Source of the DNA: an uncultured Alphaproteobacteria bacterium
GTDB lineage: Bacteria > Pseudomonadota > Alphaproteobacteria > UBA7985
Length of the DNA: 64,000 bases
NCBI GenBank assembly: GCA_905479265.1
Contig: CAJQLX010000023.1
Span: 1 to 64,000, forward strand
Direction: 5' to 3'
The notes below the pieces were generated by a model, which was given only the letters and a program-made list of their open reading frames with translations, ran no database searches and was not told the origin of the DNA. Both the position numbers and the translations under genes were made by a program. This document shows positions 1-64,000 of this stretch, piece after piece (within the stretch, counting starts at the first letter, position 1; each line of letters begins with the position of its first letter).

Positions 1-96
1 ACGGTGGAATAGGACACCCACCGCCACTGCCGCTGGTTCCAAGGGCGATGAGGCGCTAAGAAGACGGGTCTTCTGCTTGAACTGGATTGCCCCGCC

Positions 97-1056
97 GTGT
101 TGCGACCCGAAACCCCGGAAAGCCTGAAACTCGCCCAAACGCTGCTGCGCGATGGTGCGCTCGTGGCGTTTGCGACGGAGACCGTCTACGGCTTGGGCGC
201 GGATGCCACCAAGGGCGAGGCTGTCGCCGGGATCTATGCCGCCAAAGGTCGGCCAAGCTTTAACCCTCTGATCGCGCATTTTGCCGATGCCCAAAGCGCC
301 TTTGCCGTCGTCCAAGCGGACGAACGCGCCGCGCGACTGGCCGCTGCATTCTGGCCAGGCCCGCTGACACTGGTTTTGCGCCGGGCTGCGTACTGCCCCA
401 TCGCGTCGCTGGCTGGCGCCGGGTTGCCAACACAGGCCGTTCGCGTGCCACAGGTTAGCGACGGCTTCCGCAGCGTGCTGCGTGCCTTTCCCGGCGGCAT
501 CGTCGCACCCAGCGCCAACCCATCCGGCAAACTCTCCCCCACCACCGCCCAGCACGTGCAAGCGGGTTTGGGGGAAGCGGTCGATTTGATCATCGACGGC
601 GGACCCTGCGCAGCCGGTCTGGAAAGCGCCGTTGTCGACCTGAGCGGGCCACAGCCCAAGCTGCTGCGACACGGCGCGCTGGCTCAAGCGGATATCGAGG
701 CCGTCATGGGGCAAAAGCTGGCGCTGGACGTGGATCCGGCGGTGAAAGCCTCGCCGGGTCAAATGGTACAGCACTACGCCCCCAGCAAGCCGCTGTTCCT
801 GAACGCCAGCACGGCGAAGGCCGATCAAGCGGCCTTGGTGTTTAGCGACTCTAACGGCTTTGAACAGGCTTGCGCGCTGGAAGTGCTCAGCCCAAGCGGC
901 TCAGACGTGGAAGCGGCCGCCCGCCTGTTCTCCGCCCTGCATCGCCTTGACGCGTCATCCGCACGCGCTATCGTCGTCGGGAAAATGCCGGTCGGCGGTC
1001 TGGGGGCCGCCATTGTTGACCGACTGCGGCGCGCTGCTGCAGGGCGCGGGGAATAA
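97..1056 (+). CDS. L-threonylcarbamoyladenylate synthase (Sua5/TsaC/YrdC family)
   Basis: This 319-aa protein should make threonylcarbamoyl-AMP from threonine, bicarbonate and ATP, the first step of t6A37 modification of ANN-decoding tRNAs in the cytoplasm. The N-terminal YrdC domain (about residues 8-195) has the family signatures ATETVYGLG, KGRPSFNPL, the FWPGPLTLVL motif and the APSANPSG motif. The C-terminal part, after a linker carrying SPGQMVQHYAPSKPL, is the extra Sua5 domain, so this is the long Sua5 form and not the short TsaC form. Translation starts at a GTG. The next gene begins two bases after its stop, so the two are probably co-transcribed. The 96 bases before it hold no recognisable gene, though the tail of an upstream gene cannot be excluded. 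The family is confident; the choice of symbol between tsaC and sua5 is not. Confidence 0.95.
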   Translation: MLRPETPESLKLAQTLLRDGALVAFATETVYGLGADATKGEAVAGIYAAKGRPSFNPLIAHFADAQSAFAVVQADERAARLAAAFWPGPLTLVLRRAAYCPIASLAGAGLPTQAVRVPQVSDGFRSVLRAFPGGIVAPSANPSGKLSPTTAQHVQAGLGEAVDLIIDGGPCAAGLESAVVDLSGPQPKLLRHGALAQADIEAVMGQKLALDVDPAVKASPGQMVQHYAPSKPLFLNASTAKADQAALVFSDSNGFEQACALEVLSPSGSDVEAAARLFSALHRLDASSARAIVVGKMPVGGLGAAIVDRLRRAAAGRGE

Positions 1057-1057
1057 A

Positions 1058-2485
1058 ATGAACAACGAATCCTTTTTGGCCAACTTGCAATCCATCGTTG
1101 GTCCAAGCGGGGTTGTGACAGACGACGAGACCCTGGACCGATACACCCGTGAATGGCGTGGAAAGTACCTCAGCGGCGCCATCGCTGCGGTGCGCCCGGC
1201 GACCACGGAGCAAGTCTCCGCAGTGATCAAAGCCTGCGCTGAGAGCGGGATTTCAATCACGCCCCAAGGCGGCAATACCGGTTTGGTCGGGGGGTCGGTA
1301 CCGATCGAGCCAACCCGCGAAATCGTGCTCTCCCTCGACCGCATGAACGCCATCGAAGATGTCGATACTCAGGGCAACACCATGATTGTCCAAGCCGGTT
1401 GCATTCTCGCTGATGCGCAACAGGCGGCCGCCAAAGTTGATCGTGTTTTTCCCCTGTCTTTGGGTGCCGAAGGGTCGTGCCGCATCGGGGGGAACCTCTC
1501 GACGAACGCGGGCGGCATCAACGTTATTCGCTACGGGAACATGCGCGACTTGGTGTTGGGGCTCGAAGTTGTCCTTGCCGACGGTCGGATCTGGAATGGC
1601 ATGAACCGGCTGCGCAAGGACAACACCGGCTATGACCTCAAACACCTGTTTATCGGCGCAGAAGGCACGCTTGGCATCATCACCCGCGCCGTCCTCAAGA
1701 CCTTTCCCCGGCCAAAAGATCGACTGACCACGTGGTTGGCCTGTCACAAACCGGCTGAGTGTCTGGTGGCGTTGAACATGCTTCGTGACCGGCTTGGCGA
1801 TGCCATCGTTGCCGCCGAGATCATCCCGGCCATCGCACTGGATCAAACGCTGGAACAAATCAGCGGGACAAAGCCGCCCATGAAGCCATCCCCGGCATGG
1901 TCGCTGCTGGTTGACGTTGGCGTGTTTGACGAGGCTGGGGCCGTTCGCGACACGCTGGATGCGGTGCTGCAGGAAGCGGTTATGAACGACGTCATTTACG
2001 ACGGCGTGATCGCGCAAAATCTGGAACAAACGGGTCAGTTCTGGCGGATCCGCGAAGCCATTCCAGAAGCCGAAACAAAGGCCGGCCCGTCGATCAAACA
2101 CGACGTATCTGTTCCCGTTCATCGCGTTCCCGAATTGATTGAGCGCGGCTCACGGCTGCTTCAAGAGCTCTACCCCGGCGCCCGCCCTGTCCCCTTTGGC
2201 CACCTCGGTGACGGCAATCTGCATTTCAACCTGTGCGCACCACTGAGCGCACTTGGGGACAAAGCCGCTGAGACTGAGTTTCTTGCTGCTTGGGGTACCA
2301 TCAATCGGGCCTTCCATGACCTTGTGCAGGAAATGGGCGGTTCAATTTCTGCCGAACACGGCATTGGGCAGCTTAAAAAAGACGAGTTAGCGCGCACAGC
2401 CGATGGTGTGGGGCTGGATTTAATGCGGACGATCAAGACCGCATTGGACCCTGAAAATCGGCTCAACCCCGGCAAGATTTTCTAA
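1058..2485 (+). CDS. FAD-binding oxidase, D-2-hydroxyacid dehydrogenase (GlcD/D2HGDH type)
   Basis: A 475-aa flavoprotein of the VAO/PCMH superfamily that oxidises D-2-hydroxyacids (D-lactate, D-2-hydroxyglutarate or glycolate). The FAD-binding PCMH domain lies in about residues 35-215, with the TPQGGNTGLVGG and NLSTNAGG motifs. The FAD-oxidase C-terminal domain follows, with the metal-site type motif PFGHLGDGNLHFN and a SAEHGIGQLKK signature close to the end. I start it at the ATG at 1058, two bases after the tsaC/sua5 stop. The reading frame is open further upstream, but that part lies inside the preceding gene. Substrate cannot be decided from sequence. There are no GlcE or GlcF subunit genes next to it, which favours the single-subunit D-2-hydroxyglutarate or D-lactate dehydrogenase class. 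It converges with the following gene and overlaps it by four bases at the stop codons. Confidence 0.9.
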   Translation: MNNESFLANLQSIVGPSGVVTDDETLDRYTREWRGKYLSGAIAAVRPATTEQVSAVIKACAESGISITPQGGNTGLVGGSVPIEPTREIVLSLDRMNAIEDVDTQGNTMIVQAGCILADAQQAAAKVDRVFPLSLGAEGSCRIGGNLSTNAGGINVIRYGNMRDLVLGLEVVLADGRIWNGMNRLRKDNTGYDLKHLFIGAEGTLGIITRAVLKTFPRPKDRLTTWLACHKPAECLVALNMLRDRLGDAIVAAEIIPAIALDQTLEQISGTKPPMKPSPAWSLLVDVGVFDEAGAVRDTLDAVLQEAVMNDVIYDGVIAQNLEQTGQFWRIREAIPEAETKAGPSIKHDVSVPVHRVPELIERGSRLLQELYPGARPVPFGHLGDGNLHFNLCAPLSALGDKAAETEFLAAWGTINRAFHDLVQEMGGSISAEHGIGQLKKDELARTADGVGLDLMRTIKTALDPENRLNPGKIF

Positions 2486-3411
2486 CGCCGCGCGGGTAAC
2501 ACACTCGCCGTTGTGTAGGCCAGCTCCCGCCTCATCTCCGGCGCGAGCGCGATCTGCTGATATTCCTTGGGCATGACCAGCGACGCCGTTGGCAGCCTGA
2601 CAAGGCGCGAAGAACGCGGCGGGCGCGCTGCCCCTCGCAAGACCGAACGATGCGTCGCTGCGGCCATCCGACGGGCCACTTCCGTACCGCCCATGGGAAC
2701 CACGGACTGCCGCAGGCGCTTAACCAGCGTGAGCGGATCAATCGCATTGCCATCGCTGCGCGCGCGATGGGATTTCGAGGGCCCCGTCAGATGCACGGAA
2801 TAGTGCAAGTGCGTGCGACTGCCCCAAGGGACCAAACGGCCAACCGAATAGCCCGCTTCAATCCAATCGCCGCGACGCAGCCCCGCTTTCGGGGTCGTGT
2901 GCCAGAATGTGTGCTGGCGCTCACCATCGGTAATCACCACGCCGCTGTCCGTTCCCGCATGTTTGACGTACAGCACTTCGCCAGCGACCGGGGTGTAAAT
3001 GGTGGTTCCAGCCGCAGCGGCGAGGTCGATGCCGGAGTGAAAATCGCGCTTGCCGTACAGTCTTCGCCAGCCAAAATCACTGGTAAACACCGCATCAACT
3101 TTGGGCGAAATCAAGGGCAGCTCTCGCCCCCAAGGACGCTGGGAAAAATTCTCAGGCACGCGCGCCGGGCGTCGCTGTGGGTCAAAGGACTGGTTCGACG
3201 CCATCGCCTGTTCTCGCCAGGCGAGTTGCAGCTCCAGCGAAGGCAGCCGCTGAACGGGCTCGCGGATTTCTGCGACGTGGGACACGTGCACCGATCGTTT
3301 GTACAATCGGCCGCTGTCTTCGAGGTGGACGGATCCACAGGCGGATAAAGTCAGACCGATCAATGTTATTGGAATTAATCGGCTAAGGGTTTTGGTGACT
3401 ACTGCAATCAA
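2482..3411 (-). CDS. M23 (LytM-type) peptidase lipoprotein
   Basis: A 309-aa envelope protein with a lipoprotein signal peptide ending in the lipobox LSAC at about residue 25. A peptidase M23 (LytM) fold follows at about residues 110-215, with FHSGIDLAAAAGTTIYTPVAGEV and, further on, a THLHYSVHL motif. The expected zinc ligands H..D and HxH are visible (HSGID, HLH), so the peptidase may be active rather than a degenerate EnvC/NlpD activator. The C-terminal 90 residues are basic, poorly conserved and probably flexible. The likely role is peptidoglycan cross-link cleavage or amidase activation in the periplasm. A 19-bp palindrome sits about 25 bp upstream of its start (separate entry). Its stop codon overlaps that of the convergent oxidase gene. 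Confidence 0.85.
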   Translation of the reverse strand: MIAVVTKTLSRLIPITLIGLTLSACGSVHLEDSGRLYKRSVHVSHVAEIREPVQRLPSLELQLAWREQAMASNQSFDPQRRPARVPENFSQRPWGRELPLISPKVDAVFTSDFGWRRLYGKRDFHSGIDLAAAAGTTIYTPVAGEVLYVKHAGTDSGVVITDGERQHTFWHTTPKAGLRRGDWIEAGYSVGRLVPWGSRTHLHYSVHLTGPSKSHRARSDGNAIDPLTLVKRLRQSVVPMGGTEVARRMAAATHRSVLRGAARPPRSSRLVRLPTASLVMPKEYQQIALAPEMRRELAYTTASVLPARR

Positions 3412-3435
3412 ACCGGCACTCTCAAGATGCGCATT

Positions 3436-3454
3436 TCTAGGGAACTTCCCTAGA
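3436..3454. promoter_or_regulatory. Perfect 9-bp-arm palindrome, probable operator
   Basis: TCTAGGGAACTTCCCTAGA is a palindrome with nine-base arms around one central base. It lies in the 106-bp gap between the TAXI gene and the M23 lipoprotein gene, 25 bp upstream of the latter's start codon on the minus strand. The single-base centre makes it a poor hairpin and no T-run follows it on either strand, so a dimeric repressor or activator site is more likely than a terminator. No regulator family can be assigned. Confidence 0.45.
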
Positions 3455-3517
3455 GATTTGCAACTAGAATGCCATTGGACGATTTACCCGTGATTATGCG
3501 ACTGGGAGGTCTTTTGG

Positions 3518-4588
3518 TCAGTCCAGCGTATCAACATCACTATATTGGGCTTGAACCTCCAAATACTGTTGCAAACCGCGATGCTGCGGCGCAACCAAAC
3601 CAGCACGCAAGGCCGATTCCTTATCCAACAGCGCCAAGGCTGGATGCATTGATTTGAAGAACTCAAAGTCGGAATAGGCTGACTGCAACAGCTCAATCAC
3701 ACGACCATGGGGAACATCTTCACGCGTGACCAGTGTGATCGCCAAGCCAATGGTTTCAACGGGGTTGCTCATATTATAGGCCTCCGCCGGAATGACGATT
3801 GGCTCGAAGAAGGGGTTGGAATCCACCAAAACCTCGATCCCATCACTGGCCAAAGGCGCAAGACGCGCGCCGCAGTCCCACAGGGCGATTTCCACCGATT
3901 GCGACGGTAAAACCGTTGGAAAAATGACCGCATCGAGGCGACTGTTACACAGTCCATCGATCTGAACCGGCAACCGACCTTCTTCCACGTACTCCATCGT
4001 TGAAATGCCCACTTCAGAAGCAAACAAGGCCGCTTGCGCCAGTGTGCGTTGCGAGCTGCCAATGGGCCCCAGCCCCACGCGGGCGTTCTCAAGGTCTTTC
4101 AACGTGGTTGCGGTGGACGTTGGGCTGAGCAGAACGTGCAGCGGCAAAATTCCAAAGGAGAATACACCGCGCAAATCTTCAATCGCGTCCTCGCCTTCGT
4201 AGTCCGCCTGCCCATTGAACGCAAAATACTGACGATCCGACTGCACCACAGCAAAATCGACAAACTGGTCCGCCATCAGCGCCAAGTTTTCTTCTGACCC
4301 TGTCGTCGCTCGGACCAAGCATGCCGGAGAATCCGGGTCGGCCAGCACGTTGTAAGCCGTGCACATGGCGCCCGCCATCGCGTACCCCAATCCACTCGCC
4401 GGGCCTGCGGCAATCACAAAGGCATTCCCGCTTGATCCCGAAGACGCTGCCGGGGCAAGCGTCAGCGATGGCTGGCCCGAAAGGCTGTTGGCTGCCTCGT
4501 CAGAATCCAACTGGGCCGTCGCAGTTGTGCCTGCGAAAACGGTAGAAACAATAATTGTCAGCAAAGCGAGCTGGCGGCCTGCGTTCAT
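3518..4588 (-). CDS. TAXI-family TRAP transporter solute-binding protein
   Basis: A 356-aa periplasmic protein with a Sec signal peptide (cleavage near ATAQ, residues 23-26). The mature part matches the TAXI family of TRAP binding proteins: the FVIAAGPASGLGY start strand, the RATTGSEENL ligand-loop region and the VVQSDRQYFAF segment. TAXI proteins normally work with a fused 4TM-12TM permease for C4-dicarboxylates, glutamate or related anions. No permease gene is beside it here, so it is an orphan in this window and may serve a distant permease or have another sensing role. It is transcribed in the same direction as the M23 gene but separated by 106 bp that contain a palindromic site. Confidence 0.85.
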   Translation of the reverse strand: MNAGRQLALLTIIVSTVFAGTTATAQLDSDEAANSLSGQPSLTLAPAASSGSSGNAFVIAAGPASGLGYAMAGAMCTAYNVLADPDSPACLVRATTGSEENLALMADQFVDFAVVQSDRQYFAFNGQADYEGEDAIEDLRGVFSFGILPLHVLLSPTSTATTLKDLENARVGLGPIGSSQRTLAQAALFASEVGISTMEYVEEGRLPVQIDGLCNSRLDAVIFPTVLPSQSVEIALWDCGARLAPLASDGIEVLVDSNPFFEPIVIPAEAYNMSNPVETIGLAITLVTREDVPHGRVIELLQSAYSDFEFFKSMHPALALLDKESALRAGLVAPQHRGLQQYLEVQAQYSDVDTLD

Positions 4589-4635
4589 GGATTACGACTC
4601 CGGATATCCTTATGAGGTTTATACGCCCAGACGCA

Positions 4636-5379
4636 CTAGAAAACCAAGCCACGACCATCGCGTTGAATGGCCTCCATTTCAGGTGTGATCGCATCGTGAT
4701 CGTCGCGGACCGTAATTCCAGGCGCCAAGGTCAAGCCAGCCCGCGCTTCTCTTCGGCCTTGGACCAGCACTCGGTTGGCATTCCGGCCCTGTTTTGGCCA
4801 AACGGGGCACACCCGAATGTCCCCAACACGGGGAACCAGCAGATCGATGATTTCGTGCAGGCGATCGGCGCGGTGGATGATGGAGATGTTGCCCCGCTCC
4901 TTAACCCAGTACAGCATCGCCTCCACCCATTCGGCGAGCGTAACTTCCCGCTCCCGCTTGGACAGGTCCGCATGCCGTGTCTCGGACCGGCGTCCGCTGG
5001 TTTCGGCGATATAGGGGGGATTGCTGATGACATGGTCGAAGCGGCGCGCCGGGAGCACCCGGCCCTTGGTCCGCACGTCACCGCATACAAACGCCACACG
5101 GTCGGCCAAACCATTATTTTCCGCGTTTTGCGTGGCGAGCGCGTGAAGCTCTGGCTGCAGCTCGATGCCCGTGACCTGCGCCCCCGGCACCCGTGACGCC
5201 AAACACAGCCCCGCTGTGCCAACCCCGCAGCCAACATCCAGAACCTGCTGGCCGGCCTCGGCCCGGATTGACGCGCCCAGCAGGACAGCATCCATTCCGG
5301 CGCGATAGCCCGTGCGAGGCTGAATCACGTCCAACGCACCACCCAAAAAGCGATCGCGCGTGGTCTCGAGTTGCCCCAT
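4636..5379 (-). CDS. SAM-dependent methyltransferase, tRNA1(Val) (adenine-37-N6)-methyltransferase type (TrmN6/YfiC)
   Basis: A 247-aa Rossmann methyltransferase. Motif I is LDVGCGVGTAGLCLA and motif IV is the N6-adenine signature NPPY at about residue 122 (DHVISNPPYIAET). The N-terminal signature LGGALDVIQPRTGYRAG is typical of the YfiC/TrmN6 group that methylates A37 of tRNA1(Val). A GTG at 5400 would add seven residues, but the ATG at 5379 is preceded by a GGCGGGAG Shine-Dalgarno at proper spacing, so I use that. Its stop lies 47 bp upstream of the TAXI gene start on the same strand. The exact substrate is inferred from the family. A related glutamine methyltransferase (PrmC-like) is less likely because the N-terminal domain of PrmC is absent. 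Confidence 0.82.
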   Translation of the reverse strand: MGQLETTRDRFLGGALDVIQPRTGYRAGMDAVLLGASIRAEAGQQVLDVGCGVGTAGLCLASRVPGAQVTGIELQPELHALATQNAENNGLADRVAFVCGDVRTKGRVLPARRFDHVISNPPYIAETSGRRSETRHADLSKREREVTLAEWVEAMLYWVKERGNISIIHRADRLHEIIDLLVPRVGDIRVCPVWPKQGRNANRVLVQGRREARAGLTLAPGITVRDDHDAITPEMEAIQRDGRGLVF

Positions 5380-5437
5380 AAGATGGCTCCCGCCTCTCAC
5401 CTCACGCTGATCAGCATGAGGCTTTGAGGCCGATGGC

Positions 5438-5842
5438 TCAGGCCTTTTGGAAGGCGTCGGTGGTGTCGATCAGGCCGTCACACAACGACTCATCCGCCCG
5501 AACCTTCAGGTGGTTGTTGCCCAAAGCACGGTCCACCAGAACGATGAAGACATTCCACTTCATCTGTTCCATTTGCGCGTCTGTGAGCTTTGCGAGACCC
5601 AGTTTCACACCGCGCTGCAAGGTCTTCTCGGTTTTGCGGAGAATGGCCTTCCGGTGGTTGGACTTGATATCACACTGATCAACCATTTCGGTTTTGATCA
5701 ACGACCGCCAAACATCGATGGAAATGGTTTGGCCCATGACCGTATGCGCGACAGTCCAGACGGGTTCATCCGTTGGGGCGTCGGGGAACAGACGCTGCTG
5801 TTCCTCGGGGGCATTGGGGTCGACTGCATTTTCTTCGGTCAT
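5438..5842 (-). CDS. Hypothetical protein, soluble, 134 aa
   Basis: I do not recognise this protein. It is 134 aa, hydrophilic, without a signal peptide or membrane segment. It has an acidic, proline-containing N-terminus (about residues 1-28) followed by a predicted mainly helical body with many charged residues. The frame is well bounded between trmN6-like and msrA on the same strand (gaps of about 58 and 50 bp), and codon use resembles that of its neighbours, which supports it as a real gene. A longer plus-strand reading frame over the same bases is taken as a shadow. Confidence 0.65.
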   Translation of the reverse strand: MTEENAVDPNAPEEQQRLFPDAPTDEPVWTVAHTVMGQTISIDVWRSLIKTEMVDQCDIKSNHRKAILRKTEKTLQRGVKLGLAKLTDAQMEQMKWNVFIVLVDRALGNNHLKVRADESLCDGLIDTTDAFQKA

Positions 5843-5892
5843 GGACTCTAAGCTTTCGTTGATCTCAGGCGGTGCGCCAGTTGGGACCAGCT

Positions 5893-6351
5893 TTAATGGC
5901 TAAAGCCGCGCTTTTCAAAGTATCGCTGATGGTAGTCTTCTGCAGGGTAGAATTCGCAGGCCTCTGTGACCTCCGTGGCGACCGTCCCCCGCTTGGACGC
6001 AACCGCCTCTTTTGCCGTTTCAGCAGCATTGCGCTGGTCTTCGTCTCTGTAAAACACGCCTGAGCGATACTGCGTCCCGACGTCCGGACCTTGGCGGTTC
6101 ACTTGGGTTGGATCGTGCATCTCGAAAAACGCGTTGAGCAACGTATTGTAATCGATCTTCGCGTCATCAAACACCACACGAACCGCTTCCGCGTGTCCGG
6201 TACGGCCCGTGCAAACTTGCTGGTACGTGGGGTTTACGGTTTCGCCACCCGTGTAACCACTGATCGCGTCTTTAACACCGGGCATCTTTCGAAACGTGTC
6301 TTCGATGCTCCAAAAGCAACCAGCGGCAAAAATAGCTTCTTTCTCGGCCAT
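5893..6351 (-). CDS. msrA: Peptide-methionine (S)-S-oxide reductase MsrA
   Basis: A 152-aa cytoplasmic enzyme that reduces methionine-S-sulfoxide in proteins. The active-site motif GCFW carries the catalytic cysteine at residue 12. The family signatures VxxGYxGG (ISGYTGG), the FFxxHDPTQxNRQGxDxGxQYRS block and the AEDYHQRYF motif near the C-terminus are all present. The protein ends soon after (KRGFSH) and has no C-terminal recycling cysteine of the E. coli type; cysteines at about 47 and 133 are candidates for resolving. No msrB is adjacent. The gene is 50 bp downstream of the Lrp-type regulator's stop-proximal gap on the same strand and could be monocistronic. Confidence 0.95.
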   Translation of the reverse strand: MAEKEAIFAAGCFWSIEDTFRKMPGVKDAISGYTGGETVNPTYQQVCTGRTGHAEAVRVVFDDAKIDYNTLLNAFFEMHDPTQVNRQGPDVGTQYRSGVFYRDEDQRNAAETAKEAVASKRGTVATEVTEACEFYPAEDYHQRYFEKRGFSH

Positions 6352-6438
6352 GATAACAGACCCCTTTTCTATCTCGATCTAGGGTTTGAAATGGGCGTTT
6401 CTTGTCACGAGGACAAGCGGCGACCGGCCGACGCAGGG

Positions 6439-6909
6439 TTAAAGTCGGTCGATATGCGCGTTGGCAACAAACTCCGTCTCATAACCATCCACGGCAGGAT
6501 GGCTGGAGAGTTGGGTCTTGAGCAAATCAGAAATAGAGCTCACGGACTGTCCCAAAACCTTCATGCGCAGCTTGGGCTGCCCTGCGATCTCAGCCACTTC
6601 CAAAACTTGCTGATTGGCGGACAGCTTCGTAATCAAATCCCCAAGATCCGCCTTATCGCTGCCCTTCACCGTAATGGTGGCGTAAGCGGTTTGGCGAAAA
6701 CCAAGGACACCACGATCAACACGCGCGTGGTAGCCCAGCACAACGCCCGTCCGCTCCAACTTGCGCACGCGCTCGTAACAAGGTGTTGGCGACAGGTTCA
6801 CGCGCTTTGCTAACTCGACGTTAGAAATACGAGCGTTTTCCTGCAGCTCAGCAACGATCATGCGATCCGTTTCATCAAGGCCTTCTTCGCGGCGGCGGGC
6901 TTGTACCAT
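6439..6909 (-). CDS. Lrp/AsnC family transcriptional regulator
   Basis: A 156-aa regulator with an N-terminal AsnC-type winged helix-turn-helix at about residues 12-65 (LDETDRMIVAELQENARIS followed by the VELAKRVNLSPTPCYERVRKLE recognition region, given here in part). A RAM/AsnC ligand-binding domain follows at about 70-145. Members bind amino acids and form octamers that wrap DNA. The 277-bp AT-rich region upstream, shared with a divergent LptF/G-like gene, is a natural place for autoregulation; an 8-bp inverted repeat lies there. The divergent gene or the downstream msrA are candidate targets, but nothing in the sequence identifies the effector. Confidence 0.92.
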   Translation of the reverse strand: MVQARRREEGLDETDRMIVAELQENARISNVELAKRVNLSPTPCYERVRKLERTGVVLGYHARVDRGVLGFRQTAYATITVKGSDKADLGDLITKLSANQQVLEVAEIAGQPKLRMKVLGQSVSSISDLLKTQLSSHPAVDGYETEFVANAHIDRL

Positions 6910-7186
6910 CTTGCTTTCCCTTGCATTGAGCCGATTAGGCGAAAGACTATTGTTAGCTCTATTGCATTACGTTAGTCTTTGTTCGATCTATTTTTGTTTC
7001 TAATTTTGTATAACTTTTGTCTAACATGCGAATTTCTGTCTGTCACCAATGACTTGAACGGTTTCGGTGGAGAAATCCCTTCCGCGAACGTAAGCTGCAA
7101 CGGCATTCGCTGCTTTCACGCAGTATCCACCGTGTTTCAACTGGTCTCGGTTAAGCCCCTCACCGCCCTTACCTAAGGGAGAAATC
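6910..7186. promoter_or_regulatory. Divergent AT-rich promoter region with 8-bp inverted repeat
   Basis: This gap separates the Lrp-type regulator (minus) from the LptF/G-like gene (plus). Its first half is strikingly AT-rich compared with its surroundings. AAAGACTA at 6942-6949 and TAGTCTTT at 6973-6980 form an inverted repeat with a 23-bp spacer, 33-71 bp upstream of the regulator start. An AT-rich region with spaced half sites fits Lrp-type autoregulation, but the assignment is inference. I see no convincing gene in it. Confidence 0.4.
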
Positions 7187-8116
7187 GTGTTACAAACGCG
7201 CGTATTATGGTCACTTACAAGATATTTCGGCCTTTTGACACTGCTTTTTACGGCAGTTTTACTAATTCCGGGTATTGGTGAAGGCATTTTCGCCACACCG
7301 GGGCAATTTGTCGAACGGCTCATCCGGCTGGTAAAACCACTTCCAGAGCTCTGGCGGGTCATCTTGCCAACCGTATTCATGCTGACCGTCCTCGTCGCCT
7401 TATCTCGATTGGGCTTTAGCGGTGACGTCAAAATCTGGCGGGCGGCAGGGACATCCAGCTGGCCTTTTGCCGGAGCAACAGCGGTGTTTGGAGCCTGCTT
7501 GGGGGCTATGATGATGGGGCCACTGTGGACCTTCTCACAACCTGAGGCGGCAAATTTGTCCAGTACCGCTCAAAGTCACTACCTTGCATCCGACGGGCAC
7601 ACGTGGTCCGCAGTACCAAATGTGGGATCGACAATGCAAGCGGGATACATGGTGCTACACGGCACGGAAAACGCTGTCCTCCGCGCCCAAGTCACCGACC
7701 CATTGGACAAAGGCGGCGCGCTTAGCCTCGGGCCGGGTTGGATCGCTCGCGGTGACGTCGTTACACCCTTCTCAACCCTTGAGCTTACCCGCAGCCACGG
7801 CGAAACTCCGCGCCAATGGATCCAAGGGACCGGCTGGGACAACCTTGCCTACCGTCTCTCCTATCCGGTGTTACTGGTTGGCCTCGGGTTGCTCATGCTT
7901 CCAATCGCCCTGAGCATCGACGGTCAAAGGCTCACGGTGATCAAAATTGTCGGGGCCAGCCTGCTTGCGCTCAACACCTTGTTTGTCTTGCTGATGACAG
8001 ACGCCATGGCGAAGGCCGGACTGTGGAGCGAAGTGCTGTTCTACCCCGTGCGCGCTGCCATCGTCCTCGTGATTGGATTGCTGGCTTTGTTGCTGGTTGA
8101 AGAGCGCACAGCCTGA
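7187..8116 (+). CDS. LptF/LptG (YjgP/YjgQ) family-like permease, isolated
   Basis: A 309-aa inner-membrane protein. The N-terminal half aligns by eye with LptF/LptG: TM1 at about 13-32, a second hydrophobic segment at 56-72 in the context ELWRVILPTVFMLTVLVAL, the cytoplasmic coupling region with IWRAAGTSSWPF (family pattern ALRAAGVSPW), and TM3 at 93-112. A periplasmic region of about 110 residues follows, shorter than in true LptF/G, then three C-terminal TMs. LptF and LptG form the heterodimeric permease that extracts LPS with LptB. Here the gene stands alone and is short (usual length about 360-390), so it may be a divergent paralogue. Start is GTG at 7187 with AAGGGAG just upstream. Confidence 0.65.
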   Translation: MLQTRVLWSLTRYFGLLTLLFTAVLLIPGIGEGIFATPGQFVERLIRLVKPLPELWRVILPTVFMLTVLVALSRLGFSGDVKIWRAAGTSSWPFAGATAVFGACLGAMMMGPLWTFSQPEAANLSSTAQSHYLASDGHTWSAVPNVGSTMQAGYMVLHGTENAVLRAQVTDPLDKGGALSLGPGWIARGDVVTPFSTLELTRSHGETPRQWIQGTGWDNLAYRLSYPVLLVGLGLLMLPIALSIDGQRLTVIKIVGASLLALNTLFVLLMTDAMAKAGLWSEVLFYPVRAAIVLVIGLLALLLVEERTA

Positions 8117-8236
8117 GCGCGTCGTTCCGGTGCCCAGCACCGAGCGAGTGCGCCCCACGGCCTGAGACAATTTATCGCATAACTTAAGCTTTTTGCGGTA
8201 TTATGAGTTTTTTGTCTTTGTAGAGGTACTCACACT

Positions 8237-8650
8237 ATGCCCATCGTTTCTATCTTGATTGGCGGCATCGCGGCCTACGCGCTTGGTGTCGTCTGGTACA
8301 TGGTGCTTTCAGGGCCATGGATGAAAGCCGCCAAACTCACGCGTGAAGACATTGGTGGGGGATCCGGCAGTGGGATGAGCACCAGCATGGTGCTGACTTA
8401 CGGACTGACCCTGGTGATGTGGATGGTTACATCCTTTGTGCTGCAGGTCCATTTGCTCCCCATGGCTGTCGCCGCTGGTTCAAATCCGTTTCAGGCCGTG
8501 GTCGGAATGTGGCTGGCCTTTGCTTTGCTCTCGACACTGCTGTCTACGCTTTACGGCATGCGCGGTAAGAATCTGATTTGGATTGATGCGGGCTATGTTT
8601 TGGGCGGCGCGCTGCTGATTACTGCCGCCTTTGTTTTTGTCGATTCTTAA
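8237..8650 (+). CDS. DUF1761 family membrane protein
   Basis: A 137-aa protein with four predicted membrane segments (about residues 4-24, 51-72, 86-106 and 114-134). The N-terminal pattern with YALGVVWYMVLSGPWMKA, in which WY is followed by GxxWM, and the overall size match DUF1761. The function of that family is unknown. It has its own start with AGAGG about nine bases upstream of the ATG, and a strong bidirectional terminator separates it from convergent rpoC. Nothing links it to the transcription genes beyond position. Confidence 0.7.
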   Translation: MPIVSILIGGIAAYALGVVWYMVLSGPWMKAAKLTREDIGGGSGSGMSTSMVLTYGLTLVMWMVTSFVLQVHLLPMAVAAGSNPFQAVVGMWLAFALLSTLLSTLYGMRGKNLIWIDAGYVLGGALLITAAFVFVDS

Positions 8651-8687
8651 ACCAACCCGCCTTCCCCGTTTTGGCCTTTGGCTCCAA

Positions 8688-8727
8688 CAAAAAAGCCTCC
8701 CTGCACGCGACAGGGAGGCTTTTTTTA
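8688..8727. terminator. Bidirectional intrinsic terminator
   Basis: AGCCTCCCTG (8694-8703) and CAGGGAGGCT (8711-8720) form a perfect 10-bp stem with a 7-base loop. The plus strand continues with a T-run, and an A-run before the stem gives a T-run on the minus strand. It ends both the DUF1761 gene (plus) and rpoC (minus). Confidence 0.9.
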
Positions 8728-8770
8728 TGATTGGCGCTCTCAACAAAGGCCAACCTGAAACGATTGCGGC

Positions 8771-13066
<4,296 letters not shown>

Positions 13067-13114
13067 GTCAGGCTCCCATAGAGGGGTGAATTCTGCTGGC
13101 TTTGCGGGGTGATG

Positions 13115-13137
13115 GGGGAGCGCGTCTTACGCTCCCC
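13115..13137. other. Stem-loop in the rpoB-rpoC intergenic gap
   Basis: GGGGAGCG (13115-13122) pairs perfectly with CGCTCCCC (13130-13137) across a 7-base loop. There is no T-run on the minus strand, so it is unlikely to be an intrinsic terminator. It may be an RNA processing or stability element between rpoB and rpoC. Confidence 0.4.
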
Positions 13138-13166
13138 TACCCCTTGGCGACTGTGATGCCGCGGCT

Positions 13167-16100
13167 TTACTCGAACGGATTAACGTCTTCAGGTGGACGT
13201 TGGCTTGGGGCGCGTGCGCCTTCGCCAAAGACAGACTGGAGCGTAGGCTCTTCGGCCGAACCACCGTTTTCGATCACGTTGCTCTGGCGCAGGTCTACGT
13301 TCAGACACAGCGCGCGAAGCTCTTTGATCAATACGTTGAAGGACTCAGGGATACCGGCTTCGAAATTGTCGTCACCGCGAACGATGGATTCGTACACTTT
13401 GGTACGACCCGCCACGTCATCCGACTTCACCGTCAGCATCTCCTGCAGCGTGTAGGCTGCGCCGTATGCCTGCAACGCCCATACTTCCATCTCACCGAAG
13501 CGCTGGCCGCCGAATTGAGCCTTACCGCCCAATGGCTGCTGCGTCACAAGCGAGTATGGACCGATGGAACGCGCGTGGATTTTGTCGTCCACGAGGTGAT
13601 GCAGCTTGAGCAGGTATTTGTACCCCACGGTCACTGGACGATCGAACGGATCACCGGTGCGACCATCGTACAATTGCACCTGACCGGAGCCATCAAGACC
13701 CGCGTACTCAAGCATCTTCACGATGTCGGTTTCCTTGGCGCCGTCGAACACAGGCGTTGCGAACGGTACACCAGAGGTCACGTTGCCTGCGATTTCCAGC
13801 TTGTCGCTGTCTTCCAGACCTTCCAACTCTTCCGGATCATAGACATCCGACAGACGCTGGTTGATCTCAGCCATCGCCCCTTCGCGACCCATCTTGTAGG
13901 CCCGAAGCGCGTCACCAATCTGGCGACCAATGCCCCGTGCAGCCCAACCAAGGTGGGTTTCAAGGATCTGACCGATGTTCATCCGCGATGGTACGCCCAA
14001 CGGGTTGAGCACGATGTCAACCGGCGTGCCGTCCTCAAGGAATGGCATGTCTTCAGACGGGTTGATTTTGGAAATCACACCCTTGTTGCCGTGACGACCA
14101 GCCATTTTATCACCGGGCTGGAGCTTGCGCTTCACCGCGACGTAGACTTTGACCATCTTCAGAACACCCGGCGGCAATTCGTCACCACGCTGGATTTTCT
14201 CGACCTTGTCTTCGAACCAGCGCTGGATCACGTCCACCTTGTCGTCGAACTCCTGACGCAGGTTTTCGAGAACCTTCATCGCTTCGTCGTTCTCAACAGC
14301 AATCTGACGCCACTGACCCGGGGTGAACTGACCGAGAATGCTCTCGTCAATCGCCACGCCTTTCTGGATCCCTTCTGGACCGTCTTGAACCATCTGCCCC
14401 ATCAGGACATCTTTCAAACGGGAATAGAAGGACCGCTCGATAATCGCGCGTTCGTCATCACGGTCTTTTGCGAGCGTTTCGATTTCCTGACGTTCAATCG
14501 CCAGCGCACGTTCGTCCTTGTCCACACCACGGCGGGAGAAGACGCGAACGTCGACGATGGTACCAACGGCACCCGGCGGCAGCTTCAGCGAGCTATCGCG
14601 CACGTCAGAGGCTTTTTCACCAAAGATCGCACGGAGGAGCTTCTCTTCCGGCGTCATTGGGCTCTCACCCTTTGGCGTCACTTTACCAATCAGGATATCG
14701 CCCGGCTGCACTTCCGCACCGACGTACACAATGCCAGCCTCATCGAGGTTGCGCAGCGCGTCTTCGCCAACGTTTGGAATGTCGCGGGTGATTTCTTCTG
14801 GGCCGAGCTTGGTATCTCGCGCCATCACTTCGTATTCATCGATGTGGATCGAGGTGAATACGTCGTCACGCACGATACGCTCGTTGATGAGGATGGAATC
14901 CTCGAAGTTGTAACCCTGCCACGGCATGAAGGCCACGAGCACGTTACGACCCAGCGCCAATTCGCCCAAGTGCGTCGATGGGCCATCCGCGATGATGTCA
15001 CCCTTCTGCACCCGGTCGCCAACCTTCACCAGCGGACGCTGGATGATACAGGTGGACTGGTTCGAACGCTGGAACTTAGACAGGCGGTAGATTTCTACGC
15101 CGGTTTCAGATTCCGTCGCGAAGTCCATTTCACGAATAACGATACGACCCGCATCAACCTGATCAATCACGCCCGAGCGGCGCGCAATCACGGTTGCACC
15201 GGAATCGCGGGCAACCGTTGCTTCCATACCGGTGCCGACGAACGGTGCTTCTGCACGGATCAGCGGAACGGCCTGACGCATCATGTTCGAGCCCATCAGA
15301 GCGCGGTTAGCATCGTCATTTTGCAGGAACGGCACCAAGGATGCAGCAACCGATACCAGCTGCTTTGGCGAAACGTCGATCAGGTCCACGTCGGTCGGCA
15401 ATGCCACGACGAATTCACCGTTCGAGCGCGCCGTGACCAGATCTTCGGTCAGGAAGTTCTTGCCATCGATCGGCGCGTTTGCCTGTGCAACGGTGTAGCG
15501 CTGCTCTTCCATCGCAGAGAGGTACACGACCTCGTCCGTTACTTGGCCCTTCTCAACTTTCCGGTAAGGCGACTCAATGAAGCCGTACTGGTTAACGCGC
15601 GCGTAGGTCGCCAGCGAGTTGATCAGACCAATGTTCGGGCCTTCCGGCGTTTCAATTGGACAGATGCGGCCATAGTGCGTCGGGTGCACGTCACGCACTT
15701 CAAAGCCTGCACGCTCACGCGTCAGACCGCCCGGGCCAAGCGCTGAGAGGCGACGCTTGTGCGTGATCTCAGACAGCGGGTTGGTTTGGTCCATGAACTG
15801 TGACAGCTGGGACGAACCAAAGAACTCACGCACCGCAGCCGCAGCTGGCTTGGCGTTGATCACGTCTTGCGGCATGACCGTATCGATATCGACAGACGAC
15901 ATCCGCTCTTTGATCGCGCGCTCCATGCGGAGCAAACCAACGCGGTACTGGTTTTCCATCAATTCGCCCACGGAACGAACACGACGGTTGCCGAGGTTAT
16001 CAATGTCATCGATATCGCCGCGGCCGTCTTTCATTTCAGACAGGTTGCGAACGATCTCAAGGATGTCTTCTTTTCGCAGAACACGCATGGTGTCTGCGGT

Positions 16101-17453
16101 CTTGAACAACTCCTGCTCACCTTCGCGAGCGGTAGCGGCCAGACGCATGTTCATCTTCACACGGCCAACGGCGGAAAGATCGAAGCGTTCGTCATCAAAG
16201 AACAAGCCCGAGAACAGCGCTTCGGCGGTTTCAAGGGTTGGTGGCTCGCCTGGGCGCATGACGCGGTAAATGTCGATCAGCGCTTCTTCGCGGGTTGCGT
16301 TCTTGTCAACCGCCAGCGTGTTGCGGATGTAAGCGCCCCGGTTCAGGTGGTCGATGTCCAAGGTGACAAGCGACGTAATGCCCTTATCCATCAGCTCTTC
16401 GAGCAGCGCTTCAGACAGCTCATCGCCCGCTTCGGCCCAAACAAGGCCCGTCTTCTTATCGAAGGCGTCCGCAGCGATGTAGCGACCGATCAGGTCTTCG
16501 CGGCTAACCAGCAACTGGGAAACCGTTTCCGCGAGCTTTTTCGCCTTGCGCGGCGTGATCTTGTCGCCTGCTTTCGCAACAACTTCGCCATCGTCGGCGT
16601 TGACCAAATCGTCAACCAGCTTCTTACCGGAGTACTGTGACGCATCGAACGCGGTGCGGAATTGACCGTCACCTGCCACGTCAAAGGTGATGCGGCCATA
16701 AGCCATCGCCAGAATTTCTTCGCGGCCCATGCCTGTCGCCTGGAACGGCGCGAGGGTCTTGCCCTCTTCCGCTGCCTTTTCACGCTCCAGCGCGGTGAAG
16801 GCAGAATCCAAAGCCATCAGCAACGTGGTTGCGGGCAATTTCCGGCGGCGGTCAATCCGCACATAAAGCAGGTCTTTGGCGTCAAATTCGAAATCGAGCC
16901 AAGAACCGCGGTACGGGATCACCCGCGCAGAGAACAGCAGCTTGCCCGAGGAGTGCGACTTGCCGCGATCGTGGTCAAAGAACACACCCGGTGAGCGGTG
17001 CATCTGAGATACAATCACGCGCTCCGTGCCGTTCACGATAAACGTACCGTGATCCGTCATCAGCGGCATGTCGCCCATGTAGACGTCTTGCTCTTTAATA
17101 TCGCGGACAGAGCGAGAGCCGGTGTCTTCGTCAACGTCCCAAACAACCAAACGCAATGTCACCTTCAGCGGTGCCGCGTAGGTCAGGCCGCGAGACATAC
17201 ACTCGTCTTCGTCGTACTTCGGAGATTCCAGCTCATAGCGCACAAACTGCAGCTCGGAGCGATCAGAGAAGTCCTTGATCGGGAATACGGACTTGAACAC
17301 GTCCTCAAGACCGGATGTGCCCGTATCAGGCTTTTGCAGGAAACCATCATAGGAAGCGCGCTGCACTTCAATGAGGTTTGGCATTTGGACCGCTTCGCGA
17401 ATACGGCCAAAGGATTTCCGGATGCGTTTCCGCTCGGTAAACGACTTACCCAT
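13167..17453 (-). CDS. rpoB: DNA-directed RNA polymerase subunit beta
   Basis: The 1428-aa beta subunit. The N-terminus ([18 protein letters not shown]) and the rifampicin-binding cluster at about residues 550-585 are typical; the cluster contains [20 protein letters not shown] followed by [11 protein letters not shown]. The residues whose change usually gives rifampicin resistance (Asp of FMDQ, His of EITHKRR, Ser of RLSALG) are all wild-type. The C-terminal region has the [15 protein letters not shown]-type signature. Unusually, the gene upstream on the same strand is not rplL but a DUF5666 gene 318 bp away, so rpoBC probably has its own promoter. An 848-codon antisense frame opposite the gene is not credible as coding. 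Confidence 0.99.
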
Positions 17454-17771
17454 AGATATAGGGCCCCCTTGTTTGGGTCATTTCTGCCAGCGGATATACA
17501 CTCACAACAACGTGGATGGTCGGGGGCCGTCCCTGCGTTAAAGGGTACCAAAGCCACTTAAGTCCGGGGATGAAAAACCCCACACTTCCTGATTGAAGCA
17601 ACAGCTTCTTGTTTTTTGTACTGAGTGTGCGCTGACAACCATCACTGTCAGCCTGCAGAAATACGCCGGTGTGACCAATTTCGCAAGACTTTGATGCGTT
17701 GCGAATTGTCAAGGCTGCTGTGTGCTGGAGCATGGGAATTCCCGCCCCTGTAGCGCGGGAAACAAACACCC
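17454..17771 (-). promoter_or_regulatory. rpoB upstream region with candidate promoter and inverted repeat
   Basis: This 318-bp gap separates rpoB from the DUF5666 gene. On the minus strand a perfect -35 type TTGACA lies at 17712-17707, about 255 bp before the rpoB start; the -10 partner is not obvious. GCTGACA (17631-17637) and TGTCAGC (17646-17652) form a 7-bp inverted repeat with an 8-base spacer, downstream of that -35. Since rplJL is displaced, a dedicated rpoB promoter is expected here. No gene is seen. Confidence 0.45.
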
Positions 17772-18866
17772 CTATTTGCGCTTGGGCGTGCCTTTTTTAC
17801 CGGCGCGGCCGGAATGCGGCGATGAATCTGATCCACGCAGCGACTCACCCGACCCGCGATGGCTCGGTCGCTCTGCGCCATGACCCCGGCGGCCTTCGCC
17901 CATAAAGGGTGCGCGCGGCTTCATTGATGCCGCTGGTCCGCCCCGTGGACGGAACTTGCCACCTTGGAGATCAAAGCGTCCATGCACTCGGCCCTGCAAG
18001 CCATAGAGCCCCGGATCAGACTGACCACTCACGCCCGGCAACCGCACGGGATAGCCATCGACAAACAGCAGATCGTCCTGCTCACCGGGCAGTCCCGTCA
18101 GAAACAGCGAACCAACGCGGCTGGCGTCAAAGATTGCAAGCGGGCGAACACTGACAGCCCGCGCAAACATTTGGGGCGGCGAACGGTCGAGCAGCGGTCC
18201 CTGCACCGTCGCTCGGGTTCCAGCTTGCAGTCTTTGACCCTCCGACATCAAAACCGAGATACCAGCAACCGTGCCATCACTCGACACAGCGCCCGTGATG
18301 ACCGCATCCCGCGTGCTCGTTGGCTGAATATTGGCGGCTTGAATATGGCCGCGGTGATCCCGCAGGCCGGTGACGACCACCCAATCACCAATCCCCAGCG
18401 CGCTGGAATCTGTCAGACTTGAGACAATGACCTTCTGCCCCAGAATGCTGAGCGCCCATCGTCCACGGCCTTGGTCCATGTGATCGATCGGCCCGACCAA
18501 AGCCAAACTCGCGTCAATTCGGCTCGCTTGCAGCGAACCATCTGCCGCTTCAAAGGCCTCGATTGCCACCGTTTGACCCAGCGTAAGGTCTGACTCGCCC
18601 GCTGGCTGTCCGTTCAGCGTGATGTGCGCCGAGGAAGGAATTTCGACCTTCACGTCGTTCACCCAAATGGATGAAAAGCCTTCGATAAGACCAAAGATCC
18701 CCGTCCCACCAATGCCGGATTCAATCCCGGTGCCACCAATGCCGGCGTCGATACCCGTGCCGCCAATGCCAGACCCCGCTTGCCCCCAGCCAACGCTTGG
18801 AAGCGAGAGCGCAGAGCCGGCAAGAAGGGAAAGGGCGGTGCGTCGGGTTAGGCGATTTCGCCTCAT
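17772..18866 (-). CDS. DUF5666 domain protein with GIGGTGI repeats, exported
   Basis: A 364-aa exported protein of unknown function. The N-terminus carries a twin-arginine-like signal (TRRTALSLLAGSALSLP) and ends near SVGWGQ. Right after it come three GIGGTGI repeats spaced by 10 residues (about 33-57). The body (60-290) consists of repeated small beta modules of the DUF5666 type, with lines such as LGIGDWVVVTGL and LTLGQTVAIEAFEA. The C-terminal 60 residues are rich in Gly, Arg, Ser and Pro and end in a basic KKGTPKRK tail. It overlaps the DUF6502 gene upstream by four bases, so the two form an operon. I recall these two families occurring together, but no activity is known to me. Confidence 0.72.
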   Translation of the reverse strand: MRRNRLTRRTALSLLAGSALSLPSVGWGQAGSGIGGTGIDAGIGGTGIESGIGGTGIFGLIEGFSSIWVNDVKVEIPSSAHITLNGQPAGESDLTLGQTVAIEAFEAADGSLQASRIDASLALVGPIDHMDQGRGRWALSILGQKVIVSSLTDSSALGIGDWVVVTGLRDHRGHIQAANIQPTSTRDAVITGAVSSDGTVAGISVLMSEGQRLQAGTRATVQGPLLDRSPPQMFARAVSVRPLAIFDASRVGSLFLTGLPGEQDDLLFVDGYPVRLPGVSGQSDPGLYGLQGRVHGRFDLQGGKFRPRGGPAASMKPRAPFMGEGRRGHGAERPSHRGSGESLRGSDSSPHSGRAGKKGTPKRK

Positions 18867-19696
18867 GTGTCAGCCTCGTCCTGATAGAAGTAGACCCCAA
18901 TACGAACCCGCTGCCCGCCAACATCCCCGGAACCGCCCGCCGACTGTCCCGTTTCTGGCGCTGATAAATCCACCATTTCTCTGAGCAAGTTCATGGCTGA
19001 CACCGATAAAGCCTCCCGCATGACCGTCACTGTTTGGGGTGACAGATCCCCGTTGAACATGGCCCGCTCGAAGAAACGCTCTTCGGCAGGCGCTGAGATG
19101 TTGTGCACCGCCGCGCTCAAGTGGTCGCCTACGTTGGCCGAAAGAAACTCGATGCTTTCAGTCGAGTTCGACTCTGGCAAATAAGCGCCCGCTGCCAAAC
19201 GGTAGGTGCCGTCTTGCAAATCTTCGACCAGACCGGCTGCAATAAGACCTTCCAGCACAGACTTTGCCCGCACCTCCGGACCAATCTCATCCACCAACTG
19301 CGCGAAACTCGGCCCATCGCTCCGCTTTGCCATGGGCAGCACCAGCGGGGCTCCCTCTTTGGAGAGGTATGAGCGGTTGGTGGACCATCGGGTCACGACG
19401 CGGGCCGACGGGCTGTCATTGGGCGTTCGCACGGTTTGCTCTGGGGCATCCTCGCGCTCTTTCATCCATCGTGAGATTTCCCGGCGGTGGATGCCGGTCG
19501 CGACGTGCAACGCGGATGTGGTGATCTTTGCACCCGTGCTCTCAAACTGCGTGAAAGCGGCTTCGAGCGTTGCGTCTCGCAAAGCCGTTTCCAACATCCC
19601 GTGCGACAACCCCATGCGAAGACCGCCATCAGCGAGTTCGTGCATCAGCCGACGGGCAGCAGCGAGATAAGCGATTTTTGGGTCTGTTTCAGTCAT
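18863..19696 (-). CDS. DUF6502 family protein with HTH-like N-terminus
   Basis: A 277-aa soluble protein that I assign to DUF6502. Residues 55-80 (ITTSALHVATGIHRREISRW) resemble a helix-turn-helix in which a target DNA helix would be read by HRREISRW. A second helical region at 125-165 is winged-helix-like (VRAKSVLEGLIAAGLVEDL and a following strand), and the C-terminus ends in a predicted beta strand GVYFYQDE. The gene overlaps the exported DUF5666 gene by four bases (ATGA) and precedes it. A cytoplasmic DNA-binding partner controlling its own operon is a reasonable inference, not a demonstrated function. Confidence 0.65.
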   Translation of the reverse strand: MTETDPKIAYLAAARRLMHELADGGLRMGLSHGMLETALRDATLEAAFTQFESTGAKITTSALHVATGIHRREISRWMKEREDAPEQTVRTPNDSPSARVVTRWSTNRSYLSKEGAPLVLPMAKRSDGPSFAQLVDEIGPEVRAKSVLEGLIAAGLVEDLQDGTYRLAAGAYLPESNSTESIEFLSANVGDHLSAAVHNISAPAEERFFERAMFNGDLSPQTVTVMREALSVSAMNLLREMVDLSAPETGQSAGGSGDVGGQRVRIGVYFYQDEADT

Positions 19697-19772
19697 GGAT
19701 CGATGTGTTGAAAACGGGTTGGGACACGTGAAGAAAGAAGATGCGCGACGGCGCGCCTTTTCTTAGACCACT

Positions 19773-19786
19773 TTTTTGCGCAAAAA
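19773..19786. promoter_or_regulatory. 14-bp perfect palindrome upstream of the DUF6502-DUF5666 operon
   Basis: TTTTTGCGCAAAAA lies 77 bp upstream of the DUF6502 start and about 130 bp upstream of the divergent small secreted gene. It could be an operator for the HTH-like DUF6502 protein or another regulator. It could also be a weak hairpin. The rest of the 222-bp divergent gap shows no gene. Confidence 0.35.
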
Positions 19787-19918
19787 GCTCACACTTTTTT
19801 CATTGACGTGCGCATTTTGCTCACGTATTGCTTTTCTCAGACACCGGATAGCCCACGGAGAACCTGAGCTTGGTTCTTCCCAAGGCGCCACCCCATCGAC
19901 GATTTTAGGACATAAATA

Positions 19919-20275
19919 ATGAAAACCCTCATTCTCTCCGCCGCCACCGCCTCCCTGCTCTCCCTTGCTGCGTTCACCACCGCGCAAGCCCGCGACTGCA
20001 CCGGCTTTTCCAACCGTGCCAGCCTTTACACCTCGATTGGCCTGACGGACTCCGCGACGTTCTGGAGCGCGGTTGCCGCAGAGTGTGAAGCCAGCAACTG
20101 GGCTGAATTGGATCGCTCCGCGGTGCGCGAAAACATCAGCACCTACGCTGACACCACCGGCTACGAGCGGCCAGAACGCGAAACAGTTCAAGCCGCGGCA
20201 ACGGCAGCCGGCGTAGAGCTGCCTGCGCGACGGAATGGCCAGAACAAAGGCCGTGGTAAGCGCAAAGGTCAGTAG
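19919..20275 (+). CDS. Small secreted protein of unknown function
   Basis: A 118-aa protein with a clear Sec signal peptide (MKTLILSAATASLLSLAAF, cleavage near TAQA at residue 24). The mature part of about 94 residues has two cysteines (DCTGF and AECEASNW), which could form a disulfide. The C-terminus is a basic tail rich in Arg, Lys, Gly and Gln. I do not recognise a family. It is on the strand opposite to all neighbours and sits inside the block that separates rplL from rpoB. Confidence 0.65.
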   Translation: MKTLILSAATASLLSLAAFTTAQARDCTGFSNRASLYTSIGLTDSATFWSAVAAECEASNWAELDRSAVRENISTYADTTGYERPERETVQAAATAAGVELPARRNGQNKGRGKRKGQ

Positions 20276-20402
20276 CGCCGCAACGACCCGAGTCCACCCG
20301 ATGTCCCCCTCGCCATTGCCCCAAAATTGGCGACGCAGGACCATCGGCGTCAGGGCCATCAGACTGCCATCTGGTGGCCCGCCCTCGCTTCGCCCCCGCC
20401 GG

Positions 20403-21575
20403 TCATGTTGACGATTTTGGCCGCATGGCGCCGGCGAGAAAGCTCATCAGCACGGCCAAGACGATTAAGACGCCAAACGCTGCGCGGATGGATGTCAGTT
20501 CAGCCAATCCACCGATAATAGGGGGGCCCAAAAGCATCCCCCCGTATCCGAAAGTCGCCACGCTGGCGATGGCTGTTCCAGCGGACATGCCCTGTTCCGA
20601 CGCCGCGCGTGAAAAAGCCATTGGGACAATGGTTGCGTAGCCGACCCCCATCAGGGCAAATCCCAGCAAACTGAACCAGAACGTTCCACCAGCCACCGCC
20701 AACAAAGCACCCACCGCAGCAACAACTCCGCTGATCCGCGTCATGTTGACGGGTCCAATGGCCTGAATACAGCGATCGCCGAGCAGCCGCGTGATGACCA
20801 TCATGACGGAGTAGGCCGTGAACCCCAGTGCGGCTTTGGCTTCTGTGACATTGGTGACTTCGATCATGAAGGTTGAACTCCAATCCACCATGCCGCCTTC
20901 GCCCACGGTCGTACAAAACGCCACCACACCAACCAGCAGCAACATGCCCTTTGGCAGCGATACCAGCGGAGTACCCTCCCCACGACTTCCAGAAGACGTT
21001 TCCGACTGCCACGAGATGGCGCTGAACGGCAGACAAACGGCGGAGAAAAGAGCGGCAGCGAGAAGGAAATGGACCGACGTTACCAGGTCAATTTGCCCCG
21101 CAAAGAAACCGCTCAGCGCGCCTAACCCAGTCCCAACAGACCACAAGGCATGGAAGGACGACATGATCGGTCGCCCCGCCGCCTTTTCCACTTCTGTCGC
21201 CCACGAGTTCATGGTGACATCCATCGCACCGTGGGTCGCGCCAAAGAAGAACATCGCCACCCCAAGTGCCAGCACTGACACAGGGACGACGGCAATACAC
21301 ACCAATGAAGCCGCGTAGAGAACGGCCAAGATTCGAGTCAGCAGGACAGCCCCAAAGCGGTCAGCGAGACGACCCGCGATGGGAAAACTCAACAGCGCTC
21401 CCACTGCCATAACCAGCAGCAGCAGCCCAAACTGGCTCTTATCAAGCCCTTGGGCGTCGCGGATGGTTGGGATGCGGGATGCCCAGATGCCGAGCAAGGC
21501 GCCGTTGAGCAGGAACATGGCAGAAACGGCTCGCCAAGGAGTCAGAATAGCAGGCACGAACAGGGCACTCCTCAA
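20403..21575 (-). CDS. Major facilitator superfamily transporter (YbjJ-like)
   Basis: A 390-aa membrane protein with 12 predicted transmembrane helices. The MFS loop 2-3 motif is visible as GRLADRFGAVLLTR (about residues 68-81). The segment GATHGAMDVTMNSWATEVEK in TM4-5 resembles the YbjJ-type MFS proteins, whose substrates are mostly unknown. It lies between the rplL terminator and the small secreted gene. It is transcribed in the same direction as rplJL but separated from it by an intrinsic terminator, so it is likely independent. Substrate unknown. Confidence 0.85.
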   Translation of the reverse strand: MRSALFVPAILTPWRAVSAMFLLNGALLGIWASRIPTIRDAQGLDKSQFGLLLLVMAVGALLSFPIAGRLADRFGAVLLTRILAVLYAASLVCIAVVPVSVLALGVAMFFFGATHGAMDVTMNSWATEVEKAAGRPIMSSFHALWSVGTGLGALSGFFAGQIDLVTSVHFLLAAALFSAVCLPFSAISWQSETSSGSRGEGTPLVSLPKGMLLLVGVVAFCTTVGEGGMVDWSSTFMIEVTNVTEAKAALGFTAYSVMMVITRLLGDRCIQAIGPVNMTRISGVVAAVGALLAVAGGTFWFSLLGFALMGVGYATIVPMAFSRAASEQGMSAGTAIASVATFGYGGMLLGPPIIGGLAELTSIRAAFGVLIVLAVLMSFLAGAMRPKSST

Positions 21576-21652
21576 CAGGTTTGACCCTCAACCTACCGAG
21601 ACTTTCACCCTTTACCAGCATGGGTTTGGCCAATACCGCACAAAGCCCAAAG

Positions 21653-21672
21653 AAAAAGGGGCGCGACGCCCT
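21653..21672 (-). terminator. Intrinsic terminator after rplL
   Basis: On the minus strand GGGCG-TCG-CGCCC is followed by C and a TTTTT run (plus coordinates stem 21659-21671, T-run 21653-21657). A second small hairpin (CCACTG/CAGTGG, 21700-21715) lies closer to the rplL stop. Together they would end the rplJL transcript before the MFS gene and well before rpoB. Confidence 0.7.
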
Positions 21673-21721
21673 TGGCATCACACCCCTTTTCATAATTTTC
21701 CACTGAGAACAGTGGCGCGTC

Positions 21722-22105
21722 TTACTTGAGTTCGACTTCTGCGCCAGCGTCTTCGAGCTTCTTCTTGAGTTCTTCAGCTTCGTCCTTGGACGCGCCTTCT
21801 TTAACAGGCTTCGGAGCACCTTCAACAAGGTCCTTCGCTTCCTTCAGGCCCAGGCCTGTGATCGCGCGAACTTCCTTAATGACGTTGATTTTCTTCTCGC
21901 CCGCGGACTTGAGGATCACGTCAAATTCGGTCTGTTCTTCAGCAGCAGCACCGCCAGCGTCAGCGCCAGGTGCCATCATCATCATGCCACCAGCAGGAGC
22001 AGCAGCGGATACGCCCCACTCTTCTTCAAGCTTGGTTGCGAGTTCAGCAGCTTCCAGAACGGTGAGCTTGCCCAGTTCGGCTACGAGAGCGTCGAGATCA
22101 GCCAT
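21722..22105 (-). CDS. rplL: 50S ribosomal protein L7/L12
   Basis: The 127-aa stalk protein. The N-terminal dimerisation domain (1-35), an Ala/Gly/Met-rich hinge (about 36-58, with a run of four Met) and the C-terminal factor-binding domain ([20 protein letters not shown]) are all present. It binds L10 as dimers and recruits translation GTPases. It follows rplJ by 59 bp, with AGGA ahead of the ATG. In most bacteria rpoB follows directly; here an MFS gene and three more genes intervene. Confidence 0.99.
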
Positions 22106-22164
22106 TTTTTAATTCCTATCTAAAGAGATATAACAGAGTTGAGTTCAGTGTGAGGGTCGCCGGA

Positions 22165-22680
22165 CTAGGCGTCTTCCTTCGCACCGTAAGCGGAGAACAC
22201 GCGAGCCAGCTTCGCAGCTGGAGCGTCCACAACGCCAACGATTTTGGATGCAGGTGCATTCAGCAGACCGATGAGCTGAGCGCGGAGCTGATCGAGAGAC
22301 GGCAGCTTGGCCAGCTTATCGATTTCAGCAGCGGACAGCACTTTGCCGTCCATCGCACCACCGAGGATTTCGATCTTATCGACTTCCTTGGCAAACTCAG
22401 ACAGCGCCTTTGCTGGACCAACGGGATCATCGGAGTACGAGATCGACGTTGGGCCTGTCAGCATGTCACGAATATCGTCAAACTCGCCGCCTTCAGCAGC
22501 GATTTTTACCAGACGGTTTTTCACAACACGGTGCTTTGCACCCGCTTCACGCATCCGCGCGCGCAGGTTCTGAGCTTCGGTAACGGTCATACCGGACTGG
22601 CGAGATACCAGCACGATTGCACTTTCTTCGAAGGCCGACTTGAGTTCGGCAACGAGGGCTTCCTTTTCAGAACGATCCAA
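22165..22680 (-). CDS. rplJ: 50S ribosomal protein L10
   Basis: L10 (P0 homologue) anchors L7/L12 to the ribosomal stalk and represses its own translation. The open frame extends to 22719, but the family begins at DRSEKEALVAELKSAF. A TTG at 22680 lies exactly there with a perfect AAGGAGG seven bases upstream, so I start at TTG, giving 171 aa, the usual length. The RNA-binding N-terminal domain has VVKNRLVKIA and the C-terminal helix that binds L12 dimers is present. rplK and rplA are not upstream; purB is. Confidence 0.96.
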   Translation of the reverse strand: MDRSEKEALVAELKSAFEESAIVLVSRQSGMTVTEAQNLRARMREAGAKHRVVKNRLVKIAAEGGEFDDIRDMLTGPTSISYSDDPVGPAKALSEFAKEVDKIEILGGAMDGKVLSAAEIDKLAKLPSLDQLRAQLIGLLNAPASKIVGVVDAPAAKLARVFSAYGAKEDA

Positions 22681-22992
22681 GGGAACGCCTCCTTCATTGT
22701 TGAGCCGACATGCACGCAAGCGCGCAGGCCAACCGGTTCGTGGTTACGACTGAACAACAAGTTTTCGGAGAAAAACGGCTCACCAACTCTTAGGGCGTCT
22801 GAAACGCTGAGGCGGTGCGGCAGTGTTCTTACTCGTCTGCGCGGGCGGTGATTAAGAGCCAAGAAGACTCGCCTGCGGTCTTGGACAGTCGAGGGTGGGT
22901 ATAAGGCCAAGCCCGGGAGACTCAACCGCAAAGTCTCTTATGCGCCTGCATGGCAGGGTGCGCAGGTCCGAAGACCTGCGCCACGACAAACG
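22681..22992 (-). promoter_or_regulatory. rplJL leader: hairpin, candidate promoter, probable L10 autoregulatory leader
   Basis: This 312-bp gap lies between the purB stop and the rplJ TTG start. A perfect 9-bp stem GCGCAGGTC/GACCTGCGC with a UUCG loop on the minus strand (22960-22981) directly follows purB and may end or slow its transcript. A candidate promoter TTGAGT-16-TATACC spans 22925-22898. The 215 bases between it and rplJ would make a long leader, as expected for the L10(L12)-binding autoregulatory RNA of this operon; I could not fold it. No gene is seen. Confidence 0.45.
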
Positions 22993-24303
22993 CTAAGCAA
23001 ACACCCGCGCGAAAATCGTATCGACGTGCTTGAAGTGATAATCGAGGTTGAAGAAACCGCGCACAGCCTCTTCACCCAGCGCATCCACTACCTGCTTGTC
23101 TTCAAGCAGACGGTCGAGCAATTGCCCGCCGTTGTGCCAGGTCTCCATCGCGTTTACCTGAACGATCCGGTAGGCGTCTTCACGGCTCACGCCCGCTTGG
23201 GTCAAGGCCAGCAAGATCCGCTGGCTGTGCACCAAACCGCCCATACCGTCGAGGTTGGCCATCATCCGTTCGGGGTAAACGACCAGCTTTTCAATCACCC
23301 CGGCCAAGCGGTGCAGAGCGAAATCAAGGGTGATGCTGACATCCGGCGCAATCATGCGTTCGACCGATGAATGGGAGATGTCCCGCTCGTGCCACAGCGC
23401 GACGTTTTCCATCGCTGGCAGCGCCTGAGCCCGCACGAAACGCGCGAGGCCGGTCAGGTTTTCCGTCAAAACCGGATTGCGCTTGTGCGGCATCGCAGAA
23501 GAGCCCTTTTGCCCTTTGGAGAAGAACTCCTCAGCTTCGCGGACTTCTGAACGCTGCAAGTGACGGATTTCAACCGAGATGTTCTCAATCGCGGACGCCA
23601 TGAGCGCACAGGCGTTAAAGAAGTTGGCGTGCCGATCGCGGGGAATGACCTGTGTGGAGTGCGGCTCAACAGTCAAACCCAACTCTTTGGCCACGTGCGT
23701 CTCAACCGCAGGGTCGATGTTGGCAAAGGTGCCAACCGCGCCGGAAATCGCGCAGGTGGAGACATCGTCGATGGCGTCCGACAGGCGGTTGTGACAGCGC
23801 TGAACCATCGCGTAGAAGCCTGCGAGCTTGAGGCCAAAGGTGGTTGGCTCAGCGTGGATCGCATGAGAGCGGCCGATGGTTGGCACGTCTTTGAGCTCGT
23901 GCGCGCGGTCTTTCAGAGCTGCGAGCAAGCGCGAAGAACCCGCGAGCAACAGCTCCCCCGCTTCTTTCAGCTGAACGGCCAGCGTGGTGTCGAGCACGTC
24001 TGAAGAGGTCATGCCCTGGTGCACAAAACGGCTTTCTTCGCCGACCAAATCAGCAAGGTAGGTCAGGAAAGCAATAACATCGTGCTTCACTTCCGCTTCG
24101 ATCGCGTCGATCGCTGGAACGTCGATATCACGCGCTTCCATCTGCGCGCGGACTTTCCAAATGGCTGCAGCAGCGCTTTGGGGAACGACGCCAAGGTCGG
24201 CTTGGGCTTGGGTGGCGTGGGCTTCGATCAGGTACCAGATGCGGAACTTGTTCGCGGGCTCCCAGATGGAAACCATATCGGGACGGGAATAACGGGGGAT
24301 CAT
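22993..24303 (-). CDS. purB: Adenylosuccinate lyase
   Basis: A 436-aa enzyme of the fumarase/aspartase superfamily. It cleaves SAICAR in IMP synthesis and adenylosuccinate in AMP synthesis. The superfamily signature SSAMPHKRNP (about residues 263-272) carries the catalytic serine loop, and GRSHAIHAEPTTFG holds the catalytic histidine. The N-terminus MIPRYSRPDMVSIW is characteristic. It is the short bacterial PurB of the B. subtilis type. Purine partner purA is in the same window about 24 kb away. Confidence 0.98.
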   Translation of the reverse strand: MIPRYSRPDMVSIWEPANKFRIWYLIEAHATQAQADLGVVPQSAAAAIWKVRAQMEARDIDVPAIDAIEAEVKHDVIAFLTYLADLVGEESRFVHQGMTSSDVLDTTLAVQLKEAGELLLAGSSRLLAALKDRAHELKDVPTIGRSHAIHAEPTTFGLKLAGFYAMVQRCHNRLSDAIDDVSTCAISGAVGTFANIDPAVETHVAKELGLTVEPHSTQVIPRDRHANFFNACALMASAIENISVEIRHLQRSEVREAEEFFSKGQKGSSAMPHKRNPVLTENLTGLARFVRAQALPAMENVALWHERDISHSSVERMIAPDVSITLDFALHRLAGVIEKLVVYPERMMANLDGMGGLVHSQRILLALTQAGVSREDAYRIVQVNAMETWHNGGQLLDRLLEDKQVVDALGEEAVRGFFNLDYHFKHVDTIFARVFA

Positions 24304-24333
24304 GGTGGTGGTGGCCTCAGTCCGAAGGAAAAC

Positions 24334-25041
24334 TTAGATCAATCCCCTGCTCTTTAGCGAGACATGCCCAGATTTACCAATGACCAGATGATCATGCACC
24401 TTCACGCCCAACGGTTGGCCCGCCTCGATCACGCGGTTGGTGATTTCGATATCTGCGCGCGATGGCGTGGGATCGCCGGAGGGGTGATTGTGCAGCATGA
24501 TCATGTTCGACGCCCCAAGCTCCAACGCGCGGCGCAGCACTTCACGGACGTAAACCGGCGCCTGATCCACAGTGCCGACGCCTTGCCGCTCATGCTTGAG
24601 CAAACGGTTTTTGGTATCGAGAAACAGCACATGAAACTCCTCGATTTTGGCGTGACTGATGTGGATACGGCAATATTCGAGCAAAGCGTCAAAAGAGGAC
24701 AGCAACGGCTTGTCGGCAATCTGCGTCGCGGCCAACCGTCGAGCGGCCTCTCGCACCACGGCAATCGCTGCAATCGCGGCCTCCCCCACACCATCGACCA
24801 CGCGCAGCTCATCGACAGAAGCGGACAGCACGTCACCCAGCGTTCCAAAATGCCGGATCAGGGATTTGGCGAGGGGCTTTGTGTCACCACGGGGACGCGC
24901 AGCAAACAGCATGACCTCCAGAACTTCATAATCCGCCATAGCGTCTGGCCCGCCATCAATCAGGCGCGCGCGAAGCCGTTGACGATGCCCCAGAGCATCG
25001 GGCGGCGGAGAGATGGGTTCGTTCAGGGACATGGGCACCAC
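24334..25041 (-). CDS. radC: RadC family JAB-domain protein
   Basis: A 235-aa protein with an N-terminal UPF0758 helical region (HhH-like VDGVGEAAIAAIAV, about 80-95) and a C-terminal JAMM/MPN domain. The metal motif is complete: the glutamate in EEFHVLFL and HNHPSGDPTPSRADIEIT with H-x-H and Asp. RadC's original link to DNA repair has been withdrawn; a JAMM-type hydrolase role is unproven. A GTG at 25041 or an ATG at 25032 could start it, and neither has a good ribosome binding site. It lies 75 bp downstream of map on the same strand. Confidence 0.92.
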   Translation of the reverse strand: MVPMSLNEPISPPPDALGHRQRLRARLIDGGPDAMADYEVLEVMLFAARPRGDTKPLAKSLIRHFGTLGDVLSASVDELRVVDGVGEAAIAAIAVVREAARRLAATQIADKPLLSSFDALLEYCRIHISHAKIEEFHVLFLDTKNRLLKHERQGVGTVDQAPVYVREVLRRALELGASNMIMLHNHPSGDPTPSRADIEITNRVIEAGQPLGVKVHDHLVIGKSGHVSLKSRGLI

Positions 25042-25116
25042 GGTAAAAAAGCGAATATCTACCTATAGTGCAATTTCATGTTTTGATTGCAATCTTATTC
25101 AACCCACAGGGGAAGA

Positions 25117-25950
25117 CTACAAATACGGTGGCTGCTCGAACCCACGAGGCGAGCTGGTGAAAATCTCGAAGCCATCAGCAGTCACGCCCACGGAATGCTC
25201 GAACTGTGCCGAAGACTTGCGATCGCGCGTTCGGGCGGTCCAGCCGTCTTCTTCGTCGATATCGACTTTGTACGTGCCGACGTTCAGCATCGGCTCGATG
25301 GTGAACAGCATCCCCGGCACCAATTCAACGCCCTTACCGGGCTTGCCAAAGTGGAAAATATTGGGAGACATGTGGAACTGCTCGCCCAGTCCATGTCCGA
25401 CGAACTGGCGGACAATCGAAAAGCCAGCCTTTTCCCCGTGCTTCTGAATCGCCGCACCAACATCACCCAGCGTTGCCCCCGGCTTGACGGCATGAATGCC
25501 CTTCCACAGACACTCATAGGTGACCCGGATCAGCTTCTCCCGCGTTGGAAAGCTGGAGCCACCGACGACGTACATGCGAGAGGTATCGCCATGCCAGCCA
25601 TCAACGATCACGGTGACATCGATATTCAAGATGTCCTTGTCTTCGAGCGTGGTGCTGTCTGAGGGAATGCCGTGACACACGACTTCGTTGAGCGAGATAC
25701 AAGATGCATGCTGATAACCGCGATAGCCGATGGTCGCGCTCACGGCCCCGGCGCCTTCGACGAAATCCTGAATGCGCTTGTCGAGCGCAGCGGTAGAAAC
25801 GCCCTCGACCACGAATTCGGTAATCATGTCCAAGGCCTCAGCCGCCAAGCGCCCAGCAGCGCGCATGCCTTCGAAATCGTCGGCGGTGTGCAGCGTGATC
25901 GGTCCGGCGCTATCCGGATGGTTGTAGAGCTGGCGTTGAGCAGGCAGCAT
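25117..25950 (-). CDS. map: Methionine aminopeptidase, type I
   Basis: A 277-aa enzyme that removes the initiator methionine from nascent proteins. The five metal ligands and catalytic His are recognisable: VCHGIPSD, DVTVIVDGWHGDTSRM, VGHGLGEQFH, FTIEPML and the EHSVGVT region. The N-terminus is about 15-20 residues longer than in E. coli Map. It lies between sfsA (nine bases upstream) and radC on the same strand, likely one operon sfsA-map-radC, an order I recall from other alphaproteobacteria. Confidence 0.97.
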   Translation of the reverse strand: MLPAQRQLYNHPDSAGPITLHTADDFEGMRAAGRLAAEALDMITEFVVEGVSTAALDKRIQDFVEGAGAVSATIGYRGYQHASCISLNEVVCHGIPSDSTTLEDKDILNIDVTVIVDGWHGDTSRMYVVGGSSFPTREKLIRVTYECLWKGIHAVKPGATLGDVGAAIQKHGEKAGFSIVRQFVGHGLGEQFHMSPNIFHFGKPGKGVELVPGMLFTIEPMLNVGTYKVDIDEEDGWTARTRDRKSSAQFEHSVGVTADGFEIFTSSPRGFEQPPYL

Positions 25951-25959
25951 GGGCTTGGT

Positions 25960-26664
25960 CTAGTCCTTGATGGGAATCGAATGCGATAGTTTTATTTCCT
26001 GTGGGGAGACATGACACCCATAGGCTAATGCTTCCACCCCTGCGTTTCGCGCACGGCTGAAAGCCTCAGCATAGCCGGGATCAATGTCACCAGCCACGCT
26101 GAAGGCATCGCAGTCCGAACGCTGAATGCAGAAGACCATCACGGCGCGATGCCCCTGACGCACCATTTCTGACAGTTCATCCAGGTGCTTTGCGCCGCGC
26201 GTGGTGACTGAATCCGGAAATTCAGCCAAGCGCCCATCACGCCGCAAATGGCAATTCTTGACCTCCACGTACGTCGCCGGCTGGCTTTCGTATTCGAGCA
26301 GCAGATCAATCCGGCTGTTGGTGCCGTACTTTACTTCCCGGCGGAGTGCGCTGTAGCCCTGCAATTCAGCGATTATTCCGCTGACAATTCCCTCTTCGAC
26401 AAGGGCATTTGGCCGCCCGGTATTGATGCCGACCCACCCGCCATCATCCTCGATCATCTCCCAGCGATAATCATATTTCCGCGTCGGCGAAGGCGCGTGC
26501 ACCAAGACTGTCCGGCTCTCAGGCGTCGTGAGCCCCAGCATGGCCCCCGTATTAGGGCACGATGCCGTCACCACGGAGCCGTCAGCCAACCGATGGTCAG
26601 ACAGGAAGCGTTTATAGCGTTTAACCAGTGTTGCGCTGACCATTTGGGCCTGTTCCAGTAACAT
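25960..26664 (-). CDS. sfsA: SfsA family DNA-binding protein/nuclease
   Basis: A 234-aa protein matching SfsA (sugar fermentation stimulation) throughout: VKRYKRFLSDHRLADG near the N-terminus, SCPNTGAMLGL, VKNCHLRRDGRLAEFPDS and CIQRSDCDAF in the C-terminal half. The N-terminal part is OB-fold-like and the C-terminal part resembles a restriction-endonuclease-like core, with DxxxEVKN-type residues visible (YVEVKN). The physiological role is not settled. It is first in the sfsA-map-radC run and divergent from the pyruvate carboxylase gene. Confidence 0.93.
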   Translation of the reverse strand: MLLEQAQMVSATLVKRYKRFLSDHRLADGSVVTASCPNTGAMLGLTTPESRTVLVHAPSPTRKYDYRWEMIEDDGGWVGINTGRPNALVEEGIVSGIIAELQGYSALRREVKYGTNSRIDLLLEYESQPATYVEVKNCHLRRDGRLAEFPDSVTTRGAKHLDELSEMVRQGHRAVMVFCIQRSDCDAFSVAGDIDPGYAEAFSRARNAGVEALAYGCHVSPQEIKLSHSIPIKD

Positions 26665-26722
26665 TGATTACTCCATCCTTTGCTCATGCATGGCGCATGC
26701 GTTTCTGTGAGCGTTGCTCGGC

Positions 26723-26741
26723 TTCATAAAACATTCATAAA
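26723..26741 (+). promoter_or_regulatory. TTCATAAA direct repeats upstream of pyruvate carboxylase
   Basis: TTCATAAA occurs at 26723-26730 and again at 26734-26741, 11 bp apart, which is one helical turn. The second copy is also inside an inverted repeat ACATT-CATA-AATGT (26731-26744). The site is 42-60 bp before the chosen pyc start codon in the 118-bp divergent gap. It is a plausible activator or repressor site; the regulator is unknown. Confidence 0.35.
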
Positions 26742-26782
26742 TGTCGCAATCGAAACATAGACCGACGACGAGGACCACCACC

Positions 26783-29700
26783 ATGGCCCCACGCCCCATC
26801 CGCAAGCTGCTTGTCGCCAATCGTTCCGAAATTGCCATCCGCGTTTTTCGTGGCGCTACAGAATTGGGCATTCAGACCGTAGCTGTCTACGCCCATGAAG
26901 ATCGCTTTGCTCTGCACCGTTTCAAAGCCGATGAAGCCTATGAAATTGGCGTTGGTATGGAGCCGATTGCTGCTTACCTTTCTGTCGAAGAAATCATCCG
27001 CGTTGCCAAGCTTTCAGGCGCCGATGCCATTCACCCCGGCTACGGCTTTTTGTCTGAATCCCCAGAGCTCGCCGCCGCGGCGGAAGAAGCCGGGATCATC
27101 TTTGTTGGCCCAAAGACGCAAACGCTGATCGATCTGGGTGACAAAGTCGCCTCTCGGAAACTCGCCGAGGCCGCCGATGTCCCAACAGTCCCCGCAACCG
27201 ATGCCCTGCCCGACGGCGATGATGCCGCCAATGCAGCGGGCCAGCGGGTTGGCCTGCCGGTCATGGTTAAGGCCAGCTGGGGCGGCGGCGGTCGTGGGAT
27301 GCGCCGGGTTTATGATGCTGACAAACTCGCCGACGAAGTGGGCGCAGCCAAGCGCGAAGCTGCCGCTGCATTTGGCAAGGACGACGTTTACCTCGAAAAA
27401 CTGATCGAGCGCGCGCGCCACGTAGAGATTCAGGTCTTTGGCGACACGCACGGCAACGTCACCCATCTGTTCGAGCGCGATTGCTCGGTTCAGCGCCGAA
27501 ATCAAAAGGTCGTTGAAATGGCGCCCGCAACTTGGTTGGATGAAGAAACGCGCCAGGGCATGTGCCAGGCTGCGGTTCGACTGGCCAAGGAATCCGGTTA
27601 TCAGAACGCGGGTACGGTCGAATTCCTCTACGACGTGAACGACGGCGCGTTTTACTTCATCGAGGTCAACCCGCGCATTCAGGTGGAGCACACCGTTACC
27701 GAAGAAGTCACGTCCGTGGACATCGTCAAAGCGCAGCTGCTGATTGCTGGTGGCGCAACGCTCGAAGAAGCCGGCATTCCAGCGGAAGAGGAAGCGCGGC
27801 GCCCTCGCGGGGTTGCGATCCAGTGTCGGGTGACCACCGAAGACCCAGAGAACTCCTTTGTCCCGGACTACGGCAAGATTGTCGCTTACCGCTCACCGGC
27901 TGGTTTCGGCGTGCGTTTGGATGGCGGCACCGCCTTTGCCGGAGCCGTGGTGACACCGCACTATGATTCGCTGCTGGCGAAAGTCACCGTCACCGCACCG
28001 GATCGAGACCAAGGCATTGCGCGCATGAGCCGGGCGTTGGCGGAATTCCGTATTCGCGGGATCAAGACCAACCTGCCTTTCTTGCAGCGCGTGGTCCGTC
28101 ACGACGACTTCCGCACCGGTGTACTCACCACGCGATTCATCGACGACACGCCCGAGCTGTTCCACTTTCCAACCCGCCGAGACCGCGCGTCTAAGCTGCT
28201 GCGTTTCCTCAGCGAAGTTGTCGTCAATGGGAACCCGGAAATGGAAGGCCGCCCAGCCGTCGCACGCGCGCCGCTGCAGCGTCTGCCCCTGGTCGATGCT
28301 GATGTTCAAAACCGCGAAACGGCTAAGATGGTCTTTGACCGCGATGGCGCGAGCGGTTTGGTGGATTGGATCAAGCAGCAAGACCGCTTGCTGGTCACCG
28401 ATACGACCTTCCGCGATGCGCACCAGTCTTTGCTGGCGACACGCATGCGAACCGCCGATTTGGTCGCGCCAATGACGGCCTATGAAAACGGCCTGCGCGG
28501 CCTGTTCAGCCTCGAAGTTTGGGGTGGGGCGACTTTTGACGTGGCGTACCGCTTCCTCAAAGAAGACCCGTGGAAGCGCCTTGCGCAGATGCGTCAGGCG
28601 GCCCCAAGCCACCTGTTCCAAATGCTGCTGCGCGGCTCCAACGCTGTCGGCTATACCAACTACCCCGATAACGTGGTCAAAGACTTCGTGACCCGCGCCT
28701 ATGATGGCGGCCAAGGTGTCGATGTATTCCGCGTGTTTGATAGCCTGAACTGGGTTGAAAACATGCGCGTCGCGATTGATGCCGTGATCGATGCCGGTGC
28801 GATTTGTGAAGCAACCATCTGTTACTCCGGCGACGTGCTCAGCCCGTCCGAAGACAAATACACGCTCGGTTACTATGTCGATATGGCCAAGCAGTTCGAA
28901 GCCGCTGGCGCTCATACGCTGGCGATCAAAGACATGGCTGGCGTCGCCCGTCCGGCTGCGGTCGCCAAGCTGGTGCAAACGCTGAAAGGCGAAGTGGGCC
29001 TGCCGATCCATTTCCACACCCATGACACCTCTGGCGGTCAAGTCGCAGCTGTGCTCGCAGCCAGCGATGCGGGTGTCGATATCATTGACGCGGCCATGGA
29101 CCCTCTGTCTGGCCTGACCTCCCAACCCAACCTTGGCACCATCGTCGAATCGCTGCGTGGCTTGGATCGTGACACCCAGCTTCCCCGCGATACACTCGAC
29201 AAAATCAGCCACTACTGGGAAGGCGCACGCCGTCACTATGCGGCTTTCGAAGCGGATATGCGCGCTGGCTCGTCCGACGTGTTCGAACACGCCATGCCCG
29301 GCGGGCAATACACCAACCTGCGCCAGCAAGCGCGCAGTCTGGGGATTGAGCACCGCTGGCCCGACGTGGTGAAGCGTTATGCTGAAGTCAATCAACTGTT
29401 TGGTAACATCGTCAAGGTCACGCCCTCGTCCAAAGTCGTTGGCGATATGGCGCTGTTCATGGTCTCCCACAACCTGACCCCAGAAGACGTGATTGATCCG
29501 GAAAAGGAAGTCGCTTTCCCAGATTCGGTCGTCTCTTTCTTCCGTGGTGATTTGGGCCAGCCGGTGGGCGGCTTCCCTGAGAAGCTGCAAGCCAAAGTGC
29601 TGCGCGGCGAGGCACCCTTGTCCGAGCGCCCTGGCGCATCCTTGCCACCGGTTGATTTTGGCAAGATCCGCAAGGAACTGGCTGAAACCTTTGGCCGGGC

Positions 29701-30244
29701 CGCAGAAGACGTCAGCGACAAGGACATTGCCGCCTACGTTTTATACCCCAAAGTCTTCCTCGACTTCGCCAGCCACCGCCGCGACTTCGGCGATACGTCG
29801 CTGCTGTCCACCCCTGTATTCTTCTACGGCCCAGAAGTCGGCGAAGAGCTTTCTGTCGAAATCGATGCGGGTAAGCGGTTGATCATTCGCTTGCTCGCCG
29901 TATCCGACCCCGACGCCAAAGGCCGCCGGACGGTGTTCTTTGAGCTGAACGGTCAGCCTCGGAACGTGGTGGTTCAAGACGTTCATGCCGCCGCTGACAG
30001 CACCGCGCGCCCCGTTGCAACCGGTGCACCGGGCGAAGTCGCCGCGCCGATGCCGGGCGCGATCGTGACGGTTAACTTCAAAGTTGGCGACGAAGTGCAA
30101 AAGGGCGACGTCCTGCTTTCGCTTGAAGCCATGAAGATGGAAACCAGCGTTTATGCCGATCAAGACGGCAAGGTGGAAGAAGTCTTTATCAAAGCAGGCG
30201 ACCAAGTGGACGCCAAAGACCTGTTGCTGAAGTTCGAAGCATAG
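26783..30244 (+). CDS. pyc: Pyruvate carboxylase
   Basis: A 1153-aa single-chain biotin enzyme that converts pyruvate, bicarbonate and ATP to oxaloacetate (anaplerosis). The biotin carboxylase domain (1-460) has KLLVANRSEIAIRVFR, the glycine-rich ATP loop ASWGGGGRGMRRV and EVNPRIQVEHTVTEEVT. The carboxyltransferase domain (about 530-820) starts with TDTTFRDAHQSLLATRMRT. The biotinyl domain at the C-terminus has the EAMKMET lysine at about residue 1118. An upstream ATG at 26741 is in frame, but the ATG at 26783 precedes the conserved N-terminus and has GAGGA upstream, so it is preferred. Length is normal for the tetrameric alpha4 enzyme. Confidence 0.98.
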   Translation: MAPRPIRKLLVANRSEIAIRVFRGATELGIQTVAVYAHEDRFALHRFKADEAYEIGVGMEPIAAYLSVEEIIRVAKLSGADAIHPGYGFLSESPELAAAAEEAGIIFVGPKTQTLIDLGDKVASRKLAEAADVPTVPATDALPDGDDAANAAGQRVGLPVMVKASWGGGGRGMRRVYDADKLADEVGAAKREAAAAFGKDDVYLEKLIERARHVEIQVFGDTHGNVTHLFERDCSVQRRNQKVVEMAPATWLDEETRQGMCQAAVRLAKESGYQNAGTVEFLYDVNDGAFYFIEVNPRIQVEHTVTEEVTSVDIVKAQLLIAGGATLEEAGIPAEEEARRPRGVAIQCRVTTEDPENSFVPDYGKIVAYRSPAGFGVRLDGGTAFAGAVVTPHYDSLLAKVTVTAPDRDQGIARMSRALAEFRIRGIKTNLPFLQRVVRHDDFRTGVLTTRFIDDTPELFHFPTRRDRASKLLRFLSEVVVNGNPEMEGRPAVARAPLQRLPLVDADVQNRETAKMVFDRDGASGLVDWIKQQDRLLVTDTTFRDAHQSLLATRMRTADLVAPMTAYENGLRGLFSLEVWGGATFDVAYRFLKEDPWKRLAQMRQAAPSHLFQMLLRGSNAVGYTNYPDNVVKDFVTRAYDGGQGVDVFRVFDSLNWVENMRVAIDAVIDAGAICEATICYSGDVLSPSEDKYTLGYYVDMAKQFEAAGAHTLAIKDMAGVARPAAVAKLVQTLKGEVGLPIHFHTHDTSGGQVAAVLAASDAGVDIIDAAMDPLSGLTSQPNLGTIVESLRGLDRDTQLPRDTLDKISHYWEGARRHYAAFEADMRAGSSDVFEHAMPGGQYTNLRQQARSLGIEHRWPDVVKRYAEVNQLFGNIVKVTPSSKVVGDMALFMVSHNLTPEDVIDPEKEVAFPDSVVSFFRGDLGQPVGGFPEKLQAKVLRGEAPLSERPGASLPPVDFGKIRKELAETFGRAAEDVSDKDIAAYVLYPKVFLDFASHRRDFGDTSLLSTPVFFYGPEVGEELSVEIDAGKRLIIRLLAVSDPDAKGRRTVFFELNGQPRNVVVQDVHAAADSTARPVATGAPGEVAAPMPGAIVTVNFKVGDEVQKGDVLLSLEAMKMETSVYADQDGKVEEVFIKAGDQVDAKDLLLKFEA

Positions 30245-30250
30245 TCCATC

Positions 30251-30280
30251 CCCCGGCCAGCAGCATCGCTCTGGCCGGGG
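30251..30280 (+). terminator. Strong hairpin after pyruvate carboxylase
   Basis: CCCCGGCCAG and CTGGCCGGGG make a perfect 10-bp GC-rich stem with a 10-base loop, seven bases after the pyc stop. The following ATATTTCGTT is only a weak T-tract, so it may be a terminator or a 3'-end stabilising hairpin. The 174-bp gap up to the NadE-like gene holds nothing else recognisable. Confidence 0.6.
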
Positions 30281-30418
30281 ATATTTCGTTGGGCTGGCTT
30301 CACACAAGGCACGCATGACTTTGCATTGCGGCAGATTCCGGCTAAAAAGCGCGGGAATTTGGCGAGATCATCGTCCGGGGTTCACGCCGCCCCAATCACA
30401 GCTGTAGAGCACGTCTGA

Positions 30419-31801
30419 ATGGACCAACTCCGCATAGCGGTGGCGCAAATTAACCCGGTAGCCGGGGATATTTTGCGCAATCTCGATCTCCACATCGCTG
30501 CCTATGAAGAAGCCGCTGAAAACGCCGACTTGGTTGTTTTTTCGGAAGCCTCGCTGACGGGCTACCCGATTGGCGATCTCGCCTTGCACGAGCAGTTCCT
30601 GATGGACTGCATGGCGGCAAACGACAAGCTGGTTGAACGCACCAAAGGCGAAGGCCGTCCCGGAATTTTGTTTGGCAGCATCGTAGTTGATGAAACGGTC
30701 GACCCGGCTTTCTACGCCTATGCCTCAAAGCACCGCCGGATGAAGGGTAAGACCTTTAACGCAGCGATCATGGCTGAAAACGGCGAAGTGATTGGCAAGC
30801 GCTACAAGCGCTCCCTGCCAACCTTTGGCCCGTTTGACGAAGCACGATGGTTCGAACCCGGTCCCTTGCAGGGTCCAGTGATGTTTCGCGGTGCTAAAAT
30901 CGGCCTGCAAATCTGCGACGATGCATGGCGCGAAGATGGTCCCGAAACGCTGGAAGAAACCGGCGCGGACATGATGATTGCTCTCAATGGCTCAGGCTAC
31001 ACCGCCGACATCATGGACCAGCGCCTTGCGGCCATGAGTCGGCTGAGTCACGTTCACGGCTATCCCATCATTTACACCAACCTTGTGGGTGGACAGGACG
31101 GGATGGTGTTCGACGGCGGGGGCTTCTGCATCAATCCCGGCGGCGATTTTGCCGGTTGCTTTCCGCTGGCCGAAACTGGGGTTTTCAACACGCGCTGGAT
31201 GCGGGTTGAAGGCAAGTGGCGCTGCGTGTCTGCGCCCAAGGATGAGTTGGAAGCAAGCTGGGACGCCGTTGCCAAAGTCATTCGGCTGGGCGTAGCAGAT
31301 TTCGCCAGCAAGAACCGCCTGTCGGTCGAAGTCGCTGACGTCGCGCACCCGGCGACAGAGATGCTCAAAGCCTTAGTTCCAACCGTTGATTGGAAAGCGG
31401 GCAATACGCTAACGCTCCTGCCGTGGTCGAAAACAGATCTTGCCTTGGGCGAGTTCGAGAATCGGCACGGCATTGATGGCCCGCGCATGGCGCCCTTTGG
31501 TGACGTTTACAGCTCTGATTTATCGTCACTGGCCGAAGCGATGGGGGAAGACGCCCCGCCCGTGGGCAACACCGAGACCGATCGGCAGCTTCAAGCGCTG
31601 ATCGAGGACGAATTGTGCCTGAACAGCCTTGAAGACGAGGGCTTTCGCGTGGAAGCCTGCATTGACCTGTGGAAGCGGATTTCGCTATCGGAGTACAAAC
31701 GCCGGGTTGCCCCCGTTGTTCTTCGCTTGAGCCAGCGTGCGCTGGTGGGTGATCGTGCCTACCCCCTGACCAACCGCTACCGGCTCCCATCTGACCTTTA
31801 G
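30419..31801 (+). CDS. NadE-like protein: intact nitrilase/glutaminase domain, synthetase domain lacking its ATP-binding core
   Basis: A 460-aa relative of glutamine-dependent NAD+ synthetase. The N-terminal nitrilase domain (1-270) is well kept, with the Glu-Lys-Cys triad at E43 (VVFSEASLTGYP), K130 (KRSLPTFGPFDEARWF) and C166 (GLQICDDAW). The rest is only about 170 residues against about 290 in true NadE. The SGGIDS pyrophosphate loop and the TEENIQARxRG region are missing. Later elements are recognisable: WSKTDLALGEF (family GNKSEMAVGYA), APFGDVYSSDLSSLA and the terminal EYKRRVAPVVLRLSQRA with RAYPLTNRY. The frame is continuous, with no frameshift to explain the loss. It probably cannot make NAD+ and may act as a glutaminase/amidase or pseudo-enzyme. 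gltX starts 10 bases downstream. Confidence 0.8.
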   Translation: MDQLRIAVAQINPVAGDILRNLDLHIAAYEEAAENADLVVFSEASLTGYPIGDLALHEQFLMDCMAANDKLVERTKGEGRPGILFGSIVVDETVDPAFYAYASKHRRMKGKTFNAAIMAENGEVIGKRYKRSLPTFGPFDEARWFEPGPLQGPVMFRGAKIGLQICDDAWREDGPETLEETGADMMIALNGSGYTADIMDQRLAAMSRLSHVHGYPIIYTNLVGGQDGMVFDGGGFCINPGGDFAGCFPLAETGVFNTRWMRVEGKWRCVSAPKDELEASWDAVAKVIRLGVADFASKNRLSVEVADVAHPATEMLKALVPTVDWKAGNTLTLLPWSKTDLALGEFENRHGIDGPRMAPFGDVYSSDLSSLAEAMGEDAPPVGNTETDRQLQALIEDELCLNSLEDEGFRVEACIDLWKRISLSEYKRRVAPVVLRLSQRALVGDRAYPLTNRYRLPSDL

Positions 31802-31811
31802 GATTACTCCC

Positions 31812-33161
31812 TTGACCCCTCGCGTTCGTTTTGCCCCCTCCCCGACCGGCTGGCTCCACCTTGGAAACATCCGCACCGCTGTGATCAACTGGATGCACGC
31901 ACAGCAAGTGGGCGGCGAATTCCTGCTGCGGATTGACGACACCGATCCTGAAAGCAGCACCGAAGAATTCCGCTTGGGCATCGAGGAAGACATGACGTGG
32001 TTGGGCTTGGCGTGGGACAGCTACGCCAAGCAGTCCGAGCGTTTCCCCGAATATGACAAAGCGCGCGATGGTTTGATTGCGAGCGGTCGCCTCTATCCCT
32101 GCTACGAGACCGGCCCGGAGCTGGAGTTGATGCGCAAAACCGCGCAAATTCAGGGCAAGCCGTTCATTTACAACCGGACGGCCTATCCTTTGTCAGCCGA
32201 CGACGAAGCCAAGTTCAAAGCCGAAGGCCGCGACGCGCACTGGCGCTTCGCGCTCACGCCTGGCGAAATCAAATGGGATGATCTCGCACGCGGCGAAACC
32301 AGCTTCATGGCAGAAAATCTGTCTGATCCGGTGCTGATCCGGGGCGATGGATCTTACCTCTACACGCTGTGTTCAGTGTTGGACGACATCGACCTTGGGA
32401 TGACCGACATCATCCGTGGCGAAGATCACACCTCCAACACCGCAGCGCAAATCCAGTTGTTCCAAGCCTTGGCCGATCAGGCCGGGCTCAGCGACTTCCA
32501 GATGCCTCGATTTGCACACATGCCGCTGGTCAGCGGCGCTGATGGCGCAAAACTATCCAAGTCCAACGGCGCGCTGTCCATTCGCGAGTTACGCGAACAT
32601 GGCGGGCTGGAGCCACTGACGATCGTCGCCTTTCTCAGCCGCTTGGGGACTCCTGACGGTCCGCAGCCTGTCTCGGATATTACTGAACTGGCGTCATCCT
32701 TTAAAATCGAACGGTTTGGCCGCTCCGGCCCGCGCATGGATCCCGAAGAACTGGGGCCATTGAACAGTAAAATCGTCCGCCAGCTGCCTTTTGAGTCCGT
32801 CACTGATCGCTTTGAAGGCATGACACAGGCACAGTGGGCCGCCATTCAGCCGAACCTCGAAAAGCTCAGCGACGTCACCGACTGGCTCGCCCTCATCCAC
32901 GGCCCAGTAACGCCTGAAATCGAAGATCCGTCCTTCGCTGCGAAGGCGGCCGAGCTGCTGCCCGACGGTACGCTGGACGGGGACAGTTGGAAACTTTGGA
33001 CCGATGCCGTCAAGGACGCGACGGGCGCTAAGGGCAAATCGCTGTTTATGCCACTTCGCCTCGCTCTGACAGGGCAAGCACGCGGCCCCGAAATGGCCGT
33101 TCTTTTGCCGCTGATTGATCGTACGAAAATCGTCGCTCGCCTGAGTGGGCAAGCCGCCTAA
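31812..33161 (+). CDS. gltX: Glutamate--tRNA ligase
   Basis: A 449-aa class I aminoacyl-tRNA synthetase charging tRNA(Glu), and in organisms with GatCAB also tRNA(Gln). The HIGH signature appears as SPTGWLHLGN at residues 9-18 and the KMSKS signature as KLSKS at about 245. The glutamate-binding RIDDTDPESS is present. The start is TTG at 31812, with TTTAGGA nine bases upstream; the conserved TPRVRFAPSPTG leaves no room for a later start. It forms a run with the NadE-like gene and cysS. The length fits the shorter GltX type of alphaproteobacteria, in which a second gltX is common. Confidence 0.96.
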   Translation: MTPRVRFAPSPTGWLHLGNIRTAVINWMHAQQVGGEFLLRIDDTDPESSTEEFRLGIEEDMTWLGLAWDSYAKQSERFPEYDKARDGLIASGRLYPCYETGPELELMRKTAQIQGKPFIYNRTAYPLSADDEAKFKAEGRDAHWRFALTPGEIKWDDLARGETSFMAENLSDPVLIRGDGSYLYTLCSVLDDIDLGMTDIIRGEDHTSNTAAQIQLFQALADQAGLSDFQMPRFAHMPLVSGADGAKLSKSNGALSIRELREHGGLEPLTIVAFLSRLGTPDGPQPVSDITELASSFKIERFGRSGPRMDPEELGPLNSKIVRQLPFESVTDRFEGMTQAQWAAIQPNLEKLSDVTDWLALIHGPVTPEIEDPSFAAKAAELLPDGTLDGDSWKLWTDAVKDATGAKGKSLFMPLRLALTGQARGPEMAVLLPLIDRTKIVARLSGQAA

Positions 33162-33188
33162 CACCGCCGCCAAAAGGACTCCTGACAC

Positions 33189-34522
<1,334 letters not shown>

Positions 34523-34538
<16 letters not shown>

Positions 34539-34870
34539 GCTTCGCCTTGGGCGCGCTTTTGCTGCTCGCACTGTCCGCCTGTGACGCCACTGAGCCGGCT
34601 GACGGCGATGGCGAGCAAACGGTGATCGAGGGCCTTCCCGCTGCTGCGGATTTAACCAAAAACGACCCCGTCCGGTTTATCGAAATTAGCGGCCCGACCT
34701 TCTATGCTGTCTATAATCCCAAGGTCGTATCGGATGATGGGGTTCTCTGGCACAGTCACAAAAACTGTCCAGGCAGCCCACCAAACTATGCTTTTCCCGT
34801 TTCTGAACCGCAGAAACTGAGCGATGGCTTGCAGCGCGTGACAATGGCCTGCCAATATAAGCACAACTGA
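34523..34870 (+). CDS. Small lipoprotein of unknown function
   Basis: A 115-aa protein with a lipoprotein signal peptide (lipobox LSAC, cysteine at residue 20) and a short acidic linker. The mature domain of about 80 residues has two more cysteines (HKNCPGSPP and MACQYKHN), which probably form a disulfide. No family recognised. It overlaps cysS by 16 bases and has AGGAGG seven bases before the ATG, so the start is firm. The aromatic-rich middle (PTFYAVYNPKVV) suggests a small beta fold. Confidence 0.75.
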
Positions 34871-34939
34871 GGCAGCGCTCGACGGATCTTGTTCCGGCGC
34901 GTGCTGTTGCATCACGCCGTGTAGTGGGAGAAGCAAAAC

Positions 34940-35905
34940 ATGCGCGCTTTGGTCTGTGAGACCCTAGGTCCAATCAAGAGCCACTCTGTTAAGGAAATTG
35001 ACGATCCAACACCCGGCAAGGGCCAAGTTGCGCTTCGGGTCAAAGCCTGTGGGGTGAACTTCGCTGACACGCTGATTGTTCAGGGGCTGTATCAGGAAAA
35101 GCCTGAGACCCCCTTTGTACCCGGCGCCGAAGTCGCGGGCGAGGTCTTGGCTCTGGGCGAGGGCGTGAAAGGTGTGGAAATTGGACAGCGGGTTATTGCG
35201 CTTGTGTCCACCGGCGGCTTTGCGGAAATCGCTTTGGCCAATGCCGCGACGCTGATTCCGCTGCCTGAGGGTATCGCCTTTACCGATGCAGCAGCCTTTA
35301 CCATCGCTTACGGCACCTCACACGTTGCGCTCGAAACGCGCGCGCAGCTCAAATCTGGCGAAACGCTGATGATCAATGGCGCATCTGGCGGTGTGGGTCT
35401 CACGGCGGTTGAAATCGGCAAGCAAATGGGCGCCACCGTCATCGGCCTGGCCAGCACGGAAGCAAAGCGCGAGCTGGTACGCAGCCGGGGCGCGGACCAT
35501 GTTTTCGACGTGGCCGACCCGGAATTGCGCGACAAAGTGAAAGCGCTTGGTGGGGCCGATGTTGGGTATGATGTTATCGGCGGGGATGCCTTTAACACCA
35601 TGTTGCGCTGCATGAAGTTTGAAGGGCGCTTGCTGACGGTTGGCTATGCCTCGGGCGACATTCCCAAGGTTCCCGCCAACCTGTTGCTGGTGAAAAACAT
35701 ATCAGTGGTTGGCGTCTACTGGGGCAGCTACGCACGCCACAATCCGGGCGTCATGATGGGCTCGCTGATGAAGCTGATGGGCTGGCTCAAGGAAGGCAAG
35801 CTGAACCCCCATGTCTCAGACATTGTTCCCTTGGATCAGGCAACCAAGGGGCTGGAAGCCTTGGCGACCCGAAAGTCCGTCGGCAAAGTCGTCATTCAGC
35901 CCTAA
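34940..35905 (+). CDS. NADPH:quinone oxidoreductase, zinc-free MDR family
   Basis: A 321-aa medium-chain dehydrogenase/reductase of the quinone-oxidoreductase (QOR) group. The GroES-like catalytic domain (1-120) has FADTLIVQGLYQEKPETPF and PGAEVAGEV and lacks the structural zinc cysteines. The Rossmann domain has the AASGGVGL-type nucleotide motif (NGASGGVGLTAVEIGK, about 146-161). It would reduce quinones or enals with NADPH in the cytosol. GGGAGAAG precedes the ATG. It ends at a strong bidirectional terminator. Confidence 0.9.
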   Translation: MRALVCETLGPIKSHSVKEIDDPTPGKGQVALRVKACGVNFADTLIVQGLYQEKPETPFVPGAEVAGEVLALGEGVKGVEIGQRVIALVSTGGFAEIALANAATLIPLPEGIAFTDAAAFTIAYGTSHVALETRAQLKSGETLMINGASGGVGLTAVEIGKQMGATVIGLASTEAKRELVRSRGADHVFDVADPELRDKVKALGGADVGYDVIGGDAFNTMLRCMKFEGRLLTVGYASGDIPKVPANLLLVKNISVVGVYWGSYARHNPGVMMGSLMKLMGWLKEGKLNPHVSDIVPLDQATKGLEALATRKSVGKVVIQP

Positions 35906-35920
35906 GCCCATATCGTCATA

Positions 35921-35953
35921 AAAAAAGGGGAGCCGGCCGGGCTCCCCTTTTTT
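35921..35953. terminator. Bidirectional intrinsic terminator
   Basis: GGGGAGCC (35927-35934) pairs with GGCTCCCC (35940-35947) around a 5-base loop. Flanking A6 and T6 extend the stem and supply a U-tract on both strands. It separates the convergent oxidoreductase and the WYL-like membrane protein genes. Confidence 0.92.
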
Positions 35954-35974
35954 CGATACGCAACCTGCGAAGGG

Positions 35975-36754
35975 TTAGTTCGCTGCGCGCTCTTTGGACG
36001 TTGTAACAATCCAATCGCCGATGTCGTCGGAAACGACCTCGCCGGTCTGAAGGTCTTTCAGCTTCTGGATCCGGTCGGCGCGGAAGGTCAAACACGAGTA
36101 GCCGTCCGTCGGGAAGCTATCGAGGTTCAAGTTCCCTTTCCGGTGAACCAAGGCGTAGACAAGGATCTCACGCTCGGACGGCTGGCCTTTGGAATCCACG
36201 TAATCAATGTGGAAATGGCGCGCCATTGCACCGTCAACGAAGTCGCCACCAAACATGGTGTTCAAGTCCGTCTGGGACTTGCCCCGGAACTCGACACGCT
36301 CAGTCGCGTGCATGGTCTGGGCAGTTTCACCAATTTCGTCCTTCAGGCTTGCAACTTCAGCCTTGAGCGCAGCGTTCTCTGCCTCCAATGCCGAGGTGTC
36401 ACCTGTGTCCTCAGCGGCCATTTGTGCGGTCGCTAAGCGGGCTTCGAGAGCCGCAATTTGCGCGTCGCGTTCGGCCAATTCAGCAGCACCCGTAGCGGCA
36501 CCGGCGACAGCACCCACGCCACCACCAACAACCGCGCCACCGGCGACGGTGTATGTGGAAGCACTCGCGCTGTTTTCACGCGCGCCCCAGAACCACAGCA
36601 TGATCGCGCCGATCATACCAAAAATGGTCAGTGGCCAAATCAGCCAAAACGGATATTCAGACAATCCCGCAGCAGAGAAGATGCCCAGCTGGGACAAAAT
36701 GCTTAACAGCGCCGCGATACCGAGAATGATGGCGACGATACGTCTCCAATTCAT
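35975..36754 (-). CDS. Membrane protein with glycine zipper, coiled coil and WYL-like C-terminal domain
   Basis: A 259-aa protein of unknown function. Two transmembrane helices lie at about 5-25 and 36-56. A glycine-zipper stretch follows at 71-91 (GGAVVGGGVGAVAGAATGAA). A coiled coil runs over 92-145 (ERDAQIAALEARLA and similar heptads). The C-terminal domain (165-245) has YVDSKGQPSEREI and FRADRIQKL, which look like the strand pattern and RxDRI end of WYL ligand-sensing domains, here without the usual HTH. That similarity was judged by eye. It follows the coiled-coil OmpA-family gene on the same strand, with a terminator-like hairpin in the 68-bp gap. Confidence 0.65.
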   Translation of the reverse strand: MNWRRIVAIILGIAALLSILSQLGIFSAAGLSEYPFWLIWPLTIFGMIGAIMLWFWGARENSASASTYTVAGGAVVGGGVGAVAGAATGAAELAERDAQIAALEARLATAQMAAEDTGDTSALEAENAALKAEVASLKDEIGETAQTMHATERVEFRGKSQTDLNTMFGGDFVDGAMARHFHIDYVDSKGQPSEREILVYALVHRKGNLNLDSFPTDGYSCLTFRADRIQKLKDLQTGEVVSDDIGDWIVTTSKERAAN

Positions 36755-36776
36755 TTTCTATTCCTTTCCCTAAAAG

Positions 36777-36803
36777 TTGGGTCAAAGTTATCCTTTGACC
36801 CAA
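36777..36803 (-). terminator. Hairpin between the OmpA-family and WYL-like genes
   Basis: TTGGGTCAAAG and CTTTGACCCAA form a perfect 11-bp stem with a 5-base loop. On the minus strand CTTTTA follows, so it can end the OmpA-family transcript or attenuate read-through to the next gene. Confidence 0.65.
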
Positions 36804-36822
36804 TTGTTTCTTTGATAAGCCC

Positions 36823-38943
36823 TTAGCGGAACTGCAGTTCGATCCGGCGGTTCTGGGCATAGGCTTCTGGTGTTGCTTCATCGATCAAAGGCTGGAATTC
36901 ACCCATGCCAACCGCCGCTAAGCGCTCAGGTGGCAAGCCGGCGTCAACCAGCGTCCGCACAACCGTTGCGGCACGGAAGGATGAAAGCTCCCAGTTTGAT
37001 GGCCAGCGGCTGCCCGACGGCGTTGCATCAGCATGTCCAAGGACTTCCAGCTGCCACTCTTCGTCTTCTGGCAAGGTCGAAATCGCCTCTTGCAGATCGG
37101 TGGCCATGCCCTGCAACAAGACTTGGCCGTTTTCGCTCAGGCGCGCGCTGCCCGGTTGGAACAGAGATGCACCGCTGGACAGCACCAAGCGATCGCCATT
37201 GAGGAACAAGCCATCATCATTGGATGCACGGCTCCGCTCCATCCATTGGCGAAGGGCAGAATTCAGCGTGCCAGAGGATTGATTGTGACCCACATTCCGC
37301 AGCGCGGCACGCAGGGTTTCGATTTCCGATTGCGCCGCGGCCAGTTGCGCAGACAGCTCACCGGACTCAGCGCTATTGCTGGACATGCCCGCCAACTGGG
37401 CTTCAAGCACCCGAATTCTGTTGGTCGCTGCAGCACGCTCTGTTTCGTGGGACGCATCAAGGCTGGCAATATGGGTTTTCAGCAGCTTGAGCTCAGCTTC
37501 CGCCTTCGCCAAAAGCGCTTCAGTGGCGTTCAGGTTCTTGCTGGATTCGTCAAACTGACCTTCAAGCGCTGCCTTTGACGCCAATGCGGCGGTCAGAGAT
37601 GTTTGCGCACGATCCAGATCGGAACCGCGCTTGCCGATCAAAGCCTGTAGCCCCGCCATGCGGTTGCTGCTGTCACCGGAGCTTGACCGGACGGCTGCCA
37701 AATCAGCCTCAAGCCTTGCGATCCGGTTATCACGGCTCTTAACGTCGCCGGTCAGCATTGGAACCTTGCTCGCCGCTTCACTCAGGTCCGACAAACGGTT
37801 TTGAAGTGACGCAACATCCGCATCACGCGCAGCCTGTGACTGCGCGACGCGTGCTTGCAGGTCCGCGATCAAGGCGTCACGCTCAGCCAGCGTGGCTTGC
37901 GCGTTGGCCAGTTGACCATTGAGAACGTTTTGCGCGGTCTTTGCTGCGTCCTGACGCTGCTCAAGCTCAAGTTTGAGCCCCTCGACGGTCTTTTCAGACG
38001 CGGCCAAGGCCGCCGCCGTATCTGGCAGCTGGTTGGCGAGGGCTGCTGAGGTTTCAAGCTCGGTCGAACGCGTTGCCAATTCTGCGCGCAGGGTGGTGTT
38101 ATCCGCCTGCATCGCCTTTAGCTTGGTTTCGAAGTCCGTTGCATTGGCCTGCGCCAAGGCCAGCTGTCCCTGCAAATCACCCGAGGCGCTCGTCGCCTGC
38201 GCAACGTTTGCTTTGTGGGCTTCAAAGTCAGCCCGGCAAGCGGTCAACAGACCGACGGTGTTTTCCAATTCTGTGGCCAAGCGGGTTTTGTCAGCCCGGC
38301 TTTGCTCGCCCAAAGCTTCATAGCCAGCCTGCACGCTATCGCGCTCTGTGCGGACGGCCAATGCTTCGGTCTCTGAGGCTTTCAGCGCCGCTGTTAAGCG
38401 AACGATCTCAGCTGACATCCCCTCCTCACCGGACATTGCCGAGTCGAGCTGGACTTGCTGGCCATCGATGGTGCCTCGCAGTTGGTCGATTTGCAGATCA
38501 AGACCGGCAATCTGTGAGGTCAGGCTGTCCTGTCCATCGAGCAATTCAATGTTCTGACTGCGGGCGGCTTGCAACGCGGCTTGCAGTTCATCTTCGCGGC
38601 AAGTGCCAGCGGCGGTAAGCTGCGCTTCGAGTTCGGCGACACGCGCCAAACCCAAATCCCGCTCGCTGCGCATCGCGCCAGCACGAATTTCTGCCTGCTT
38701 GGCGGCGTCTTCCTGCGCGGCGAGCTGCTGCTCTACGTCACAAAACTTGTTCTTGGAAACGTAAGAACCGCCCACGAAGCGGAAGAAACGATTACCGTCG
38801 CCGCTGCACATGGACCGCTCGGATTGCGCCGAAGCGGTTGGAACAGCCGCTGCCAATACAAACAGCCCACCGGTTACAGCAGCGGTTAAAGCCCGGAGCC
38901 CACCACGGGCTCGCGTTCGCATAGGTTTCTGAGAGGTTGGCAT
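36823..38943 (-). CDS. Long coiled-coil protein with OmpA/MotB peptidoglycan-binding domain
   Basis: A 706-aa exported protein. The start at 38943 (MPTSQKPMRTRARGG) has GGGAG nine bases upstream; the frame is open for another 23 codons. A signal peptide (cleavage near TASAQ) is followed by a small cysteine-containing region (RSMCSGDGNRFF, NKFCDVEQ). About 500 residues of Gln/Ala/Leu/Glu-rich coiled coil come next. The C-terminal OmpA-like domain (about 595-706) has FQPGSARLSENGQ, LEVLGHADATPSG and EAYAQNRRIELQF. It likely bridges the periplasm by binding peptidoglycan. The domain order recalls MotB-type anchors, but no ExbB/MotA partner is near. Confidence 0.85.
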   Translation of the reverse strand: MPTSQKPMRTRARGGLRALTAAVTGGLFVLAAAVPTASAQSERSMCSGDGNRFFRFVGGSYVSKNKFCDVEQQLAAQEDAAKQAEIRAGAMRSERDLGLARVAELEAQLTAAGTCREDELQAALQAARSQNIELLDGQDSLTSQIAGLDLQIDQLRGTIDGQQVQLDSAMSGEEGMSAEIVRLTAALKASETEALAVRTERDSVQAGYEALGEQSRADKTRLATELENTVGLLTACRADFEAHKANVAQATSASGDLQGQLALAQANATDFETKLKAMQADNTTLRAELATRSTELETSAALANQLPDTAAALAASEKTVEGLKLELEQRQDAAKTAQNVLNGQLANAQATLAERDALIADLQARVAQSQAARDADVASLQNRLSDLSEAASKVPMLTGDVKSRDNRIARLEADLAAVRSSSGDSSNRMAGLQALIGKRGSDLDRAQTSLTAALASKAALEGQFDESSKNLNATEALLAKAEAELKLLKTHIASLDASHETERAAATNRIRVLEAQLAGMSSNSAESGELSAQLAAAQSEIETLRAALRNVGHNQSSGTLNSALRQWMERSRASNDDGLFLNGDRLVLSSGASLFQPGSARLSENGQVLLQGMATDLQEAISTLPEDEEWQLEVLGHADATPSGSRWPSNWELSSFRAATVVRTLVDAGLPPERLAAVGMGEFQPLIDEATPEAYAQNRRIELQFR

Positions 38944-39514
38944 CGAATCATGCTCCCTGAGATCTTGTTGTGTCATCATAACCCTAAAGCCTATTTTTGC
39001 TCGACAAACCAACGGTCGTTGACCCTGTCATCCAGAAGAATCCTCAGCGCAAAGGCCATTACGGGTTCGGTATTTATCTTATTATATAAAATTTTAAATA
39101 AATCAATTATGAGCACGCGGTTTCTCAGCACCCGCTTACCACGACCACGCGAATCACCCAACATTTTTCGCCCATAGGGTGTTTTTCTGTTGAGAATTTT
39201 GTCTTTTTCGACGTTTTTTTGTAAATTCGCGATTGTTTTCAGTGGGACTGCCTTTTTCGCAAGCCTCAGCCTGCTGCGCAAAGTACGGCGCACGGAATGG
39301 CCCTTACCGGTCTGGCCAGCATCATGTCACGTTGAGAAACCAGAATGTTTGAGGGTGATTTAGCCCCGAGTGCCGCTGCCACGACACTCGGGGTCCGAAA
39401 AAAGCCCAAGCGGACAAGACCGCTCGAAAGTACTCTTCACATCCAAAGGGCTACACCAAATGCTATCATTTCTGCAAGCAATTGTTCTGTAAAAGCTGCT
39501 TCACGTGCCACCTG
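38944..39514. other. 571-bp intergenic region, AT-rich, with a hairpin
   Basis: No convincing gene is seen. Bases 39060-39110 are extremely AT-rich and, on the minus strand, contain a TATAAT at 39086-39081, a plausible -10 for the OmpA-family gene with a leader of about 130 bases. CCCCGAGTG (39364-39372) and CACTCGGGG (39385-39393) form a perfect 9-bp stem with a 12-base loop but no T-run. A lysine/arginine-rich 100-codon minus-strand frame covers the AT-rich part and looks non-coding. Confidence 0.5.
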
Positions 39515-40108
39515 TTACTCATTGAGCATCGCTTCGACCCATTCCAAGCGGTCCTGACCCCAAAAAAGCTCTTCACCGAGCCGATACGTGGGCGCGCCAA
39601 AGACTCCGGCTTCGATGGCCGCTTCTGTTTTGGCGGCGTAAGCAGCAACCGTGGATTCGGCCTGGGCCAGCGCCAAGACAGCATCCGTGTCGTGCCCTGC
39701 TACCTGTAACAGGTCTTTCACCACAGCGGGATCAGACAAATCCCGTTCCTCGGCCCATACGGCCCGGTGTGCCAGCCCAATAAAGTCCCACGGGCGCGCG
39801 CCAAGCTCTACCAGAGCAAGCACGCAGCACGCTGCCAGCGTTTCATCCACGGGAAAGTGCTTGGGCTCGAGGTTGAGCGGAATGCCCTTTCTGGCAGACC
39901 AGCGACGCAGTTCTTGAAAACGCAACGCCTGACGTTGAGGTGAACGCTTCGCTGGCGGCACACCCCCGGTTGCGGCAAAGACCGCCCCAAATTTGATGGG
40001 GTGAAACTCGACGTTAACGTCAGCCCGATCCACAATTTCCATGAATTCATCATGTCCAAGATACGTAAAGGGCGATATCAAACCGAAATAGTAGTGCAGC
40101 GTTTTCAT
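39515..40108 (-). CDS. 2-hydroxychromene-2-carboxylate isomerase/DsbA-family thioredoxin-like protein
   Basis: A 197-aa protein of the HCCA isomerase group (kappa-class GST/DsbA fold). It has YFGLISPFTYLG at the N-terminus, where the isomerase serine replaces the DsbA CxxC, and GVFGAPTYRLGEELFWGQDRLEW at the C-terminus (quoted up to the conserved part). The family performs glutathione-dependent isomerisation in naphthalene-type degradation, but many members have unknown substrates. No aromatic degradation genes are nearby. The ATG at 40108 is favoured over a TTG one codon earlier because GAGGAAG lies upstream. It diverges from panC across a palindromic site. Confidence 0.85.
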   Translation of the reverse strand: MKTLHYYFGLISPFTYLGHDEFMEIVDRADVNVEFHPIKFGAVFAATGGVPPAKRSPQRQALRFQELRRWSARKGIPLNLEPKHFPVDETLAACCVLALVELGARPWDFIGLAHRAVWAEERDLSDPAVVKDLLQVAGHDTDAVLALAQAESTVAAYAAKTEAAIEAGVFGAPTYRLGEELFWGQDRLEWVEAMLNE

Positions 40109-40129
40109 CAATGTCGATCTTCCTCATTT

Positions 40130-40147
40130 CAGTGATAACGATCACTG
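40130..40147. promoter_or_regulatory. Operator-like palindrome between HCCA-isomerase gene and panC
   Basis: CAGTGAT-AACG-ATCACTG is a perfect 7-bp inverted repeat with a 4-base spacer in the 73-bp divergent gap. It is 22 bp from the isomerase start and 35 bp from panC. The form fits a dimeric TetR-, MarR- or GntR-type site. It has no T-run and so is not a terminator. Confidence 0.5.
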
Positions 40148-40181
40148 TGATTTGTACTTATACGCGGAGCGTTTGCCCTTC

Positions 40182-41024
40182 ATGGACATAGTTAGCAGCA
40201 TTCAAGACCTCCGCGTGAGCCTTTTAGGGCGCCGACAAGCGCATCGAACCGGCTTGGTCCCAACAATGGGCGCCCTTCATGATGGCCACTTGTCCTTGAT
40301 CGCCGCAGCGCAGCGGGAAGCCGATCGTATTGCAGCGACGATTTTCGTGAATCCAACTCAGTTTGCGGCAGGTGAGGACTTCACCAGCTATCCCAAGACG
40401 CTGGACGCCGATCTCGAAGCCCTCGAGCATGCCGGCTGCGATGTCGTCTTTGTTCCTGCTGTTGAGACCATGTACCCAACCGGATCGGCCACAACTGTCA
40501 CCGTCAATGGCCCCCTCACCCAAACCCTAGAAGGCGCACACCGGCCCCACTTCTTTGGTGGCGTTGCAACGGTCGTAACCAAGCTGTTGGCCGCTGCGCA
40601 AGCCGATGTCGCCGTGTTTGGCGAAAAGGATTACCAGCAACTGAAAGTCATCGAGCGGATGGCCGCCGACCTGCTGCTTGGCACTGAAATCATTGGCGCA
40701 CCAACAGTTCGCGCCAAAGACGGTCTCGCGCTTTCGTCACGCAACACCTACTTGAGCCCCAGTGAACGCGATATCGCACCGCACCTTTATCGCGCGCTTA
40801 CCAGCGCGACGGACGCGATTGCGGCGGGTGCCGACCCTCGGCTGGTAACCGAGCAAGCCACCAAAGACATTCAGAGCGCCGGTTTTGCGTCCGTGGACTA
40901 CCTCGACTACCGAGCCGCAAAGGATCTAGCGCAGCCACAGGGGGCTTTGCCCGTTGGTCAAGGACGCTTGCTGGCCGCTGCCTGGCTGGGCACAACCCGG
41001 CTGATCGATAACGTCAGCGCCTAG
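40182..41024 (+). CDS. panC: Pantothenate synthetase
   Basis: A 280-aa enzyme joining pantoate and beta-alanine with ATP to give pantothenate (vitamin B5, CoA route). The HIGH-like motif is PTMGALHDGHLSLI and the KMSKS-like region is LALSSRNTYLS. ATIFVNPTQF and FGEKDYQQL are family signatures. The frame opens at 40152, but the family start is the ATG at 40182 (MDIVSSIQDLR). panB is not nearby. It ends by sharing the CTAG palindrome with the convergent rpe stop. Confidence 0.97.
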   Translation: MDIVSSIQDLRVSLLGRRQAHRTGLVPTMGALHDGHLSLIAAAQREADRIAATIFVNPTQFAAGEDFTSYPKTLDADLEALEHAGCDVVFVPAVETMYPTGSATTVTVNGPLTQTLEGAHRPHFFGGVATVVTKLLAAAQADVAVFGEKDYQQLKVIERMAADLLLGTEIIGAPTVRAKDGLALSSRNTYLSPSERDIAPHLYRALTSATDAIAAGADPRLVTEQATKDIQSAGFASVDYLDYRAAKDLAQPQGALPVGQGRLLAAAWLGTTRLIDNVSA

Positions 41025-41656
41025 CGCAAGGCGTTGATCGCTGACCCATAGTCGTCAGCCTTGAAGACACTCGTGCCTGCCACAAGGATGCTGGCCCCCG
41101 CCTCGACCAAAGCGCGCGCATTGCCTTCACCGACGCCGCCGTCGATCTCAATGTCGATGGCACGGTCACCAATCATGGACTTGAGCGCTGCAACGCGTTC
41201 AAAGGTTTCGGGGATAAATTTCTGCCCGCCGAAGCCCGGATTAACCGACATAACAACCACTTGGTCCGCAACGCTCAACAAGGAGAAAACGCTTTCAACG
41301 GGTGTCCCGGGATTCAGCGCGATACCGGATTTCAGGCCCATGTCTCGAATAGCCTGCAACGCGCGATGGGGATGGTCGCCTGCCTCGACGTGCACGGCAA
41401 TCCGCGCCGCGCCTGCATCCCGAAATGCTTCCAGATAGGGTTCGTAGGGCGCGATCATCAGATGAACGTCCAGCGGGATCGAAGCCACCCGGTTCATCGC
41501 CTCGACCACCGGCAAACCAAAGGAAAGGTTTGGCACAAAATGGCCGTCCATGATGTCGATGTGCAGCATATCGGCACCCCCGGCCTCAACCGCGCGCACC
41601 TCCGCCTCTACGTTTCCGAAGTCACAGGCGAGCATTGAGGGGGCGATTTGAACCAT
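41021..41656 (-). CDS. rpe: Ribulose-phosphate 3-epimerase
   Basis: A 211-aa TIM-barrel enzyme interconverting ribulose-5-phosphate and xylulose-5-phosphate (pentose phosphate pathway). SMLACDFGNVEAEV, HIDIMDGHFVPNLSFG, VMSVNPGFGGQKF and IEIDGGV carry the metal and phosphate ligands. It is slightly shorter than the usual 220-230 aa. It is 27 bases downstream of the RDD gene on the same strand and may be the last gene of that operon. Its stop overlaps that of panC. Confidence 0.97.
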   Translation of the reverse strand: MVQIAPSMLACDFGNVEAEVRAVEAGGADMLHIDIMDGHFVPNLSFGLPVVEAMNRVASIPLDVHLMIAPYEPYLEAFRDAGAARIAVHVEAGDHPHRALQAIRDMGLKSGIALNPGTPVESVFSLLSVADQVVVMSVNPGFGGQKFIPETFERVAALKSMIGDRAIDIEIDGGVGEGNARALVEAGASILVAGTSVFKADDYGSAINALR

Positions 41657-41683
41657 GAGGGAACTCTCTGCGTTTACGGGGTT

Positions 41684-42598
41684 TTAGGGATCGTCGGAAT
41701 CGTCGGACTTGCTGTCCTTGCGTTTACCGTACAGCGCTTCGCGTTCCAAGTGCTGGCGCTGAGCCGCATAGAAGTCATTCAGGAAGTCACGGTGGAATTC
41801 AGGAGAAATGCTCGAATCCAGCCCAATCTTCAATGAAATCCGCTCCACCACACGCCGAAAGACATCCTCTTGATCAGGGCGATGCTGGTCTCTGAGCAAG
41901 CCTTCGAGCACTTGCAGTTCGAAACGGCCATAGGTGTCGAGTTGATCTTGGGTGAACCGAAAGCGCGGCTCGGTGATTTGCGCCTGCATTACGACGTCTG
42001 GCAACAGGACCGGTTTCGCCTGTTGCACCACAATGGTTCCCCCAAGCAGATCCCCCAAGCGACGACGGTCCGCATCAAAGCAAATGTACGCAGACAACCC
42101 AAACGCCCACGCCAACGACACCAGACTGGTCAGCGCCGACGTGGGACCAACCAGACCCGTACCTGCGACAAGCGGCAAGAACAGCTCGACCTGTCGCATG
42201 AAATTGCGCGCAACCAAACCGCTCAGCGCCAAGGGCTGCCCATTCGCCCCAATCACGCGCAGGCCCATGACATGCTTGCCCACGGTTTTGCCCTGCCACA
42301 TGACTTCCAATGTCAGAAAATAGAAGAACTGGAAGAAAAAGGAGACCAAGCCCAAGGCAACGGAGAAGAACTCGGTTCCATTGATGCCTTCGCCAAACAA
42401 CAGGCCAGACACGAATAAAATCAGCAGAAACAGAGCAAGACTGGCGAGAACTTGCACCGTGAGATCGATGATAACCGCCACCAACCTTTGTGCGCGGTCA
42501 GCCAGCACAAATTCGACCTCGACGCCCTCGGGCGTCATCACACGACGAACGCCGTGAACCGAGCGGCCTTCGCGAATACGTTGCAGGTCAAAGGTCAT
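41684..42598 (-). CDS. RDD family membrane protein
   Basis: A 304-aa protein with an RDD domain. The Arg-Asp pair of the name lies in the first membrane segment region (LVAVIIDLTVQVLASLALF), and WQGKTVGKHVMGLRVI plus RRLGDLLGGTIVV are the other family signatures. Four to five transmembrane segments lie in 40-190, followed by a 110-residue acidic cytoplasmic tail ending KSDDSDDP. It overlaps the SpoIIM-like gene by four bases and is the last of five genes in the DUF4350-MoxR-DUF58-SpoIIM-RDD run. Role unknown. Confidence 0.88.
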   Translation of the reverse strand: MTFDLQRIREGRSVHGVRRVMTPEGVEVEFVLADRAQRLVAVIIDLTVQVLASLALFLLILFVSGLLFGEGINGTEFFSVALGLVSFFFQFFYFLTLEVMWQGKTVGKHVMGLRVIGANGQPLALSGLVARNFMRQVELFLPLVAGTGLVGPTSALTSLVSLAWAFGLSAYICFDADRRRLGDLLGGTIVVQQAKPVLLPDVVMQAQITEPRFRFTQDQLDTYGRFELQVLEGLLRDQHRPDQEDVFRRVVERISLKIGLDSSISPEFHRDFLNDFYAAQRQHLEREALYGKRKDSKSDDSDDP

Positions 42599-43650
42599 GG
42601 CTCACGGTTCCTGCGCAGCGCTTGCCACCATCCGCCCGTGCCGAAGTAGGCGAAGATCAGCGCGCCAAGCCCCCATCCGATGAACAACCGCCAGCTCAAG
42701 ACATCGACCGCTTGCCGGAAATAGCCCTCAATCAATCCGGCCAAGATGAGCATCAGCACTGCCCCCATCGCGACTTCACCCGCGCGACGACCATTTTCGC
42801 GCAAGCGCGCGCTGCGGCTTTTGCGACCGGGGAAGAGCACGCCGCGACCCACGTGAATGCCAGCAGCACCACCAAGGAAAATCGCCGAAATCTCGGTTAC
42901 GCCGTGGATCGAGAGCCACGCTATAATATCCAGCCCCAAGCCTTTGTCATGAAAGACGGAATAGAACAGCCCAATCACCAAACCATTGTAAAACAGCAGC
43001 CCCAATGTTGGCACAGCCCCCGCCACACCAAGGGCAAAGGCCAGCAGCGCGACACCGACATTGTTGATCATCAAACTGATCGAAAACGCGGCCCAACCTT
43101 GGGTCCGCTGCGCCACGCCGCCGGGGTCGTAGATGGTTTCGCGCAGTTCCGCGACGGTGTTCTCAGGCCCGCGACCACCGAAGGAATCTGTGCCCATGAT
43201 GGCCGTCAGCCAACCGAGATCTTCGTGGTACAGCACAAAGCCGAATATGGCCCCCAGCGCAAACGTGGCCACAGCAACCAGCAGCGAGGGCCACATGGCA
43301 CAGACGGCAACCGGCAACCCGCGCACAAAGAAATCAATCATCGCCAATCCGGGGCGGTTTGGGCGCGTGTACATCAGGCTGTATGCCCGCGCAGACAGGG
43401 CTTCGAGGTAGCTCTGAACCCCGCTGTCGAGCGATATTTCTCGGGCGACGGAAAGCGAAGACAGCGTGCGTCGGTATAACGTCGCGAATGCCAGACTTTC
43501 GTCGAAACTCAACCCATCGGGTCCGCGCTGCTCGACCACGGCCATCAGGCGCTCAAGCTCTCGCCATAGTGGTTCGCGTTCCTGCCGGAATTGCACCGAC
43601 TTCAAGTCCGCACCAAAGCCGCCGTACTGCCCTTGCCGGTTTTCGCTCAC
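42595..43650 (-). CDS. SpoIIM-family (stage II sporulation protein M-like) membrane protein
   Basis: A 351-aa membrane protein of the SpoIIM/DUF95 family, widespread outside spore formers. A helical cytoplasmic region (1-105) precedes several transmembrane helices. The family segment with NNVGVALLAFALGVAGAVP and the later HGVTEISAIFLGGAAG are present. In non-sporulating bacteria these genes sit beside MoxR and DUF58 genes, as here. It overlaps both neighbours by four bases (ATGA). No function is proven in this context. Confidence 0.88.
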   Translation of the reverse strand: MSENRQGQYGGFGADLKSVQFRQEREPLWRELERLMAVVEQRGPDGLSFDESLAFATLYRRTLSSLSVAREISLDSGVQSYLEALSARAYSLMYTRPNRPGLAMIDFFVRGLPVAVCAMWPSLLVAVATFALGAIFGFVLYHEDLGWLTAIMGTDSFGGRGPENTVAELRETIYDPGGVAQRTQGWAAFSISLMINNVGVALLAFALGVAGAVPTLGLLFYNGLVIGLFYSVFHDKGLGLDIIAWLSIHGVTEISAIFLGGAAGIHVGRGVLFPGRKSRSARLRENGRRAGEVAMGAVLMLILAGLIEGYFRQAVDVLSWRLFIGWGLGALIFAYFGTGGWWQALRRNREP

Positions 43651-44960
43651 AGCAGGCTCCTTTCTTTGACCGAAAGATAGGTGTTGAGCAAAGCCGTCGA
43701 GAAGCCCTTGGGCGGAACCTCCAACACTTCCACGCCCAAGCGACGCAAGCGGTCAAACACCACGCGCCGCTCGTTGGCAAAGGTTTCAGCGACCACGGCA
43801 CGGGTCGCATCGGTTAGGCCGTTGGGTTTGCTGTCGAGGAAGGAGTCGGCGAACGGATCCTTGGGCACGGCAAACACGACCACGTGCTTCCGCGTCAGCG
43901 CGGCGATATTTTCCATCAGCAGCTCGGCGGTGATGGTGTCCGTAAAATCGGTAAACAGCACGACCAGACTGCGCCGGCCAATCCGCTGGTTGAGCGCAGA
44001 CAAGCCGAGCGTGAAATTGGTTTCTTGGCTGGCGTATTCGATGTCCTGTGTCGCCACGCGCAGGGGCGCAAACGCAGACTTGCCGCCGCGCGGCGCCACG
44101 AACAGGTTTGGTCGATCCGAAAAGGCGTAGAGGCCCACATTGTCCCCCGTGCTAAACCCGACCCATGCCAGCTTGAGCGCTGCGTTGATCGCATGATCCA
44201 GCTTGGGGATGCCATCGATGGGGTCTCGCATGAGGTAGCCGGTGTCGTGCGCCAGAATGATCTGATGATTGCGCTCCACCTGCATATCTTTAACGAGCAA
44301 CTTGCGATGGCGCGCCGAGTGCTTCCAATCGATATGACGGCTTTCGTGACCGGTTTGGAACTCCATCAGCGCTTCGAATTCGCTGCCACTGCCGATAATG
44401 CGCTGAACCTTGGCGCCGAAGTCTTGCGCCAGCTTTCGCAATTGAACCGCTTCGCGTTGAACAGCGCGCACGTTCGGGATAACAGCGACCTCCCACTCTG
44501 TTTTGATCAGACGCCGCCGCTCAACCAGACTCATCGGCCCCAACCAGCCCAAATGGATCGCAGGCAGGCTCACCCGGCCCCGCGCGTTGGGACGAACACG
44601 GTATTCGAGCCGCAGCGGGCTTTCAGGATCAAACGCATCCGAGAGCGTTGGCAAATCATCCACCGGCCCCCGAACATCCGGCGCGACGCGCAGGAACGTC
44701 TTGGCATGGTGGGATTCGGACGCAAATGTCAGCACCAGCGGATCATCTTCGCCAATATATAAGACCGGCGGTGCGTCAATCGTCAGCCAAAGCCCCGCAC
44801 CCGGAATCGCCCGCGCAGCATCGACGACCATCGCCAAAGCCAGTACCAGCCAGCCCCCCGCGATCACCCACCAAGCCCCCGGCACCAACGCCGCAATAAA
44901 CAGCGACGCGAGCGTGAGCCACAGGCAAATCCACAGGGAACGCGGGGCGGGTCGGACCAT
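43647..44960 (-). CDS. DUF58 domain protein (degenerate von Willebrand A type)
   Basis: A 437-aa protein with two N-terminal transmembrane helices (about 8-26 and 28-46), a beta-rich domain at 60-180 and the DUF58 motif at about 215-260 (FQTGHESRHIDWKHSARHRK and ILAHDTGYLM). The von Willebrand A-like fold follows, with LVVLFTDFTD. DUF58 proteins pair with MoxR ATPases and are thought to act as chaperone or adaptor partners. It lies between moxR-like and SpoIIM-like genes in the same operon. Confidence 0.9.
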   Translation of the reverse strand: MVRPAPRSLWICLWLTLASLFIAALVPGAWWVIAGGWLVLALAMVVDAARAIPGAGLWLTIDAPPVLYIGEDDPLVLTFASESHHAKTFLRVAPDVRGPVDDLPTLSDAFDPESPLRLEYRVRPNARGRVSLPAIHLGWLGPMSLVERRRLIKTEWEVAVIPNVRAVQREAVQLRKLAQDFGAKVQRIIGSGSEFEALMEFQTGHESRHIDWKHSARHRKLLVKDMQVERNHQIILAHDTGYLMRDPIDGIPKLDHAINAALKLAWVGFSTGDNVGLYAFSDRPNLFVAPRGGKSAFAPLRVATQDIEYASQETNFTLGLSALNQRIGRRSLVVLFTDFTDTITAELLMENIAALTRKHVVVFAVPKDPFADSFLDSKPNGLTDATRAVVAETFANERRVVFDRLRRLGVEVLEVPPKGFSTALLNTYLSVKERSLL

Positions 44961-44965
44961 CAGTA

Positions 44966-45928
44966 CTAGCGCGGCGCAGGAACGGCGGCGAGGATGCTGT
45001 CGAGCACCTCGTCCGTCGTGCGTCCTTCGATTTCTGCGGTGGGCGAGAGCATGGCTCGATGCCGCAAGGACGGGATCAGCAGATGCTTGATATCATCGGG
45101 CAGCACGAAATCCCGCCCATCAAAGGCGGCCCAAACGCGCGCGGCCTGCACCAACGCCGTCGCCGCTCGCGTGGACGCGCCATAGGACAGGGAGGGGTCT
45201 TCACGCGTCGCGCGGATCAGCTTGATGACGTATTCGGCGACGTCTTCTTGGATCAGCACAGACTGCAAAGACTCACGCAGCGCGGTTAGGCGTTCGGCTG
45301 GGACCACAGCCTCAATCCCCAAGGCGTCGAAACTGGTCATCTGACTGCGTTGACCATGGCTGAGCAGGATTTGGACTTCGTCGTCTTCGGCAGGGAAATC
45401 CACCAAAACCTTGAACAGGAACCGATCCAACTGCGCTTCGGGCAAAGGATAGGTGCCTTGGTGTTCCAGCGGGTTTTGCGTGGCGATGGTCATGAAGTTA
45501 TCGCCCATATGGTAATCAGCACCATCAATGGTCACGGTTCGCTCGTTCATCACCTGTAACAGCGCGGCCTGCGTTTTTGGTGGTGCCCGGTTGATTTCAT
45601 CGGCGAGCAGAATTTCGGTAAAGACTGGCCCTTTGGTCAGCACAAACTTACCCGTCTGGAAGTCATAAATGTTGGTCCCCAGCGCATCGCCGGGCATCAA
45701 ATCCGGTGTGAACTGTATCCGTCCAAAATCAAGCGCCAGCGAGGCAGAGAAAGCCCGCGCCAGCAGGGTCTTTGCTGTGCCCGGTGGCCCTTCAAGCAGC
45801 ACATGCCCCCCTGCCAGCAGGGCAACGATCAGTTGGTCTATGGTTTCAGTTTGACCGATGACGGCCTTGCCAATCTGCTGATGGATGGCGGCCCGCGCTG
45901 CGGAAAGGTCGGAAAGATCAAGTGTCAT
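44966..45928 (-). CDS. MoxR-family AAA+ ATPase
   Basis: A 320-aa ATPase with Walker A LLEGPPGTAKTLLARAFS at about 38-55, Walker B LLADEINRAPPKTQAALLQV, sensor 1 in FMTIATQNP and the C-terminal lid domain with a YGASTRAATAL sensor 2 arginine. MoxR proteins remodel or mature protein complexes together with von Willebrand A partners. It overlaps the DUF4350 gene by 11 bases and the DUF58 gene follows five bases later, so all are co-transcribed. Confidence 0.95.
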   Translation of the reverse strand: MTLDLSDLSAARAAIHQQIGKAVIGQTETIDQLIVALLAGGHVLLEGPPGTAKTLLARAFSASLALDFGRIQFTPDLMPGDALGTNIYDFQTGKFVLTKGPVFTEILLADEINRAPPKTQAALLQVMNERTVTIDGADYHMGDNFMTIATQNPLEHQGTYPLPEAQLDRFLFKVLVDFPAEDDEVQILLSHGQRSQMTSFDALGIEAVVPAERLTALRESLQSVLIQEDVAEYVIKLIRATREDPSLSYGASTRAATALVQAARVWAAFDGRDFVLPDDIKHLLIPSLRHRAMLSPTAEIEGRTTDEVLDSILAAVPAPR

Positions 45929-47225
45929 GGATCAACGCTTTTCTAAATGCGTGGATGGTATGGGCGGCGTTCGCAGCTTGATTTTCGCTGAGAATGGAGG
46001 AGGGATCGCCCGCGTTCAACAGGTCCGCAATGGGGGAAAGGCGCAAGGCTTTATCGACCCCGCGTCGCTTGGCGATGGCATCCAGCCAAGCGCGCAAGCG
46101 CTGCATATCCCCGGTTTTTGGACCGCCGAGCCGGGCAGAGAGTTGGCGGGTTTGACCATTCAGGTAGCGGCGCAGGATTTCTCGATTGTTGCCCTTGCCG
46201 GCCAGCATAGAAACCGCGGCTTCGAGTGCGGTCTCCTTACCGGCTTCGAGGTGCCGCACGTCCCGCAGCATCGGACCAAACCGGCCAAAGGAAAACCAGA
46301 ACAACACCAGCCCAAGGCCGAAAACCGAGCCTGTAAAGATCCCAAGAGGCCAATCAAACAAACGCCCCACAAAGGAAAAGCCTGACGCCCCGCCAACCCG
46401 AATGTCGCGATTGTCAAACACGACCGGGCCGCGACGCTTGATTTCTGACAGAAACGCCAGCGTGAAATCAGCATTTTCTGCCTGCGCCAAGCCCGCGTTA
46501 TTGAGCAAATCGGGGTCAGAGAGAAAATAGACCTCGGTATTTTTGACCCGCTGCGCATGGATCAGCGCGTGCCCATCAATCGCCCACGCCTTTGCGCCAC
46601 GCCCCCACAGATTGAAGGAGACCAAGTCTGTAATTTGCACTGTGGCGCCCAGCGCGCGGCCTTGAGTCACGCCCTGGTGCTTCTGGATCGTTGTTGGAAA
46701 GCCCAGATCGCTGTTCAACTGCCGCCCCAATCCCCCACGGGGCTTTGGCAGCACCTTGTCCAAATGGTTTTGGCGGTTCAGGCGTAAGTTTCTATCAGCA
46801 CTGTTTCGCAGACGAGGCACCAGCAACACAGGCGCATCGGACTGGGTCAAAAAATCTCTAAACGCCCGTCGTGCGTCTTGGTCTTCGCTGATCAATCGCG
46901 GCTCCAGCAGGATACGAAGTCCGACCGAACCCAGGGGACTGTTGCCCTGAATGCTGTTGCCGCCCAACCCCTCTGCGCGAAGCAAGCGGGCAAGCCCCTG
47001 ATAAGCGTAGGCATGGAGTGATTGGTCGCCAGCGGTTTGGCCACGCACGGGAGACCGGACCGAGTAGGACTGATCACCACCCGAAGAGACAGCCAACCAG
47101 ACCATCGCCAAGGTCAGAACCCCAAGGCAACCGCCCCAAATCACAAAGCGCAGCCTGTTTGCCTGCTCACCAACACGGCGAGCGACCTTTTTGCCGGTTG
47201 GCAGTGTGTTTATCGATTTAGCCAC
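45918..47225 (-). CDS. DUF4350 domain membrane protein
   Basis: A 435-aa protein heading the MoxR operon. One transmembrane helix lies at about 27-46 and a second near 292-310 (GSVFGLGLVLFWFSFGRFG). The extracytoplasmic region between them contains the DUF4350 fold, with AYQGLARLLRAEG, LLVPRL and VYFLSDPDLLNNAGL. After the second helix, about 120 residues form a helical cytoplasmic domain. DUF4350 genes usually accompany MoxR/DUF58 genes and often a DUF4129 gene, which is missing here. Function unknown. It is 107 bp downstream of purA, enough for its own promoter. Confidence 0.8.
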   Translation of the reverse strand: MAKSINTLPTGKKVARRVGEQANRLRFVIWGGCLGVLTLAMVWLAVSSGGDQSYSVRSPVRGQTAGDQSLHAYAYQGLARLLRAEGLGGNSIQGNSPLGSVGLRILLEPRLISEDQDARRAFRDFLTQSDAPVLLVPRLRNSADRNLRLNRQNHLDKVLPKPRGGLGRQLNSDLGFPTTIQKHQGVTQGRALGATVQITDLVSFNLWGRGAKAWAIDGHALIHAQRVKNTEVYFLSDPDLLNNAGLAQAENADFTLAFLSEIKRRGPVVFDNRDIRVGGASGFSFVGRLFDWPLGIFTGSVFGLGLVLFWFSFGRFGPMLRDVRHLEAGKETALEAAVSMLAGKGNNREILRRYLNGQTRQLSARLGGPKTGDMQRLRAWLDAIAKRRGVDKALRLSPIADLLNAGDPSSILSENQAANAAHTIHAFRKALIHDT

Positions 47226-47332
47226 GCGGACCGCTTCTGGTTTTGCTTCTGCTTACATCAAATGCAGCGTAGTTAAGCCAGAACCGCGTGACAAAGGCAA
47301 ACCAGCGTTCACCCTTGTCTCGCGTCTCGGTC

Positions 47333-48625
47333 TTAGTCCTCGAAAGGATCACGCACCAGAATGGTGTCTTCCCGCTTTGGCGAGGTAGACAGCAGCGCGA
47401 TTGGAACGCCAATCAGTTCTTCGACGTGGCGCACGTATTTGACGCAGTTTGCAGGGAGCTCGGCCCACGAACGCGCGCCGTAGGTGCTTTCCGACCAGCC
47501 CGGCACAACTTCATAAATCGGCTCAACCGCTGCCTGCTCATCCGGCGCGGTGGGGAAGTAGTCGAGCCGTTCATCGCCCAGTCGATAACCGACACAAATC
47601 CGCAGCTCATCAAAGCCGTCGAGAACGTCGAGTTTGGTAAAGGCGATGCCGCTGATGCCGGAAATCTGCACGGCCTGCCTGACCATGACAGCATCAAACC
47701 AACCACAGCGCCGCTTCCGCCCTGTGACCGTCCCAAACTCGCGGCCCCGCTCGCCTAAGCGAGTTCCAGCTTCGTTGTCCTGTTCGGTTGGGAACGGACC
47801 AGAACCCACACGGGTGGTGTAGGCTTTGGTGATCCCCAGAACATAGCCAACCTGACCCGGACCAACACCCGCGCCTGCCGAAGCCTGTCCAGCGACAGTG
47901 TTGCTGGAGGTGACGTAAGGGTAGGTGCCGTGGTCAATGTCCAGCATCGCCCCTTGCGCGCCTTCGAACAAAATACGATCCCGGCGACGCTTAGCCTCAG
48001 AAAGCTTCTGCCAAACACGGGCACGGTAAGGCAGCACCTGCGGCGCGATTTCCTTGAGCATCCGCAGATGCTCGTCAAAGTCGGGCTCAGGCTCACCCAT
48101 GCCGCGCGCCAGCGCCGCGTGATGAAGCAGCATTTCCGTCAAGGCTGCTTTCAGACGATTTTCATCCGCCAAATCAGACAGCCGCACCGCGCGCCGCGCA
48201 ACCTTGTCTTCGTACGCAGGGCCGATCCCGCGACCGGTGGTGCCAATCTTTGAGTTACCCCGTGCACGCTCACGCGCATGATCCAGCGCAGAGTGGACCG
48301 GCAGGATCAGCGGCGTGTTTTCCGCAATGCCCAAGCGGCTCTCATCAATCTCCAACCCAAGGTCGCGACATTTTTCAATCTCAGAAACCAGCGCCCAAGG
48401 GTCCAGCACGACACCGTTACCAATCAGCGCCTGCTTGCCCGGGCGAACAACGCCCGACGGCAGCAATGACAGCGCATAGGTGACATCGTCCACCACCAGC
48501 GTGTGCCCTGCGTTATGTCCGCCCTGAAAGCGCACGACGACGTCAGCGCGCTCAGAAAGCCAGTCAACGATTTTGCCTTTACCTTCGTCACCCCACTGGG
48601 AGCCCACGACTGCTACGTTAGCCAT
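47333..48625 (-). CDS. purA: Adenylosuccinate synthetase
   Basis: A 430-aa GTP-dependent enzyme making adenylosuccinate from IMP and aspartate, the first committed step to AMP. The N-terminal [16 protein letters not shown] loop, the [10 protein letters not shown] motif, [14 protein letters not shown] and LTNCVKY-like ending ([14 protein letters not shown]) are all canonical. It lies 38 bp downstream of hisZ on the same strand, an order also seen in other alphaproteobacteria. purB, the next enzyme, is elsewhere in the window. Confidence 0.98.
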
Positions 48626-48663
48626 AAAAATACTTCTCTTTGCTCAGATGGCGCGAATGGCGT

Positions 48664-49683
48664 TTAGGCCAAATCCACGACGATGATTTCCCCAGCGGCC
48701 CGGCGGCGCGCAATTTCTTTGGTATCCGTATCCGCGCTGACCGTGATCTTTTCAGGCGGGTTTTGTGCCGGCAAAGCGCGCAGCACCGAGTCCATGTAAA
48801 GCGTAAAGCCGGTCGCCTGCTCGTCGCCGGCCTGATACAGGCCACCGCGCCCCAACTCCCCGCGCACGCCCTTGGCGTACAGCACAAAAGACAGGCCGGT
48901 GTGATAGTCAAAACCGCGCAGTTCAGCGGGATCGACCAGCACTTCAACCGCTGGATGACGCGCCTCGACAGCCTGTGCGACCGTTTCCAGTTCGCGAACG
49001 TCCTTGCCAAGCTGGACTTGGTCCATGATCTCAACCGCGCCCCGCCACGGGCCAAAGGCATCAATCAAATTAACAACGCCTCGCGCCGCGTCACCCACGG
49101 ACTCAGCCAGCGCAGCATTCCGCTCGTTCAGCGCTTGTATCAAAACCGGATCAGACTGCGCAGCCGCTCGCGCGATTTGTGGCAGCGTCAAATCAACGGT
49201 CACATCTTGCACGCCCGCATTGGTCAAGGCGCTCATGCACAGATCAATGATTTCGATCAGCGCCTGACTTTCCGCGCCATCGGGCACGCCGATCAACTCG
49301 ACACCCGCCTGCGTGAACTGCCGCTCAGGACGCAACTGCGAGCCCTTGGCGCGCAGGATCTGCCCGCCATAGGACAGGCGCAACGGGCGCGGTTCGTCTT
49401 TGAGGCGCGTTTGGGCAATACGGATAACCTGCCCGGTCTTATCAGACCGAACGACCAGCAAACCTTCGGCCTGCGGATCGGCGAGCTTGAAGCCCTTGCG
49501 CAGACTGTCCGGCGCGAAAGCCGTCAGGGTTTCTTCGTATTCCAATAGGGGTGGCTTGACGCGGTCATAGCCAAACACACGGGCGGTTTCGAGGATCGTG
49601 CTGAGCGCCTGCGCTTCAGTTTCTGCCCACGGGGGCAGCTGATCTTCTAATCCAGCGGGAAGCAAGGATGGCGCGGCGCTCAT
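48664..49683 (-). CDS. hisZ: ATP phosphoribosyltransferase regulatory subunit (HisZ)
   Basis: A 339-aa HisRS-like protein that lacks tRNA-charging function and activates the short form of HisG, the first enzyme of histidine synthesis. It has a class II-like catalytic core (LLPAGLEDQLPPWAETEA, VRSDKTGQVIRIAQTRL, LSYGGQILRA, ERQFTQAGVELIG) but not the anticodon-binding domain of HisS. The late RGFDYHTGLSFVLYA and GRGGLYQ motifs fit HisZ. hisG is not next to it in this window. Start and end are well bounded by phzF-like and purA genes. Confidence 0.9.
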   Translation of the reverse strand: MSAAPSLLPAGLEDQLPPWAETEAQALSTILETARVFGYDRVKPPLLEYEETLTAFAPDSLRKGFKLADPQAEGLLVVRSDKTGQVIRIAQTRLKDEPRPLRLSYGGQILRAKGSQLRPERQFTQAGVELIGVPDGAESQALIEIIDLCMSALTNAGVQDVTVDLTLPQIARAAAQSDPVLIQALNERNAALAESVGDAARGVVNLIDAFGPWRGAVEIMDQVQLGKDVRELETVAQAVEARHPAVEVLVDPAELRGFDYHTGLSFVLYAKGVRGELGRGGLYQAGDEQATGFTLYMDSVLRALPAQNPPEKITVSADTDTKEIARRRAAGEIIVVDLA

Positions 49684-49695
49684 GGCGGCAGCCCT

Positions 49696-50490
49696 CTACA
49701 CTGTGATCTTACCTTCGAGATAGAGCACAGCCTGACCGATCAATTCAACCCGGTCCCCCTTGAGGCTGAGTTGCAAACTTCCACGTCGCGCCGAAACTTG
49801 CGTGGCGGTCAGCGTGGTTTTCCCCAACTTTTCAGGCCAAAAAGTCGCCAAAGCGCAGTGCGCAGCCCCGGTAACAGGGTCTTCAGGGATGCCAATATTC
49901 GGACCAAACATGCGGCTAACAATGTCTGTGGTGTCCCCCAGCGACGGATCGCCCTTGGCGGTAATGATGATACTGTCGTGATGCAGGGCTGCGATTTGCT
50001 TGAAATCTGGCTTGAAGGCATGCACGTCGGCCGAGCTTGCCAGCTCATAAATGTTGAACACCTCACCCCCAGCCGCCGCGACACAGGGGAACGGTGGGCT
50101 TTCCACTGGCGCATTGGTCGGCAAAGCCGGGAAATCCATAGCAAACGAATCACCCCGTTGCTCAATCGTCAGAACGCCCGAAGCCGTCATGAAGCGCAAC
50201 TTCGGCTCGGCCCATGCCAACACTGTGAAATACAGCGCTGCCGTCGCCAGCGTCGCATGACCGCAAAGATTGACCTCAACCGTCGGCGTAAACCACCGCA
50301 GGTGAAAGTCTGCGTCATCGCCGGTCCACGGCACGGTAAAGGCGGTCTCGGATAGATTGTTGTCCGACGCAATCCCGCGCAAAACATCATCAGACGGAAA
50401 AGCCTCCATCGGCACCACAGCCGCCGGTGCGCCTGAAAAGGATGCGTTGGTGAAGGCATTCAGCTGGAAGATTCGGTACTCTGTGCTCAC
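49696..50490 (-). CDS. PhzF family isomerase-like protein
   Basis: A 264-aa member of the PhzF/DapF-fold family. The frame is open to 50607, but a GTG at 50490 overlaps the AlaX stop in a GTGA and leads directly into the family start STEYRIFQLNAF. The catalytic glutamate lies in NNLSETAF, and EVNLCGHATLATA and EDPVTGAAHCALA are family signatures. PhzF proper isomerises dihydro-hydroxyanthranilate in phenazine synthesis, but no phenazine genes are here and most homologues have unknown substrates. Confidence 0.9.
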   Translation of the reverse strand: MSTEYRIFQLNAFTNASFSGAPAAVVPMEAFPSDDVLRGIASDNNLSETAFTVPWTGDDADFHLRWFTPTVEVNLCGHATLATAALYFTVLAWAEPKLRFMTASGVLTIEQRGDSFAMDFPALPTNAPVESPPFPCVAAAGGEVFNIYELASSADVHAFKPDFKQIAALHHDSIIITAKGDPSLGDTTDIVSRMFGPNIGIPEDPVTGAAHCALATFWPEKLGKTTLTATQVSARRGSLQLSLKGDRVELIGQAVLYLEGKITV

Positions 50491-51221
50491 GCGGTCGCTG
50501 GCTCCCAATGAATGTTGATCCGGCGGTTTTGCTTGCCCTTTTTCTCCACCTTGCCGATGCGCACCCGGCCAATCTCGCGGGTGTTGGCAACGTGGGTGCC
50601 GCCGCAAGGTTGGAAGTCAACGGCATCCCCGTCTGTCCCAATCCGCACAACGCGGATCAAGCCAGAAGCGTCTCGGGGCGGGGCAACAGACATGGTGCGG
50701 ACCAGCTCCGGCTGCGCGTCCAGTTCTTCGGCTGTGATCGTCGAGGCGAAAACATCGTGCTCCCCCGCGATCAACGCGTTCAACCGCTGTTCGAGCGCTT
50801 CCTTGTCCGGTGCCTCTTCAAGGTCGAAATCAAGGCGCGACTTCTCCGCCCCAATGGATCCCCCTGTAACGCCAGCATCGATACTGGCACACAGCAAATG
50901 CAAGCTCGTGTGCATGGCCATATGCGCAAAGCGACGGTCCCAATCGAGAACGGCCTCGACCGTATCCCCAGCCGCCAATCCTTCAATGGCACCATCACGA
51001 GGCAACAGCACCAGCGCATCATTTTCGCCTTTGATGCAGGTGTTGATTGCCGCGCTCCGCCCATCCTTGAGCGTGACCGAACCGCTGTCGCCCGGCTGCC
51101 CACCGCCCGTGGCGTAAAACACGGACTGGTTCAGAACAATCCCGCCCTCGGCGGTAATGGTCTCAACCCGGGCTTCGCAGGATTTTAGGTACGCATCTTT
51201 AAGAAACAGTTTTTCAGTCAT
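50487..51221 (-). CDS. Alanyl-tRNA editing protein AlaX (trans-editing)
   Basis: A 244-aa free-standing relative of the alanyl-tRNA synthetase editing domain, which hydrolyses Ser- or Gly-tRNA(Ala). The zinc-binding motifs are present: HTSLH at about residues 95-99 and CGGTHVANT near residue 210. The N-terminal glycine-rich TGGGQPGDSG region is also conserved. The open frame extends to 51338, but the ATG at 51221 (MTEKLFLKDAY) is the family start and overlaps the thiD stop by eight bases. It is coupled on the other side to phzF-like. Confidence 0.92.
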   Translation of the reverse strand: MTEKLFLKDAYLKSCEARVETITAEGGIVLNQSVFYATGGGQPGDSGSVTLKDGRSAAINTCIKGENDALVLLPRDGAIEGLAAGDTVEAVLDWDRRFAHMAMHTSLHLLCASIDAGVTGGSIGAEKSRLDFDLEEAPDKEALEQRLNALIAGEHDVFASTITAEELDAQPELVRTMSVAPPRDASGLIRVVRIGTDGDAVDFQPCGGTHVANTREIGRVRIGKVEKKGKQNRRINIHWEPATA

Positions 51222-52053
51222 GATCGTCGTCTCCCTCAAACCAATCGTCTTCGGGCTCAGCACGCTCCAACGGATGCGCATGGTTGATCGGGCCGTGGCC
51301 CTGCCCGTAACCCGGCGCAAGCCGGATGGCGCGATCAACGTAGGCCACGGCCCGTTCGACCGAGCGCTGCATGGTCATCGACTGCGCCAAGCCCACCGCC
51401 GTGGCACTCGCCAGCGTGCAGCCTGTTCCGTGCGTGTGGGGCGTATCGAGCCGCTCTCGACCCAGCCCAATCACCGTTGCGCCGTCTTCTGTGACCAGCA
51501 CATCCGTCATCGCAGCACCGTCCAGATGACCGCCTTTCATCAAAACTGCCTTTGGCCCCATGGCCAGCAGGCGTTCACCGACCGTGCGCAAGTCCGCAAC
51601 GGAGCTGATGCTCAATCCCGTCAGCGCTTCGGCTTCAGGCACGTTTGGGGTGAGCAAGGTTGCGCGAGGCAGCAACAGGTCTACCAATGCCGCCTGTGCC
51701 TCTGGCTGCAGCAGTGCTGCGCCACCTTTGGCCCGCATCACAGGGTCAACCACGATCGGCGCTACGCAGCTTTCCAGCGCTGACACAACGGTCTGAATCA
51801 CCGAAGGGCTGTGCAACATGCCGGTTTTGATGGCGTCAGCCCCAAGGTCGCCCAGCACCACGTCGATCTGCTTGGTGATGAAGTCCTCAGACACACCATG
51901 GATGTCGTGGACCCCCAAGGTGTTTTGCGCTGTCAAAGCGGTAATGGCGGTCATTGCAAAGCCGCCCAAGGCCGTCACAGCCTTGATGTCCGCCTGAATC
52001 CCAGCGCCGCCTCCGCTATCAGAGCCAGCAATAATGAGCACGCGTCCCTTCAC
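51214..52053 (-). CDS. thiD: Hydroxymethylpyrimidine/phosphomethylpyrimidine kinase
   Basis: A 279-aa ribokinase-fold enzyme that phosphorylates HMP and HMP-P in thiamine synthesis. IAGSDSGGGAGIQADIKA at the N-terminus, VDPVMRAKGG, TPNVPEAEALTG and the anion-hole HGTGCTLASA are all present. It is first of a thiD-alaX-phzF run linked by overlapping starts and stops. No other thiamine genes are in view. The C-terminus is acidic (EPEDDWFEGDDDHD). Confidence 0.96.
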   Translation of the reverse strand: MKGRVLIIAGSDSGGGAGIQADIKAVTALGGFAMTAITALTAQNTLGVHDIHGVSEDFITKQIDVVLGDLGADAIKTGMLHSPSVIQTVVSALESCVAPIVVDPVMRAKGGAALLQPEAQAALVDLLLPRATLLTPNVPEAEALTGLSISSVADLRTVGERLLAMGPKAVLMKGGHLDGAAMTDVLVTEDGATVIGLGRERLDTPHTHGTGCTLASATAVGLAQSMTMQRSVERAVAYVDRAIRLAPGYGQGHGPINHAHPLERAEPEDDWFEGDDDHD

Positions 52054-52095
52054 GTGTTTCCCCCTGCGTTGTGTGGTGTGGTTTGGTGGCTGGCG

Positions 52096-53454
52096 CTAAG
52101 CGGCAGACTTTCGCACCGCGTCACAGATCTGATCCACGGCCTTCTCCACGGCTTTAGCGTCGTCGCCCTCGGCCATAACGCGGATCAGTGGTTCAGTGCC
52201 AGACTTGCGAATAACCAGCCGCCCGGATTTGCCGAAGTCTGCTTCCACCGCCTTTATCACGTCTTGCACAGGCTGGGTTTCCAGCGGGTTTGCCCCGCTA
52301 AACCGGACGTTCTTGAGCACCTGCGGCACGGGTGAAAACATGTTGAGCACATCGCTGGCCGTACGGTCCTGCCGCACCATGACGCTCAGAACCTGCAGCG
52401 CGGCAACCATGCCATCACCGGTGGTGGCATAGTCAGACAGGATCATATGACCCGACTGCTCGCCGCCGACGTTCCACCCCAGCGCTTTCATGCGCTCCAG
52501 CACAAAGCGGTCGCCAACTTTGGTCCGCTCAATTTTCATGCCCTCAGCTTCGAGGAAGCGTTCCAAGCCCAAGTTCGACATGACGGTTGTCACCAAGCCC
52601 TCGCCCTGCAAGCGGCCCGTCTCTTTCATATTCAACGTCATCAGCGCCATGATCTGATCGCCGTCGATCACCCGCCCTTGCTCGTCCACAACAATCAGCC
52701 GATCCGCATCGCCATCAAGCGCCAAGCCAATGTCAGCGCCGGTTTCCAGCACTTTGAGCCGCAAGCCCTTGGGCGCGGTTGCGCCGCACTGATCGTTGAT
52801 GTTCAAACCGTTCGGCTCGACCCCAAACTCGATCACATCAGCGCCCAGCTCGTACAAGATGCGCGGCGCGATCCGGTAGGCTGCGCCATTCGCGCAATCG
52901 ACCGCGACCTTCATCCCATCCAACCGCAAGTCGTCGGGGAAGGAGGCTTTGACCAACTCCATATACCGCCCCGCAGCACCATCAAGCCGACGCACGCGCC
53001 CCAACTTGTCGGGGTCGGCCAAGGCAAATTCTGGACCTTCTTGCGCCATGCGCTCAACCGTTGCTTCGATCTGTGATTCGACTTCGTCAGACAGCTTGAA
53101 CCCCTGTGGCCCAAACAGTTTGATGCCGTTGTCCTGATAGGGGTTGTGCGACGCCGACAGCATCACGCCCATGTCTGCGCGCATCGACCGTGTCAGCGCC
53201 GCAACCGCCGGCGTTGGCATGGGGCCAAGCAACAGGACGTCCCAACCGGCACTGGTGAAACCCGACACCATCGCTGGTTCGATCTGATAGCCAGACAGAC
53301 GGGTGTCTTTGGCGATCAAAACGGTGGGGCGGTGGCTCAGGTTCTCCCGAAAAATATGCCCGGCCGCCACCGCGACATCCATCGCGATCCGACTGGTCAT
53401 GGGATGCGCGTTTACGGTGCCTCGAATGCCATCGGTGCCAAATAGCTTAGCCAT
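52096..53454 (-). CDS. glmM: Phosphoglucosamine mutase
   Basis: A 452-aa enzyme that converts glucosamine-6-phosphate to glucosamine-1-phosphate for UDP-GlcNAc, and so for peptidoglycan and LPS. The phosphoserine motif is [16 protein letters not shown] at about residues 100-115, the metal loop DGDADRL is at about 243-249, and the [12 protein letters not shown] substrate loop is at the C-terminus. The N-terminal [15 protein letters not shown] is diagnostic. folP or ftsH, common neighbours, are not adjacent; thiD follows downstream. Confidence 0.98.
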
Positions 53455-53472
53455 AGTTTTTCTCGTAATGCC

Positions 53473-54240
53473 CTAAAATGAATCTTTGCCGGCCCGGATA
53501 TGCGCCAGGAAGGCCACGCCTTCCTGTCCCTTGAAGCCGTGCATTTCGGCGAAAGCTGGGTCATCCGCGCGCAAAAAGGGATTAATTTTCTTCTCCAAGC
53601 CCAAATTCGCAGGAATCGTGGGCATTCCTTCGGATCTCAGCACAGCAACAATCTCTGCATAGCGGCGCAGTTCGGCATTCTGACCATCGATCGAAGCGGC
53701 AAAAGCGACGTTGGTCGCTGTATATTCATGGCCGCAGTAAACCCGCGTTGCATCCGGCAGTTCCCGCAGCTTGAGCAAACCCGGCCACATGTCCGCCGCT
53801 GTGCCCTCAAAGAACCGACCACAGCCGACGCTGAACAGCGCGTCCCCGGAGAACAGCGCCTTATCGCCTTCGGCAAAGAACGTGACGTGACCAGCCGTGT
53901 GACCATAGACGCCCATCACGCGAAAGGTTTCGCTGCCAAAGGCAAAGGTGTCGCCATCAGCCACGCTTTGATCCAAGCCGGGGATCTCTTGGCTGTCCCC
54001 GCCCGGGCCAATCACCGTTGCGCCCGTCGCTGCCTTGAGCGTTTTCACGCCAGCGACGTGGTCGCCGTGGTGGTGGGTGATCAGGATCGTATCAATCTCC
54101 CACCCCAAATCTTCAGCCTTCGCCAGAACCGGCGCAGCCTCGCCCGGATCAACACAAAGAACCTTCCCAGACTCACTGTCTCTGGCCAAGTAGACGTAGT
54201 TATCAGAGAGTATGGGAACAATGTGGATGTCGAGGCTCAT
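53473..54240 (-). CDS. gloB: Hydroxyacylglutathione hydrolase (glyoxalase II)
   Basis: A 255-aa metallo-beta-lactamase-fold enzyme that hydrolyses S-lactoylglutathione to D-lactate and glutathione. The binuclear metal motif is THHHGDH at about 55-61, with further ligands in VYGHTAGH, FSGDALF and CGHEYT. It matches glyoxalase II over the full length, including the C-terminal helical domain with the NPFLRADD glutathione-binding stretch. It diverges from the SAM methyltransferase gene, an arrangement I recall in alphaproteobacteria. Confidence 0.97.
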   Translation of the reverse strand: MSLDIHIVPILSDNYVYLARDSESGKVLCVDPGEAAPVLAKAEDLGWEIDTILITHHHGDHVAGVKTLKAATGATVIGPGGDSQEIPGLDQSVADGDTFAFGSETFRVMGVYGHTAGHVTFFAEGDKALFSGDALFSVGCGRFFEGTAADMWPGLLKLRELPDATRVYCGHEYTATNVAFAASIDGQNAELRRYAEIVAVLRSEGMPTIPANLGLEKKINPFLRADDPAFAEMHGFKGQEGVAFLAHIRAGKDSF

Positions 54241-54325
54241 AGCGGCATCTTCCGTCTTTCGTCATGAGTGATTAACTGACCTTTAACCGACCCAGCCTCC
54301 TCTCGCCATCCTGCACCGGAAGTAA

Positions 54326-55057
54326 ATGGACATAATTGCCACTGATCTGTTGGATTTTTACGCTTCTCCGCTTGGACAGCGCTCGACACAGGTGTTGGGC
54401 GAGCGGATCGCAGGCTGGTGGCCTGATCTCACTGGACAACGCCTGCTCACTTTGGGGTACGCGACACAGCTGGAGGACCACTTGCTGCCGCTCACCCCGC
54501 TTTCGCTTTGCCATTTCATCCCCGCGCGCCTGTCTGGTGTCCTGCCTGCCCACGCCTCGACCCGCCAAGTGCTCACCGATGACACACTGATGCCGCTGGA
54601 CAGCGAAAGCATGGACCGAGTCATCGCGCTGCATCGGCTGGAACATGCCCGACGCCCCGACCGCACCTTTCGTGAAATTTGGCGCGTGCTGAAACCCGGC
54701 GGCAAGCTGATTGTCGTGGTGCCTTCGGCTTTTGGCCTCTGGGTGCGTGTGCCGGGCACGCCGTTTGCCAAGGGTCAGGCCTTTACGGGGCTCAGGCTGG
54801 CCGCAACACTGCATGAGCAGCTGTTTAGCCTCGAACGCATGCGAAACGCGCTTTTCTTCCCGCCGCATTCGGCGTTGAAATGGGCTAGATTACCCACGGG
54901 CGGCGCTCTTATTGCCGAAGCGCAGAAATTTGGCGGCCCAGCTCATCTTGTGCAGTCGCCACCGGCTGCGCTAAAGCAAAGAAAGACCGCCCGGGAAACC
55001 GCCGCACTCAAGACGAAGCAGGAGACACGCAGCCGTGACAACGGACGCTGCCAATAA
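54326..55057 (+). CDS. Class I SAM-dependent methyltransferase (type 11-like)
   Basis: A 243-aa methyltransferase-like protein. Motif I is unusual: LLTLGYATQLEDH in place of the glycine-rich DxGxGxG, though this form is usual for the group found next to gloB in alphaproteobacteria. A later strand has the MPLDSESMDRVIALHRLEH pattern and IWRVLKPGGKLIVVVPS, characteristic of type 11 methyltransferases. The C-terminal 40 residues are basic. It overlaps the chorismate mutase start by 23 bases. Substrate unknown. Confidence 0.8.
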   Translation: MDIIATDLLDFYASPLGQRSTQVLGERIAGWWPDLTGQRLLTLGYATQLEDHLLPLTPLSLCHFIPARLSGVLPAHASTRQVLTDDTLMPLDSESMDRVIALHRLEHARRPDRTFREIWRVLKPGGKLIVVVPSAFGLWVRVPGTPFAKGQAFTGLRLAATLHEQLFSLERMRNALFFPPHSALKWARLPTGGALIAEAQKFGGPAHLVQSPPAALKQRKTARETAALKTKQETRSRDNGRCQ

Positions 55058-55817
55058 AAACGCGGAAGCGGCAGAGCTGGATAAGCTCCGCGCTGAGATT
55101 GACCGTTTGGATCAGGAACTGGTCGAGCGCATTCATGCGCGTTCGAAAGTCGCCATGGAAGTCGGCGAAGTCAAAAAGCGATATTCCGACAATCCGGTGT
55201 TCCTGCGCCCGGGCCGCGAAGCATCCATGTTGCGCCGTGCCGCTGAAAAGCACGGCGATCACCCTTTCCCGGCAAGCTCTTTGCTGCGCATCTGGCGAGA
55301 GATTATTCCTGCGGTGACATCGCTTGAGGGTGATTTGTCCTTGGCCATCGAAGATGACGCCGGCGCCGTTGCGCGCGAACATGCTCAAGTTCACTACGCC
55401 GTCTCGCTCGACCGCGAGCACTTCGCCGACCGCGATACTGTCGCCGACGCCGTTTTGAGCGGCAAGCACACGCTCGGCATCATCCGCGCCGACATCAACG
55501 ATCCCGCTTGGTGGCACCGCGTCACAACGCCCAACAGCGATGGACGCCGACTTCATGTTATCCTGCAGCTGCCGTTTATCGACGGCCCCGTTGGCGGGAT
55601 TCCGCGGGACAAGGCGTGGGTGCTGGCCGCCTTCGCCCCCGAGGCTTCCGGCGAAGACATCACCCGCGTGTTGGTGACGGAAAACGGTGCCATGAAGGTT
55701 GTGGAAATCCAAGGCGATGATACAGCCATTCCCGCTTGGGCTGAAACCAAGGGCTATGCGATGGACCAGATCCACGTCCTCGGCTTCTATCCTGAGGCCG
55801 TACACCTGTCCGCCTAG
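55035..55817 (+). CDS. Chorismate mutase (AroQ type) with extra C-terminal domain
   Basis: A 260-aa protein. Residues 14-95 are an AroQ helical chorismate mutase (LDKLRAEIDRLDQELVERIHAR and KKRYSDNPVFLRPGREA, abridged), converting chorismate to prephenate. The remaining 165 residues are reminiscent of a reduced periplasmic-binding or prephenate dehydratase-like domain (GKHTLGIIRADINDPAWW and KAWVLAAFAPEASG). A TxRF-type prephenate dehydratase motif is missing, so it is probably not a P-protein. GTG start at 55035, with AGGAGA upstream. hisC and tyrA follow, pointing to tyrosine and histidine synthesis. Confidence 0.85.
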   Translation: MTTDAANKNAEAAELDKLRAEIDRLDQELVERIHARSKVAMEVGEVKKRYSDNPVFLRPGREASMLRRAAEKHGDHPFPASSLLRIWREIIPAVTSLEGDLSLAIEDDAGAVAREHAQVHYAVSLDREHFADRDTVADAVLSGKHTLGIIRADINDPAWWHRVTTPNSDGRRLHVILQLPFIDGPVGGIPRDKAWVLAAFAPEASGEDITRVLVTENGAMKVVEIQGDDTAIPAWAETKGYAMDQIHVLGFYPEAVHLSA

Positions 55818-55874
55818 ACCCCTTTGCCCTAGACCCGTAACGTCCACACAGATCAAGCCAGTCAGGAGCTGACC

Positions 55875-56972
55875 ATGTCATCCGGTTTCGACGTCAAAGA
55901 CAGCATTATGCAAATCAAGCCCTACGTGCCGGGCGAGAGCAAGCTGACCACGGACAAGCCCATCCGCCAACTCGCTGCCAATGAGGCCCCCATGGGCGCT
56001 TCACCCAAGGCGATCGAAGCGGCACAGGACTCCGTCGCCCAACTCAATCGCTACCCCGAAGGCGGCGCTGTTGCCCTGCGGGAGAAAATTGGCGAGCGAT
56101 TTGGTTTCCCGCCGGAGCAGCTGATTTGCGGGGCCGGATCGGACGAAATCATCGCCCTGATCTGTCAGGCCTTTACCGGCGAAGGCGGCGAAGTCCTCTA
56201 CTCCCAGCATGGCTTCCTGATGTACAAGATCTCCGCTTTGGCCGCCGGTGCGACGCCCGTTTCTGCGCCAGAAAGCAATCTGCGCATGGACGTGGACAGC
56301 ATGATCGAAGCGATCACAGAGAACACCCGCGTTGTCTTTGTCGCTAACCCGAACAACCCGACGGGCTCCTACTCCACCTTGGCTGAGTTGGAACGCCTGC
56401 ATGCGGCGCTGCCCGAAGATGTCCTGCTGGTGATCGATGCGGCCTATTCTGAGTACGTGGACGCTGACGACTACGACGACGGTTCCAGTCTGGTGGCCAA
56501 GCACCGCAACGTCGTGATGACTCGGACGTTTTCCAAGCTCTTTGGCCTCGCCGCTTTGCGAATTGGTTGGGCCTATGGCTCTGCGGACGTGATCGATATT
56601 CTTAACCGGGTCCGTGGGCCGTTCAACGTCTCTGTCCCCGCGCAAGCCGCAGCGACGGCGGCGTTGGATGATTGGGATTGGGCGATGGATGCCAAGGATC
56701 TCAACAATCGCCTGCTCCCGGTGGTTACCCAGCGCATTCGGGGGATGGGTTTGACCGTCTACGATTCGGTTGGAAACTTCATTCTGATCGACTTCGATGA
56801 TGCAGACCGGGCAGCGGCTGCCGACACGTTCTTGCGGGGCGAAGGCGTCATTGGGCGCGGGGTGGGCGGCTATGGCCTGCCAACCTGCTTGCGCATGACC
56901 ATCGGCACCGAGGAAGACATGGATTTTGTAACCGAAGCCCTGACGCGTTTCATCGAAAGTGAAGGTGCATGA
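55875..56972 (+). CDS. hisC: Histidinol-phosphate/aromatic aminotransferase
   Basis: A 365-aa fold-type I PLP enzyme. The PLP-binding lysine is in TRTFSKLFGLAALRIGW (about residue 220), FVANPNNPTGSYS is the substrate/PLP asparagine region, and NEAPMGASPKAIEA is at the N-terminus. HisC aminates imidazole-acetol phosphate, and many HisC enzymes also act on aromatic keto acids. Position between chorismate mutase and tyrA suggests it also, or mainly, serves phenylalanine/tyrosine synthesis. AGGAG precedes the ATG. It overlaps tyrA by four bases. Confidence 0.95.
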   Translation: MSSGFDVKDSIMQIKPYVPGESKLTTDKPIRQLAANEAPMGASPKAIEAAQDSVAQLNRYPEGGAVALREKIGERFGFPPEQLICGAGSDEIIALICQAFTGEGGEVLYSQHGFLMYKISALAAGATPVSAPESNLRMDVDSMIEAITENTRVVFVANPNNPTGSYSTLAELERLHAALPEDVLLVIDAAYSEYVDADDYDDGSSLVAKHRNVVMTRTFSKLFGLAALRIGWAYGSADVIDILNRVRGPFNVSVPAQAAATAALDDWDWAMDAKDLNNRLLPVVTQRIRGMGLTVYDSVGNFILIDFDDADRAAAADTFLRGEGVIGRGVGGYGLPTCLRMTIGTEEDMDFVTEALTRFIESEGA

Positions 56973-57910
56973 GCACAACCCCAAACGGGCCACTCTTCAA
57001 AAAAGTTGTCATCATCGGAGTCGGTCTTATTGGATCGTCGCTGGCGCACAATATTCGAAAATACGGGCTGGCGGGCGAAGTCGTGGGCGTTTCGCGTTCG
57101 GCTGAAAACCGTGAGAAAATCTTGGAATTGGGGCTGGCACAAAGCGTCTCCGATGACGCGGCACAGGCGGTGCAGGGCGCTGACTGTGTTTTGCTGTGTA
57201 CGGCCGTGGGCGCTTACGGCCCCCTCGCAAAACAAATTGCGGATCATTTGCAGCCGGGGTGCATCATCTCGGATGTGGGATCGACAAAAGGGTCCGTGAT
57301 CCGCGACGTTGCCCCGCATCTTCCCGACCACGTGCACTTCGTGCCGGCACACCCGATCGCAGGCACGGAGCAATCAGGCCCGGCAGCAGGGTTTGAGTCG
57401 CTGTTTCGCGATCGTTGGGTAATCTTGACGCCACTGCCCGATACACCGCGTGAGCCCGTCGACAAGATTGTTGCCCTGTGGTCCGCATGCGGGGCGATGA
57501 TCGATGAAATGGACCCGCTGCACCACGACCGAGTGCTGGCCATGACATCCCACCTGCCCCACTTGATCGCCTACACCATCGTGGACACCGCAGCACAGTT
57601 GGAAGACGACCTAAAATCCGAAATCATCAAATTTTCCGCTTCAGGCTTTCGCGATTTTACGCGGATTGCGGGATCCGATCCGACCATGTGGCGCGACGTG
57701 TTTCTGAACAACAGCGATGTGGTGCTGGACCTGTTGCAGCGCTTTCAGGAAGATTTGGTCAACATGCAGCGTGCCATCCGCAAGGGCGATGGCGCATTCC
57801 TGTTTGACCGGTTCACCGAGACCAGAGACATCCGCCAGTCCATCGTTGACGCGCGCCAGGCGGGGCAGTTCATTCCGACCGAAAGCGATGATGAAGGCGA
57901 AGCCGCTTAG
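56969..57910 (+). CDS. tyrA: Prephenate/arogenate dehydrogenase
   Basis: A 313-aa NAD(P)-dependent dehydrogenase making the tyrosine precursor. The Rossmann loop is IIGVGLIGSSLAHNIR (about 13-28). The catalytic region AHPIAGTEQSGP and the downstream SGFRDFTRIAGSDPTMW motif are typical of TyrA. Whether it prefers prephenate or arogenate cannot be read from the sequence; the class often accepts both. It starts in the hisC stop codon (ATGA) and converges with the DUF2125 gene eight bases past its own stop. Confidence 0.95.
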   Translation: MSTTPNGPLFKKVVIIGVGLIGSSLAHNIRKYGLAGEVVGVSRSAENREKILELGLAQSVSDDAAQAVQGADCVLLCTAVGAYGPLAKQIADHLQPGCIISDVGSTKGSVIRDVAPHLPDHVHFVPAHPIAGTEQSGPAAGFESLFRDRWVILTPLPDTPREPVDKIVALWSACGAMIDEMDPLHHDRVLAMTSHLPHLIAYTIVDTAAQLEDDLKSEIIKFSASGFRDFTRIAGSDPTMWRDVFLNNSDVVLDLLQRFQEDLVNMQRAIRKGDGAFLFDRFTETRDIRQSIVDARQAGQFIPTESDDEGEAA

Positions 57911-57918
57911 GCTTAGGC

Positions 57919-59007
57919 CTAGCCTTCGTCCTCGAAAACATAGGTCCGCGCACCGTTACACAGCTCCCGCTGCGTGAAGGGCTCCACCGACTTGGGCAGA
58001 GCAAACGCCGGAATGGGCTCGCGCGACACGTCCACACCGCGCGCACCGGCATAGAGTGTGAAGATGCTCATCAGCGGGATGGGCACGTAGGACGCACCCG
58101 CGCGCAGCAACGGGCAAATTTGCATCATCAGCCGACCGTCGGGGCCAAACATCGCGTGCGCTGCCACGCGTCCACGCCAGCTTCCCTGCTGAACATCCAA
58201 CACCTCGATTTTGACGTTCCCCCCGCGTGAGATAAACGCGGGCAGCACGACTTGCGAACCAGCAAGCGGGAAGAAAGGCCGGATATTGGCGCGCAGTCGA
58301 ACATGATCAACCGGCAGATCCAGCCCAAGACCCAGCGCACTCAACATCGATTCCGCATTGCCCATTTGCTGCAAGAGAGCCTGATACCGCGCTTGGACCG
58401 CCGGATCATCTGACAAAGCCAAACCGTACGCGTCAACCATCATGTCTCCCGGCTGCACTTCCTCGGCAATGTCCAGCTCAAAGGCAAAGCGATTGACCGA
58501 GAAAATGGGGCGGTCACTGACAGCCAAGCCCGCGCCCTCGCCACGGGTGCTGACCAGCGACAAGCGTCCCGTTCGCGCCGACGGCAGGGGTTGAATGCGG
58601 ATCCGCGCTTGCGCCTGATCAGCCGACAAACGCATCGGCGGCTGCAGCACCGCGACAACGGCATGAGAGCCGGAGTAGTCAACATCCACGGTAAAAGGCC
58701 GGAACAGCGACCAGCGCGCAACAACGCTTTCTTCGGCCTGCCACGTCACCAGCGGATGCTTCAGCGACGGCTGATCGAGCGTGATGGCGTAGCCAAAAGG
58801 ATAGCCGCCAACGGCGCGAGAAGCGAAGTTGAACCGGACCTCATCAACGCTGAATTCGTCCAGCAGCAGCTCATCCACGGCGGACATCTTCGCAGGCTTG
58901 ATCCGGTCCAAAACGGTCTGAATCACCAACAGGCCCACCAGCCACAAGGCGGAATAGAGAACGGCCAGCACAAGAAAAACCCACAAGGATCGGCGGAGCA
59001 GCGTCAT
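57919..59007 (-). CDS. DUF2125 domain-containing membrane-anchored protein
   Basis: A 362-aa alphaproteobacterial protein with one N-terminal transmembrane helix (about 7-30, WVFLVLAVLYSALWLVGLL) and a large periplasmic beta-rich domain. The VSAARAVGGYPFGYAI-like segment of this family reads NFASRAVGGYPFGYAITL. The beta pattern suggests a lipid-transport or AsmA-like fold, which is inference. Function is unknown. It lies between convergent tyrA and divergent chaC-like gene, with 78 bp of promoter space on the latter side. Confidence 0.88.
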   Translation of the reverse strand: MTLLRRSLWVFLVLAVLYSALWLVGLLVIQTVLDRIKPAKMSAVDELLLDEFSVDEVRFNFASRAVGGYPFGYAITLDQPSLKHPLVTWQAEESVVARWSLFRPFTVDVDYSGSHAVVAVLQPPMRLSADQAQARIRIQPLPSARTGRLSLVSTRGEGAGLAVSDRPIFSVNRFAFELDIAEEVQPGDMMVDAYGLALSDDPAVQARYQALLQQMGNAESMLSALGLGLDLPVDHVRLRANIRPFFPLAGSQVVLPAFISRGGNVKIEVLDVQQGSWRGRVAAHAMFGPDGRLMMQICPLLRAGASYVPIPLMSIFTLYAGARGVDVSREPIPAFALPKSVEPFTQRELCNGARTYVFEDEG

Positions 59008-59085
59008 GGTAGTCCCTTCATTTCTGGGGCATATATGCCCATAAGTGCTTCTCTGGAAAACAAATTCTGAACCTATGGTACGTCT

Positions 59086-59697
59086 GTGACCCTTTTTGAT
59101 CCTCTAAGCGGTCCGACCCCGCTGGGAACGCCGGTGCCAAAGATCATTGATCGCCCCGATCATGACTTCTGGGTTTTTGCCTATGGCTCGCTGATATGGA
59201 ACCCGGGTTTCAAGGTTGCCGAAAGCCGGGCTGTGACCGTTTGGGGCTATCACCGACGATTTTGTGTGCGCTCGACGTTCTATCGCGGCACCGAAGAAAA
59301 GCCCGGCTTGGTCCTTGGTTTGCGGCCCGGTGGACGGGTCAACGGTGTGGTTCATCGCGTCTTGGCGGATCAGGCTGATGCGGTGCTTTCCTACTTGGAA
59401 GACCGTGAGTTTCGCCATGATGGATACCGGCACGTCACGGTTCCGGCCAAAACCAGTGCTGGCGACCAAATCGACGCGCTGACGTTTATGGTTCCCGATC
59501 ATTCGCATTCTTACATGCCCCTTTCCGATGAGCACATCGCCCAGACGCTGGCTTTTGCCGTGGGCCATAACGGCACAAACGCCGACTATCTCTTTAACCT
59601 CAACACCGGCTTAAGGGGCGCAGGGTTAAACCCCGGCACACTCACACCGCTTGAGCGCCGCGTTCGGGCTTTGCAGGCGCAGGCTTTGTCACTGTGA
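59086..59697 (+). CDS. Gamma-glutamylcyclotransferase (ChaC-like)
   Basis: A 203-aa protein of the ChaC family of glutathione-degrading gamma-glutamylcyclotransferases. The substrate loop FAYGSLIWNPGF is at about 27-38, RRFCVRSTFYRG follows, and the catalytic glutamate is in LEDREFRHDGY at about 104-114. It would release 5-oxoproline from glutathione or gamma-glutamyl peptides in the cytoplasm. GTG start at 59086. It converges with the third TlpA-like gene and overlaps its end by nine bases. Confidence 0.92.
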   Translation: MTLFDPLSGPTPLGTPVPKIIDRPDHDFWVFAYGSLIWNPGFKVAESRAVTVWGYHRRFCVRSTFYRGTEEKPGLVLGLRPGGRVNGVVHRVLADQADAVLSYLEDREFRHDGYRHVTVPAKTSAGDQIDALTFMVPDHSHSYMPLSDEHIAQTLAFAVGHNGTNADYLFNLNTGLRGAGLNPGTLTPLERRVRALQAQALSL

Positions 59698-60258
59698 GCC
59701 AGCATCCAGCACCCCTTGGAAATAGGCTAAAACCGGCTCGCTCGCCCAATCAGCATCGCCGGCGTACCAACTGATGATCTCGCCGTTGCTGTTCAAAATG
59801 GCTGTATAGGGAACACCGCGCGCGCCAAGGTCTTCAGCGCTGAAATCACGGAACAAGCTGCCCTTGTCATCCAAAGCCACCTCGACGTTCTCGCCCCAGC
59901 CTTGCTGCGTCCAAAATCGGTCGATGGTCTCGTAATTCCGGTCCAACGACGCCGCGACAACGCGCAGACCCTGCGCGCCCAATTGAGCATCCAGCGCCAG
60001 CAGCGTCGGCAGCTCCGCCACACAAGGCGCGCACCACGTCGCCCAGAAGTTCAACACCGTCACTGGCGCACCATCCAGCGCAACGGTCGCACCGTCGCGG
60101 TCGGTCAGGGCGACGGTGCGCGCTGGTGCTGGTTGATCGAGCACTTCTAACCCAGCAAACGCCGGTGCCTCACCGTATGCAGAAGCGGAAACAGAAGCGG
60201 TAAGCACACAGGAAAACAGCCCCGCCCCCGCTAGCCGCAATAATCCTGTTCTACGCAT
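59689..60258 (-). CDS. TlpA-like thioredoxin (CAPC active site), third of three
   Basis: A 189-aa periplasmic thiol-disulfide protein. A Sec signal peptide (cleavage near SASA, residue 27) precedes a TlpA/ResA-like thioredoxin domain with FWATWCAPCVAELPTL (about 72-87) and the cis-proline loop RGVPYT. The WCxPC form is the classic TlpA/CcmG one. It follows the second TlpA gene with an 8-base overlap. Likely electron donor roles are cytochrome c maturation or copper-centre assembly; no such genes are near. Confidence 0.92.
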   Translation of the reverse strand: MRRTGLLRLAGAGLFSCVLTASVSASAYGEAPAFAGLEVLDQPAPARTVALTDRDGATVALDGAPVTVLNFWATWCAPCVAELPTLLALDAQLGAQGLRVVAASLDRNYETIDRFWTQQGWGENVEVALDDKGSLFRDFSAEDLGARGVPYTAILNSNGEIISWYAGDADWASEPVLAYFQGVLDAGSQ

Positions 60259-60910
60259 TGTCCCGATACCACCTCAGCAATTTGATCCCTTCCGGACGCT
60301 CCCAACCCGGCGCACCCGAATACGCAGAGACATAGTGCCCGGTTGGACTGACCAAAACCGTTGTGGGTGTCGCACGCACGCCGTGGCTGGGGTGAGCCGG
60401 GGCAATCTGACTGAACGCCAAGTGATCGCGATCTTGATAAATGCGCAGATTGCGGATGCGGTATCGGTCGTAAAAGCGTTGGATGTCGGCAAGGCTGTCT
60501 TCCATCAACGCAATGGCAATGATCCGCAGTCGCGAATCTTCTAACTGTGCGGCAACCGCATCAAGCGCTGGCACTTCATGCTGGCACGCACCGCATCGGG
60601 TCCGCCAGAACTGGATCAACGTCAAACGGCCCTTCAGGTCGTCCGCCGTGTAGCTCTGACCTGCGGTATCGTACCACTCAACGGGAAAGCGATAGCCCTG
60701 CGCCTCGATGGCCGTTGGCACCGCTTCGCCGGGCGGGAACTGCATATAGAGGGGGCTGGCAAACTTCCCCGACAAGGGCACACGCGACTGCGCCAGAGCC
60801 AGCGGTCCACCGCCCAAAAGAGCCGCGCCGCCCGCCCCCGCCGCGATCACATTGCGACGAGAGATGAAAGAGGAGGAGGAAGAAGAAGAACAAGACATCC
60901 GGCGTGTCAT
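60251..60910 (-). CDS. TlpA-like thioredoxin (CGAC active site), Tat-type signal, second of three
   Basis: A 219-aa protein. The frame extends upstream to 61069, but the ATG at 60910 has GGAAAGG six bases before it and lies 29 bases after the stop of the preceding gene. The N-terminus has a run of seven serines and then a Tat-like motif SRRNVIAAGAGGAALLGGG. The thioredoxin active site is QFWRTRCGACQHEVPALD (about 110-127), lacking the usual WCxPC form, and the cis-proline is in ATPTTVL. It is about 45% similar by eye to the first copy. Coupled to the third copy by an 8-base overlap. Confidence 0.88.
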   Translation of the reverse strand: MTRRMSCSSSSSSSFISRRNVIAAGAGGAALLGGGPLALAQSRVPLSGKFASPLYMQFPPGEAVPTAIEAQGYRFPVEWYDTAGQSYTADDLKGRLTLIQFWRTRCGACQHEVPALDAVAAQLEDSRLRIIAIALMEDSLADIQRFYDRYRIRNLRIYQDRDHLAFSQIAPAHPSHGVRATPTTVLVSPTGHYVSAYSGAPGWERPEGIKLLRWYRDNA

Positions 60911-60938
60911 ACGAAGCCTTTCCATTTTGAAGCTCAAG

Positions 60939-61598
60939 TTAGACCCGAGAGATATAGTAATCCAACAACGCCCGCCCCGCCGGTTGCTCCCACCCCGCAA
61001 CGCCAACATAGGCGCCCAAAGCGTCGCCATTGGCATCGATGAGGAGTGTCGTCGGCGTTGCCTGTGCATTCAACCGGGGGTGCTTGGGGGCAAGGTTGTT
61101 GAAGACGAAGGACGTTCGGTCGCGCATAACTTCGAGATTTCGAATGCCCTTTTGTCGATAAAAGCGATCAATGTCAGTCTGACTGTCCGTGGAAAGCGCA
61201 ATGGGCAAAATCTCGAATTTCGCGCCCTCCAGCACCCCGGCGAGCTTATCCAGCGCTGGCACTTCGGCCTGACAGCCGTGGCAGTTTGAATGCCAGAACT
61301 GCACCAAGGTTACTTTGCCTCGATAGTCAGAGAGCACAAAGGGCCGATCCCGACGGTCATAGAATTCCAAGCGTTGGATGAAGCCACCACCCAGATCGAC
61401 CTGATCCGGTAATCGGAAACCGGGCTGGGCGAGCATATAGGATCCGCCCGCGCCAAAACGCCCTGTCAACGGCGGCCCACTTTGCGCCGCGCCCGTTGCC
61501 GGAACCATGAAACTGCCAACAGCAATACCCAGACCCGCTGCGCCCGCGTGCTTTAGAAGTTTGCGACGATCAAGCGAAGCGTTATAGCTGTTTTCCAT
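60939..61598 (-). CDS. TlpA-like thioredoxin (CHGC active site), Tat-type signal, first of three
   Basis: A 219-aa exported thioredoxin. The start at 61598 ([19 protein letters not shown]) precedes a Tat-like DRRKLLKH signal. The frame is open to 61712, but those codons lie inside argH. The active site is [18 protein letters not shown] at about 101-118, with cis-proline in ATPTTLLID. Its ATG and the most upstream possible argH ATG overlap on opposite strands in one CATG. Together with the two genes downstream it forms a tandem thioredoxin operon. Physiological partner unknown. Confidence 0.88.
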
Positions 61599-61662
61599 GT
61601 TTACTTGCCCTATCCAGACTTTCCTCGTTCCCCTTCGCAGCGCCGACGATGGCTCTAACGCG

Positions 61663-63030
61663 ATGTGGGGTGGCCGTTTCACCAGCGGACCTGACGCGGT
61701 CATGGAAGCCATTAACGCATCGATTGATATCGATCAGCGTATGGCCAGCCAAGACATCAGCGGCTCGCGCGCTCATGCCAAAATGCTCGCTCAACAAGGC
61801 ATCATTTCGGCAGAAGACGCCAAGGCCATCGACGACGGTTTGAGCAAAGTAGCGGAAGAAATTCAACACGGTCTTCTCACATTCAAGCGAGAGCTCGAAG
61901 ACATCCACATGAATGTCGAAGCCCGCCTGCGGGAGATCATCGGAGAACCCGCAGGGCGGCTGCACACGGGCCGCTCGCGCAACGATCAAGTCGCGACCGA
62001 CTTCCGGCTGTGGGTTCGTGATTCCATGGATCGCGTCGATGCCGGGCTTAAGGCTCTGATCACTGCGCTGCTGGACCGCGCTGAGGCTGAGGCCGAGACG
62101 ATCCTGCCCGGGTTCACCCATCTGCAACCAGCCCAGCCCGTAACCTTGGGCCATCACCTGATGGCCTACGTCGAGATGTTCAGCCGAGACAGGGGCCGGT
62201 TTGCCGATGCCCGTGTGCGCCTGAACGAAAGCCCGCTGGGTGCTGCTGCCCTTGCCGGTACGCCCTACCCGCTTGATCGTGAGATGACGGCGACCGCGCT
62301 GAACTTCGACGGTCCAACCCGAAATTCGCTGGATTCCGTCTCATCGCGTGATTTTGCCCTCGAATATCTCGCAGCCTCTTCCATCCTCGCAATGCACCTC
62401 TCTCGCATGGCCGAAGAAATGGTTGTGTGGTCGTCTGCGTCCTTTGGCTTCATCACCTTTACCGACGCATGGTCCACGGGCTCATCGATCATGCCGCAAA
62501 AGCGCAACCCAGACGCTGCCGAGCTGTTGCGGGCCAAGATTGGCCGAATCTTCGGCGCGTTCACGTCGCTGCTGATGACGATGAAGGGGCTGCCGCTGGC
62601 GTACTCCAAGGATATGCAGGAAGATAAGGAAGTCACCTTCCTTGCCGCCGATGCGGTGGAACTTTCGCTCGCCGCTGCCGTTGGTTTGGTGCAGGATTTT
62701 CAGCCAAATCGTGAGACCATGCGCGCAGCGTGCCTGCACGGGCACCTGACCGCCACCGACCTCGCCGATTGGCTCGTGCGCAGCCTGAATCTGCCGTTCC
62801 GCGAAGCCCATCACGTCACCGGCACGCTGGTCGCGTTGGCCGATACAAAATCATGTCGCTTGGATGAATTGGCGCTCGAAGACCTGCAATCGGTTCACGC
62901 AGGCATCACCGCTGACGTTTTCGACGTACTGACCGTCGAGGCGTCGGTCGCCTCTCGTCAATCCTTTGGCGGCACGGCGCCTGTTCGCGTCCGTGAAGCC
63001 ATTGCTGCGGCAAAAGCGCGTTTGAAATGA
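61663..63030 (+). CDS. argH: Argininosuccinate lyase
   Basis: A 455-aa enzyme of the fumarase superfamily splitting argininosuccinate into arginine and fumarate. The N-terminal [20 protein letters not shown], the [12 protein letters not shown] loop, HLQPAQP and the signature [12 protein letters not shown] (about 278-289) are all present. The frame is open to an ATG at 61597, which would add 22 unconserved residues and leave no room for a promoter, so I choose the ATG at 61663; its ribosome binding site is poor. The 40-aa lipoprotein and lysA follow with overlapping codons. Confidence 0.97.
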
Positions 63031-63149
63031 AGGCGGTGCAGCCCCTATTCGTTTTACTTGCGCTCCTTGGTTTATTGAGCGCTTGTGGCCGCAAGGGTGC
63101 ACCACAACCGACCACCTTGCTCCCCTCCTTTATTCGAGTGTCCCCCTGA
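63027..63149 (+). CDS. Small lipoprotein, LptM/YifL-like, between argH and lysA
   Basis: A 40-aa peptide. [20 protein letters not shown] is a lipoprotein signal with lipobox LSAC (cysteine at residue 20), followed by GRKGAPQP. The C-G-x-K-G start of the mature part matches LptM/YifL, a lipoprotein that helps LptD maturation in E. coli (mature start CGLKGP). Its ATG overlaps the argH stop (ATGA) and its stop overlaps the lysA start (TGATG), which makes it a firm gene despite its size. The rest of the peptide is short and not conserved. Confidence 0.8.
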
Positions 63150-64000
63150 TGTCTGAACCCGTTCCTTTTGGCCCCCTCACCTACGACGAAAACGGCGCGC
63201 TTTGCCTTTCTGGCACCCCCCTCGCCCCCATCGCTGAGCAATTTGGCAGCCCGCTTTACGTTTATTCTGCCGCCCACATCAGTGCGCAGATCCAGCGGCT
63301 TCAGTCGGCGTTTTCCAAGCTCAATCCGCTGATTTGCTATGCGGTTAAAGCCAACATGAACACCCACGTGATCCGGCACGTCGCCTCCCACGGCGTTGGT
63401 GCTGACGTCGTCTCCGCGGGTGAGCTGCGCCGTGCGTTGGCCAGTGGCGTCGCGGCGGAGAAAATCGTGTTCGCCGGCGTTGCGAAGCAACCCGCTGAGC
63501 TGGAAGCCGGGCTGGCGGCCAACATCCTGCAATTCAATGTTGAGAGCTGGGCCGAGCTTGAAGCCCTGAACGCCGCTGCGGCGCGCTTGGGCAAAGTGGC
63601 ACCGGTCGCCCTGCGCGTGAACCCCGATGTTGACGCCCAGACGTTGGCAAAAATCACCACCGGCTCGCGGGGCAACAAGTTTGGATTGCCGTTCGATGAC
63701 ATTCCCGCGCTGGTGCAGCAAATGCAGACCCTGCCGCACGTTCGGCTCGAAGCCTTGGCCATGCACATCGGCAGCCAGCTGTTCAAGATGCAACCCTTCA
63801 GCGACGCCTACAAGCGCCTCGCTGATCTAACCCGACATTTGGCCAGCGAAGGCACGGTGCTCAAGCGGTTGGATATGGGTGGCGGTTTGGGCATCCCCTA
63901 CGCGCCTGATGACGGCGAAGGCCCAGACCCGGTGGATCTTGCCGCAGCGGCAGTTGAACATCTGGGGCCACTGGGTCTGCCAACGATTGTTGAGCCGGGG
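63149..64000 (+). CDS. lysA: Diaminopimelate decarboxylase (cut off by window end)
   Basis: The first 284 residues of a PLP alanine-racemase-fold enzyme making lysine from meso-diaminopimelate. The PLP lysine motif is YAVKANMN at about residue 62, and VGADVVSAGELRRAL, GSRGNKFGLPF and HIGSQL follow. MGGGLGIPY, a phosphate-binding loop, lies close to the end. The frame is open at the window edge, so about 130 more residues are expected beyond it. The start overlaps the small lipoprotein stop. Confidence 0.98.
   Translation, partial: MSEPVPFGPLTYDENGALCLSGTPLAPIAEQFGSPLYVYSAAHISAQIQRLQSAFSKLNPLICYAVKANMNTHVIRHVASHGVGADVVSAGELRRALASGVAAEKIVFAGVAKQPAELEAGLAANILQFNVESWAELEALNAAAARLGKVAPVALRVNPDVDAQTLAKITTGSRGNKFGLPFDDIPALVQQMQTLPHVRLEALAMHIGSQLFKMQPFSDAYKRLADLTRHLASEGTVLKRLDMGGGLGIPYAPDDGEGPDPVDLAAAAVEHLGPLGLPTIVEPG

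Follow-up and report, generated by a model that had tools for sequence, protein, structure and literature searches.

NadE catalyzes the final step of the usual NAD pathway, and in known NadE proteins the glutaminase is far less active while the synthetase site is unoccupied. The glutaminase triad of Mycobacterium tuberculosis NadE consists of C176, E52, and K121, and E132 is the second glutamate; Y127 contacts glutamine and E177, and the first constriction is formed by F130, E132, P204, and Y58 (PMC6946656). When the P2 loop closes over the NaAD-AMP intermediate, this glutaminase is switched on by way of helix alpha-17 together with the YRE loop (PMC6946656). Separate glutaminase subunits serving a separate NAD synthetase exist in T. 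thermophilus, and bacteria without NadE are known, e.g., Haemophilus influenzae and F. tularensis (PMC3376133). Among the papers searched, none described a NadE lacking its PP-loop. Here, we describe a member of the nitrilase superfamily that derives from NadE and is linked to a probable replacement of the NAD pathway in an alphaproteobacterial genus.

By tree and synteny, the gene is the same as that of glutamine-dependent NAD+ synthetase (NadE-Gln, NF010588/PRK13981; structures 3n05, 4f4h, and 5kha). Its product shares the glutaminase domain, the C-terminal tail, and the predicted overall shape (full-length AlphaFold2 [AF2] model superposed on 3n05, TM 0.80) but has neither PP-loop nor P2 loop, is ~100 amino acids shorter, and scores under the family cut-off. 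Like the type C glutaminase subunit of T. thermophilus, it is a glutaminase with no predicted active synthetase half in the chain; that subunit has an S-subunit partner, whereas in the genus none was found and the chain instead carries a remodelled remnant of the synthetase. Nitrilase-superfamily amidases (Nesterenkonia NitN, 5jqn, 3hkx) share the fold and the C-E-K-E set (TMt 0.79 to 0.80 over the domain) but lack the NadE-derived C-terminal domain. As in H. influenzae-type salvage, where NadR takes NR to NMN to NAD, a NadR-homologous NR kinase domain is present and NadE is unneeded; in the genus, however, kinase and adenylyltransferase are separate proteins, the latter being NadM-Nudix, and the transporter PnuC was not found.

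Gene layout and predicted fold

The nadE-derived gene is a single uninterrupted frame of 460 codons at positions 30419 to 31801 (plus strand, as are its domains, the hairpin, and gltX below) of the window, i.e., the whole 64,000-nucleotide stretch of DNA analyzed, and its G+C content and third-position G+C are in line with those of its neighbors. The nitrilase-type glutaminase domain (CN_hydrolase, residues 5 to 246, positions 30431 to 31156) carries E43, K130, C166, and the second glutamate, E141; its Pfam match (PF00795, 62.7 bits; gathering score, 23.2) and complete catalytic residues place the protein in the nitrilase superfamily. This was the sole domain in a Pfam scan of the 460-amino-acid protein (P0001), in which NAD_synthase (PF02540) went undetected, and the NCBIfam NAD+ synthase model (PRK13981, NF010588) gave 254 bits against a curated cut-off of 479. 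Among solved structures, the best sequence matches were glutamine-dependent NAD synthetases.

A linker helix (residues 280 to 300, positions 31256 to 31318; helix 280 to 298 in the model) aligns with Y-A-LVLGLRDYV-KNGF of NadE. It is followed by the remodelled synthetase remnant (residues 301 to 395, positions 31319 to 31603), delimited by alignment and deletion map, in which the SGGIDS PP-loop and the P2-type KPPSAEL...LPPY loop are gone and the K of DxYKT is S365. The C-terminal helical tail of NadE closes the protein (residues 396 to 460, positions 31604 to 31798; identified by alignment and a phmmer match to 4f4h).

The AF2 model was built on 45 sequences, an earlier one from 13 sequences having been too poor (pLDDT 55.8), and predicted a compact two-domain fold (whole-protein pLDDT, 89.5; pTM, 0.91), with pLDDT mostly >90 in the glutaminase domain and dips to ~72 to 75 around residues 321 to 330 and 341 to 350. 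Short strands at 302 to 305, 330 to 333, and 356 to 358 are leftovers of the old Rossmann core in this model, which is drawn toward the NadE fold because its alignment consists mostly of full-length NadE.

A strong hairpin after pyc (positions 30247 to 30285; −30.4 kcal/mol over 30244 to 30300) is a likely terminator, and the nadE-like gene is probably the first of a gltX-cysS operon. Past cysS lies a 115-amino-acid open reading frame (34523 to 34870) that begins like a lipoprotein and has no match in Pfam. Elsewhere in the window, on the minus strand (17772 to 19696), DUF5666 and DUF6502 proteins are encoded side by side in frames sharing 4 bases.

Residues kept and lost relative to NadE

Residues were compared with those of 29 full-length NadE proteins, and deletions were mapped against NadE L010 from the same order. 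E43, K130, and C166 were invariant across the alignments and E141 was conserved too, so that the C-E-K triad and second glutamate typical of the glutaminase of glutamine-dependent NAD+ synthetase are all present. Of the strongly conserved glutaminase positions, 40 of 49 were unchanged in the genus; in the synthetase half, 21 conserved positions were unchanged, 42 substituted, and 30 missing. The original prediction, made from the window alone, had recognized a NadE relative with a complete triad and an identifiable synthetase-domain end, and both points held, with DVYSSDLSSLA, EYKRR, and RAYPLTNRY all aligning with that end. It had also put the loss at the SGGIDS loop plus about 120 residues around it; the loop is indeed absent, and the size was close, although the net loss is ~95 to 110 amino acids and is spread over two sites or more (the PP-loop region and the KPPSAEL...LPPY loop).

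Relative to L010, blocks of 9, 70, 19, and 14 residues are absent. The 9- and 70-residue deletions take out LGLSGG together with the beta/alpha units between it and the ENIQAR helix, and the 19- and 14-residue deletions take out most of a 24-residue stretch. The NAD+ synthetase signatures are missing accordingly: the SGGxDS pyrophosphate loop of the N-type ATP pyrophosphatase domain from 6/6 orthologues, and the P2-type loop KPPSAEL...DQDSLPPY (equated by motif with the P2 of PMC6946656), which is replaced by APPVGNTETD. The N of TGNKSE and the K of DxYKT are also altered in the genus. Judged by the family's known chemistry, this sequence cannot form a NadE-type ATP/pyrophosphate site, and NaAD amidation activity is predicted to be absent, which bears out the earlier statement that the protein cannot adenylate NaAD.

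Equivalences with M. tuberculosis NadE were set by profile alignment with 3dla. The genus retains C166, E43, K130, E141, F139, Y49, and S192, but in 6/6 members Y127 is replaced by F136, E177 by D167, and P204 by G193 (M. tuberculosis numbering first). These three positions are conserved in full-length NadE, except that the sister family already has V in place of P204. The YRE loop is altered as well (Y to F, V to P). Read from the alignment, the catalytic residues are retained while the ligand contact, gate, and tunnel mouth are changed and the activating P2 loop is lost.

Fixation in the genus and probable replacement of the NAD pathway

The same 460- to 461-amino-acid form, with the same junctions, occurs in all six genomes of the genus (78 to 90% identity); the members with public names (MED834, MED756, SP156, MED803, and MED755) are marine MAGs. 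Its dN/dS was ~0.05, against 0.03 to 0.06 for gltX, cysS, and pyc at the same distance and 0.04 to 0.06 for gltX and cysS alone, and the remnant (residues 306 to 395) had the lowest dN of the gene and a dN/dS of ~0.02 where dS was unsaturated; the ratios are rough because dS is high in most pairs (proportion of synonymous differences, 0.55 to 0.8). In the sole close pair (L034/L035; dS, 0.15), dN/dS was 0.07 overall, with zero amino acid changes in the remnant. Among 385 sampled alphaproteobacterial genomes, no other genus yielded the remodelled C-terminal half. In the glutaminase tree, the members of the genus grouped together (100/100), and NadE of a same-order family was their sister (98/90). 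The stem leading to the genus was long, at 1.69 changes per column, and the sequences beyond it are strongly conserved.

Large in-frame losses might suggest a decaying pseudogene or an assembly artefact, but the chance of either is negligible: length and junctions agree in six genomes, segments of the remnant are invariant, and the dN/dS and the six concordant genomes rule out a pseudogene. The original prediction had named an assembly deletion, or a full-length gene in close relatives, as grounds for giving it up. The former is excluded, since the same truncated form recurs in all six genomes; as to the latter, every genus member is truncated, and four relatives in the same order have full-length NadE. 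The gene is the nadE orthologue in its ancestral place, apparently turned into something else.

The gltX gene (glutamate--tRNA ligase; positions 31812 to 33161) starts with TTG at 31812, 10 bases past the stop codon, as had been reported from the window, and the order is the same throughout the genus. The suggestion attached to it, that adjacency to gltX hints at function, did not survive: in many alphaproteobacterial families, full-length nadE lies directly 5′ of gltX and is itself often preceded by a NAPRTase-like gene, so the adjacency is inherited and uninformative on function. A nadE beside gltX need not be an NAD synthetase, a point of caution for annotation. The NAPRTase-like gene adjoins nadE in G006, G007, G009, and G010 and is missing from the genus. 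Its product (L016:2305-3612 and nadE-adjacent homologues) matches only PF02749 (QRPTase_N) and, below cut-off, NAPRTase models, and is missed by PF04095. In MED755 (L036:9616-11239), gltX occupies two overlapping frames, probably through a sequencing frameshift.

A search for a second, complete nadE, proposed with the original prediction, found none in the six genus genomes: PF02540 returned only GuaA-type and other short or weak PP-loop matches (GuaA in the window's own genome), and no separate S-subunit for a two-subunit NAD synthetase. We estimate the chance of missing a present NAD synthetase gene in all six at ~1e-5, treating the genomes as independent (completeness 96, 82, 79, 72, 63, and 94%). 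NadC was not found in the genus or in four relatives of the order, and NAPRTase/NAMPT (PF04095) was not found in the genus, so nicotinamide salvage by NadV or PncB was rejected. NadD occurred in 1/6 genus genomes (G003), on a NadD-panC-mutM contig (L083, G003:C14) taken as a probable contaminant because the other five genomes lack NadD and G003 is rated 5% contaminated.

NadM-Nudix (NMN adenylyltransferase/Nudix) was present in 6/6 genus genomes (416 bits; NCBIfam cut-off, 397). In addition, 5/6 genus genomes and 0/4 order relatives encode a stand-alone kinase of the NadR C-terminal type (PF13521, 87 to 92 bits), a homologue of the kinase portion of H. influenzae NadR (1lw7). With an NR kinase (5/6, function by homology), an NMN adenylyltransferase, and no NadE, the gene set resembles the NaAD-free pathway of H. 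influenzae, apart from the transporter (PnuC, PF04973, none in G000 to G005). The likely NAD route of the genus, as read from gene content, is NR to NMN to NAD without NaAD. Such a route makes NadE dispensable and apparently explains the loss of the synthetase half. These genomes record both that a pathway step was lost and what became of its enzyme: the substrate route and the ATP half are gone, and the ammonia half is kept under selection. The NadM-Nudix gene (L099:8404-9759, G000:C5) adjoins an acyltransferase gene and, in G000, a CoxD/CoxE-like, XdhC, and MobA-like cluster, and the kinase gene (L129:9137-9706, G000:C20) lies directly 3′ of a dihydrolipoamide dehydrogenase gene.

Candidate functions of the protein

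Our preference, held with some reserve, is for a free-standing, exapted glutaminase or amidase, freed from activation by NaAD-AMP and acting on a putative substrate. From the computed origin, losses, conservation, gene content, and residue changes, we infer an order of events, a catalytic course, a substrate, and constitutive activity as follows. The lineage would have swapped the NaAD route (NAPRTase, NadD, and NadE) for NR kinase plus NadM-Nudix, leaving NaAD amidation unneeded. The synthetase half would then have lost its ATP/pyrophosphate and P2 loops and been rebuilt as a small, strongly conserved domain, and the glutaminase half would have retained its catalytic residues while those holding glutamine and gating the ammonia tunnel changed. 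Given the lost P2 and the changed YRE loop, the simplest mechanism would be a glutaminase or amidase that the synthetase half no longer controls. C166 may attack glutamine or a related small amide, forming a thioester with release of ammonia; the thioester would be hydrolyzed to the acid, and the remnant domain may be a scaffold or oligomer interface.

The same losses could be read the other way. Because the glutaminase of known NadE is much weaker without an occupied synthetase site, loss of P2 could equally lock the activity off, and because in M. tuberculosis Y127 is in contact with glutamine and E177 is part of the gate lining, their replacements could mean another substrate or no catalysis. 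The genus is a natural setting for testing whether the synthetase half of NadE controls the glutaminase via the P2 and YRE loops. There is also a modest chance that this is a new NadE-made family in which, once the whole genus had given up NaAD-based NAD synthesis, the dead synthetase half turned into a conserved domain for regulation or docking that controls the old glutaminase, with a new reaction or partner.

An amidase, an ammonia supplier, and a regulator had all been proposed from the window, and all three are still live options. It is doubtful that the protein is a glutaminase subunit passing ammonia to a partner synthetase or amidotransferase, with the remnant as docking surface: T. 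thermophilus supplies a precedent, and the remnant is conserved above the catalytic half, as an interaction surface should be, but the six genomes encode no NAD synthetase partner (PF02540), no candidate partner was found, and the linked gltX and cysS require no ammonia and are neighbors by inheritance. A glutamine sensor or regulator with weak or no catalysis, acting, e.g., via PII or on NAD or nitrogen metabolism, would fit the genus-wide alteration of ligand and gate residues, and PII is known to target glutamine-dependent NadE (PMC7196632); the strict retention of four nitrilase catalytic residues, unneeded in a pure sensor, makes it improbable. That the protein still aids NAD making, e.g., by amidating NaAD or NaMN with a new ATP site, is very hard to credit: the genus has no other NadE-derived protein, but the PP-loop, P2 loop, N-K-S-E, and K of DxYKT have been deleted or altered, an NaAD-free route is present, and with NAPRTase, NadC, and, in 5/6 genomes, NadD lacking, the substrate is probably not made.

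Replacement of the canonical glutaminase GlsA by the NadE-derived protein was considered and rejected; PF04960 is missing from the genus and its relatives alike, so its absence does not discriminate. In the sister family of the same order, which has full-length NadE, L009 and L016 carry V for P204 and L for a nearby conserved K, so the change at the gate may predate loss of the synthetase.
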